Positions 1 to 42,309 of a DNA stretch of 42,309 bases are shown piece after piece. The DNA is from Deltaproteobacteria bacterium (GTDB lineage Bacteria > Desulfobacterota > Syntrophia > Syntrophales > UBA6807): contig DSDU01000001.1 in the NCBI GenBank assembly GCA_011056835.1, forward strand, positions 1 through 42,309. Direction: 5' to 3'. Positions within the stretch are counted from its first letter, which is position 1; each line of letters opens with the position of its first letter. The notes under the pieces were generated by a model. It was not told where the DNA came from and did not search any database. It saw only the letters and a list, made by a program, of their open reading frames with translations. The translations under genes were made by a program, and so were the position numbers.

Positions 1-219
1 AAATTCAGGATGGGGATAGAACATTGCGTAGTTCCAGAACTCGATGTCTTTCAGCTGACCGGGACCGGGGCCCAGTCTCTGGGCAAGTTCATAAGCCAGC
101 ACGGTTGAATCTCCGCCGACGCTTCCGATGTTAATCCAGTCAGCGGGTTTGATCATGTCGATAATCTGCTGAGGTGTCCGTTTCTTGTCTCTGATTTTCT
201 GTTGAATAGGTGTTGTCAT
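1..219 (-). CDS. Acetyl-CoA hydrolase/transferase family protein, N-terminal fragment
   Basis: The gene runs off the left edge, so only its first 73 codons are visible. The start is the ATG at 217-219, behind a strong ribosome site (GGAGGG on the minus strand, 221-230). The visible protein has the pattern IKPADWINIGSVGGDS at about residues 23-38, followed by LAYELAQRLG. This resembles the N-terminal substrate-loop region of family I CoA-transferases and acetyl-CoA hydrolases, which move CoA between short-chain acyl groups and fit fermentative or syntrophic metabolism. The catalytic glutamate lies in the C-terminal half, outside the window, so the substrate cannot be judged. A different Rossmann-like CoA enzyme remains possible. 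Confidence 0.6.
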   Translation of the reverse strand, partial: MTTPIQQKIRDKKRTPQQIIDMIKPADWINIGSVGGDSTVLAYELAQRLGPGPGQLKDIEFWNYAMFYPHPEF

Positions 220-578
220 TTACTCCCTCCTCGAATTGTAGATCGTAGTTCAGTTTCAATTCGAATTTTCATTTGAAAAGCCATCACAAGATAATTACTA
301 CCTTGCATATACTACACTCCCTCTTTCTATTTCCTCCCTTCACTTTATTTATTTTAGAATTGCCGATCCCGCAACAAGTCGAATGAATCTCTCTTCTTAT
401 GGTATCACATACTTATATCATAAATATGAGCAATACTCATTCTTTCCGTGAAGTCGACAATTCATTATGATTTGATATTTGCCCCCTGAAAGGCACGCAG
501 CGGCTGATTTCTTAGTCCCTATCCTTATCCATGTCAAGGAAAATCTGGACAAAATAAACCAAATAGTTGAACAGATTT

Positions 579-587
579 TGATATAAT
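579..587 (+). promoter_or_regulatory. Extended -10 promoter for smc
   Basis: TGATATAAT is a perfect extended -10 element (TG, one base, then TATAAT at 582-587). No good -35 exists at 16-18 bp, which is typical of extended -10 promoters. The start of transcription would fall near 594, inside the first operator box, about 145 bases before the smc ATG. Confidence 0.55.
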
Positions 588-637
588 AACCACAATATGT
601 TGTGGTTATTATTTCTGAACCACATTTTGTTGTGTTT
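588..637. promoter_or_regulatory. Tandem palindromic operator, NrdR-box-like, at the smc promoter
   Basis: Two copies of a 20-bp dyad lie at 588-607 and 618-637, exactly 30 bp apart (about three helical turns). The core of box 1 is CCACAATATGTTGTGG and of box 2 is CCACATTTTGTTGTGT. Box 1 sits in a larger perfect inverted repeat, 583-612, with 13-bp arms and a 4-base centre. The core resembles the NrdR box (ACAC-WATATATW-GTGT type), and NrdR sites normally occur as pairs about 31 bp apart. The pair overlaps the predicted transcription start, so repression is the natural reading. NrdR as the binder is inference; another dimeric repressor is possible. Confidence 0.55.
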
Positions 638-737
638 TCACTTTACAAACTTCATATCTTTTACTATACATACGCTATGAAAGGTAGCGTTGGTATGGAT
701 AACCCGCATCGGCGAACCGCTTGGAGGTTTATCTCGA

Positions 738-3700
738 ATGAGGCTCAAGAAACTGGAAATTGCCGGATTTAAATCATTTAAGGATAAAACGCAGTTCCAC
801 TTTTCAAACGGAATAAGCGCCATCGTCGGCCCGAATGGGTGCGGGAAAAGCAATGTTGTTGATGCAATCCGATGGGTAATGGGAGAACAACGGGTCAAAT
901 CGCTCCGTGGGAAAAAGATGGACGATGTAATCTTCAACGGAAGCGACGAAGCGGCGCCGGTAGGAATGGCCGAGGTAACCATAATTTTTGAAAAAAACGG
1001 ACGCCAGTTTCCGGGTCAGTACGCCGACTGTTCAGAAATCATGATATCACGGCGTCTCTATCGTGAAGGCGACAGCGAATACTCCATCAACAAGGTGCCG
1101 TGCCGTTTGTTGGATGTCCGTGAATTCTTCATGGATACGGGAGTCGGCGCAAAGACCTATTCGATCGTCGAACAGGAAAGCATCTCACGGCTCATAGAGG
1201 CAAAACCGGAAGATATCCGGGAGTTTATTGAAGAAGCAGCGGGTATTAAGAAATACAAGAGCAGACGCGAATCCGCCATGCGAAAAATGGATTCGACGAA
1301 ACAGAATATCGCCCGCCTCAAGGACATTCTGAGCGAAGTTAAAACACAGTTGAACTCAACATCCCGCCAGGCGAAACGGGCGGAACGATATAGGGAACTG
1401 AAAAAGGAAATCAAAGAAAATGAACTCGCCCTTTCGTTACAGGCATACATCGAACTCGGCCACGAAAAGGATCGCCTCAAGACATCAAGAGAATCGCTTG
1501 ATCACAATTCACTGGAGATCCAGACGTCGTTGACGGCAATGGCGGCAGGTATGGAAAATCTCAAGGAAAAACTGGCGGAAAACGAAGAAATTATCGGTCG
1601 GCTCCAGGAACGATTTTACAACTGCAAAAATGAAATCAACATCGGCGAGCAAAAAATCGATTTCCTCAAGGGAAAAATCAGCGATATCGCATCACGGAAA
1701 AAGAAAAACCTCTCGGATGTCGATACATTTCAACAACGAAAGGATTCAATGGAACGGGAGGTCATTATCCTTCAAGGGCTGATCTCAGAAACCGAAACAA
1801 AGATAACCGAGCTGAGAGATTTTATCACCGGCACCCAAGGCGATTCAGATTCATCAAGAGCCATCGAGGCCGACCTTCTCGCACAGCTCGAACAGAGGAG
1901 ATCGGAAAGCTTTTCCATCATAACGGAACATGCCCGCCTTAAAAACCTTATGAACTCCCTCACCAAAGGGATCGAGGACATAAATAAGAAAATAGAGCGG
2001 GAAGAACGAGACTTACAAGATCAGACGGAAAAAATCGCAACAGCCCGGAAAGCACGCGCCACAACGGCACAAGATCTTGAATCGGTAAAGGAACGTATCG
2101 ACCTGCTGAAAGAACGAGAACGAATCACCCGTCGACACATTGAAGAAATCAGAAACAATCTGGAACTCATTGAGGAAACAATCGAAGAACTCAAGGGAGA
2201 AATCAGTCTCAAATCATCACGTCTTGCCTCCCTCAAAGAACTTCAAGAGGGATATGAAGGGTGTAATGAAGGAACGAAGTCGGTACTTCAGGCGCGGAGA
2301 GATGGAATTCTCGATATTGACGGCGTCCTCGGTCTTGTCGCCGACCACATTCGCGTTCCCAAGGAATACGAAGCGGCTGTCGAAGCGGTTCTCGGCGAAA
2401 AACTGCAATACGTTGTTGTAAAAAGCCACCACGACGGCATGGAGGCAATCGATTACCTGAAAAAGCACTCGTCGGGACGAGGCCATTTTGTACCCCTGAA
2501 CATACGAAACCATTTTATACAGTCGAATGTCCCGGATAATCTTGTAGATGTTGTCAGACTTGATCGGTTCATCGAGGTAAAAGAAAATTACAGGGAAATT
2601 ATCGAATCGCTCATCGGAGATGTCCTGGTGATTCCTGATCTGACTATGGGCGTAAGCCTGTGGCGGCGGAACGGATTTGTGGGAACGTTTGTCACACGTG
2701 ACGGCGATGTTATCAGCCCCAACGGCATTCTCATGGGAGGAAGCGGATCGGGCGGCGGCAACAGCCGTCTTCGAACGAACCGTGAAATCGATGAACTGGA
2801 ACGGGACATGCACCGGCTCTCCGCCCCTCTCGAATGTGAAACGGAGCGAAAACGGTCCGAGAGCCGTCTTCTTGCCGAACTGACAGACGAACATGATGAA
2901 ATTCGGTCGAAAATCCATGCACTGGAACTCACCTTTAACAGCAGAAAAAAAGACATCGAACGATTTGAGGGAGAAATTTCGTGGCTTGAACAGCGCATCA
3001 ATGTCCTCATATTCAACAAGGAAAGTCTGGAACAGGAAGAACGGGATGCCCGGGAAAAGATTCTTCAGATCGAACATGACATCCGATTATGCGCGGATCG
3101 GGAACAGGAGGCAACGCGGACAATTGCAACACTCCAGGAACGATGGAGTGCGGTCAAAGCAGAACTTGAAGCAAAGGAAAAGAATCTGACCGAAAAAAAG
3201 ATTCTCCTTTCATCTCTGGAAGAGAAAATAAATTCCCATACCGTGGCATCAAAGCGGTTGCGCGCGGCGATTGCCGACCTTACCGATGAGATTGAGTCGG
3301 CAATCCTCGATGCCGAGCGATCCGATACTGAAGCTGCGACGATAGCAGACACTATCAAATCCGAAGAACAGCGCCTTGAATATATGTATCGGGATCATGA
3401 TGCCATCGAAGAGGAACTTGTCCGGAAACGGGAGATACACAATGAGACGGATAAGGTTCTGAGAGACAGGGAATCGGAAGCAGGCGAGGAAAAGCGACAT
3501 CTCGACAGCATGACAAAGGAACTGGCTCAGATCGACATGGATATTCAAGAGGCACGTCTCCACATGGAAACCCTGAAACGGGGTTCTTATGAAAAATTCC
3601 ATGCCGATCTGACGGCTCTGGCTCCAAACTTCACAGGACTTGACGAACAGCAGGTTAAAGCGTTGAGACTGAACCTCGAGAGGGACAGACAAAAAGTGGA

Positions 3701-4298
3701 AGACTTCGGTGAAGTAAACCTGCTTGCCCTTTCCGAGCACGAAGAGTTAAAAGAACGATATGACTTTCTGACATCTCAGGTTGACGATCTCAACACCTCA
3801 ATTGCCACACTCCAGAAAACCATCAATAAAATGAACCGGGTTTCGAAAAAACGTTTTTCCGAAACATTCGAATCGGTCAATCAGTGTTTTCAGGTCGTCT
3901 ATCCCCGTCTTTTTCCCGGCGGCAAGGGAGAACTGCGACTTACCGACGAATCGAATGTGCTCGAATCGGGTATTGACATCGATATTCAGGTACCGGGCAA
4001 GAAAAAACAGAACATAACGCTTCTCTCGGGGGGAGAAAAAGCATTATCAGCGGTTGCTCTGATCTTTGCCATCCTGATGCACAAGCCGTCACCATTCCTG
4101 ATCCTTGATGAAGTTGATGCCGCACTTGACGACTCGAATGTCTCCCTGTTCAAAAATCTCATCAGGGAAATTTCAGAAAAATCCCAGGTTATTTTTGTCA
4201 CCCATAACAAGCGGACCATGGAAGTGGCCGACAACCTTTTCGGCATTACCATGGAAAAACGAGGTATTACAACCACCGTAACGGTCAGCATGAATTAA
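738..4298 (+). CDS. smc: Chromosome segregation protein SMC
   Basis: SMC forms the ATP-driven ring that compacts and segregates the chromosome with ScpA and ScpB. The protein is 1186 residues, the usual bacterial length. The N-terminal ATPase half has Walker A GPNGCGKS at residues 31-38. Long coiled coils (about 165-510 and 680-1010) flank a hinge at about 520-680 that contains a glycine-rich GGSGSGGG turn near 667. The C-terminal half has the signature LSGGEKALSAVAL at about 1096 and Walker B LILDEVDAALDD at about 1121. I chose the ATG at 738 because GGAGG at 723-727 is well placed and MRLKKLEIAGFKSF is the canonical SMC start; an in-frame start at 690 lacks a ribosome site. Neither scpA nor scpB is in the window. 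Confidence 0.97.
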   Translation: MRLKKLEIAGFKSFKDKTQFHFSNGISAIVGPNGCGKSNVVDAIRWVMGEQRVKSLRGKKMDDVIFNGSDEAAPVGMAEVTIIFEKNGRQFPGQYADCSEIMISRRLYREGDSEYSINKVPCRLLDVREFFMDTGVGAKTYSIVEQESISRLIEAKPEDIREFIEEAAGIKKYKSRRESAMRKMDSTKQNIARLKDILSEVKTQLNSTSRQAKRAERYRELKKEIKENELALSLQAYIELGHEKDRLKTSRESLDHNSLEIQTSLTAMAAGMENLKEKLAENEEIIGRLQERFYNCKNEINIGEQKIDFLKGKISDIASRKKKNLSDVDTFQQRKDSMEREVIILQGLISETETKITELRDFITGTQGDSDSSRAIEADLLAQLEQRRSESFSIITEHARLKNLMNSLTKGIEDINKKIEREERDLQDQTEKIATARKARATTAQDLESVKERIDLLKERERITRRHIEEIRNNLELIEETIEELKGEISLKSSRLASLKELQEGYEGCNEGTKSVLQARRDGILDIDGVLGLVADHIRVPKEYEAAVEAVLGEKLQYVVVKSHHDGMEAIDYLKKHSSGRGHFVPLNIRNHFIQSNVPDNLVDVVRLDRFIEVKENYREIIESLIGDVLVIPDLTMGVSLWRRNGFVGTFVTRDGDVISPNGILMGGSGSGGGNSRLRTNREIDELERDMHRLSAPLECETERKRSESRLLAELTDEHDEIRSKIHALELTFNSRKKDIERFEGEISWLEQRINVLIFNKESLEQEERDAREKILQIEHDIRLCADREQEATRTIATLQERWSAVKAELEAKEKNLTEKKILLSSLEEKINSHTVASKRLRAAIADLTDEIESAILDAERSDTEAATIADTIKSEEQRLEYMYRDHDAIEEELVRKREIHNETDKVLRDRESEAGEEKRHLDSMTKELAQIDMDIQEARLHMETLKRGSYEKFHADLTALAPNFTGLDEQQVKALRLNLERDRQKVEDFGEVNLLALSEHEELKERYDFLTSQVDDLNTSIATLQKTINKMNRVSKKRFSETFESVNQCFQVVYPRLFPGGKGELRLTDESNVLESGIDIDIQVPGKKKQNITLLSGGEKALSAVALIFAILMHKPSPFLILDEVDAALDDSNVSLFKNLIREISEKSQVIFVTHNKRTMEVADNLFGITMEKRGITTTVTVSMN

Positions 4299-4710
4299 CG
4301 AAATCTGATCGTCTTCATCCTTCAGTTGCTCCAACAATACAACAGATGCCGAAAGCCTGTTGCCCGAACGACGATTCACTGTAACGGGTCATCATGGAGC
4401 TTTTGCGAATAAATCTCTGCGAGGAGAACGATCAGCAATTCCAACTACCTGAATTCGAAGGGTGAGTTTTGGAATTGTCTGAAGCAAGCTGCAGATTCAT
4501 CAAAATATTGAATGGATCACATGAAAACGAATGTGAGCAACAACCCTTCAAGAATTGTCTCATCGATCACACAACTATCTACTTGATTATCAGCGTCTCG
4601 GCAATACACTTCATCCGGGATGTTTAGATCTCATTGCTTTCGCCTTTACATCCGCAGTCAAAAAAGGTAATAGGACCGAAAAGAAATGAAACAATAACGG
4701 AACGAAATAT
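4299..4710. other. Intergenic region between smc and ftsY
   Basis: About 410 bases with no convincing gene. A 9-bp inverted repeat (CAATTCCAA at 4436-4444, TTGGAATTG at 4469-4477) has a long 24-base spacer. No rho-independent terminator for smc is visible. A candidate ftsY promoter is listed separately. Confidence 0.5.
4583..4610 (+). promoter_or_regulatory. Candidate promoter for ftsY
   Basis: TTGATT (4583-4588), a 16-base spacer, then TACACT (4605-4610). This would give a leader of about 95 bases before ftsY. Each hexamer matches consensus at four of six positions, so the call is tentative. Confidence 0.35.
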
Positions 4711-5643
4711 ATGGGGAATATGAATAATAAAGAAGGTTTCTTCAACCGGCTGAAAGAAGGATTATCCAAGACGCGCAAGGGATTCGTCAAGAACGTCGAC
4801 GAAATGATTTTCGGCGAGAAAATCCTATCGAGAAACCTCTTCGATGACCTTGAAGAAACTCTTATCATGGCTGATCTCGGCCCTGCATTTACGACGGAAC
4901 TTGTTGAGGAAATGAAGTACCGGGCCGGCAGGAAAGAACTGGATCGTCCCGACGCACTGAAGAAAATCCTCAAAGACCATATGAGAGAAATTCTCAGAGA
5001 CAGTGAACTTCCACTCGAAATACCACGTGATGAGCTCTACACAATCATGGTGCTCGGGGTCAACGGAACGGGGAAGACGACAACCATCGGAAAGATGGCA
5101 CACCAGTTCAAGAAGGCGGGATATTCAGTCATCCTTGTTGCCGGTGACACCTTCAGAGCCGCCGCCATAGAACAGCTCGAAATCTGGAGTCAACGAGTCA
5201 ATGTGCCCCTTATCAAGCAGAAGATGGGGGCTGATCCCTCCGCCGTCGCATATGATGCGGTGCACGCCGCAAAGTCACGCAAGGCCAACGTGATCATCAT
5301 CGATACCGCCGGGCGACTGCACACTCAAACCAACCTCATGGAAGAGCTGAAAAAATTAAAACGGATCGTCGGGAGGGAACACGAAGGGGCACCCCACGAA
5401 ACACTCCTCGTTCTTGATGCAACGACGGGTCAGAATGCCATTTCACAGGCAAAGATGTTCAACGAAGAAATCGGCATTACCGGCCTTGTCCTGACAAAGC
5501 TCGACGGAACGGCCAAGGGAGGAATCGTCGTCAGAATTGCGAAAGAAATGAGTATTCCCATTCGATACATCGGCATCGGAGAAAAGATCGACGACCTCAG
5601 GATATTCAACAGCGAAGAATTCGTCAATGCTCTGTTCGCATAA
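4711..5643 (+). CDS. ftsY: Signal recognition particle receptor FtsY
   Basis: FtsY is the membrane-associated GTPase that docks SRP-ribosome complexes at the Sec translocon. The protein is 310 residues: a short N-terminal region without the long acidic A domain of E. coli, then a helical N domain (to about residue 100), then the G domain. Visible GTPase motifs are G1 VNGTGKTTT (about 116), the insertion-box region DTFRAAAIEQL (about 149), G3 DTAGRLHTQ (about 198) and G4 TKLDGTAKGG (about 263). The FtsY/Ffh C-terminal pattern RYIGIGEKIDDL is present. An in-frame ATG at 4720 is an alternative start; neither has a strong ribosome site. The phosphatase follows after 22 bases, so the two are probably co-transcribed. 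Confidence 0.96.
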   Translation: MGNMNNKEGFFNRLKEGLSKTRKGFVKNVDEMIFGEKILSRNLFDDLEETLIMADLGPAFTTELVEEMKYRAGRKELDRPDALKKILKDHMREILRDSELPLEIPRDELYTIMVLGVNGTGKTTTIGKMAHQFKKAGYSVILVAGDTFRAAAIEQLEIWSQRVNVPLIKQKMGADPSAVAYDAVHAAKSRKANVIIIDTAGRLHTQTNLMEELKKLKRIVGREHEGAPHETLLVLDATTGQNAISQAKMFNEEIGITGLVLTKLDGTAKGGIVVRIAKEMSIPIRYIGIGEKIDDLRIFNSEEFVNALFA

Positions 5644-5665
5644 GGCATGCGGGGGGGGATTCTTT

Positions 5666-6307
5666 ATGGGCAAGATATTTGTTATCGGAGACATTCACGG
5701 TTGTCTTGATAAACTGAAAACTATGATGAACCGTCTCGACCTCGACGGCGAAAACGACACCCTTGTGTTTATCGGCGACTACATCGACCGGGGCCCCGAT
5801 CCCAAGGGGGTTGTTGACTTTATCCTTGATCTGAAAACGAGATTGAAACATGTGGTCTGCCTCCTGGGTAATCATGAACAGACATTCCTCAACTATTATC
5901 ATCACGGCACCGATGCCCAGCTCTTCTACCTTAACGGGGGCGAGACGACGGTCGAATCCTACGGCATGGTCGAAACACCGGAAGGGAAAAAAATCAATGT
6001 TCCCGAAGATCATCTGGAGTTCTTCGATTCACTGTTGCCCTATTACGAAACGGACGATTACATCTTCGTCCATGCAGGCATCCGACCGGGTGTGCCCATG
6101 AACAAACAGAACATTGAAGAGCTCACATGGATACGATATGAATTCATCAGACATACCTATGACTTTGGCAAAATCGTCATATTCGGCCATACACCGTTGT
6201 CCGAACCCATGATCGAGCATAACAAAATCGGTATCGACACCGGAGCGGCATACGGGGGAGAGTTGACCTGTGTCGTCCTCCCCGATAAAGAAATTATCCA
6301 GGTGTAA
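5666..6307 (+). CDS. Serine/threonine protein phosphatase (PPP / PrpA-like metallophosphatase)
   Basis: This 213-residue protein has the full set of PPP-family metal and phosphate ligands in order: GDIHGC (D9, H11), GDYIDRG (D38, D41), GNHE (N69, H70), the histidine of HAGI, and the histidine of GHTP near the C-terminus. Bacterial relatives either remove phosphate from Ser/Thr/Tyr residues or cleave diadenosine tetraphosphate (ApaH); its small size and motif spacing favour the PrpA/PrpB type. The ATG at 5666 is chosen because a run of G (5651-5658) lies about seven bases upstream. The stop is followed after 3 bases by ftcD, which suggests one transcript and possibly translational coupling. 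Confidence 0.9.
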   Translation: MGKIFVIGDIHGCLDKLKTMMNRLDLDGENDTLVFIGDYIDRGPDPKGVVDFILDLKTRLKHVVCLLGNHEQTFLNYYHHGTDAQLFYLNGGETTVESYGMVETPEGKKINVPEDHLEFFDSLLPYYETDDYIFVHAGIRPGVPMNKQNIEELTWIRYEFIRHTYDFGKIVIFGHTPLSEPMIEHNKIGIDTGAAYGGELTCVVLPDKEIIQV

Positions 6308-6310
6308 TGC

Positions 6311-7213
6311 ATGAAAATTCTCGAGTGCGTCCCCAATTTCAGTGAAGGAAGGAATACCGAAACGATAGAACACATCGTCGAAGCGCTTCATCAAATACAC
6401 GGAATCAAAATCCTCAACTACAGCATGGATTCGGATCATCATAGAAGCGTCGTCACCTTTATCGGAACACCGGAAGCAGTCGAACAGGGGGCTGCTGCAG
6501 CCTGCGATACCGCCATCCGGCTCATCGACATGAGGAACCACGCCGGAGTCCATCCACGAAACGGCGCCGTCGATGTCGTCCCCTTTATTCCGATTCAAAA
6601 TCTTGACATGACAGAGGCCGTCGCTGCGGCCCACCGTTTCGGCCGATCCTTCGCCGCCCGCAACGGCGTCCCCGTGTACTTTTACGGGGCCGCCGCTCTC
6701 GACCCGTCGAGAAAACGGCTTCCCTTCCTCAGAAACGGGGGCTACGAAATGCTCAGAAAAAAGATGAATGACCCCGAATGGCTCCCCGACGCGGGACCGG
6801 CGGCATTCAATCTGAGGAGCGGCGCCACGGCAGTCGGCGCACGGGATTTTCTCATTGCATTCAATATCAATCTCGCCACGAGCGATGTGGCTATTGCCAA
6901 AAAAATCGCAGCAGAAATTCGACAATCCAGCGGCGGATTCAAACACGTTCAGGCTATGGGCGTTCTTCTGAAAAGCCGGAATCTCGCCCAGGTTTCCATG
7001 AACCTGACCAGTTACCGTGAGACATCCGTCTGTACGGTCTTTAATGCCGTCAAGGAGAAAGCAGCGGCCTGCGACGTGGACATCATCGAATCGGAACTCA
7101 TCGGCTGTCTTCCCCGGAATGCCCTCGACGGTATCACCCCTGATGAACTGAAACTATGTGATTTCTGCGATGAACGAATTATCGAAACCCACTACTCCGA
7201 GCTGTGGTGCTAG
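6311..7213 (+). CDS. ftcD: Glutamate formimidoyltransferase
   Basis: The enzyme moves the formimino group of N-formiminoglutamate (a histidine breakdown product) to tetrahydrofolate. The 300-residue protein begins MKILECVPNFSEGRN, the hallmark of the family, and carries HAGVHPRNGAVDVVPF around residues 77-92. H81 lies where the catalytic histidine (His82 of mammalian FTCD) is expected. The length fits a stand-alone transferase without the cyclodeaminase domain. No other histidine-degradation gene is in the window, so a role in one-carbon supply is also possible. Confidence 0.93.
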   Translation: MKILECVPNFSEGRNTETIEHIVEALHQIHGIKILNYSMDSDHHRSVVTFIGTPEAVEQGAAAACDTAIRLIDMRNHAGVHPRNGAVDVVPFIPIQNLDMTEAVAAAHRFGRSFAARNGVPVYFYGAAALDPSRKRLPFLRNGGYEMLRKKMNDPEWLPDAGPAAFNLRSGATAVGARDFLIAFNINLATSDVAIAKKIAAEIRQSSGGFKHVQAMGVLLKSRNLAQVSMNLTSYRETSVCTVFNAVKEKAAACDVDIIESELIGCLPRNALDGITPDELKLCDFCDERIIETHYSELWC

Positions 7214-7320
7214 TTATGCACAATCTCTTGCTTCCCGATCGCAATCATCGTCTGATTTTGTTTTGCATCCTGCAACCCGGTTCCCGCCCCCTCTTGCACC
7301 CCATTCCAGCCTCTATTATA

Positions 7321-7350
7321 TTGACACTCAAAATAATTAATGGTAGAGAT
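7321..7350 (+). promoter_or_regulatory. Promoter of tRNA-Arg
   Basis: A consensus -35 TTGACA (7321-7326) is separated by 17 bases from an extended -10, TGG followed by TAGAGA (7344-7349). The expected start, near 7356, lies about 20 bases upstream of the mature tRNA end. Confidence 0.6.
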
Positions 7351-7374
7351 TCACTCCTCAATCACAGACGATGC

Positions 7375-7451
7375 GCCCCCGTAGCTCAGTAGGATAGAGC
7401 ACCGGATTCCTAATCCGGGTGTCGCGCGTTCGAATCGCGCCGGGGGTACCA
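7375..7451 (+). tRNA. tRNA-Arg (anticodon CCT)
   Basis: A full cloverleaf can be folded. The acceptor stem GCCCCCG/CGGGGGT has a G-U first pair. The D arm is GCTC...GAGC. The anticodon stem CCGGA/TCCGG carries the loop TTCCTAA, giving anticodon CCT, which reads AGG. The T arm GCGCG/CGCGC has the loop TTCGAAT. The terminal CCA (7449-7451) is encoded. No duplicated 3' end, as left by an integrated element, is seen elsewhere in the window. Confidence 0.97.
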
Positions 7452-7461
7452 GTCATAACAG

Positions 7462-7495
7462 GGATCTGGAAAATCACGCCAGATCCTTTTTCTTT
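7462..7495 (+). terminator. Rho-independent terminator of tRNA-Arg
   Basis: An 8-bp perfect stem (GGATCTGG at 7462-7469, CCAGATCC at 7479-7486) with a 9-base loop is followed by a T-rich tract, 10 bases after the tRNA. Confidence 0.8.
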
Positions 7496-7564
7496 CAGTA
7501 TCGTTATGTACCCCGTAGTCTCCCCGCATAATCTTGGATAACTCTTGGTAATTTAACCTTAATC

Positions 7565-7610
7565 AAACTGAAGCCTACCGGCTTCCATCCGGTAGGCTTC
7601 AGTTTTTATA
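7565..7610. terminator. Strong bidirectional terminator
   Basis: A 17-bp perfect stem has arms at 7565-7581 and 7589-7605 and a 7-base loop. It ends in a T-run on the plus strand and in AAA at the other side, so it can also stop minus-strand transcription leaving the PhaC-like gene, whose stop codon lies at 7693. Confidence 0.85.
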
Positions 7611-7692
7611 CTGAGTTTTTGACTTAGATCTCAACAACAGATCACGGGCTTACCGTCAACCCAAACGAGGGCTTGCTCATTTCCCGCATCCA

Positions 7693-9504
7693 CTACGGCA
7701 TCTCGTCCACGCCCTCGCACTTGATTTCGTTGAGAAAGTCGGATACGGTCGTGAGATATTCCGCAAGAAGTTTTTTGCTCACGACGAAGATGTGGCCGAT
7801 GTTTTTTTCAATGGTACGGTTCATGCCGCCCCGGGTCATCCTGATATTCCCATTGGAACGCATTCCCCACAACTCGGCGGCAACGCAGGAGCCCGGCGGG
7901 GCGATGGGATCACGGGACCCGCGGTAGTCGAAGATCCGTACGCCGCCGCGGTAGAGAGCTTCCATGTCGACGGGCCGTCCGTCCAGCTCCGAAACCGTCG
8001 AAGGAAGCCGGTAGGCCCCCTCCACAAGCTCGTTGCCGAGAAAAAATTTCTCGATCCATTCGCGATGGGCCCTGGCCGGGAATTTCGTCCCATGTGTGAG
8101 CCAGTAAAGAAATGACGCAGAATCTTCGATAGCGCCGGGATGAATGGCGCGCCCGTAAAAACCGCTCAGGACCGTGTAATGAACACCGGGCTGGATCTCG
8201 TTCATCCCGAAATCGATGGCATGGGGAGGGATGTTCACACTTCCATACAGGTCGTTCATGAGGTCGGGATCATAGTTCCGGCGGATGAAAGACCGCATCT
8301 GTCCATGACCGCTTTCATCGTCGTCGAAGCGAACCGGCGAAGCCATCAGAACGAGTTTGCAGATGTCCATCTTCTCGCCCCGGAACAGGCGCTCTTCCGC
8401 CCGCCGGGCCAGGTACGGCAGCATCAGCGTTCCGCCCATGCAGTATCCCATAATGTCGATCACGGCGTCAGGGTGCTTTTTCCTGATGATTTCCATGTAT
8501 CGGTCATGAACTGTCTTGCCGAAGAAATCGAGGCCGAGGTTCGTGTCGTCGGGACCGCACTCGCCATAGTCGACGAGATAAACAATGTAGCCTTCCCGGA
8601 GCATTCCCTGAACAACTGACTTTCCATCATCAAGATCGAACAGCTCCGGCTTGTTGATAAGGGGCGTCGACATGTAGAGAACTCTGCCGTTGGACTTGAC
8701 GCCTCTCGGCAGGAGATAATGGCGGAGGCGGACACTGTGCATATCGGATCCCTTGACGATTCTGTACTCTGAACGGCCGATCCTGCCCTGGGTCGCCCGT
8801 TCCGAATATTCCTTCGGGTCAAAGGCGTTGGCCTTATGCAGGCACTCCAGGCGGTAACGGTTTTCCGCCAGGTATTCCTCGAAGGTCATGCCGTCCGTCC
8901 CGTCGGCATTCTTTCTCATGTAAGGAAGATCCTCGCCGTCGAGCGGCGTTTCCGTAATTACAACCAGAAGGCACTTGAGCATCTCCTTCATCGCATGAAG
9001 TCGCGTCATGCCGATAGAATTGTAGTTGTTTTCCATCTGGGCGAATTCCTGCACATACTCCTTCAGCATGCGGTGACCGTCCGGAGTCGTCGTGATATGG
9101 CGGGCCTTCCGCCGGTCGAATGTGCCGTTGTTCATGAAATAGCCGCAGAGATCATAAAGGGAACGGGCATAATTCTTGTAAATCCAGCCGTTCATGTCCC
9201 GGTAGATGTCCGGTTCCTTGCCCGCCCGCGCCGTGATGCGGGCATGGGTCCTGATCGGTTCCGTGAAGGCGGATTTGAAAAACGCCTCCTGCATGCCGGC
9301 GACGACGGAAAAGGGCCCGAACAGCTGAGGGTTGTTGCTCACGTCATCGAGAAATTTCTGATACTGGAAGAGCGCCCGGGTCTGAGCGCCTCCCCACAGA
9401 CTTTTCCAGGGAACGGCTGTTTTCAGTCCCATCCGGTTGTCGGCGGGCGTGATTCCCATACCGGCCAGTAGATGTGATGGATGGATTCTCTCTCCGTTGT
9501 TCAT
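7693..9504 (-). CDS. PhaC-like poly(hydroxyalkanoate) synthase / cysteine alpha-beta hydrolase
   Basis: This 603-residue protein has the PHA-synthase form of the lipase box, G-Y-C-M-G-G, with the nucleophile cysteine at residue 355. The partners of the triad follow: D532 in SRDPIAPPG and H571 in NIGHIFVVS. The region LINKPELFDLDDGKSVVQG and the later ASPVRFDDD also match the PhaC core. About 260 residues precede the core and do not resemble class I PhaC closely, so this is a divergent member. No phaE, phaR, phasin or thiolase gene is adjacent, and true polymer synthesis is unproven; an acyl-CoA hydrolase role is possible. The ATG at 9504 has AAGGAG seven bases upstream. Confidence 0.75.
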   Translation of the reverse strand: MNNGERIHPSHLLAGMGITPADNRMGLKTAVPWKSLWGGAQTRALFQYQKFLDDVSNNPQLFGPFSVVAGMQEAFFKSAFTEPIRTHARITARAGKEPDIYRDMNGWIYKNYARSLYDLCGYFMNNGTFDRRKARHITTTPDGHRMLKEYVQEFAQMENNYNSIGMTRLHAMKEMLKCLLVVITETPLDGEDLPYMRKNADGTDGMTFEEYLAENRYRLECLHKANAFDPKEYSERATQGRIGRSEYRIVKGSDMHSVRLRHYLLPRGVKSNGRVLYMSTPLINKPELFDLDDGKSVVQGMLREGYIVYLVDYGECGPDDTNLGLDFFGKTVHDRYMEIIRKKHPDAVIDIMGYCMGGTLMLPYLARRAEERLFRGEKMDICKLVLMASPVRFDDDESGHGQMRSFIRRNYDPDLMNDLYGSVNIPPHAIDFGMNEIQPGVHYTVLSGFYGRAIHPGAIEDSASFLYWLTHGTKFPARAHREWIEKFFLGNELVEGAYRLPSTVSELDGRPVDMEALYRGGVRIFDYRGSRDPIAPPGSCVAAELWGMRSNGNIRMTRGGMNRTIEKNIGHIFVVSKKLLAEYLTTVSDFLNEIKCEGVDEMP

Positions 9505-10013
9505 GGCAGATTCTCCTTTTCTCCGCATTACGCTGAATCCCATATGACCCCGATCTCAGGGGTGTCGACACAAAGCCTTTTGGATTGATTTATCCGCACC
9601 TTCATTTTTACAGCGGGAGGTAATTGATGAGAACTTCTTTTTCGAAGTATATGGACAGAAAATTCTCGTGTCAAGCGCATTAAGGGCACTCGAGTCAACG
9701 GGCTACTATGGCATCAGGAGGCATTGTTGTGGGAAACGCCAATACTCGGATAAATGACCCTTCCCGATACCAGCACAGACATGTTACCACGTTCGCAGGC
9801 CAACTGCCGTGAGAAAAGCAAAACTCGAACAGGGATTGCGGTTACTTGTTTTTATCTATTCGGAATCAGTGAAAAATCGTTGACATAAACTGCGGTTTCG
9901 ACTTATTCTTTTTCTCAAAAGAAACCGGTGACATGTGGATACCGTCAACGGGATTGCAGGAAAGGGGCACGCAGCATTTTGTGGAACGCCCCCTCGAGAA
10001 AAGGAGGAGGCGG
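9505..10013. other. Divergent intergenic region
   Basis: About 510 bases between the PhaC-like gene (minus) and the patatin-lysozyme gene (plus). No gene is supported on either strand. It should hold both promoters; the plus-strand candidate is listed separately. Confidence 0.55.
9880..9909 (+). promoter_or_regulatory. Candidate promoter of the patatin-lysozyme gene
   Basis: A consensus TTGACA (9880-9885), an 18-base spacer and TATTCT (9904-9909) lie about 105 bases before the chosen start codon. Confidence 0.5.
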
Positions 10014-11918
10014 ATGAGCGCACAGTTCAGAAACCTTGTGTTTGAAGGTGGCGGGGTCAAGGGCATCGCTTATGTGGGCGCCATGCAGGTGTTATCCCAG
10101 CGCGGGCTGCTCAATGACATTATGCGCGTCGGCGGCACAAGTGCCGGGGCAATCAATGCCTTGATATTTGCCTTGGGATACGACCTGCAGGCGCAGCGGG
10201 AGATATTGAATTCCACGGATTTCAGAAAGTTCATGGATGATTCATTCGGCTATATCAAGGACTTCAAACGCCTTTGGACGGAGTTCGGCTGGCACAAAGG
10301 CGATTTCTTTTCCGATTGGGTAGGATCTCTGATTAAGCGCAAGCTCGGAACCATCACGGCTACATTCGTCGACTTGCAAAAAGCGGGATGCCCCGATTTA
10401 TATGTCATCGGCACCAATCTTTCCACCGGATACGCTGAAATATTTTCCCGCGAACGCTTTCCCGACATGCCCCTTGTAACAGCCGTTCGAATCAGCATGT
10501 CCATCCCGCTTTTTTTCCGGGCAAAACGCTTTGGAGAACGCAACGATGTCTACGTCGACGGCGGCGTAATGCAGAATTACCCGGTTAAACTTTTCGACCG
10601 GCAGCGTTACATCGACATGGAAAGAGAAAGCAACGCCGCCCGTTTCACTGATTATTACAACCGTGAAAATGCGCGGTTTCTTCTGGAGAGACCGGGCAGG
10701 AGTCCCTATGCCTACAACTGCCAGACCCTTGGCCTCCGTCTCGATACGGCGGAAGAGATTGCCTTATTTCGATACGACGAACCGCTCAAAGGCGAAGCGA
10801 TCAAGACATTTCCTCACTATGCACGAGCCTTGATTACAGCGTTCATGCAGGTGCAGGAGAACCAGCATCTGCACAGTGATGACTGGCAGCGTACGATTTA
10901 TATCAATACGCTCGACGTCAAAACCACTGACTTCAATTTGACGGACGAGAAAAAGCGCGCGCTGATCCAACAGGGGATAGACGGCGCGGAAACCTACTTC
11001 AAATGGTTTGAAGACCCCGAGGAAACGCCGGTCCACCGCCTGCCACCGGAAATAATAACATCCAGGCCCACATTGAAAAAAGGCGATAAAGGCGACGATG
11101 TAATTCGTCTTCAGACGTACCTGAACCGCGTAGGCTGCATGTTAAAAGCGGATGGAGAACTCGGCCCCGCCACGGAAAGGGGAATCCGTTATGCCCAGGA
11201 ACTCGTGAATCAACCGGTAACCGGAATCTCAGACCTTTTTCTTTGGACGTGCCTCGAATCCAAGCCGGAACCATTTCCATTGCTGGACACAAACGGCGTT
11301 GCGTTTATTGCGCTGGAGGAAACCGGCGGTCTTGCATACTACCAAAGCAAGGCGTGCCGGCCGCACTTTCCCGGTAGCGCAAGCGGTATAACCATAGGAA
11401 TCGGATACGATCTGAGAATGAATTCAAAAGAGGATTTCCTTGCCACATGGGCCGACCATTTACCCCCCAAAGCCCTTAATGAACTTGCAAAAGACATCGG
11501 CAGGCCGGGCACCAAAAAAAGAGTGCAGGAAATTCAGAAGCTGGACATCGAAGTGCCGTTCGCGTCCGCATGGTCGGTATTTATTGAAAAGACGCTGCCT
11601 CGTTTCTACAGGGACACAGCGGCGATCTACCCCTCACTCGACCGCCTCCCCGGACTGTGTCGCTCCGTCCTCGTCAGTATCGTGTATAACCGGGGCAATG
11701 CCCTGGGAGGGGATCGTCGCAAAGAAATGAAAGCCATTCAATCAATCCTCAGCCAGGCGGACAAAGTCGGACGTGACAAGGAACATGCCAAGGCGCTCCT
11801 TGCCCGGGTCGAGGAACAGATTGTTTCAATGAAGCGCTTGTGGGACTCAAACTCAGGCGTTTTTAAACGCCGCCAGGCTGAGGCAAACTTATGGCGGGCC
11901 GGATTGGATCAGTGGTAA
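10014..11918 (+). CDS. Patatin phospholipase fused to a peptidoglycan-binding domain and GH24-type lysozyme
   Basis: The 634-residue protein joins three parts. Residues 5 to about 250 form a patatin-like phospholipase: oxyanion loop EGGGVKGIAYVG (11-22), nucleophile S43 in GTSAGA, and D182 in the DGG motif; the Ser-Asp dyad is complete. Residues about 352-418 (KKGDKGDDVIRLQTYL and TERGIRYAQE) resemble PG_binding_1. Residues about 427-634 resemble T4-type lysozyme: EETGG near 433, GITIGIGYD, a SIVYNRGN helix and the closing RRQAEANLWRAGL; the T4L Glu11 and Thr26 equivalents are visible, Asp20 is not obvious. No signal peptide or membrane segment is seen. The ATG at 10014 follows AAGGAGGAGG directly; an in-frame start at 9933 has no ribosome site. 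It stands as a single gene. Function is inferred: a two-target lytic effector attacking membrane and wall. Confidence 0.85.
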   Translation: MSAQFRNLVFEGGGVKGIAYVGAMQVLSQRGLLNDIMRVGGTSAGAINALIFALGYDLQAQREILNSTDFRKFMDDSFGYIKDFKRLWTEFGWHKGDFFSDWVGSLIKRKLGTITATFVDLQKAGCPDLYVIGTNLSTGYAEIFSRERFPDMPLVTAVRISMSIPLFFRAKRFGERNDVYVDGGVMQNYPVKLFDRQRYIDMERESNAARFTDYYNRENARFLLERPGRSPYAYNCQTLGLRLDTAEEIALFRYDEPLKGEAIKTFPHYARALITAFMQVQENQHLHSDDWQRTIYINTLDVKTTDFNLTDEKKRALIQQGIDGAETYFKWFEDPEETPVHRLPPEIITSRPTLKKGDKGDDVIRLQTYLNRVGCMLKADGELGPATERGIRYAQELVNQPVTGISDLFLWTCLESKPEPFPLLDTNGVAFIALEETGGLAYYQSKACRPHFPGSASGITIGIGYDLRMNSKEDFLATWADHLPPKALNELAKDIGRPGTKKRVQEIQKLDIEVPFASAWSVFIEKTLPRFYRDTAAIYPSLDRLPGLCRSVLVSIVYNRGNALGGDRRKEMKAIQSILSQADKVGRDKEHAKALLARVEEQIVSMKRLWDSNSGVFKRRQAEANLWRAGLDQW

Positions 11919-12024
11919 AGAAAATGGGAGCACGAACGTTGTTAACTTTTATCACAATACACCACCTTGAACTGAAAGCCATTGACGTCGAAGACGCCGC
12001 TATCGGCAATGAAGGAACCCGCCG

Positions 12025-13737
12025 ATGACCACTAATAAAAAAACACCTTTTCTGCCTTTTGCAATTCCCAAACTGGAGTCGCGAAACATGCGGATCGGGA
12101 AAGAGGGTCTCATGCGACGCTTCTTTCCCGAGGGATCGGACGGATTCTTCAGGATTTACGAAGAAGACCATCTCTCCCTGGCAGTTGAATTCCAGCAGGA
12201 AGAACCCCGGGCGCTGGTCCATCTTTACACCAACCTCGACGGCCCCTCCGACGTCTGGCGGGAGTTGGTATTTTCGAAGAATGAGGACGGTGTTCACCGT
12301 CTGTCCTGCCAAGCGACACAACGGGGGGATTACCAGTTCAAAATCAAATATTCTCTCGATGGCGGCAAAAGCTGGTACTGGGACCGCCTTCCCTTCAGCC
12401 GGGTTATCGTGGATCCCGTTTCACTCAAGGATATCAGAATGTACACCATGATCCCTGCCGTGTCAGGCGTCATAAAAGACTGGATCGGCATGCTTGACGG
12501 AATCGCGGATCTGGGCTTCAACGCCGTCCACCTGCTCCCCCTGACGGAACTGGACCGGTCCGAAAGTCCCTATTCGGCGCGGGATCTTTTTGCCATTGAA
12601 GCCACATACCGGGAATACAATGATCCGACGGGATTTGTCGATTTTGAGCACTTTATCCATAAAGCAAAGGATCGGGGCATCCGCCTCTGTTTTGATTTGA
12701 CCCTCAATCATATCGGCGTAGGAAGCCGAATGGTGCGGGAGTGTCCCGAATGGATCGTCCCCGACCGGACTGAGAAGGACGGCATGAAGCGGGCAGGCTG
12801 CTGGCACATGAATACGTGGCTCACCTGGAAGGACCTCGTAAAAATTAATTACGACCATCCCCACCCCGAAATACAGCGCGATATCTGGGACTACATGACC
12901 AACTACTCGCTCTTCTGGGCTCACTTCGCCGGCCTTACGGACGGCATGGTGCGCCTGGACAACCTCCATTCAAGCCACGAAGGATTTATTTCTTATCTCC
13001 TGAAAGAACTGCGGAGGAACTGCCCCAACGTAATCGTCATGGCCGAGTTCTTTACCGATTCCAACACGATTCTGAAAAAGGCAGCCGATTGGCACATCGA
13101 TCTGTTTCTCGCTAATTCCTGGGAATACCCCTATGCCGAGGATCTTCGAACGTATATACGGTACATTCACGACATCGGCCGCCAGGTTCGATATATCATT
13201 CCCGTCACGACCCATGACACGGGAGCGCCGGCCCAGCTCTTCGGTGCTCCCGAGGCTGCTGTTCCCCGGTACGCCGTCACTGCTCTCATGGGAGCGGGGA
13301 GAACAGGCATCGTCCAGGGAACGGAATACGGTTATCCTGAAAAAATTGATTTCATCGGCAGAAAAGGGCGGATTCGCTTTAACGACAACCCGACCATCAG
13401 AGAGAGGCTCCGTTCCATCAACACCCTATTCGCCGGCGAAGATCTCTTTCATCACGAGGGCAACATTGATTTTATAGACAACGATCACGGAGCGGTGCTG
13501 GGAGTTCTGCGCCGATCCGGTCAAGCCGACAGGGAAGGATTTCTCGTCTTCGCCAACCTTGATGTAAAAAACGGCTACGCCCTCGACATCGACCTCTCTT
13601 CCCTGCTGGATCACGAGGGAGACCTTATTATTGAAGATACCCGATCCGGCGTGGTCGAGTCAGTTTCCAGCAGGGGATTTGTGATCACCGTCGATCCCTG
13701 CGACGTTCGAATATTCCGATGCCGTGTTCCGTCCTGA
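12025..13737 (+). CDS. Alpha-amylase family (GH13) glucan-active enzyme
   Basis: The 570-residue protein starts with a beta-rich region (about 30-130, ending YSLDGGKSWYWDRLPF) that looks like a carbohydrate-binding module. The GH13 barrel follows with all conserved regions: DLTLNH (224-229), VRLDN with nucleophile D312, AEF with acid/base E341, and THD with D398. The end (about 490-570) fits the usual C-terminal beta domain. There is no signal peptide, so it should act on cytoplasmic glycogen or maltodextrin. The subfamily cannot be fixed by eye: a transferase of the GlgE or maltosyltransferase type is as likely as a hydrolase. A stand-alone CBM48-like protein is encoded at 14616, which hints at shared glycogen work. 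Confidence 0.85.
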   Translation: MTTNKKTPFLPFAIPKLESRNMRIGKEGLMRRFFPEGSDGFFRIYEEDHLSLAVEFQQEEPRALVHLYTNLDGPSDVWRELVFSKNEDGVHRLSCQATQRGDYQFKIKYSLDGGKSWYWDRLPFSRVIVDPVSLKDIRMYTMIPAVSGVIKDWIGMLDGIADLGFNAVHLLPLTELDRSESPYSARDLFAIEATYREYNDPTGFVDFEHFIHKAKDRGIRLCFDLTLNHIGVGSRMVRECPEWIVPDRTEKDGMKRAGCWHMNTWLTWKDLVKINYDHPHPEIQRDIWDYMTNYSLFWAHFAGLTDGMVRLDNLHSSHEGFISYLLKELRRNCPNVIVMAEFFTDSNTILKKAADWHIDLFLANSWEYPYAEDLRTYIRYIHDIGRQVRYIIPVTTHDTGAPAQLFGAPEAAVPRYAVTALMGAGRTGIVQGTEYGYPEKIDFIGRKGRIRFNDNPTIRERLRSINTLFAGEDLFHHEGNIDFIDNDHGAVLGVLRRSGQADREGFLVFANLDVKNGYALDIDLSSLLDHEGDLIIEDTRSGVVESVSSRGFVITVDPCDVRIFRCRVPS

Positions 13738-13903
13738 CCGGTCTCGACAGCCTCCCCTGAAAGGTGCCGGAACGAGGGAACATTTCTTCGCAGCATCAGA
13801 TAATAAACAAAAGAGTAACGAATTCTCGAGCAGTTAATCAGAGAAAAGCGCAGCCTGCCGACCATCAGTCATATTCTCTCATGATATCTGCACATTGAGC
13901 ACT

Positions 13904-13924
13904 ATACCAGTTCTATACTGGTAT
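13904..13924. promoter_or_regulatory. Inverted repeat upstream of the cold-shock promoter
   Basis: ATACCAGT, 5 bases, ACTGGTAT: a perfect 8-bp dyad centred about 32 bp before the -35 element. The position suits an activator or upstream operator; the binder is unknown. Confidence 0.4.
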
Positions 13925-13945
13925 TATATCGGTAATTAATTGATA

Positions 13946-13973
13946 TTGACATTTCCCTGTACCTGGCTAAACT
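13946..13973 (+). promoter_or_regulatory. Promoter of the cold-shock-domain cluster
   Basis: A consensus TTGACA (13946-13951), a 16-base spacer and TAAACT (13968-13973). Transcription would start near 13980 and leave about 163 untranslated bases before the ATG at 14143, close to the leader length of E. coli cspA. The leader's function here is inference. Confidence 0.5.
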
Positions 13974-14142
13974 ATCACTAAAAATAATGATCATCACTTC
14001 GGTCAGTTCGCATTTTTACTGTCAAGAAGCAACAACTCCCGCTGTACATCAATAAGTGCCTGTTGAAGAGCCTTTCGACGAACGATATTGATTGAAACGC
14101 CTTGCTGTGAACCGGAACGCCCGTTTCAGGAAGACGATGTGA

Positions 14143-14298
14143 ATGTATACGGGAACAATAAAATGGTTCGATTTCAAAAACGGATACGGTTTTATCGACA
14201 ATGACGAAGGAGGTATTATTCTTCTTCATTACAACGCCGTGAGATCACGGGATTACTGTCGTGTACACTCGGGACGGCGAATAAACTTCGATATATGA
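14143..14298 (+). CDS. Truncated cold-shock-domain protein (51 residues)
   Basis: This short ORF codes for MYTGTIKWFDFKNGYGFI and onward, which carries the RNP1-like KNGYGFI of cold-shock OB-fold proteins, and LLHYNAV where FVHYSAI is usual. It stops with TGA after RINFDI. Translating past the stop gives EKV, a second TGA, then EST, which lines up without gaps with STKVQQEST in the neighbouring gene at 14348. The last strand of the OB fold has therefore been cut off by two in-frame TGA codons. It is either a decaying duplicate or a short functional form. The core looks intact, and AGGAAGA lies about 10 bases before the ATG. Probably co-transcribed with the two genes that follow. Confidence 0.6.
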   Translation: MYTGTIKWFDFKNGYGFIDNDEGGIILLHYNAVRSRDYCRVHSGRRINFDI

Positions 14299-14347
14299 GA
14301 AAAGGTGTGAGAATCAACAACAAATAACCGGAAGGAGATGAACATCC

Positions 14348-14548
14348 ATGGAACGGGGAACGGTGGTCAGCTTTAACAATGAGACCGGCTGTGGTGTCAT
14401 CAGAACCACGAACGGAAGAAAGACATTTTTTCATTACAGTGATCTCATAAATGAAAACTTCAGGACACTGCATGAGGGACGACAGGTATATTTTGACTCA
14501 ACGAAGGTCCAACAGGAATCTACGATGATAAGAATAAGGCTCAGATAA
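14348..14548 (+). CDS. Cold-shock-domain protein
   Basis: The 66-residue protein is a single cold-shock OB fold: GTVVSFNNETGCGVI corresponds to the KWFN-GFGFI strand pair, FFHYSDL to FVHYSAI, and RTLHEGRQVYF to the usual L-x-EGQxVxF. The key aromatic positions are partly changed (Trp to Ser, second Phe to Val), so nucleic-acid binding may be weaker than in CspA. It begins 49 bases after the truncated paralogue, with GGAAGGAG ahead of the ATG. The family binds single-stranded RNA or DNA and melts mRNA structure in the cytoplasm. Confidence 0.8.
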   Translation: MERGTVVSFNNETGCGVIRTTNGRKTFFHYSDLINENFRTLHEGRQVYFDSTKVQQESTMIRIRLR

Positions 14549-14615
14549 GTACGATATCTACTTCACCATGCAGGAACGATACAATCCTGAGCTTACGGAT
14601 AATAAGGGGGGATCC

Positions 14616-14924
14616 ATGATTGTAAAGAAGGAATATAAAAAAGGTAGGCATGTCTGTCGAGTCACCTTTAATTTACCGCCGACTGCCGTCGGCTATGCCA
14701 GGACGGTCAATCTTGTCGGTGAATTCAACAACTGGGACAGGAACTCCACACCGATGAAAAAATTGAATAATGGGGGATTTACAGCCACAGTCGATCTGAA
14801 GAAGGGGCGCGAATACCAGTTTCTCTACCTGCTTGACAAAAGATGCTGGGAACTGGACAGAGAGGCTGATAAATTTGTGAAAAGTCCCTATGGAGACTGC
14901 GATAACTCCGTGGTTATCGTGTAA
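14616..14924 (+). CDS. Stand-alone CBM48 / AMPK-type glycogen-binding domain protein
   Basis: The 102-residue protein is essentially one isoamylase-N / CBM48-like domain: VNLVGEFNNWDRNSTPMKK is the signature of the AMPK-beta glycogen-binding fold, and EYQFLYLLDKRCWELD and the closing DCDNSVVIV complete it. There is no catalytic domain. Such small proteins are presumed to bind glycogen or linear glucans in the cytoplasm. The ATG at 14616 follows AAGGGGGG; the ORF extends upstream to 14568 without a better site. It sits 67 bases after the cold-shock gene, and a strong terminator follows the stop by about 20 bases. Its link to the GH13 gene is inference from location. Confidence 0.8.
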   Translation: MIVKKEYKKGRHVCRVTFNLPPTAVGYARTVNLVGEFNNWDRNSTPMKKLNNGGFTATVDLKKGREYQFLYLLDKRCWELDREADKFVKSPYGDCDNSVVIV

Positions 14925-14943
14925 TTTTACAACTGCAAGGAAT

Positions 14944-14980
14944 AAAAGGCAAAGCCGATTACGCCGGCTTTGCCTTTTTT
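14944..14980. terminator. Bidirectional terminator between converging genes
   Basis: A 14-bp perfect stem (14944-14957 and 14965-14978) with a 7-base loop has AAAA on the left and a run of T on the right. It can end both the cold-shock/CBM48 transcript and the converging sbcDC transcript. Confidence 0.88.
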
Positions 14981-15102
14981 ATTCTGTGCGGTGAGCGTCT
15001 CTGTTTGATGTGTAAGGATGAGGTGGATCATGAAAGAGAGGAACAGACGGGAGTTTTCAACGACCTGTCGACAACCGCTCCATTCCCTTCTAATGCTTCG
15101 GC

Positions 15103-18100
15103 TTACTTCCCCCGGCATCCCGGGCCGCTCAAACCGCTTTGCCCCCCCGATCGGGGAATAACCTGTATTTGTGTACTGATGCGCTCTTTCAGCGCCGGAA
15201 CGTGGGAGATGACCCCGATGAGCTTGCCGTCCTGCTTCAGTCCGGCAAGCGTCTCCAGGGCCGTTTCGAGCGCGTCGTCATCAAGCGTCCCGAACCCTTC
15301 ATCGAGAAAGAGCGAATCCACCCGCACGTTTCGACTGGCCATCTGAGAAAGACCGAGGGCAAGCGCCAGACTCACAATGAAACTTTCACCGCCGGAGAGA
15401 TTTTTCGTCGATCGAATCTCCCCTGCCTGGTAGTTGTCGATGACATTCAGCTCAAGCGGCTGCGATTCGTCCCGTATAAGAAGATAACGGTCCGTCATTT
15501 TCCTGAGCCGGCGGTTGGCATGTGCCGTCATCATCTCAAATGTCAGGCCCTGTGCAAAATTCCTGAATTTTTTTCCATCGGCTGACCCGATGAGGTGATG
15601 CAGGTCATCCCAGCGTGCACATTCCTTCTTCTGAGCCTCGATGTTTTTCATGTGAACCCGCTGCTTCTCCCGCAGTTTTTCGTTTTCACTCAAGAATTTT
15701 TTGATTCCGCCGATGTCAATCCGTACCTGCTTCAGGTCATCATCGCAGGCACTGATATCTTTTCTGACCGCTTCCAGGGGCTGATCCGTCAGATGGTTCT
15801 CCCGTTCAACGGCAAGGGCCTGCGTTTTATCCTTCCTGCGGGCGGCCAGTTCCGTTTTCTCCCTGATCAGGGCCTTTTCCTGCTTTGCAAGCCTGTCCCG
15901 TTCTTCTTCACTCAGGCAGGCGGAAAGATAGCCGGCCTCATCGTCAAGCCCGGCCTTCCTGATCCGCTCAGCAAGGTTCCGTTCCGATCGTGCCAGGTCA
16001 ACCGCCCGTTTTTCTGTTCTTGTCTCCAGGTCGTTCCTCTTCTCTTTCAGCGAGTTAAATACTTTCTCCGTCCCGGCGTGATCTTCCCGTGCTTTTTCGA
16101 AAGTCTTCCCCGCCTGATTCACCGCATCAGCGAGGCGTGTTTCCTCCCGGTCAGGGTTCTTCTCGCCATACAATTCGCGTCGCGAAGCGCCGAGAGATTC
16201 GTGCCGTCGGATCAGGCCGTCACGATCCTCCCTGCCCTTCTTCAGGTCATGTTCGAGCTTTTCCAGCAGGGCCTTGTCCTTATCAATCGCAGATTCCAGG
16301 TCATGGATCTTTTTCTCCAGACCGATTTTCTCATTGAGCTTCGCCTGCCATGCATCTCTGCGCCGGGTCAGGTCCTTCAGTATTGAATCGATCTCAGGAA
16401 CGGAGATCTGCATGACCCCGTAGGATTCCACATCCTTGAACGCCAGGGCACGGGCTTTTTCCACTTCTTCTCCCAGCGTCTCCACCTCTTTCATCAGCCG
16501 CGCATGCTCATAATCGGCCTTCTCGACGTTGTGCCGGGCATCCTGAAGGGCTGTACCCGATGTTTCCAGGCACATTCTCACCTTTTCCAGATTTGCCTGC
16601 ACCGCCCTCTCCTTTCGATTCAACTCTTCGGCGGCACTGATAATACCGGAAATTTCCATTATCTTCGATTGAGCCTCGGCAATCGCTTCACGAACCTTCC
16701 CGGCCCGTTCTTCAGGACCGGCAGTGACGGCAAGTTTCAGCATGGTGTCGGTGCAGCGTTGGTCGTCAATCTCCAGTGCATTCTTCTTTTCGTCCCTGTC
16801 TTTCTCAGCATGGCCGATTTCCACCAGCAGTGCGGCGCACTCCGTTTCCAGCTTGCCTGACTTCGCAGATACCTGCCTGAAGGCGACTCTGGCATCATTC
16901 AATTCTTTCTCCGCCGAGCTCAGTTCGGGGATAGTGCCTTTCGCATAGGGGTGTTCGAGGGAGCCGCACAGCGGGCATGGCCTTCCGTCTTCGAGCCGCT
17001 TCCGTTCCTCTTCAAGATCCCGGATACGACTCAGGAGCGATACCTGTCTTTCCACAGCTGCAACCGTTCCCTCCAGGAGCGCCTTTTTCTCCGCACAGGC
17101 CTTGATTTTACCGGAAATCTTCTCATGACCGGCCTTCAATACGTCCAGTGTTGCTTTCAATGTGTCGAGAGCTGCGGACGTGGCGCTCATCCGTTCAATG
17201 ATCTCACCTGCCTGCCTCAGAAGACTCTCACGGTCTTTCACGACACTCTGTTCCTGATGCCATCGGCCGATTTCACGCCCCTTGAGGGTGGAAGCGGTCT
17301 TCTCGGTCAGCATTTTCAGATCGGCCTGCTGCTGCTCGAATTCCTTGCGTGATTGCTCATGGACCGCTGCTGTTTTTCTGTGCGCCGCAACGGCGGCCTC
17401 CTTTCCTTTGGCTGCTGCCACACATGCTTTCTGAACCGCATCTCTCCTTTTTTCACAATCGCGAAGCGAGTGGAATGCTCTTGTGATTGTACCCAGATCC
17501 GTCAGAAGTGCCGCATCGACGGCATGACGTGTCTGGTATTCTTCCAGGGCCTTCAGGAGCTTCTGTGATTCTACGAGATTCTTCGAATTCTTGTCGATAT
17601 TCGCGGCATATACTGTGCCCTGATTCTCCGCTGCGGTTATCGCTTGAGCTCTCTCGTCAATCTGCTTTTTCTGTTCATTCAGCCGTGCATCAAGATCGCG
17701 GACCTTTTTTATGACATCCGCCTCGGACTGCTGTCGTTTTCGTGCCTCATCGAGACCGGCCTCAGCGGTCCTCTTGATTTCCGCTGCATCATAACAGGCC
17801 TTCTCCTTGAGCGGCAGGGAGACAAGCGTGTCGTGAAGTTCCTTCAGGTCAATTTTCTGCAGATCACGTAAGGTGACCACTTCCCGGTAATCCCCATCCA
17901 GACCGAGAGCCCGCTGTGATCTTTCCAGCCGATTCCTCTCAGGTTCAAACATCTCCGATCGGTTCTCAACATCAGCTATGAGTTTATCGAGCTCGCTCAC
18001 GCCCTTTTCCAGTGCGGCAACGGTTTCAAGCCAGGCAGCGGCCTTTCGAAGAGCGTCAAGTCTGGCGCCCTGCTCCGATTCATATGATTCTTTTTCCTTC

Positions 18101-18774
18101 AGACCCGCCCGCAGATCCCGTTCCTCATCGGCGCTTACTACCTGAATTCCTTTCAGTTCAGACTGCAACAGGCCCAGGTTTTCCCGTTCTTCTCTACAGC
18201 GTTCATGTACTTTCACGGATATGCGACTGTAAATTTCGGTGCCGGTAATCTGCTCAAGGATGGGAGCCCGCTTATCCGGTGATGCCTGGAGAAAGGCTGC
18301 AAATCCGCCCTGGGCAAGCAGCATCGACCGGGTGAAACGTTCAAAGTCCATTCCCGTGGCTTTTTCTATGAACTCATTAACGTCGGTTATTCTTGATTCG
18401 AGGACCGCTCCCGATTCGGCGTCGGCTATTTCATGCCTTGCCTGCTGCAGCTCGCCGTCCGGCCTTCTCCGGGCACGGTGCTGGCTCCAGTGGCAGCGGT
18501 AACGGCCCTTCTGTGTCTCGAACGTGACTTCCGCAAAACACTCGCCGGTCCGGCGCGACATGATCTCGTTACCGCTTTTCGTAACCTTCTCAAGGCGGGG
18601 CGTCCGTCCGTAAAGCCCGAGGCAGAGAGCGTCCATGATGGTCGTCTTTCCCGAGCCGGTCGGACCGGTGATGGCGAATATGCCATTGAACGAATAGTCC
18701 GGGTGGGTGAAGTCAATATGCCATTCCCCGATGAGAGAATTCAGGTTCTTGAACCGAATGCCGAGTATCCTCAT
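15103..18774 (-). CDS. sbcC: Exonuclease subunit SbcC (Rad50-like ATPase)
   Basis: SbcC is the SMC-like ATPase partner of SbcD; the complex cuts hairpins and trims DNA ends. The 1223-residue protein has the N-terminal pattern IRFKNLNSL, Walker A GPTGSGKTT at 37-45, and two very long coiled-coil arms. At the tip, near residue 600, lies the zinc hook CPLC followed by GSLEHPYA. The C-terminal lobe has the signature LSGGESFIVSLALALGL and Walker B SLFLDEGFGTLDDD. It follows sbcD with an 11-base gap on the same strand. Length and motif order are complete. Confidence 0.96.
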   Translation of the reverse strand: MRILGIRFKNLNSLIGEWHIDFTHPDYSFNGIFAITGPTGSGKTTIMDALCLGLYGRTPRLEKVTKSGNEIMSRRTGECFAEVTFETQKGRYRCHWSQHRARRRPDGELQQARHEIADAESGAVLESRITDVNEFIEKATGMDFERFTRSMLLAQGGFAAFLQASPDKRAPILEQITGTEIYSRISVKVHERCREERENLGLLQSELKGIQVVSADEERDLRAGLKEKESYESEQGARLDALRKAAAWLETVAALEKGVSELDKLIADVENRSEMFEPERNRLERSQRALGLDGDYREVVTLRDLQKIDLKELHDTLVSLPLKEKACYDAAEIKRTAEAGLDEARKRQQSEADVIKKVRDLDARLNEQKKQIDERAQAITAAENQGTVYAANIDKNSKNLVESQKLLKALEEYQTRHAVDAALLTDLGTITRAFHSLRDCEKRRDAVQKACVAAAKGKEAAVAAHRKTAAVHEQSRKEFEQQQADLKMLTEKTASTLKGREIGRWHQEQSVVKDRESLLRQAGEIIERMSATSAALDTLKATLDVLKAGHEKISGKIKACAEKKALLEGTVAAVERQVSLLSRIRDLEEERKRLEDGRPCPLCGSLEHPYAKGTIPELSSAEKELNDARVAFRQVSAKSGKLETECAALLVEIGHAEKDRDEKKNALEIDDQRCTDTMLKLAVTAGPEERAGKVREAIAEAQSKIMEISGIISAAEELNRKERAVQANLEKVRMCLETSGTALQDARHNVEKADYEHARLMKEVETLGEEVEKARALAFKDVESYGVMQISVPEIDSILKDLTRRRDAWQAKLNEKIGLEKKIHDLESAIDKDKALLEKLEHDLKKGREDRDGLIRRHESLGASRRELYGEKNPDREETRLADAVNQAGKTFEKAREDHAGTEKVFNSLKEKRNDLETRTEKRAVDLARSERNLAERIRKAGLDDEAGYLSACLSEEERDRLAKQEKALIREKTELAARRKDKTQALAVERENHLTDQPLEAVRKDISACDDDLKQVRIDIGGIKKFLSENEKLREKQRVHMKNIEAQKKECARWDDLHHLIGSADGKKFRNFAQGLTFEMMTAHANRRLRKMTDRYLLIRDESQPLELNVIDNYQAGEIRSTKNLSGGESFIVSLALALGLSQMASRNVRVDSLFLDEGFGTLDDDALETALETLAGLKQDGKLIGVISHVPALKERISTQIQVIPRSGGQSGLSGPGCRGK

Positions 18775-18785
18775 GCCGTGTTCTC

Positions 18786-20015
18786 CTATTGCTCCATCGG
18801 GTCCGCTTCGTTCAGTGCCGTAATGATTTCCTGATATGCGCTTAACAGCGGCGGGCGGCGATTCTCCCCTATTTCATGCGATTCAAGGCAGCGTTGAAAT
18901 ACCTCCGTCACATCCAGATCGCCGAGAGTTTCTTCCGCATCCATCCCGCTCAGAACCCGCTCCAGAACACGATTGTTCCTGACGCGGAGAATCTCCAGGC
19001 CGGTCTGTTCAATCGCCTCATCCAGGATCTCCTTTAAATTACCGGCCGGCTCGTTCCCGTCATAGACGATCTCCAGCCAGGCGGCGCTTCCCTCGGCCTT
19101 CAATGTGTCGATGCCCCGGATAATGGTCTGCACATCGCCGCCAAGCGTCTTCAATTCCTGGAACCTCGGCACCGGGACAGCGGCAACAGCGGGGATACGA
19201 CCAGAAAACTCCACAAGGACGACGCTCTTTTCCCGCCCGGCTTCACCGAAGCCGATGGGCAGGGGCGACCCGGCATAACGGATGACATCACAACCGCCGA
19301 CTCGCTGCGGCACGTGAAGATGCCCGAGGGCAACGTAATCGATATACCGGGGGAACACATCCCGTCTGACCTGGGCAAGCGAGCCGATATACAGTTCACG
19401 GACGCCTTCGCCGTCGACGGTTTCGCCGCCCGCGGCAAACAGATGGCCCATGGCGACAATCGGAATATCTTTTTTCAGCCGCACACGCTTTTCCTGAGCC
19501 GCTTCACATACCATCCGGTAATGAGACCTGATTCCATCGATGATCTTCCGTTCCTTGTCCTCGATGCTCTCACCTGCCTCAACCGTGCGGATATCACGGT
19601 CCCTGAGATAGGGAACGGCGCAGACAATAAGCAGGGGCTCCCGATCAGGCCCGGCAAGCACGATCAGTTCATCTTCCGCGGAGGCGGATGCGTTACCCAC
19701 GACGTGGACATTGAGGGATTTGAGAAGTTCCCGGGGTGCGTTGAGAAAGGACGGCGAATCGTGATTCCCCGCCGTCACCACAACATGGCGTTTCGGAGAA
19801 GCCGCAATGCGGCAGAGAAACCGGTAATAAAGTTCCTGGGCACGATTGCTCGGGGTGCTGTTGTCAAACACATCCCCCGCCACAAGAAGGACGTCGATGT
19901 TTTCATCATCAACAAGACCGGCCAGCCAGTTCAGGAAGGCCTCGAATTCTTCGTATCGCTTGCGGCCATGCAGGGTCCGGCCGATGTGCCAGTCGGAAGT
20001 GTGGAGAATTCTCAT
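18786..20015 (-). CDS. sbcD: Exonuclease subunit SbcD (Mre11-like nuclease)
   Basis: The manganese-dependent nuclease subunit of SbcCD, 409 residues. The phosphodiesterase motifs are in order: SDWHIG (D8, H10), AGDVFD, GNHDSP, GHLFAAG and GHLHVPQ. The C-terminal third fits the capping and SbcC-binding region. I chose the ATG at 20013-20015 because it gives MRILHTSDWHIG, the standard family start; an adjacent ATG and a longer in-frame extension to 20063 are less likely. AAAAGG lies six bases upstream. Confidence 0.95.
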   Translation of the reverse strand: MRILHTSDWHIGRTLHGRKRYEEFEAFLNWLAGLVDDENIDVLLVAGDVFDNSTPSNRAQELYYRFLCRIAASPKRHVVVTAGNHDSPSFLNAPRELLKSLNVHVVGNASASAEDELIVLAGPDREPLLIVCAVPYLRDRDIRTVEAGESIEDKERKIIDGIRSHYRMVCEAAQEKRVRLKKDIPIVAMGHLFAAGGETVDGEGVRELYIGSLAQVRRDVFPRYIDYVALGHLHVPQRVGGCDVIRYAGSPLPIGFGEAGREKSVVLVEFSGRIPAVAAVPVPRFQELKTLGGDVQTIIRGIDTLKAEGSAAWLEIVYDGNEPAGNLKEILDEAIEQTGLEILRVRNNRVLERVLSGMDAEETLGDLDVTEVFQRCLESHEIGENRRPPLLSAYQEIITALNEADPMEQ

Positions 20016-20329
20016 CATATACCTTTTGGAAGACAACCTCGATGTGTCATGTGTATAACTCATTTCAGCGATGAGTGCAAAATGGAATGGCGCAGTCGCC
20101 GTGATGTTTCCGTACCCCCGAAACTACTGCAACGATTTTTGATGCCGTCCACACTGGATATGGTCAAGAACGGCACTGACAGCGGCAAGGCGTGCATACG
20201 CATCATTCTTATGGGATTTCATTGAACTTCGGTATGCTTTTCAGGTCAAGGGTACGAACGAAAAGCCGGCACGCAGTCTGCTGGAGCTGCCGGCCGGGCC
20301 CGTTTCACATTTTCAAAGATCACCGTGGC
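20016..20329. other. Intergenic region between DUF302 gene and sbcD
   Basis: About 310 bases on the minus-strand path from the DUF302 gene to sbcD. It holds the terminator-like hairpin listed at 20261-20294 and should hold the sbcDC promoter. The best candidate (TTGACC, 17 bases, CATCAA) is weak. Confidence 0.45.
20261..20294 (-). terminator. Probable terminator of the DUF302 gene
   Basis: On the minus strand GCCGGCA (20288-20294) pairs with TGCCGGC (20265-20271), followed by TTTT. It lies about 35 bases after the DUF302 stop codon. The loop is 16 bases and the T-run is short. Confidence 0.5.
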
Positions 20330-20854
20330 TCAGTGAACTGTTTTGGTGATGACCTTCGCTATCTCCTCGTCCGATGCCGACATTACCTCGGCTACCTCGG
20401 GAGGCATCATCGTTATGAAGGCATTCGTATTCATTCGTGCAATAAATACCTTTCCGTCGGATGTCCGGTAGATGCTCACACGGCAGGGCATGAATGCGGA
20501 AATGGGGCGATAATCGTCATTGCTCAGTATGCGCGCACTGTACGTGCCGCTGCAAACATCAAGAATCACAACAGGATGCAGGGTAAATCCACGCTCGGAC
20601 AGCACTCCCGCCATGTTGTTAACATTAAGCACACTCCACCCCGCCTTGCTTACTTCCGCTTTGAAGGCTTTGAGTGTTTCAGGAAACGACTTCTTGCTCT
20701 GTATGACCTGAACCAGTTCCCCGTTCTGACCTTCGACGCCTTGAGCCGAAGCATGACCGGGCACCATGCACGTTACATAGCACGCCATCAGAACGCTGAT
20801 TATCAATACATACAGCACGCCTTCGGGCATTGAAACCTTCATTTCTTTCATCAT
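20330..20854 (-). CDS. DUF302 family exported or membrane-anchored protein
   Basis: The 174-residue protein begins with a charged stretch, then a hydrophobic segment (VLYVLIISVLMACYVTCM, about residues 13-30) ending near AQG: a signal peptide or single anchor. The remainder matches the DUF302 pattern, with FPETLKAFKAEVSKAGWSVL, VCSGTYSARILSNDDYR, the cysteine-containing FMPCRVSIY and a late MMPPEVAEVM. DUF302 proteins have no firm biochemical role. The ATG at 20854 (or the next codon) follows GGAGG. The TauE/SafE gene lies 230 bases upstream on the same strand. Confidence 0.8.
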   Translation of the reverse strand: MMKEMKVSMPEGVLYVLIISVLMACYVTCMVPGHASAQGVEGQNGELVQVIQSKKSFPETLKAFKAEVSKAGWSVLNVNNMAGVLSERGFTLHPVVILDVCSGTYSARILSNDDYRPISAFMPCRVSIYRTSDGKVFIARMNTNAFITMMPPEVAEVMSASDEEIAKVITKTVH

Positions 20855-21003
20855 GGGCAATCCTCCTTCGTATTGTTTGGGTAATGGGCTGCTTTTCACA
20901 CGTGACATGGCTGACCGCACTGATAAATAAACCGCCAGTGCCTGTCAGCCATCACCACTTTTTTTATCCATACGGCACTTCGCCTGTGTGCCTGTCGCTT
21001 TGA

Positions 21004-21030
21004 CCAGCGGCGGCTGCGAGACGCCGCTGG
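21004..21030. repeat. GC-rich hairpin
   Basis: CCAGCGGCG at 21004-21012 and CGCCGCTGG at 21022-21030 form a 9-bp perfect stem with a 9-base loop. It lies 54 bases past the TauE/SafE stop codon on the minus strand. No T-run follows on either strand, so it is not a standard terminator, though it may mark the mRNA 3' end. Confidence 0.5.
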
Positions 21031-21083
21031 AACTCCGTGTTGGTTGAATCTCTTGTTTTTTTCAGTATCACAGACGACGTATT

Positions 21084-21866
21084 TCACACCAACCCCGCTG
21101 CCATACCTGTTCCCGCCACAATCAGCATACTGCCAACAATGATCTGTACTGCTCGCAGTGTAATTTTTTTCAGGAGTTTCGCACCAATGAATGAGCCGAT
21201 AAACGCTGCTGATGTTGCGGCCACCACCACACCCCCTATAGTGCCGACCTCAACTATCGTACCGGTATAAAAGGTGATCCCATATACGAACAGGCGGGAT
21301 ACATCCACGATAACAGCAGAAACCGTACCTGTTCCCACGTATGCATCTTTATCCAATCCAGCCTTGATGAGAAACACAGAACGTAATGCGCCTTGATTAC
21401 CGGAGAGACCACCAAAGAAACCGGAAAGCAGTCCCCCATGGAAGAGATATTTACGATCAAATGCAACGTTGCTTAACCGTGGGATCAGCTCAAAACATGC
21501 AAAAACAACAATCAACAATCCTATCACCAGCTTGATCGTCGTGACAGAATGGACTTGATCACCAATCTGATAGATATATAGCGACGGGGACTGCGCGAAC
21601 CGGTGCAAAACCAATGCACCGACGATTGCGGCAAAGGCTCCGGGCACAGCAAATATCTTGATTACATCCCAGTCGGCATTTCTACCTACCAATATAATTT
21701 TAAAGACGTTATTTAAAAGATGCACCACTGCCGTTGCTGCAATTGCGATGGGAACAGGAAAGAAAATCGCAAAGGCCGGCATAAGCACTGTGCCGAGACC
21801 AAATCCCGAGAATAGAGTCACTCCCGATACAACGAGTGCCGTGACGCAAACGATCACATATTCCAT
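21084..21866 (-). CDS. TauE/SafE (TSUP) family anion exporter
   Basis: A 260-residue integral membrane protein with about eight hydrophobic segments in two repeats. The first repeat has SGVTLFSGFGLGTVLMPAF and the second GLLSGFFGGLSGNQGALRS, the paired glycine-rich motifs of the TSUP family, which exports sulfite, sulfoacetate or related anions across the inner membrane. The substrate cannot be read from the sequence. AAGGA lies upstream of the ATG. The DUF302 gene is downstream on the same strand. Confidence 0.88.
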   Translation of the reverse strand: MEYVIVCVTALVVSGVTLFSGFGLGTVLMPAFAIFFPVPIAIAATAVVHLLNNVFKIILVGRNADWDVIKIFAVPGAFAAIVGALVLHRFAQSPSLYIYQIGDQVHSVTTIKLVIGLLIVVFACFELIPRLSNVAFDRKYLFHGGLLSGFFGGLSGNQGALRSVFLIKAGLDKDAYVGTGTVSAVIVDVSRLFVYGITFYTGTIVEVGTIGGVVVAATSAAFIGSFIGAKLLKKITLRAVQIIVGSMLIVAGTGMAAGLV

Positions 21867-22028
21867 TTCGGTTATCCTTCATTCTGTAAACAGTCCTATG
21901 ATTTCTCTCCATGTTCATGAAGCAGAATTATCATTTTAACCAAATAAGATCAATGTGATATTTACTCCGAACGTCTGCGGATCAGCGGTGGCTGTAAGCC
22001 GTCCACCGGATTGCCTGTTCTGTATCGG

Positions 22029-22868
22029 CTATTTTTTTTTTGCAACGACTGCAAATTCTCTGTTATGTGATGAAAAAGGTGTCCCTGCGACATCCGAATA
22101 ATAACGTTCGATTGCAAAGCCACAATCTTTGAATTCCCTCTCTACGTCATCAGGGCTGAAACATTGAAACCAATTATAAAATACACGTGATCGTTCCGCT
22201 TCAATGATCGTGTATTTGTCGAGAACCACGTTTTCCTTCTCATACTTGAATGTATTCAGAAAACCATAATATGGATGGGGAGACCAGAAACCATTGAGAA
22301 GATTAGGTTCATACAGTGCTTTCTCTTCTCGTTCCCTGAATGCTGCCAGGGAATACACATCAAGGAGAACGCAACCTGATGGTTCCAGAAGCGTATAAAA
22401 CCTGGAAAGAATTTTTCTCCTCTGCGTGGGGCTCAGTGCGCAGAAATCGCACATGATCATTAGTATAAGATGAAAGCGATCATCAGTTTCAAAATCCAGA
22501 TAGTTCTGGTTGACATACTGAATGGGCAGTCTTTCCCCGGTTGCCGTTTCTTGTGCATAGTGGATTGATCTTTTCGAGAAGTCTATGCCGGTTACGACAG
22601 CATGCCTTCGAGCCAGTCTTGTGGTATATAATCCAGGACCGCAGCCGAAGTCGGCAATCTTTTTTCCGGCTCCCATATCGAAATGGGAGGCGATCCAATC
22701 TACAGACCGATTGATGAATGTAATGTTGCGGGATGAGACATCTGTTTTCTCGTCCAAATGGAACTTCAGCATCTGCCTTGACGTATGCTCATCGGTCCAT
22801 AGATCGCCTGCGGTGTAAAATTGGAACGGTTCGGGCCGTTCGTTGATCTTCTCCAACTCTTCAAACAT
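22029..22868 (-). CDS. Class I SAM-dependent methyltransferase
   Basis: The 279-residue protein has the SAM-binding motif I KIADFGCGPGLYTTRLA near residues 69-85, then VTGIDFSKRSIHYA (the motif II acidic position) and a post-motif region MIMCDFCALSP. The N-terminal 65 residues (WTDEHTSRQMLKFHLDE) and the C-terminal WFQCFSPDDVEREFKDCGF resemble small-molecule methyltransferases of the UbiE/Methyltransf_25 group. The substrate is unknown. The ATG follows GAGGAGAGAG. The gene has wide gaps on both sides and looks monocistronic. Confidence 0.85.
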   Translation of the reverse strand: MFEELEKINERPEPFQFYTAGDLWTDEHTSRQMLKFHLDEKTDVSSRNITFINRSVDWIASHFDMGAGKKIADFGCGPGLYTTRLARRHAVVTGIDFSKRSIHYAQETATGERLPIQYVNQNYLDFETDDRFHLILMIMCDFCALSPTQRRKILSRFYTLLEPSGCVLLDVYSLAAFREREEKALYEPNLLNGFWSPHPYYGFLNTFKYEKENVVLDKYTIIEAERSRVFYNWFQCFSPDDVEREFKDCGFAIERYYSDVAGTPFSSHNREFAVVAKKK

Positions 22869-23076
22869 TCTCTCTCCTCATTTTACGAAACGTTCGGCGT
22901 CATTAGGTTAAAAGGAACTGAAGAGTCCTCCCGGGGAAACGATCCGGCACTCATCAGGGCTGAGGGCCATTGCTTCAAGGAAATATTGACCTGATGAGAG
23001 CATGCGGGCTTGCGAGACTTCATCCTGTCCGGAGTGGATCGATGCTTCTTCCGGCAACGGTCATGTTTCACCGGCT

Positions 23077-23604
23077 TCACAGCTCGATCAGGACATCGGA
23101 ATGTCTCTTCAGATAGTCGACCCGGTTCCGTTCTCTTCGCGTCAGAGTCGATTCGCCGAAGGTTTTTCCATAGTAGGCATTAATAATCCGCGTCGATGCC
23201 GATGCAAGCACATGCTCCAAACGCTGCATATCGCCCGATTGAAGATAAAGCGTTACATCGTTGATAAACAAATGCCGTCGGGGTGTTTGCAGATACTCTT
23301 CAAACAGTCTTTCAATCACTGCCGCATTTTTTTCCGCCAGGGTCCGTATCTCTTCCGGCCCCTTTCCGGTTAGACGGGGGGCCGTGACATCCGTCGTTTT
23401 ATAGAGAACGCCGGGGTGCGTGATGCGGGTTATTTTCCCGCCGATTTTTCTTACTTTTTTCGGCGCAAGATCCAGGACGGCGATGTCAACGATGCCGTTT
23501 GCGATGAACGACTGAATGATGCGAAATGTGTATCTCGTCTTCCCGGAGTTTACATCCCCGATGATGAGTGTGGTTCTACCCAGCAGATTATGTATATCCA
23601 CCAT
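23077..23604 (-). CDS. Orphan P-loop NTPase
   Basis: I do not recognise the family. The 175-residue protein starts with a P-loop, LIIGDVNSGKTRYTFRI (GDVNSGKT at about residues 16-23), then IAVLDLAPKKVRKIGGK, where D may act as a first Walker B candidate, and later RRHLFINDVTLYLQSGD, a hydrophobic strand ending in ND that could be the second. It ends in a basic RRERNRVDYLKRH segment. The fold may be KaiC/ATPase-like or nucleotide-kinase-like. I chose the ATG at 23604, seven bases after GGAG; an in-frame extension to 23658 overlaps the upstream gene. It is the last gene of the long minus-strand thiamine transcript, 50 bases after the Nramp-like gene. Confidence 0.7.
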   Translation of the reverse strand: MVDIHNLLGRTTLIIGDVNSGKTRYTFRIIQSFIANGIVDIAVLDLAPKKVRKIGGKITRITHPGVLYKTTDVTAPRLTGKGPEEIRTLAEKNAAVIERLFEEYLQTPRRHLFINDVTLYLQSGDMQRLEHVLASASTRIINAYYGKTFGESTLTRRERNRVDYLKRHSDVLIEL

Positions 23605-23654
23605 GTGTATGCTCCCGGCAGTCAAGATTAATGAGCATATAAGGGAACACCCTG

Positions 23655-24863
23655 TCAACCTGTTAACTTCATAAAAATAAACCGCACGGCCAGAAAGGTG
23701 GTCACCACCAGGGTAATCGCACCGAGAATATTGAGAACCGTCGAATTTCTATCATCGGCGGCAATGTCCCGCTTATTCAGAAGATACATGATAACCGCTA
23801 TGATCAGCGGTGTCCCGCACAACCCCAGCGCCAGCATGATCGGAAGCAAAAGAAAAAACCCTCCCTTCAGAAAGGGACCGAACGAAACGATCAGGCAGCC
23901 CGCGACAACCGTCCAGGCAAATCGTTTGTCTTTGCGATACAGCGGCCACTTCATTTTATCGACCAGGAAACAGGTTGCTGCCAGCATGGTGGGGAAGAGC
24001 GTGGAAAATGCGGCGCCCCACACGCCGAGCATGAATATGTGCATGGCGCCCCTGCCAAGCAGCGGCTCCAGGCTCAACGCCGCGTCGGTTGCCGTAACGA
24101 TTCTGATGTTATGGGGATGGAGAACCGCGGCGGCGACAAAAAAAATGACGACACTGTATAATCCGAAAGCAACTCCCATTGAAACGGCATTGTCGAAGCG
24201 GGCAAGTTTCAGGTCCCTTCTGGTCCATCCTTTCGCATTGGTATTATAGGTGTGAAGACCGATAATAGTAATATGTACGGCCCCTCCCATGATGGCGGCC
24301 ATCATCAGCGCCGAATCCATACCGCCGGGAATTGTGGGAATTAAGCCCATGCCGATGTCCCGCCATGAAAGGTCCACCATCCAGAGCGTTATCACAAAGC
24401 ACGCCAGAACAAAGACGATTAACGACTTGCAGAGAATTTCAAACCATCGATATCCTCCTCTCACGAGAAACACACCGATAATGATCGAAAAGGGAATGCT
24501 CCAGAACGGGGTGTGAATATCGGTTATCAATGAAGTCACGCCGGTCAGGGCGTTCATCAGCACTAATGCCGCCAGCCACGTAACCAGCAATGCATCAACA
24601 GTCAGAATCCATCCCCAGACGGGACCGAGCCGATCTTCTACCGTTGCGATAATACCCCGTCCCTCTATAATACCGATACGGGCTGCGAGATACTGCGCCG
24701 TCGCTCCGAAAACAACGCTCAGCAGAACCACCCACAGCATACTGTACCCATAGAGTGACCCGGCAATGCAGAGACTCGCCAATGTCGCCGGACCGCTGGC
24801 ATCCGCCGCGATAATCCATGCGGGCCCCATCTGTCGCGCATACTGCCGCCATCGTTCCAACAT
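23655..24863 (-). CDS. Divergent Nramp-family (SLC11-like) transporter
   Basis: A 402-residue membrane protein with about 11 hydrophobic segments and Nramp-like layout. TM1 reads GPAWIIAADASGPATLAS; canonical Nramp proteins have DPGN here, so the metal-binding D-P-G-N is replaced by D-A-S-G. TM6 reads IMGGAVHITIIGLHTYN, where the family usually has A-x-x-M-P-H-N, so the methionine and MPH are also changed. Altered ligands are known in the Mg-type and Al-type branches, so manganese or iron transport should not be assumed. The ATG at 24863 is 16 bases after the thiC stop, which places the gene in the TPP-regulated operon. An in-frame extension to 24941 would overlap thiC. Confidence 0.8.
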   Translation of the reverse strand: MLERWRQYARQMGPAWIIAADASGPATLASLCIAGSLYGYSMLWVVLLSVVFGATAQYLAARIGIIEGRGIIATVEDRLGPVWGWILTVDALLVTWLAALVLMNALTGVTSLITDIHTPFWSIPFSIIIGVFLVRGGYRWFEILCKSLIVFVLACFVITLWMVDLSWRDIGMGLIPTIPGGMDSALMMAAIMGGAVHITIIGLHTYNTNAKGWTRRDLKLARFDNAVSMGVAFGLYSVVIFFVAAAVLHPHNIRIVTATDAALSLEPLLGRGAMHIFMLGVWGAAFSTLFPTMLAATCFLVDKMKWPLYRKDKRFAWTVVAGCLIVSFGPFLKGGFFLLLPIMLALGLCGTPLIIAVIMYLLNKRDIAADDRNSTVLNILGAITLVVTTFLAVRFIFMKLTG

Positions 24864-24879
24864 AGTTGCACACGCCCTG

Positions 24880-26154
24880 TTATTCACGGCGTCCGACTTT
24901 GATTGCACAGAATTCACCGCACATGGTACAGCCTTTCTCACCGGCGCTCTTGCTTTTTTCCAGATACGACCGAGCCTTCACCGGATCGATGGAGGTTTCT
25001 ATCTGTCCCTCCCAGTTAAACGCTTCGCGATGCCGGGCCATCATATGATCCTTATCGACCGCACCCGGCAAGCCTTTGCTGATATCGGCGATATGAGCCG
25101 CAATTCTGGCGGCAACCGTGCCATCTCTCACATCATCAAGTGTGGGAAGCCGTAAATGTTCCGCCGGCGTCACGTAACAGAGAAAATCCGCTCCGGCGGC
25201 TCCGGCAAGAGCACCCCCGATAGCCGACACAATATGATCATAACCCGGTGCAATATCCGTCGGCAGCGGACCGAGCACGTAAAACGGGGCGTTGTGACAG
25301 ATGCTCTTTTCCAAGGTCACTTGAGCCGTAATCTGAGGGAGCGGCACATGACCCGGTCCCTCAATCATAACCTGGACACCATACTCACGGGCCCGCTTCG
25401 TCAATTCACCGAGAAGTATGAGTTCCTGCAGCTGACCCCGGTCCGTTGCATCTGCGAGACATCCCGGACGGAGACCATCTCCCAGGCTCAATACCATGTC
25501 GTATGATCTGGCAATCGCAAGCAGCCTGTCAAACTGCTCATAAAGAGGGTTTTCGTTCCCGCAGTGGTGCATCCATCGGGCAAGAATGGAACCTCCCCGG
25601 CTGACGATACCGAGGATCCGGCCTTCATCTTCGACACACTTGACGCTCCTGCGGGTAACACCACAGTGAACAGTAATGAAATCGACGCCATCTTCGCCGT
25701 TTTCTTCAATGACATTGAACATATCATCGGCGGTCATGTCCATAATCGCCCGGTGACGGTTTAACAGAATCGTCACCGCCTGATAGATCGGAACGGTTCC
25801 TACCACAACGGGCGACGCTTCGATGATTTTCTTCCGTATCATTCTCACATCTCCACCGGTGGATAGATCCATGACGGTATCCGCTCCGGCGGCAACGGCA
25901 CAATCGATTTTCCGTATCTCCATCTCCAGGTCGTTTACATCCTTTGAGGTTCCGATATTGACATTTATCTTAGTTTTCACCCCTTTGCCGATGGCAATGG
26001 GCATGACATTCGTATGCTTTTTATTCCTGACGACCACAACGGTTCCGTCCGCAACTCCCCGGCGAATGTCTTCGGGAGCGATACCTTCCTGTTGTGCGCA
26101 CAACTGCATTTCTTCACTTATTTCGCCACGGAGGGCCATTTCTATCTGCGTCAC
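24880..26154 (-). CDS. thiC: Phosphomethylpyrimidine synthase ThiC
   Basis: ThiC is the radical-SAM enzyme that rearranges aminoimidazole ribotide to HMP phosphate for thiamine. The 424-residue protein is the short form lacking the extra N-terminal domain. It has GTVPIYQA, DFITVHCGV, GGSILARW, SLGDGLRPG, MIEGPGHVP and TDIAPGYDH blocks, and the C-terminal cluster motif CTMCGEFC that binds the 4Fe-4S centre. The start is GTG, with GAGGT eight bases upstream. The anaerobic benzimidazole synthase BzaF is a close paralogue; the thiamine transporter, ThiD and TPP riboswitch context favour ThiC. Confidence 0.95.
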   Translation of the reverse strand: MTQIEMALRGEISEEMQLCAQQEGIAPEDIRRGVADGTVVVVRNKKHTNVMPIAIGKGVKTKINVNIGTSKDVNDLEMEIRKIDCAVAAGADTVMDLSTGGDVRMIRKKIIEASPVVVGTVPIYQAVTILLNRHRAIMDMTADDMFNVIEENGEDGVDFITVHCGVTRRSVKCVEDEGRILGIVSRGGSILARWMHHCGNENPLYEQFDRLLAIARSYDMVLSLGDGLRPGCLADATDRGQLQELILLGELTKRAREYGVQVMIEGPGHVPLPQITAQVTLEKSICHNAPFYVLGPLPTDIAPGYDHIVSAIGGALAGAAGADFLCYVTPAEHLRLPTLDDVRDGTVAARIAAHIADISKGLPGAVDKDHMMARHREAFNWEGQIETSIDPVKARSYLEKSKSAGEKGCTMCGEFCAIKVGRRE

Positions 26155-26203
26155 TTGTTATACCTCACAATCATTTTGTGTTTGTCGAACATAACATCTG
26201 TTC

Positions 26204-27136
26204 TCATCTCTTCAGCATGGTGCTCACATCGACGGCCTTTTCGATAAGACCGTATTTGAAAGCAAAATCAGCAAAGGTCTGCCACCGTGTCTTTTCAAGT
26301 TCCTGGTTCGATGCAAAGAGGGGAAGCGTTATGCGGAACGCCTTTGTCTCCATTTCACGGGGCGCCTCGGGGACGGCTGCAAAATAATCCGCCAGCGCTT
26401 TCTCGGGATTCCGCTTCGTTTCTTCGATGGCACGGTGGACGGCACGGACAAAACCTCGGACGGCAGCGCCCTTCCGTGCCATGGTCTGCGCACCGGCAAT
26501 GAATACCAGTTCGTCATAATCGGGGATCCCCCATTCAGTCAGTTCGAAATAACGGGCCTTATACCCTTTTTCTTCCAGTTCCACCGTTTCATAATTCTTG
26601 TACGGGCCCATGACGGCATCAACCTTTTTCGCAACCAGTGACTGCACGATGGCAAATCCCACATTGACGGGTTTATATCCCACGATCCCATTGATCTTCG
26701 CAAATGCCTCGGTAAGGATGTCCATCATTCCGGGGACGGTGTACCCGATGACCCGTCCTTCAAGGTCCGCCGGTTTTTCGATACCGGATCGCTCCAGAAA
26801 CAGGAGAACGCTGAGCGGGTGCTCCACCAGCCTTCCCACGACGTGAATGGAAAGCCCCCGCGACAACGCCATCACCGACTGCGGCGCATACGAAACGGCA
26901 ATATCCACATTATTCGATGCGGCAAGTTTCAGACCGTCCGTCGTGTCAGACGGGCTGAGGATTGTTACTTCCAGTTTCTCCTCTGCAAAAAACCCGCACT
27001 GCCGGGCCACGTAAAGAGGAACATGATCAACGTTGGGGAACCAGTCGAGCATGACCGTCAGTTTTTCGGCGGCGTGAACAGGCGCCGCCATTGCAATGAT
27101 GAATGCCACGACTATGAGTTTCATGATTTTCTTCAT
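26204..27136 (-). CDS. thiY: ABC transporter substrate-binding protein for thiamine precursor (ThiY/NMT1-like)
   Basis: The 310-residue protein begins with a signal peptide (MKKIMKLIVVAFIIAMAAPVHA), then LTVMLDWFPNVDHVPLYVARQ, the classic NMT1/THI5-like start. The D-W-x-P-N-x-x-H segment lines the pyrimidine-binding pocket in ThiY proteins, which bind N-formyl-aminomethylpyrimidine or HMP in the periplasm. GYTVPGMMDIL and KKVDAVMGPYKNYE belong to the second lobe. It sits between the permease and thiC, with gaps of 33 and 49 bases, so it belongs to the same operon. Substrate assignment is by family and context. Confidence 0.88.
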   Translation of the reverse strand: MKKIMKLIVVAFIIAMAAPVHAAEKLTVMLDWFPNVDHVPLYVARQCGFFAEEKLEVTILSPSDTTDGLKLAASNNVDIAVSYAPQSVMALSRGLSIHVVGRLVEHPLSVLLFLERSGIEKPADLEGRVIGYTVPGMMDILTEAFAKINGIVGYKPVNVGFAIVQSLVAKKVDAVMGPYKNYETVELEEKGYKARYFELTEWGIPDYDELVFIAGAQTMARKGAAVRGFVRAVHRAIEETKRNPEKALADYFAAVPEAPREMETKAFRITLPLFASNQELEKTRWQTFADFAFKYGLIEKAVDVSTMLKR

Positions 27137-27169
27137 CCGTATTCTCCTTGCTTCCGTATAAAATCGTTC

Positions 27170-27907
27170 TTAATTCCATTTTATGACCTTTTTTTCAATG
27201 ATGCCGACACATATCCACATGGTCATTCCCATGACGGACAACCACAGGATGGCGGCAAAAACCATATCGACGCGCAGCCTCGCATTTGCCTGAATCATGA
27301 GATACCCGAGTCCCTGCTGCGCTCCCACCCATTCGCCGATCACGGCGCCGATGGTCGCAACGGTAACTCCCACTTTCAGGCCGGCAAAGAAATAAGGGAG
27401 CGCCCACGGCCAGTAAAGGAACCGCAGGGTATCCCAGAATCCCGCCCCCATCAGTCGAAAGAGCATGACATACTCGGAATCGCAATTCTTATATCCTTCG
27501 AGAAGGCTGACGGTGATGGGGAAAAAAATGATAATTGCAGCCATGAACACCTTGCCGGCAATCCCGTATCCGAACCAGACGATGAAAAGCGGCGCCAGCG
27601 CGAAGACCGGTATAGCCTGGGAAACGACCAGAAACGGAGAAATCGCCCGCTCAATCGAAGGATTGGCATACATCATGGTTGCCAGCGGCACCGCAACAAG
27701 CAGTGACAGGGAAATACCCATTATGATCTCCAGGGCCGTCACAGCGGCGTGAGGCAGCAGGATCGGAGCCTGAAAAACTGCGACAGCGAGGATGCGGGTC
27801 GGCGCCGGAAGTATGAAATCGGGAACCGAAAGAATCCGACATGCCAGTTCCCACGTGGTGAAAATAAGAATTACTCCCGCAAGGGCGATAATGCCTGATT
27901 TTCTCAT
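27170..27907 (-). CDS. thiX: ABC transporter permease for thiamine precursor
   Basis: A 245-residue inner-membrane protein with about six hydrophobic helices. The coupling motif EGYKNCDSEYVMLFRLMGAGFWDTLRFLYWP contains the E-A-A-like loop with conserved glycine that contacts the ATPase. It resembles the TauC/SsuC/ThiX permease group. The ATG begins two bases after the ATPase stop codon, and its ribosome site GGAGGGG overlaps the end of that gene, so the two are probably translationally coupled. Confidence 0.9.
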   Translation of the reverse strand: MRKSGIIALAGVILIFTTWELACRILSVPDFILPAPTRILAVAVFQAPILLPHAAVTALEIIMGISLSLLVAVPLATMMYANPSIERAISPFLVVSQAIPVFALAPLFIVWFGYGIAGKVFMAAIIIFFPITVSLLEGYKNCDSEYVMLFRLMGAGFWDTLRFLYWPWALPYFFAGLKVGVTVATIGAVIGEWVGAQQGLGYLMIQANARLRVDMVFAAILWLSVMGMTMWICVGIIEKKVIKWN

Positions 27908-27909
27908 CC

Positions 27910-28695
27910 CTAGGCCCCTCCGATCGGGCTGACGAGGCCCGCTGGAATCGATACGGAAGATCCGTTATGAGCGTCACGCTGCAGCACATCGAGAACATAC
28001 TCCTTGATTCTCAAGAGTTCATGGTGATCGCTCCGCCTCGGTTTCGGCACATCGAGAACAAAACGCTCTCGTACCACCATGGGGAACGGCGTCAGAACGA
28101 GCACTTCATCAGCCAACAGCAGCGCTTCTTCGACATCGTGAGTAATCATGACGATGGTTTTACCGAACTCACTCTGAAGAAGGAGGAGATGCTGTTGGAG
28201 GCTTCGTCGTGTAATCGCGTCGAGGGCTGAAAGAGGTTCGTCGAGGAGCACCAGTTCATGTTCGAACATGAGTGTGCGGACCAGGGCACATCGCTGTCGC
28301 ATGCCGCCGGAGACTTTCCCGGGCGGATACCGTTCGAAGCCGAGGAGACCGAGCCGTTTGAAAAGAAACAGCGCCTTCTCCCGGTCATGTCGATTCTTCC
28401 CGGATATCCTCACCGGCAGGAGAGCGTTGTCGAGCAACGAAAGCCACGGCAGGAGCAGATCTTTTTGTTGCATGTATGCCACGTGCCGTCCCAGATGCGG
28501 GTAAGTCGTCCCGCACCACGAGATCGTTCCTTCATCCTTGAGAACGATGCCGCTGAGAACATCAAAAAATGTGCTCTTTCCACAGCCCGATGGACCGACG
28601 AGAGCGGTAAACCCGCCCCTCGGAACGGTCAGTCCGAAATTGTCAAAAACCATCAGATCATCAAAACTTTTTTTCAAGTGTGAAACAGCCAGCAC
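27910..28695 (-). CDS. thiZ: ABC transporter ATPase for thiamine precursor
   Basis: The 261-residue nucleotide-binding subunit has Walker A GPSGCGKST (about 33-41), a Q-loop MQQKDLL, the signature VSGGMRQR, Walker B LVLLDEPLSALD and the switch histidine in ITHDVEEA. This is the standard set for the nitrate/taurine/ThiZ subfamily. It starts with GTG; GAGG lies about nine bases upstream. It follows thiD-thiN after 18 bases and overlaps the regulatory logic of the operon as a middle gene. Confidence 0.92.
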   Translation of the reverse strand: MLAVSHLKKSFDDLMVFDNFGLTVPRGGFTALVGPSGCGKSTFFDVLSGIVLKDEGTISWCGTTYPHLGRHVAYMQQKDLLLPWLSLLDNALLPVRISGKNRHDREKALFLFKRLGLLGFERYPPGKVSGGMRQRCALVRTLMFEHELVLLDEPLSALDAITRRSLQQHLLLLQSEFGKTIVMITHDVEEALLLADEVLVLTPFPMVVRERFVLDVPKPRRSDHHELLRIKEYVLDVLQRDAHNGSSVSIPAGLVSPIGGA

Positions 28696-28713
28696 AGCAG
28701 TATTCCTCTATCG

Positions 28714-30093
28714 TCAACGGCGGTTTTCTCCCGCGTTACGTTTTTGTAAATCCGCGAGCCGCTCCGAAACGGCACAGGCCTTATCTGCCACTTCATCGGG
28801 TGTTTTCCCCAGAATTCTGACGACAGGTTCCTTCCCGATGTCGCCGCGGTCAAAAATCATATCGGGAACGGTATCGCGTCGGGAAAGGACATGACCGGTA
28901 CCCCATTCCAGAGATGATCCTTCCCGTCTCTTGATGTCATCCGGTTCGTCGGAACGACTGAATGAATCGACATCATAACCGAGATCCCGGCAGATGCCGA
29001 CGATATCCTCAGAAAACCTGATATCCATGGCTGACCGATAGTCACGATCGTACCGCATCACCGTCAGAACGATTCTTGCGACATGACTCGACGCTCCGAA
29101 ATCGGGATCATGGAGAATCCGCCCTTTATCACCGACACGTATGATCCGTCCCGGAACCGCCGCCACGTCGTTGATATCGCGGGCACCGGGAAGGGCGTAG
29201 ACGAAATTGGACTGAATTTCAGGAATGATATTTCCGCACTGACCGTCGGTTATCCGACCGACGGCGCGTTTGAGGTCGGAAATACAGCGATAACGCTCGG
29301 AATCTCGAAAAACGTATGCCATATGGTTGGTCGGACCATGACCGCCGCCGATCCTGAGAGAAAATCGAATCGCCGTCGTTATATAGTCTTTCGCCCGGGT
29401 AACCGCATCCAGTACCGTCATCCCCTGAGCAAGGCCCGTCGCAATCGCCGCCGAAGTGGTACACCCCGTCCCATGGGTATCGGCCGTTTCGATTCGTTCC
29501 GATGTAAAGTCAAAGAATTCCCTGCCGTCATAGAGGATGTCCAGGGCTTCCCCGGTCATGTGTCCCCCTTTAACAAAGACGTATCGAGCTCCTTTGCTGT
29601 GGATGATTTCAGCCGCTTTTTTCATATCCCCGACAGTCGCTATACTCATACCCGCCAATTCCTCCGCCTCGGGAACATTCGGCGTGATGACACATGCAAG
29701 TGGAACGAGTTCTTGAATGAGTGTTTGCTTTGCTTCTTCCCTGATCAGCCGGGCGCCACCCTTGGCAACCATGACGGGATCAACGACCAGTTTTTCGATT
29801 TCATAGTGCCTGATTTTCGCCGCCACCCGCCTCATAATTTCGGAACTGGCAAGCATCCCTGTTTTGGCTGCGTCAACACCGATATCTGAAGCGACTGAAT
29901 CAAACTGCTTATCCACAAAATCCACAGGGATTTCATGTATTCCCTGGACACCGATTGTATTCTGGGCCGTCAGGGCGGTAATAACGCTCATTCCGAAACC
30001 GCCCAGTGCGGTGATCGTCTTCAGGTCCGCCTGGATTCCCGCTCCGCCGCCGGAATCCGAACCGGCTATCGTCAGTACTCTTGTAACCGTCAT
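28714..30093 (-). CDS. thiD: Bifunctional HMP-P kinase / thiamine-phosphate synthase (ThiD-ThiN fusion)
   Basis: The 459-residue protein has two domains. Residues 1 to about 265 are ThiD, the ribokinase-fold enzyme that phosphorylates HMP and [46 protein letters not shown], and the anion-hole motif [14 protein letters not shown]. Residues about 280-455 resemble ThiN, the archaeal-type thiamine-phosphate synthase that replaces Thi[29 protein letters not shown] and [15 protein letters not shown]. Such fusions are typical of archaea and some anaerobic bacteria. It begins 3 bases after the pyrophosphokinase stop codon. No thiE is in the window. Confidence 0.92.
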
Positions 30094-30096
30094 GCC

Positions 30097-30750
30097 TCAT
30101 GTTTCCTTTCTGTAATACCTGATAACCAGCAGGTATCCCGCTGCAACTGAAATAGTCCCCCGGTCTCCCGTCAAGGTGTTGCTGATGCCATAGGGCTTGC
30201 CTGTCTCCATAACGGCATTGCACAGGGGATATTCAAACCCGTTGATCGTTATGCCTGTCACCCGTGATGATACCGGCAGCAGCGAAACGGTCTGTCCGCT
30301 TTCTCCTTCAACAGTCACCTGCCCCGTAACGATGAAGATCTCACAGGCCTCGTCGATGATTTTTGCGGATACTCCACGTTTCGTTGCCGTCACCAGAAGT
30401 GTTATATTTGCAAGTGCATGATCGATCCTGCCTCCAAGGGCACCGAATATCCAAATTTCTTCGGGAGAGAGGCCCAGCGCATAAAGAAGGGCAAGTTCCG
30501 TATCGGTTTCATCTTTCTCACTCGGATAGGTGAGGATGGTACTTCCCTTCGCGCCGAACTCTTCAAGATCTTGTTCATCAATGGAATCCATATCGCCGAT
30601 AATGACCGAGGGAATAATTCCGAGTGAACGGAGGTGCCTGGTCGCACCGTCGGCGCATATAACGACGGGAGTATCCATATCCTCCAGTTTTCCCCGGATA
30701 AATTCAGGATCCTTTATCGTTCCCCCGGAAAATATGACAACCCTTTTCAT
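30097..30750 (-). CDS. Thiamine pyrophosphokinase
   Basis: The 217-residue protein has the TPK blocks: [35 protein letters not shown], then [11 protein letters not shown] and [14 protein letters not shown], which hold the Mg and pyrophosphate-binding acids. The C-terminal [11 protein letters not shown] belongs to the thiamine-binding beta domain. It converts thiamine to TPP using ATP. (In Firmicutes this gene is called thiN; that name is avoided here because of the ThiN domain next door.) I prefer the ATG at 30750, preceded by GGAGG, over an in-frame GTG at 30783 with no ribosome site. First gene after the TPP riboswitch. Confidence 0.9.
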
Positions 30751-30802
30751 AAGCCTCCGAATATCATAAGCGTTGAACCTCACCAGATCAGTGACTGATT
30801 AT

Positions 30803-30837
30803 AAACAAAAAGAGGCATACCCCTGTTGGGATATGCC
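30803..30837 (-). terminator. Riboswitch-controlled terminator of the thi operon
   Basis: On the minus strand GGCATATCCC (30828-30837), a 4-base loop and GGGGTATGCC (30814-30823) form a 10-bp stem with one G-U pair, followed by TCTTTTTG. It starts about 25 bases past the TPP aptamer and 63 bases before the first start codon, so it is the natural expression platform. Confidence 0.85.
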
Positions 30838-30860
30838 CTTTATGTAATACAGTGTTTTTC

Positions 30861-30936
30861 CCACTCCCTACGCTGGCATTACCCAGATCAGGTTCTGAGG
30901 GTATGATCTCAGCCGCGATCGGCACCCCTGGACTGC
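30861..30936 (-). promoter_or_regulatory. TPP riboswitch (THI element)
   Basis: On the minus strand the conserved THI-box segments appear in order: AGGGGTGC, GGCTGAGATC, ACCCTCAGAACCTGATC, TGGGTAATGCCAGCGTAGGGA. CTGAGA and ACCTGATC form the pyrimidine- and pyrophosphate-sensing loops. The terminator that follows indicates control by premature termination when TPP is plentiful. The element governs the run from the pyrophosphokinase gene to at least thiC, and by spacing probably also the Nramp-like and P-loop genes. Confidence 0.97.
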
Positions 30937-31060
30937 TATGAATCTGTTCTTTTCATGTACTCCAATACAGATGGATAATCAAGGGGAAATTTGGACAGGG
31001 CTCGACATTTACAGGCTGTTGGAATAGTTCCACTATGAGGCTGTTCAAAACGGATCGGGA

Positions 31061-31831
31061 TCACGGCGGTGAGATGCCGAACACACTGAGAGTATTGCGA
31101 TACGTAATACTTTCCACTTCTTCCGGAGGAACCCTTTTGATCTCGGCAATGCGATGAGCCGTGTAAACAACATATGCCGGTTCGTTTCTTTCTCTCCGCT
31201 TCGGAGCAGGGGTAAGAAACGGGCAATCCGTTTCAACGAGAAGCCGGTTCAATGGTACTTTCCTGACAACCTCTTGAAGCTGCACATTGTTTTTAAACGT
31301 AATTGTGCCGGGAATGGAAAGATAAAACCCCATATCAAGACATTTCCTTGCCATTGTGTAATCGCCGGAAAAGCAATGAATGACGCCTTGCTTATTACCG
31401 TCCCACTGTTCCAGCATTTCAACCGTCTCGGCATGAGCTTCCCGATCATGAATGACGACGGGAAGATTTAATTCCCGGGCCAGATCAAGTTGCTCTCCGA
31501 ATCGAGCGATCTGGATATCCCGGGGTGACAAATTCCGAAAAAAGTCCAGACCTATTTCACCGTAGGCCACAACTTTTTTGTTTCGCGCCATTTCCCTGAG
31601 ATTATCATAGGTGGTGCTGTCTATTTCCTTCGCGTGGTGAGGGTGAATGCCGACAGCGCCAAATACCGAATCGTATTTGCCCGCAACAGAGATAACCCGT
31701 TTACAGTCACCTTCATTAATTCCGACCGCAATGATGATATCGACGCCCACATCCTTAGCCCGAGCAATGACGTCATCCCGGTCACGGTCAAAGGCTTTCA
31801 ACTCGATATGGGAATGCGAATCAATGAGCAT
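31061..31831 (-). CDS. tatD: TatD-family metal-dependent hydrolase (DNase)
   Basis: The 256-residue protein shows all TatD metal ligands: DSHSHIE (His-x-His, residues 4-9), the glutamate in YGEIGLDF, HDREAH, HCFSGD and the late ETDCPFLTP. TatD enzymes are cytoplasmic magnesium-dependent 3'-5' nucleases. The length is typical. The ATG at 31831 is used because MLIDSHSHIE is the family start and GGAGAAAGG precedes it; the long upstream extension to 32002 is not needed. Its first codons overlap the end of the small upstream ORF by 11 bases, implying translational coupling. Confidence 0.93.
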   Translation of the reverse strand: MLIDSHSHIELKAFDRDRDDVIARAKDVGVDIIIAVGINEGDCKRVISVAGKYDSVFGAVGIHPHHAKEIDSTTYDNLREMARNKKVVAYGEIGLDFFRNLSPRDIQIARFGEQLDLARELNLPVVIHDREAHAETVEMLEQWDGNKQGVIHCFSGDYTMARKCLDMGFYLSIPGTITFKNNVQLQEVVRKVPLNRLLVETDCPFLTPAPKRRERNEPAYVVYTAHRIAEIKRVPPEEVESITYRNTLSVFGISPP

Positions 31832-32075
31832 TGCCTTTCTCCGCCGGTTTTCCCTTCTTCCGTTCCAACGAAACGGTAACTTCTTCTGCATTCCAGGAAA
31901 GATCGGGCAACTCCTGGAGGTACCCCTGCAGTTCTTCGGCAGTCGCTTCGCCCTGCCTGATTTTGCGCTCAATAACTCTTCTGTCTCGTTTAGTATCTTC
32001 AATTCTATCTCTTTCCACCGAGAACCATCCTCCTCTTTCGGAAATTTCAGGCGTTTGATACTCCAAAATCATCAT
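31821..32075 (-). CDS. Small conserved-looking protein overlapping tatD
   Basis: An 84-residue highly charged protein (VERDRIEDTKRDRRVIERKI, then EATAEELQGYLQELPDLSWNAEEV) predicted to be mostly helical. I recognise no domain. The 11-base overlap with tatD, the charged helix pattern and the absence of another good frame here support a real gene. There are two consecutive ATG codons and no strong ribosome site. It might be a partner or regulator of the TatD protein, but nothing shows this directly. Confidence 0.6.
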   Translation of the reverse strand: MMILEYQTPEISERGGWFSVERDRIEDTKRDRRVIERKIRQGEATAEELQGYLQELPDLSWNAEEVTVSLERKKGKPAEKGNAH

Positions 32076-32252
32076 AGAGTCAATAATCAGAACGAATAAA
32101 AGTTTCCCGGCCGCGCATTCCCGAAATGCCGGGCAGACATCCGATTACCGAAATGCAAGGATAGCATTTATTCAACGCTTCCTTTGTCGATGGGGAAATG
32201 ACCTGAAGGACGTTTTCAACACGACGAAATGTAAAAAAACAGCACCATTTTG

Positions 32253-33098
32253 TCACTGCCTCAGTCTCGGATCGAGAGAATCACGGATCCCCTCGCCAAG
32301 GAGGTTGAATCCCAGCACTGTTATGAGAATTGCAAGGCCCGGGAAGAGGGACAGCCACCAGGCAATATCGATATTGTCCTTACCGGCCGTCAGAATATTG
32401 CCCCAACTCGGCGTGGGAGGCTGCACGCCGATACCGAGAAAACTGAGGGCCGACTCGGTAAGAATCGCGCCGGCGACACCGAGTGTGGCAGCCACAAGTA
32501 TCGATGCCATGGCATTCGGAAGGATGTGGACAAAAATAATTCTGAAATCGTTTGCCCCGATGCATCGAGCCGCCTGCACGAATTCGCGTTCCCGAAGGGA
32601 CACAAAATCAGCTCGGACAAGTCTCGTTATGCCCATCCATCCGGTTACACCGATAACAATCATTATATTCCATATGGATGGTTCAAGAAAGGCGATCACC
32701 GCCAGGATGAGAAAAAAAGACGGGAAACAGAGCATGACATCAACGAAACGCATAACAACGGCATCGATCCACCGTCCGTAATAACCGGCCATAGCTCCGA
32801 GAATCGCGCCGATTACGACTGCAATGCCCACGGCCACGAAGCCGACCTTCAAAGAAATACGGGAACCCCAGATCATGCGGCTTAATACATCCCGTCCGAG
32901 CTGATCCGTTCCGAGAGGATGTGCTGCCGATGGTGGCACAAGCACCATCTGAAGATTGATATCACCGGGATCATACGGGCTGATCCATGGTGCAAGCATC
33001 GAAACGACAAAGAGGGACACAACGACGACACTCCCTGCCACAGCCAGTTTGTTCCGGGAAAACCGGTACCAGAAATCACTGTGTGTAAATCGTTTCAT
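32253..33098 (-). CDS. Dpp/Opp-type ABC transporter permease (DppC-like)
   Basis: A 281-residue inner-membrane permease with six predicted helices. The N-terminal segment NKLAVAGSVVVVSLFVVSMLAPWISPYDP and HPLGTDQLGRDVLSRMIWGSR are hallmarks of the DppC/OppC half, and the coupling loop reads EREFVQAARCIGANDFRIIFVHILPN. It ends GEGIRDSLDPRLRQ, as is usual. The ATG at 33098 (MKRFTHSDFW) and an in-frame GTG at 33116 are both possible; neither has a strong ribosome site. The partner permease lies 148 bases upstream. No ATPase or binding-protein gene follows, so the substrate is open (peptide, nickel or sugar). Confidence 0.9.
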   Translation of the reverse strand: MKRFTHSDFWYRFSRNKLAVAGSVVVVSLFVVSMLAPWISPYDPGDINLQMVLVPPSAAHPLGTDQLGRDVLSRMIWGSRISLKVGFVAVGIAVVIGAILGAMAGYYGRWIDAVVMRFVDVMLCFPSFFLILAVIAFLEPSIWNIMIVIGVTGWMGITRLVRADFVSLREREFVQAARCIGANDFRIIFVHILPNAMASILVAATLGVAGAILTESALSFLGIGVQPPTPSWGNILTAGKDNIDIAWWLSLFPGLAILITVLGFNLLGEGIRDSLDPRLRQ

Positions 33099-33246
33099 TG
33101 TTCTCGCAACCACCACGGATAAAATATATCAAACGCCATTATCGCAATCCCGAACTTTTTACGTCTACATCATCGAACTTACTGATTCCAATCGTTATTT
33201 CATTGCATTCCGTCAATGGCACAATAGCTTACATTCTATGAACCGA

Positions 33247-34221
33247 TCACGAAACCCGTATCCTCGGATCGGCAAGGGCATACGATACATCGGCGATAAG
33301 ATTGCCGATCAGCGTCAATACGGCGCCGATAACTAAAATTCCCATAATCACCGGATAGTCCCGCGACATGGTGGACATGTAAAACAGCTGTCCCATGCCG
33401 GGAATGGCAAATATCGTTTCAAAAATGACACTCCCTCCGATGAGCCCCGGAACAGAGAGCCCCAGAATTGTTATAACGGGAAGGAGGGCATTTCTCAGTG
33501 CGTGTTTGAAGATAACCGCTCGTTCACTCAATCCCTTGGCCCGGGCTGTCGTAATATAATCCTGCCGGATCACCTCCAGCATATTGGCCCGCATATATCG
33601 GGAGAAACCTGCGAGGCCCCCGAAGGCAGAGAGAAGCACGGGTAGAATCAAGTGCTTCCCCAGATCGATCATCGCGGCAATCGGGGTGAGATACTCGTAA
33701 TTGAGGGATCGAATCCCCGAAATGGGAAGCCATCCAAGATAAATCCCGAAAAGGATCATCAACAGCAGCGCCAGCCAGAACGTCGGCATAGCAAATCCGA
33801 TAAAAACAAAGACACCGGTAATTTTATCAAACCATGAATCCTGGTGGACTGCTGATAGGACACCGATCGGTAGCGCTACCACGATGATGAGAACCAATGA
33901 AAGAACATTAATTATAATTGTAATGGGCAGCCGTTCCATGATCTTATCGATAACCGGCCGACGATCAGGAGAGAACGACGTCCCAAGATCCATAACGGAC
34001 AGTTTCTTGACCCAGATAAAATATTGCTGATAAAGCGGTTTATCGAGATCATACAAAGCCTGCATGCGAGCCTTCATCTCTGCCGACACACGGGGATTGA
34101 GGTCGGTCTGAAGATCGGTGGGAGAACCCGGCGCAAGATGAATGACGACAAACGAGATAATTGTAATCCCGATCAGCAGGGGTACCATAAAAAGAATTCT
34201 TTTGACGATATACGCAATCAC
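33247..34221 (-). CDS. Dpp/Opp-type ABC transporter permease (DppB-like)
   Basis: The 324-residue partner permease. It begins [30 protein letters not shown], the standard DppB N-terminus, has a periplasmic region ([20 protein letters not shown]), and the coupling loop [36 protein letters not shown]. It ends [12 protein letters not shown]. The start is GTG, with GAGGGAAC about seven bases upstream. It follows the TIM-barrel isomerase by 44 bases, and a hairpin lies between them. Confidence 0.92.
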
Positions 34222-34237
34222 CGATTGTTCCCTCTGT

Positions 34238-34262
34238 CACCATGGATATACGGTCCATGGTG
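34238..34262. repeat. Intercistronic hairpin before the DppB-like gene
   Basis: CACCATGGA and TCCATGGTG form a 9-bp perfect stem with a 7-base loop. It begins four bases past the isomerase stop codon and ends just before the permease ribosome site. There is no T-run. It may stabilise or separate parts of the transcript. Confidence 0.55.
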
Positions 34263-34265
34263 GGG

Positions 34266-35069
34266 TCATTTATCCAGTAGTTCGAACAGTCCCAGCGTTT
34301 TGATGTTATTGATGCTTTCCCACATGTGGTCTTCCGTATGGGGTTCGAGTGTTATAACAGGATGCGGGCCCCGGTCCTTCAAATAGCGAAACAACTTATG
34401 AAAGGGGAAGGTTCCGTTCCCCACGGGAGCATGTTTATCACCGTCCCCCGCATTATCATGGAGATGAATTTCCCCGATAAAGGAACCGATTTCGTCGAGC
34501 CACTCACCAAGGGACGACTTTGAAAATGTGTTAAAATGCCCCGTATCAAAGCACACCCGGATATGATCGGAATCATCGAACGAACGAATGAGTTTGGATA
34601 ACATACAGGGATCACATTCGTAGACGTTTTCCAGAGCAATGACCGTGTTCAATTCTTCAGCCAGGGGAATGAACTGCGACCACGTATCGATACTGTTCTC
34701 GAGCCACAGATCCTCATTGGCGACATAATAGACACTGTCGAATGAGGCATGACAAACAATCATTTCGGGCCGGTAATAGGGGACCAGGTCGAAGAGCTGC
34801 TTGAGACGATCCACGGTAACCTGCCTGATTCTCCTATCGAGGGCACCCGGCCGCAGATCGAAAAAGGGAGCATGAAAGGTTATGGTCAATCCTGTATCGA
34901 TCAGCTTTCCGCCTACATTTCGGAAATCATCGCGGGTATACCCGTCAAGGGCAAAACAGTCAATTCCGATTTCAGGGTTAATACGCTTCTGAATCACCAG
35001 TGGCAGATAGCGGTCCACCAGCATGCGAAACGGCATGTTGACCTGAACTTTATCAAGAATATCACGCAT
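34266..35069 (-). CDS. Sugar phosphate isomerase/epimerase-like TIM-barrel protein
   Basis: The 267-residue protein fits the xylose isomerase-like / AP endonuclease 2 superfamily. Likely metal ligands are visible in order: the glutamate of ALENVYE, FDTGHFN (Asp and His), the HLHDN histidines, and the final LEPH glutamate. LTITFHAPFFDL is the substrate-side strand. The reaction is not identifiable; members include sugar epimerases, inosose dehydratases and endonuclease IV. GAGGT lies six bases before the ATG. Being first in line with the two permeases, it may act on what they import. Confidence 0.8.
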   Translation of the reverse strand: MRDILDKVQVNMPFRMLVDRYLPLVIQKRINPEIGIDCFALDGYTRDDFRNVGGKLIDTGLTITFHAPFFDLRPGALDRRIRQVTVDRLKQLFDLVPYYRPEMIVCHASFDSVYYVANEDLWLENSIDTWSQFIPLAEELNTVIALENVYECDPCMLSKLIRSFDDSDHIRVCFDTGHFNTFSKSSLGEWLDEIGSFIGEIHLHDNAGDGDKHAPVGNGTFPFHKLFRYLKDRGPHPVITLEPHTEDHMWESINNIKTLGLFELLDK

Positions 35070-35223
35070 GAATTACCTCGGATACACGCTTTATGCTTGT
35101 CTTCCGGTCATTACAATAAAGATCCTGATCGGAAGCCGACATCCCGTTATAAAAAAAAGGAAGACCACATGTATCATAACGGCTATATTTTGACAACTGC
35201 CGGGTCCGTGAGCGATTTTATTC

Positions 35224-35252
35224 TTGACAATGGAAGATGCTTCCTGTTAAAC
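35224..35252 (+). promoter_or_regulatory. Probable promoter of tRNA-Lys
   Basis: A consensus TTGACA (35224-35229), a 17-base spacer and TTAAAC (35247-35252). The start would fall near 35259, about 18 bases before the tRNA. The -10 is weak. Confidence 0.45.
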
Positions 35253-35276
35253 ACACTGCTTTCACGATGAAAGTTC

Positions 35277-35352
35277 GGGCCGTTAGCTCAGATGGTAGAG
35301 CAGCGGACTTTTAATCCGTTGGTCGCGAGTTCGATTCTCGCACGGCCCACCA
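35277..35352 (+). tRNA. tRNA-Lys (anticodon TTT)
   Basis: The acceptor stem is GGGCCGT/ACGGCCC, the D arm GCTC...GAGC, the anticodon stem GCGGA/TCCGT with loop CTTTTAA (anticodon TTT), and the T arm GCGAG/CTCGC with loop TTCGATT. The encoded CCA is at 35350-35352. All stems pair apart from one G-U. No clear terminator is visible downstream. Confidence 0.97.
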
Positions 35353-35557
35353 CTCATGGCGATGCGCACCCGCCCCATCCCGGACCATGTTTCCCATTTT
35401 TGACACATCTCAAATTGTTTTGCCATTTTGAAACCGATATGCGTATAATTCCATCAATCGAAGAGGGACGGTCCCTTTCCGAGGATATCGTTGATTCCTT
35501 ATAGACCGGATCGGCATCGAACTTTTCAGTGATACGTTGCCACGGGAAATTTCTTTC

Positions 35558-36400
35558 ATGACATTACAGACACCAGACGATCATTACGTTGCGGCAGGCG
35601 GTATTACGACCCGTTACTGGGCGTTGGGAACTTCAGGACCCCCCGTCGTCATGATCCACGGCCTCGGAGCCTCGGCGGAAATATGGCTGCGAAATATCGA
35701 TTCACTGGCGGAGCGGCATCGGGTTTATGTCCCCGATCTGGTGGGATTCGGACGAACAGACAAACCGCCGTCACTGTATTCCACGGATCATTTTACTCGA
35801 TTCATCAATGATTTTCTGAATGCAATGCAGATAGAGCGGTGCAGCCTCGTAGGCCATTCACTCGGTGGCGGCATTGCACTCCAGTATATTCTCCGATTTC
35901 CCAAGAAAGTCGACAAGCTGGTACTGGTGGACAGCGCCGGCCTCGGTCCGGACGCTCCGTTCATACTGCGGCTGTTTTCACTGCCCCATATCGGAGAATT
36001 GCTGACCTATCCGTCTCGCCCGGGAGTTTACTGCTTCTTCAGGCAAGCCGTTCATCATGCATCTGATGTGACAAAAGATTTCATAGATCACTATTACAGG
36101 CTGTACTCCCTCCCCGGCGCTCAATCAGCTTTCTTGAAGATCATACGGAGTATCACGACAATCCGGGGAGGACGCAAAGAGCTGATTAAACCGGTTCTGA
36201 CAAACCTTAACCGGATCACACATCCCACTCTTGTCATATGGGGGCACAATGATCGCATACTGCCGGTGAAGCATGCCTATGTGGCGAAAAACAAAATTCT
36301 GAATTCGACACTTCGTATATTCAAACACTGCGGCCACATGCCTCACTTCGAATGTTCGGCTGATTTCAACAAACTGCTGATAGAATTCCTTGCGGAATGA
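35558..36400 (+). CDS. Alpha/beta hydrolase
   Basis: A 280-residue hydrolase fold with a complete triad: S101 in GHSLGG, D232 in GHNDRILP and H260 in GHMPHFE. The oxyanion segment HGLGASAEIW precedes it, and a variable cap lies at about residues 130-200. The pattern DLVGFGRTDKP is typical of the epoxide hydrolase / MhpC / lipase-like group. There is no signal peptide. The substrate is unknown. I chose the ATG at 35558; an in-frame TTG at 35537 is the only upstream alternative. The YIP1-family gene follows after 58 bases. Confidence 0.88.
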   Translation: MTLQTPDDHYVAAGGITTRYWALGTSGPPVVMIHGLGASAEIWLRNIDSLAERHRVYVPDLVGFGRTDKPPSLYSTDHFTRFINDFLNAMQIERCSLVGHSLGGGIALQYILRFPKKVDKLVLVDSAGLGPDAPFILRLFSLPHIGELLTYPSRPGVYCFFRQAVHHASDVTKDFIDHYYRLYSLPGAQSAFLKIIRSITTIRGGRKELIKPVLTNLNRITHPTLVIWGHNDRILPVKHAYVAKNKILNSTLRIFKHCGHMPHFECSADFNKLLIEFLAE

Positions 36401-36458
36401 CAAACAACATAGAGCATTTTTATGAGTAGCGAATATTAATGGAGGGGGTTAACGAAAC

Positions 36459-37001
36459 ATGGAACATATGGAGCGTTTTTTTAAACGAATGATTCGTGCG
36501 GCAAAACTCGATGCCGATCTCTACGAGGAAGTTGAAGCGGATAAGAGCGCAATCCTGCAGGCAGCAGGCGTTATCATTCTTTCCAGTTTCGCTGCGGGGT
36601 TGGGAGCAATCACCGTCGCAGGGTTCAGAGGAATCATAACCGGCACGGTTGCCGCCCTTGTCGGATGGTGCGTCTGGGCCTATATTGTCTATATTGTTGG
36701 AACGAAAGTCATCCCTGAGCCACAGACCGAAGCCGATTATGGTGAATTGCTGAGGACGCTCGGTTTCGCAAGCGCCCCCGGAATAATTCGGATACTCGGA
36801 GTCATTCCCGGGCTTTTGTGGCCCATAACGCTAGCCGCTACGGCCTGGATGATCGCCGCCATGGTTGTTGCGATCAGACAGGCTCTCGATTATAAAAGCA
36901 CCTTTCGCGCCATCGGCGTCTGCATCATCGGATGGTTCATCCAGGTCGTATTCCTGATACTACTTTTCGCTATTTTTGGTACTCCCACTCAAGCGGTGTA
37001 G
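36459..37001 (+). CDS. YIP1-family integral membrane protein
   Basis: A 180-residue membrane protein: an N-terminal amphipathic region (MERFFKRMIRAAKLDADLYEEVEADK), then about five hydrophobic helices. The family-type segments GVIILSSFAAGLGAI, LVGWCVWAYIVYIVGTKVIPEP and LLRTLGFASAPGIIRILGVIPG are typical of bacterial YIP1 proteins, whose function is unknown. The ribosome site GGAGGGGG lies about 10 bases before the ATG. Confidence 0.8.
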   Translation: MEHMERFFKRMIRAAKLDADLYEEVEADKSAILQAAGVIILSSFAAGLGAITVAGFRGIITGTVAALVGWCVWAYIVYIVGTKVIPEPQTEADYGELLRTLGFASAPGIIRILGVIPGLLWPITLAATAWMIAAMVVAIRQALDYKSTFRAIGVCIIGWFIQVVFLILLFAIFGTPTQAV

Positions 37002-37077
37002 ATTGAACACTGTGAAAGTATCGAGGTGTGGTGCCGGTGAACATAGGGTTTTCTCTCCGTCCCCGAGTGAAAACAAC

Positions 37078-37107
37078 GAAGGCAGAGTCGAGCGAGACTC
37101 TGCCTTC
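37078..37107 (-). terminator. Probable terminator of HU
   Basis: GAAGGCAGAGTC (37078-37089) and GACTCTGCCTTC (37096-37107) form a 12-bp perfect stem with a 6-base loop, about 20 bases after the HU stop codon on the minus strand. The following minus-strand GTTGTTTTC is a modest T-tract. It may also stop transcription coming from the YIP1 gene. Confidence 0.65.
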
Positions 37108-37127
37108 ATGCCAGCCATGTCAATGGG

Positions 37128-37397
37128 TTATTTCACCGCTTCTTTGAGTGCTTTCCCCGGGATAAACCTGGGAACGTATTTTCCTTCAATGGTAATTTCT
37201 TCGCCTGTTTGCGGGTTTCTTCCCTTCCTTGCTTCTCTCTTTGATACTTTGAAAGTGCCGAAACCGGTGATAGTCACTGAATCCTTTTCCGTTAATGCCT
37301 TGGTTATGGCAGACAAAACACAATCAACCGCATCCTGTGCCCTTTGTTTACTGCCGACTACCTTGGCAACCTCACCAACCAGATCTCCCTTGTTCAT
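37128..37397 (-). CDS. hup: HU family nucleoid-associated DNA-binding protein
   Basis: The 89-residue protein is a full-length HU/IHF subunit: MNKGDLVGEVAKVVG helix, the VTITGFGTFKVSKREARKGRNP arm base with the conserved GFGTF and RxGRNP, then ITIEGKYVPRFIPGKALKEAV. The proline at the arm tip that kinks DNA is replaced by the ITIEGKYVP loop. HU binds and bends DNA without sequence specificity. GGAGG lies five bases before the ATG. The gene has an unusually long leader that carries a c-di-GMP-type riboswitch and a short upstream ORF. Confidence 0.97.
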   Translation of the reverse strand: MNKGDLVGEVAKVVGSKQRAQDAVDCVLSAITKALTEKDSVTITGFGTFKVSKREARKGRNPQTGEEITIEGKYVPRFIPGKALKEAVK

Positions 37398-37426
37398 AAT
37401 TCCTCCTTACTTTTTATTTTCTTTAA

Positions 37427-37462
37427 TCACAAAGCCACACAATCCACGTATGTCCTAATCAT
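37427..37462 (-). CDS. Possible 11-residue leader ORF upstream of HU
   Basis: ATG (37460-37462) with GAGGGG four bases upstream opens MIRTYVDCVAL and a TGA stop, 29 bases before the HU start codon. It lies between the riboswitch and the HU ribosome site, so it could couple the aptamer to translation. It is very short and may be chance. Confidence 0.3.
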   Translation of the reverse strand: MIRTYVDCVAL

Positions 37463-37537
37463 AGTACCCCTCAGAATAGAATGAGGACCGGTCGACCGCA
37501 GGATTATTCAAGGTGTGCCGATTTGACGTGAGAACAT

Positions 37538-37629
37538 GATCAGGCAACCCTGCCACCATATCCGCGATAACGGACTTAGGCCAGCGGCTTTGCGTCCCAC
37601 CCTTTCGATGTGGTTTGCCTTTGTCTGCG
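37538..37629 (-). promoter_or_regulatory. Cyclic di-GMP-I (GEMM-I) riboswitch in the HU leader
   Basis: Read on the minus strand, all GEMM-I landmarks are present: AAAGGCAAACC (P1a/P1b junction), a hairpin closed by a GAAA tetraloop (CCACATCGAAAGGGTGG), GGGACGCAAAGCC, then GGCCTAAG with its partner TATGG, which together form the classical 11-nt tetraloop receptor, and finally GGCAGGGTTGCC. Aligned on CAAACC, the base matching G20 of the Vibrio Vc2 aptamer is G, which favours c-di-GMP over 3',3'-cGAMP. A promoter at 37634-37662 places the transcript start at the 5' edge of the aptamer. The next gene on this strand is HU, about 140 bases on. Confidence 0.9.
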
Positions 37630-37633
37630 ATGA

Positions 37634-37662
37634 ACATTAATCCTGAAACCATAAGAAGTCAA
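37634..37662 (-). promoter_or_regulatory. Promoter of the riboswitch-HU transcript
   Basis: On the minus strand TTGACT (37657-37662), a 17-base spacer and TAATGT (37634-37639). Transcription would start near 37627, at the beginning of the aptamer. Confidence 0.55.
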
Positions 37663-37955
37663 GTATTTTTGTGGACAGCGTCCCCCCTCCGTCATAAAAG
37701 CTATCTTCCTTATACTATCATTAATCTTTTCTTCCAGCGGTCGTCATCGACTGATGAAAAAAAAGGAGATCTTACGAATCGTCTTCAGTAAAATCCCCTC
37801 TTCCTGTAATCACTGCTCCTGACTGACAGCACGGGCAATAGTATCTGAATGCAAAAATCACAGCACACCGCTTTAGATGATCTGTCACAACTTACCGTTC
37901 GACAGACTCATGCCACTGAAAAACAACATTGGGTGTCGTAATGTTTCAAATAATT
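37663..37955. other. Intergenic region without a recognised gene
   Basis: About 290 bases between the zinc-ribbon gene and the HU promoter, both on the minus strand. I see no gene, RNA fold or terminator that I can support here. Confidence 0.5.
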
Positions 37956-38120
37956 TTATCGCCGTGGAGCCTGCCGTGATCTGTTTTTTCTTGCCTTTCG
38001 GCAGGACGGACATCGTTGAGGCTCGTTTTCAAATCCTTTTTCTTTGTAAAATGCCTGTTCTCCTTCTGTGAAAAGAAATTCCTGGTTGCAATCTTTGCAG
38101 ACTAACTTTTTGTCGGGCAT
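37956..38120 (-). CDS. Small zinc-ribbon protein (zf-trcl type)
   Basis: A 54-residue protein too short for most ORF cut-offs. It begins MPDKKLVCKDCNQEFLFT and continues GEQAFYKEKGF and RCPSCRKARK. Two C-x2-C pairs (C8, C11 and C37, C40) form a zinc ribbon, and the G-E-Q-x-F-Y-x-x-K-G-F block matches the probable zinc-ribbon domain found in short bacterial proteins of unknown role. The tail is basic (RKNRSRQAPRR), suggesting nucleic-acid contact. The ATG at 38120 is six bases after GAGGAG; another ATG two codons earlier sits too close to that site. Confidence 0.88.
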   Translation of the reverse strand: MPDKKLVCKDCNQEFLFTEGEQAFYKEKGFENEPQRCPSCRKARKNRSRQAPRR

Positions 38121-38426
38121 GAACATCTCCTCTTTTCATGGATTTCTCGATAAAAACAATGTCCTCTGAACCGAGGAGATTGTTTTTTCGATTTTATTAT
38201 TAATATCTGCACTATATTACCGGATTTCATTATAGTCAAATCCAAAATTAATTATTTTTATCGAACGCCATGTAATGTAAGTGTTATTTCATAGTAAGCG
38301 AAATCACATAAGGGAACGCAAATACATTACCGATGAGGTATCGGCAATGAGGATTGCTGTTCACAGGCAAATCAGAAGATCAATATCATATTCAAACGAC
38401 ACGCTATCACAGCGACACATCCCTGA
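38121..38426. other. Intergenic AT-rich region
   Basis: About 300 AT-rich bases between the acidic zinc-finger gene and the small zinc-ribbon gene, both minus strand. It contains the hairpin at 38155-38188. A TATAAT-like sequence on the minus strand at 38229-38234 may be a -10 element for the zinc-ribbon gene, but no good -35 is visible. Confidence 0.45.
38155..38188. terminator. Bidirectional terminator-like hairpin
   Basis: Arms at 38155-38166 and 38173-38184 (12 bp with one mismatch, 6-base loop) are flanked by AAAA on the left and a run of T on the right, so both strands end in U-tracts. On the minus strand it lies just upstream of the zinc-ribbon ribosome site. It either ends read-through from the gene upstream or acts as an attenuator. 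Confidence 0.6.
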
Positions 38427-39962
38427 TTATGAAGATTTTTTTCTAACGACTCTTCTTCTGACAACCTTCTTGCGTGGCCTTGCGGCAACAGCAACGAGCC
38501 CTGGGCGCACTTCCGGTGATGTCTCGGCATCATGCGATGGAACATCCCTCATCAGTTCAGAGGTATGCTTTTTCCAGTATAAACAGGTCGCCCGGGGGCA
38601 TTTCAGAACCGGTATTCCTCCCTTTAACACAGTCTCCACTAAAAAAGTATTGCCGCAATCCGGACATGCACTGTGATACGGCTTACCCCAGCTTATGAAT
38701 GAACAGTCCTTATGGGTGCAGACATAATACTGTCTGCCGGTAGACGTCTCCCGTGCCTGTACCGTGCCAATATTGCAGAGGGGACATTTCATGGCAAGGC
38801 CGGCCTCAAAAGCAGCGATACGATTATCAATGGACAGTTCAACCTCAAGGGGAAGCGATTTCTCTGATGAAGCAACCGGTTCTTCCACAATCCCGACAGC
38901 CTCCGTCTCTTCAGCCATCAGCGACAGTGCATCATTTTCACCGTCCCGGCATTCCGGAACAACTGTGGGGAATGAAGGCATGGTCTCCTGCAAAACATCC
39001 TCGTCATCATCTTCTGCATCGATTTCTTCATTCACCGTGTTATCGAATCCCTGCGTTTGATTCGATTCTGTCGTATATGTCGGATCGACCGCATTCTCGG
39101 ATTGATAGACACTGAGTTCTTCTTCATCGACGTTTTCATGTCCCGGGGCAACACGGACTGATGCTTCACCACTTTCCATATCATGAAACGGCACGACAGG
39201 AGGGTCATCAGTATGAACTCCTCTGTCGACTTCCACGTCCTGAGGCTCTCCGTCTGATTTCACGGTACCTGAGGCTTCGGGAGGTGCAACTGACTCAGCC
39301 CGGGATGACGCGGAATTCCCTGAAACACGCACATCCGACGCTTTAATGATTCTTCCTCCCGGGTCCGGTCGTTCCGTATTGACCCATAAGGATGCCTGCG
39401 CGACTTTACGCCTCAGGTTGTCCAGCCTCGTCGACCCCCCATTGATTGGCTGAGATTGTCTCTTTTTCAGAGGAACCCCGTGCATACGCAGGACCTGGTC
39501 GAGTTGATCGGTTGCGGCATGCTGATCTTTTCGTCCCGACCTGACTTCATCAAGTGTTTGACTGAGATAGGCTATAAGATTCAACCCGGGCATTGAGGGA
39601 TAAACATGATCCAGCACTTGAGCCATTGTGACGGTCGGTTTCTTCACGAGGATCCTGTTTTCTTCATCAAATTCGATATAGCCTTTGCTCACCATATCAT
39701 GCACGGTCGCTTCCATTCCTTCACCGGAATCAAGCCCCATTTCCTCAAGTTCATTAAACAATGTTTCCGCCGTGTAGTCTTCCAGAGCGACAGGGTCCTC
39801 TGCGACGTCGTTTCTTACCTGCTCATTCAGCAGAATAATGCACGAGAGGGCGTTAATACCTGTTAATAATCCACCGATCCCGTATCGTGATCCGATGAGC
39901 CTTTCCATATTCCGGCCGAGGATATCATCAAATTTGTTTATTATTGTATCATTCACAAGCAT
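38427..39962 (-). CDS. Unrecognised protein with acidic linker and C-terminal topoisomerase-type zinc fingers
   Basis: The 511-residue protein has three zones. Residues 1 to about 200 are helical (MERLIGSRYGIGGLLTGINALSCIILLNEQV; later YIEFDEENRILVKKP) and match nothing I know. Residues about 200-375 are an acidic, proline- and serine-rich linker. Residues about 385-465 hold two four-cysteine fingers, CPLC...CTHKDC and CPDC...CPRATC, like the zinc ribbons at the end of DNA topoisomerase I. The tail RPRKKVVRRRVVRKKSS is strongly basic. This suggests DNA or RNA binding, with the linker as a flexible spacer. There is no catalytic domain. The ribosome site is weak. It follows the 40039 gene by 76 bases on the same strand. 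Confidence 0.8.
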   Translation of the reverse strand: MLVNDTIINKFDDILGRNMERLIGSRYGIGGLLTGINALSCIILLNEQVRNDVAEDPVALEDYTAETLFNELEEMGLDSGEGMEATVHDMVSKGYIEFDEENRILVKKPTVTMAQVLDHVYPSMPGLNLIAYLSQTLDEVRSGRKDQHAATDQLDQVLRMHGVPLKKRQSQPINGGSTRLDNLRRKVAQASLWVNTERPDPGGRIIKASDVRVSGNSASSRAESVAPPEASGTVKSDGEPQDVEVDRGVHTDDPPVVPFHDMESGEASVRVAPGHENVDEEELSVYQSENAVDPTYTTESNQTQGFDNTVNEEIDAEDDDEDVLQETMPSFPTVVPECRDGENDALSLMAEETEAVGIVEEPVASSEKSLPLEVELSIDNRIAAFEAGLAMKCPLCNIGTVQARETSTGRQYYVCTHKDCSFISWGKPYHSACPDCGNTFLVETVLKGGIPVLKCPRATCLYWKKHTSELMRDVPSHDAETSPEVRPGLVAVAARPRKKVVRRRVVRKKSS

Positions 39963-40038
39963 GTCTACTTCAGTATTTTATTTCAAGATCGTATAAAGAA
40001 AGTAATGTGCAAACGCTCTTGCCCATCCACCTGCGGTA

Positions 40039-40551
40039 TCAAACCATTGACAGCGAGCCTTTCTTCTTTGTTTTTGATTCATCGTTTTCCGGGTCTGTCC
40101 GGAAAGCATCATCAGGCCCATGATTGTCACCATGGGATACTACGCCGATTACGTCGTCATTCTTCGAAACTTCATCCATTTGAGTTCCTGAAAGCACTTC
40201 GTCAATGATATCCTCATCCCCGTCATGATCCTGAATAGATTCCGCGGCAGAATTCACATCACCCTTTTCACCGGTTGTTTTTGAATCACCGGAACCCGAT
40301 ATGGATATGTAATTTCCCTCCCTGTCCAGCAGGACCGACAGAGTCACTTTGATATCAAATTCAAGTTTGTAGGCAACCTGGTTATTGTAAACGACGATGT
40401 CACCGTTCTTGTATTCCACGTCTTCCTCAATCGCGAGTTTATGCTTTTCCGCGAAGATTTTTTCAATGGCACCCCAATCAACATCGGCGGTTATCGCATC
40501 AATGAGTTCGCCCTCGCCGTTTTTGATGACTTCGGGATTTGTTACCTTCAT
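40039..40551 (-). CDS. Unrecognised small protein with acidic tail
   Basis: A 170-residue protein. Residues 1 to about 95 look folded: DWGAIEKIFAEKHKLAIEE, then alternating strands (DIVVYNNQVAYKLEFDIKVTLSVLL, GNYISISGSGD). The remainder is a low-complexity acidic tail rich in D, E, S and G that ends in KTKKKGSLSMV. GGGGAGGG lies upstream of the ATG. It shares strand and probably a transcript with the zinc-finger gene at 38427, and shares the acidic composition of both neighbours. No function can be assigned. Confidence 0.75.
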   Translation of the reverse strand: MKVTNPEVIKNGEGELIDAITADVDWGAIEKIFAEKHKLAIEEDVEYKNGDIVVYNNQVAYKLEFDIKVTLSVLLDREGNYISISGSGDSKTTGEKGDVNSAAESIQDHDGDEDIIDEVLSGTQMDEVSKNDDVIGVVSHGDNHGPDDAFRTDPENDESKTKKKGSLSMV

Positions 40552-41081
40552 GTACCCTCCCCTTTCCCGGCATTTGAAAAACCCGACTCCAACATGCCGC
40601 CAAGTCTTCGATCATCTCATTTTATGAGATACCACGGAAAAATTTTTATCTACCGTCTTATCGGACATTTGTCATTATTTCTGAATAAAGTTTTCATAGT
40701 ATGGACAACAAAGATGACTTCATACTCGACCGCATCTTTTCTTCTTCCATTCCTGCCCGGAATGCGATCTTTTCTTCGGCGAAATCATGTCAAAGTTCAA
40801 GAAATATCGTGAAAAACCCGAGTTTATACAAGGAAATATCACTATGATGTTTTATGAGACCAACGGATCTCGACATCAAGGGTTGTAATCCCACCTCATG
40901 TACAGTGTGAAACGGAACGGCAGAGATAATCCTGGAAAATCAAGAAGAAAGGTACATCCCGATACCCACATCCATCGGCAGGACGGAAAAAGTTTGAACC
41001 ACATCGGCCGTTTCATGAGACAGACTATGTAACCTGTCGATCAGGCTTGACGGGAACATAAGAAATTACAGGGAAGTCGCC
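40552..41081. other. Divergent intergenic region
   Basis: About 530 bases separating the minus-strand pair from the plus-strand acidic-repeat gene. It should hold promoters for both directions, but I cannot name a convincing one. A short ORF from 40701 (MDNKDDFILDRIF) and a -1 frame continuation (HSCPECDLFFGEI) are discussed as a finding; neither is called as a gene. Confidence 0.45.
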
Positions 41082-42309
41082 ATGCAGGGAATCATAACGA
41101 TCGAAGGAATCGACAGGGCGCTGACACAACTCGGATCTGAAAACAAAACTGCTCTGAAATACCGACTTCTCACCATTATCAGAGCATACTATGGCAGCGT
41201 CAACTCAATAGAATCACTTCGTAAAATTGATACCGACGAACTTGTGACGACCCTTTGGGAGACAGGCGATGACCCTGTCGTTATAAAAAACAGGCGTAAA
41301 AACCTTAAAAGCATTAAATCAGCAATCAATACTGAACTGACAAAGCTCTATCGTGACGGCCAAAATCCCGAAGGCATCATCATCGGTCCCGACAATGTTT
41401 TCGTCATGTCTGATGAAGCCCGAGACAATGCCCTGAAGTCATTTAAAAATCTCAGCGGACCGGATGAAAGCTTCCAACCGGAATACTTCAGACAATTTTT
41501 AAATTATATCAACGAGTTTCTGTCGAGTCCCACCGGGTCTTTTGATCCGGTTTTAAACGCCGACCCCGGGACCCTGGAGGAACTGAAAAAAGTAATTCGG
41601 ATTATCTCGGAAAAAATCGGGCTGGACAACGTATCGGCACGATATCAATCCGGCGATTCCCATACCGACGGCGGCGATAAGCGATCGGAGCATCCGGGGG
41701 GGTACATGGGTGGGGAAGGCGCCGGACAGGACAGCGGATCAGGATTATACCAGGAAAATTCGGCTATCCCTGCTGTCGATGATGGTACGCCACCAGTTGA
41801 GGCCGGGCACGGGGACGATCCGGTGGAAAGTTTGGAAGCCTTCGATACCGAAGACATTCAGGTTGATGATCTTCCTGTAGAAGTTGATGAGCCGGACACC
41901 GTCGATGATGAAATCGACGACACGGAAATCGTCGACATCGTCGAAGAAGTTGACGACAACGAGGAAATCGATACGGATGAGCTGACGGAGGCCGCGGATT
42001 CCGAGCCGGGGGATATGGACGATGTCGTCGATGTGATCGATGCCGACCAAATAGATGAAACGGCGGAAGAGCTTCTCGAAGAGATCGACAACGAGGATGT
42101 CGATGATAGTGTCGATGAACTCGCCGACATCGAGGAAGTTGAAGTCGATGACGTTCCCGATATGGTTGATGACATCAAAGGTGATGAATCCCCTGATGGC
42201 GGGGTTGATGAAATCGACGACGCGGAAATCGTCGACATCGTCGAAGAAATTGACGACAACGAGGAAATCGATACGGATGAGCTGACGGAGGCCGCGGATT
42301 CCGAGCCGG
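41082..42309 (+). CDS. Acidic repeat protein, 3' end outside the window
   Basis: The first 409 codons are visible and the frame is open to the right edge. Residues 1 to about 190 look folded and helical (GIDRALTQLGSENKTALKYRLLTII, RRKNLKSIKSAINTELTKLY, FRQFLNYINEFL). Residues about 190-250 are a Gly/Ser-rich linker. From about 255 the protein is dominated by Asp, Glu, Val and Ile in patterns such as EIVDIVEEVDDNEEIDTDEL. A 35-residue block recurs 100 residues later, with the second copy cut by the window edge. AGGGAAG lies about eight bases before the ATG. I know no family. Extreme acidity could mean calcium binding, a DNA mimic or a long flexible spacer; none is shown. Confidence 0.8.
   Translation, partial: MQGIITIEGIDRALTQLGSENKTALKYRLLTIIRAYYGSVNSIESLRKIDTDELVTTLWETGDDPVVIKNRRKNLKSIKSAINTELTKLYRDGQNPEGIIIGPDNVFVMSDEARDNALKSFKNLSGPDESFQPEYFRQFLNYINEFLSSPTGSFDPVLNADPGTLEELKKVIRIISEKIGLDNVSARYQSGDSHTDGGDKRSEHPGGYMGGEGAGQDSGSGLYQENSAIPAVDDGTPPVEAGHGDDPVESLEAFDTEDIQVDDLPVEVDEPDTVDDEIDDTEIVDIVEEVDDNEEIDTDELTEAADSEPGDMDDVVDVIDADQIDETAEELLEEIDNEDVDDSVDELADIEEVEVDDVPDMVDDIKGDESPDGGVDEIDDAEIVDIVEEIDDNEEIDTDELTEAADSEP
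41906..42009 (+). repeat. Direct repeat, copy 1 (300-bp period)
   Basis: 104 bases recur exactly 300 bp later with only two differences (positions 41922 and 41949 against 42222 and 42249). Both copies are in frame inside the acidic-repeat gene and encode EIDDTEIVDIVEEVDDNEE and onward. Confidence 0.95.
42206..42309 (+). repeat. Direct repeat, copy 2, cut by the window edge
   Basis: This is the second copy of the block at 41906-42009. Identity continues up to the last base of the window, so the unit may be longer and more copies may follow. Confidence 0.93.

Follow-up and report, generated by a model that had tools for sequence, protein, structure and literature searches.

GEMM-I switches are known mostly for controlling surface, motility and electron-transfer genes. 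The locus described here has the same aptamer fold, tetraloop/receptor, ligand pocket and position at the mRNA 5′ end as the Vc1 and Vc2 riboswitches of Vibrio cholerae (c-di-GMP-I, GEMM-I, RF01051); the difference lies in the downstream gene, which here encodes HU. The GEMM-Ib cGAMP riboswitches of Geobacter have the same fold as well, but carry A20 where the present aptamer has G20. The ligand-contacting residues of Vc2 are G20, A47 and C92 (PMC4744006), and replacing A20 by G20 is reported to convert a cGAMP-sensing GEMM-Ib aptamer into one for c-di-GMP (PMC6456294). In two other systems c-di-GMP is reported to act on a nucleoid protein itself, CdbA in Myxococcus (PMC7156744) and H-NS in Salmonella (PMC10657408). 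Like these systems, ours would tie c-di-GMP to a nucleoid protein, but here the mRNA leader would bind c-di-GMP and the target would be HU. No GEMM riboswitch leading HU or another nucleoid protein gene came up in a literature search over titles, abstracts and term counts, incomplete in its coverage. The locus is an ordinary riboswitch class with an unusual target. If HU is indeed the target, an RNA would link c-di-GMP to the make-up of the nucleoid, alongside the protein-level cases of CdbA and H-NS, and the HU leader offers a directly testable case.

The aptamer is located on the minus strand of the 42,309-nt stretch of DNA that was analysed (the window). The initial annotation had described a complete GEMM-I aptamer with a GAAA tetraloop and an 11-nt receptor, and had proposed a minus-strand covariance-model search with RF01051. 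A cmscan of the window against Rfam bears this out, with a match at 37629-37540 (−) covering model positions 1-87 of 87 (73.9 bits, E 8.2e-13; the gathering score of RF01051 is 35 bits). Standard pairing holds at all 22 pairs of the model, to which a P1 of CAG/CUG may be added. The P2 and P3 helices, the GAAA tetraloop (37606-37603) and both halves of the 11-nt receptor (CCUAAG, 37580-37575, and UAUGG, 37560-37556) of the c-di-GMP-I class are all present. In the alignment, with our own placement of residue numbers on window positions through the Vc2 sequence, the pocket bases are G20 (37619), G21 (37618), C46 (37592), A47 (37591) and C92 (37544). The G at 37619 departs from the A20 that marks GEMM-Ib; since G20 is present, the expected ligand is c-di-GMP and not cGAMP. 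By sequence and by structure the aptamer thus belongs to the c-di-GMP-I class, and it is predicted to bind c-di-GMP. Twelve GGDEF matches in the genome make a c-di-GMP signal plausible in this host.

The next same-strand gene is HU, as the initial annotation had stated. It encodes an 89-residue HU-family DNA-binding protein (37128-37397, −; PF00216, 103.9 bits), with the start located 142 nt past the aptamer; the PF00216 match spans residues 1-89, including the DNA-binding arm with its RNPQTG motif. Upstream of the aptamer, a promoter is predicted at 37634-37662 (−) from the position of its TTGAC, with the −35 box TTGACT (37662-37657), a 17-nt spacer and a weak −10 box, TAATGT (37639-37634), from which we infer the start site. 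TTGACT lies 43 nt ahead of G20. Among 189 distinct GEMM-I loci (a few counted twice), 48 TTGAC matches fall 40-51 nt ahead of G20, and the rest of the 80-nt upstream stretch has few; because of this concentration, we regard the box as occupying the usual GEMM-I promoter position. The aptamer would lie just after this promoter, although the −10 box is poor compared with the Escherichia coli consensus and is absent from the consensus-scan list. As also noted earlier, no intrinsic terminator was found between aptamer and HU in a scan of the strand, and the scan gave no minus-strand promoter match in this interval. A strong intrinsic terminator (14-pair stem, T-rich tail) follows HU at 37076-37109 (−). 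With promoter, aptamer, HU and its own terminator in series, the locus would form a monocistronic unit. Upstream of the riboswitch lies a gene (38126-37956, −) whose 56-residue product carries a treble-clef domain of the zf_Tbcl type (PF13451, 87.5 bits).

The genome contains three other HU/IHF-family genes, two on contig C18 and one on C137, and the genome-wide aptamer search found no aptamer on those contigs. In a tree of HU proteins, which are short and leave some deep forks unsure, these three group with counterparts across the family. The window HU instead joins sequences from Desulfobacterales and genomes like them (98/93), a clade that falls outside the core HUs of its own family. Since the three other genes lack an aptamer, the riboswitch target would be an accessory HU. 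The proposed link to global DNA packing thus goes too far, and should shrink to control of one accessory HU. No GEMM-I aptamer was found near the closest sequence relatives of the window HU (L095-L106), and the idea that the aptamer is an ancient feature of this HU lineage was rejected on this ground. In the sole same-genus relative, which is 87% complete, neither the window HU nor the aptamer was found.

The search for the same arrangement in related genomes, also proposed at the outset, yielded a second case. Approximately 228 GEMM-I loci with downstream DNA were compared, 59 from the first search of relatives, 80 further ones from the order (155 genomes, in the collection searched also the whole class) and 89 from a phylum sample of 395 genomes; this number refers to the matches listed, some of them clipped at contig ends and a few places excluded. 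Among the matches listed, HU is the next gene at two of these loci, the window and G002:C8, which belongs to another genus of the same family. The G002:C8 aptamer scores 79.1 bits and HU begins 155 nt after it. Its neighbours differ from those of the window, with a radical-SAM-like gene (named by eye) upstream, and its HU groups in the tree with another HU of G002 (98/92). Judged by the tree, the two HUs are not orthologous; therefore the GEMM-I leader would have joined HU twice, or one HU would have replaced another beneath an old leader. The two aptamers are each the other's third to fifth best match among 186, a similarity that does not decide whether they share common descent. Both have the rare pair A13:U94 (three of 59 aptamers), a feature noticed post hoc, and both retain P1, built from CAG/CUG in the window leader but from UUAG/CUAA in that of G002. 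Of the matches listed by a motif search of the 395 phylum genomes (GGRCGCAAAG and ATGAMNAAR, 150-210 nt apart), the window alone resembled a GEMM-I leader by eye. Elsewhere in the family, aptamers lead genes for secreted proteins of fibronectin type and for flagellar rod-like ones (all named by eye), and the genome of the window holds six GEMM-I aptamers.

The annotated placement of a GEMM-I aptamer to control HU is thus supported: promoter, aptamer, HU and terminator would form one unit, and the aptamer-HU pairing is seen again in another genus, amid different neighbours. Our data suggest that the aptamer is probably part of a c-di-GMP riboswitch controlling HU at 37397-37128. That accessory HU paralogs came under the control of such riboswitches by more than one recruitment within a single family of bacteria is a possibility to which we give somewhat less than an even chance. 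If true, a second messenger would adjust the composition of the nucleoid by acting on RNA. The reach of an HU target is limited, since this genome has four HU/IHF-family genes, the window HU among them, and the aptamer-HU pairing was found in two genomes only, among the matches listed.

For the switching mechanism, we resorted to folding of the leaders. The minimum free energy fold of the window leader contains a candidate anti-aptamer hairpin (37510-37552, −), in which AGGGUUGCCUGAU pairs with AUCGGCACACCUU in competition with P1 and P3. Its strength is not beyond that of shuffles, and the free energy gap that separates the free local fold from the aptamer-bound one does not exceed that of shuffles. 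A candidate anti-Shine-Dalgarno, AAUAAUCCU (37500-37508, −), is complementary to AGGA-A-UUAU of HU (37404-37396) and pairs in aptamer-constrained folds; the HU Shine-Dalgarno is AAGGAGGA (37401-37408, −). Enforcing the aptamer lowers the mean accessibility of the HU Shine-Dalgarno from.80 to.34, a drop that three of 100 dinucleotide-shuffled versions of the stretch in between also reach. In the G002 leader it falls from.18 to.05, which 26 of 100 shuffles equal. These are the only two HU leaders among the matches listed, and their expression platforms are different. The order of events would be as follows. RNA polymerase would start shortly ahead of the aptamer; bound c-di-GMP would lock P1 and P3 and block the anti-aptamer hairpin; and the freed AAUAAUCCU (37508-37500) would base-pair with both the Shine-Dalgarno and the start codon of HU, reducing its translation. 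Without ligand, the AGGGUUGCCUGAU/AUCGGCACACCUU hairpin would form, P1 and P3 would be destroyed, and HU would be made. Terminator-based switching was rejected, as neither the window nor the G002 leader has an intrinsic terminator between aptamer and HU. With no such terminator and a candidate anti-Shine-Dalgarno, translational control is the better guess, held with modest confidence; the folds hint weakly at the translational level and at the OFF sign, and a translational OFF mechanism, taken alone, is a tentative proposal that we would not favour to be correct.

The strongest competitor concerns this last step only, and leaves the riboswitch on HU in place. The switch may be ON, or may operate through transcription elongation, Rho or RNA stability and not by hiding the HU ribosome site, and we put this close to an even chance. 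GEMM-I-type switches are reported to work in both directions (PMC9262584), and Vc1, a GEMM-I leader with no apparent terminator or anti-Shine-Dalgarno, gives lower reporter at lower c-di-GMP (PMC4744006). The weakness of the folding support for OFF speaks for it as well, but neither leader has an intrinsic terminator and in both the fold trend is towards an occluded Shine-Dalgarno once the aptamer forms. Another route would run through a short ORF of 11 codons (MIRTYVDCVAL; 37427-37462, −), whose translation, governed by the riboswitch, would set HU expression by leader-peptide coupling. Its ATG at 37462 lies behind GAGGGG, a plausible ribosome site, which a CCUCA/UGAGG pairing could hide. ORFs as short as 11 codons easily arise by chance, and the G002 leader has no counterpart bearing a ribosome site. 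This mechanism was dropped for lack of that counterpart, and we consider it quite unlikely. The initial annotation had argued from this ORF to translational control; the ORF behind GAGGGG is there, but with no equivalent in G002 the argument is unsupported.

HU could instead be driven from another promoter, with the aptamer a relic or serving a lost gene, and the presence of HU at just two of the approximately 228 loci, among the matches listed, would agree with such chance adjacency. It is nevertheless unlikely, given the intact aptamer, the lack of a same-strand promoter match from aptamer to HU, and the recurrence of the pairing with a non-orthologous HU and different neighbours. A cGAMP sensor is conceivable insofar as Geobacter has GEMM-Ib (PMC6456294). 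Both HU leaders, window and G002:C8, have the c-di-GMP form G20, and a cGAMP-type aptamer at 37629-37540 was rejected on this ground as highly improbable.

Several other riboswitch loci were observed. A weaker GEMM-I match of 45 bits in the same genome (L063; G000:C70:5921-6013, −) precedes a 202-residue predicted secreted protein; its A20 (AAAAGCAAACC) with C92 makes this match a candidate switch of the cGAMP type (GEMM-Ib). Identical GEMM-I aptamers are found at two contig ends (G000:C148:7062-7154 and G000:C196:31-123), which may reflect either an assembly break within a single locus or duplication of the leader. Tandem arrays of at least three GEMM-I aptamers occur in the relatives G078:C44, G089:C38, G073:C84 and G413:C2. 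The window also contains a TPP riboswitch (30939-30847, −; 67.6 bits), with a same-strand ORF (30783-30097) downstream.
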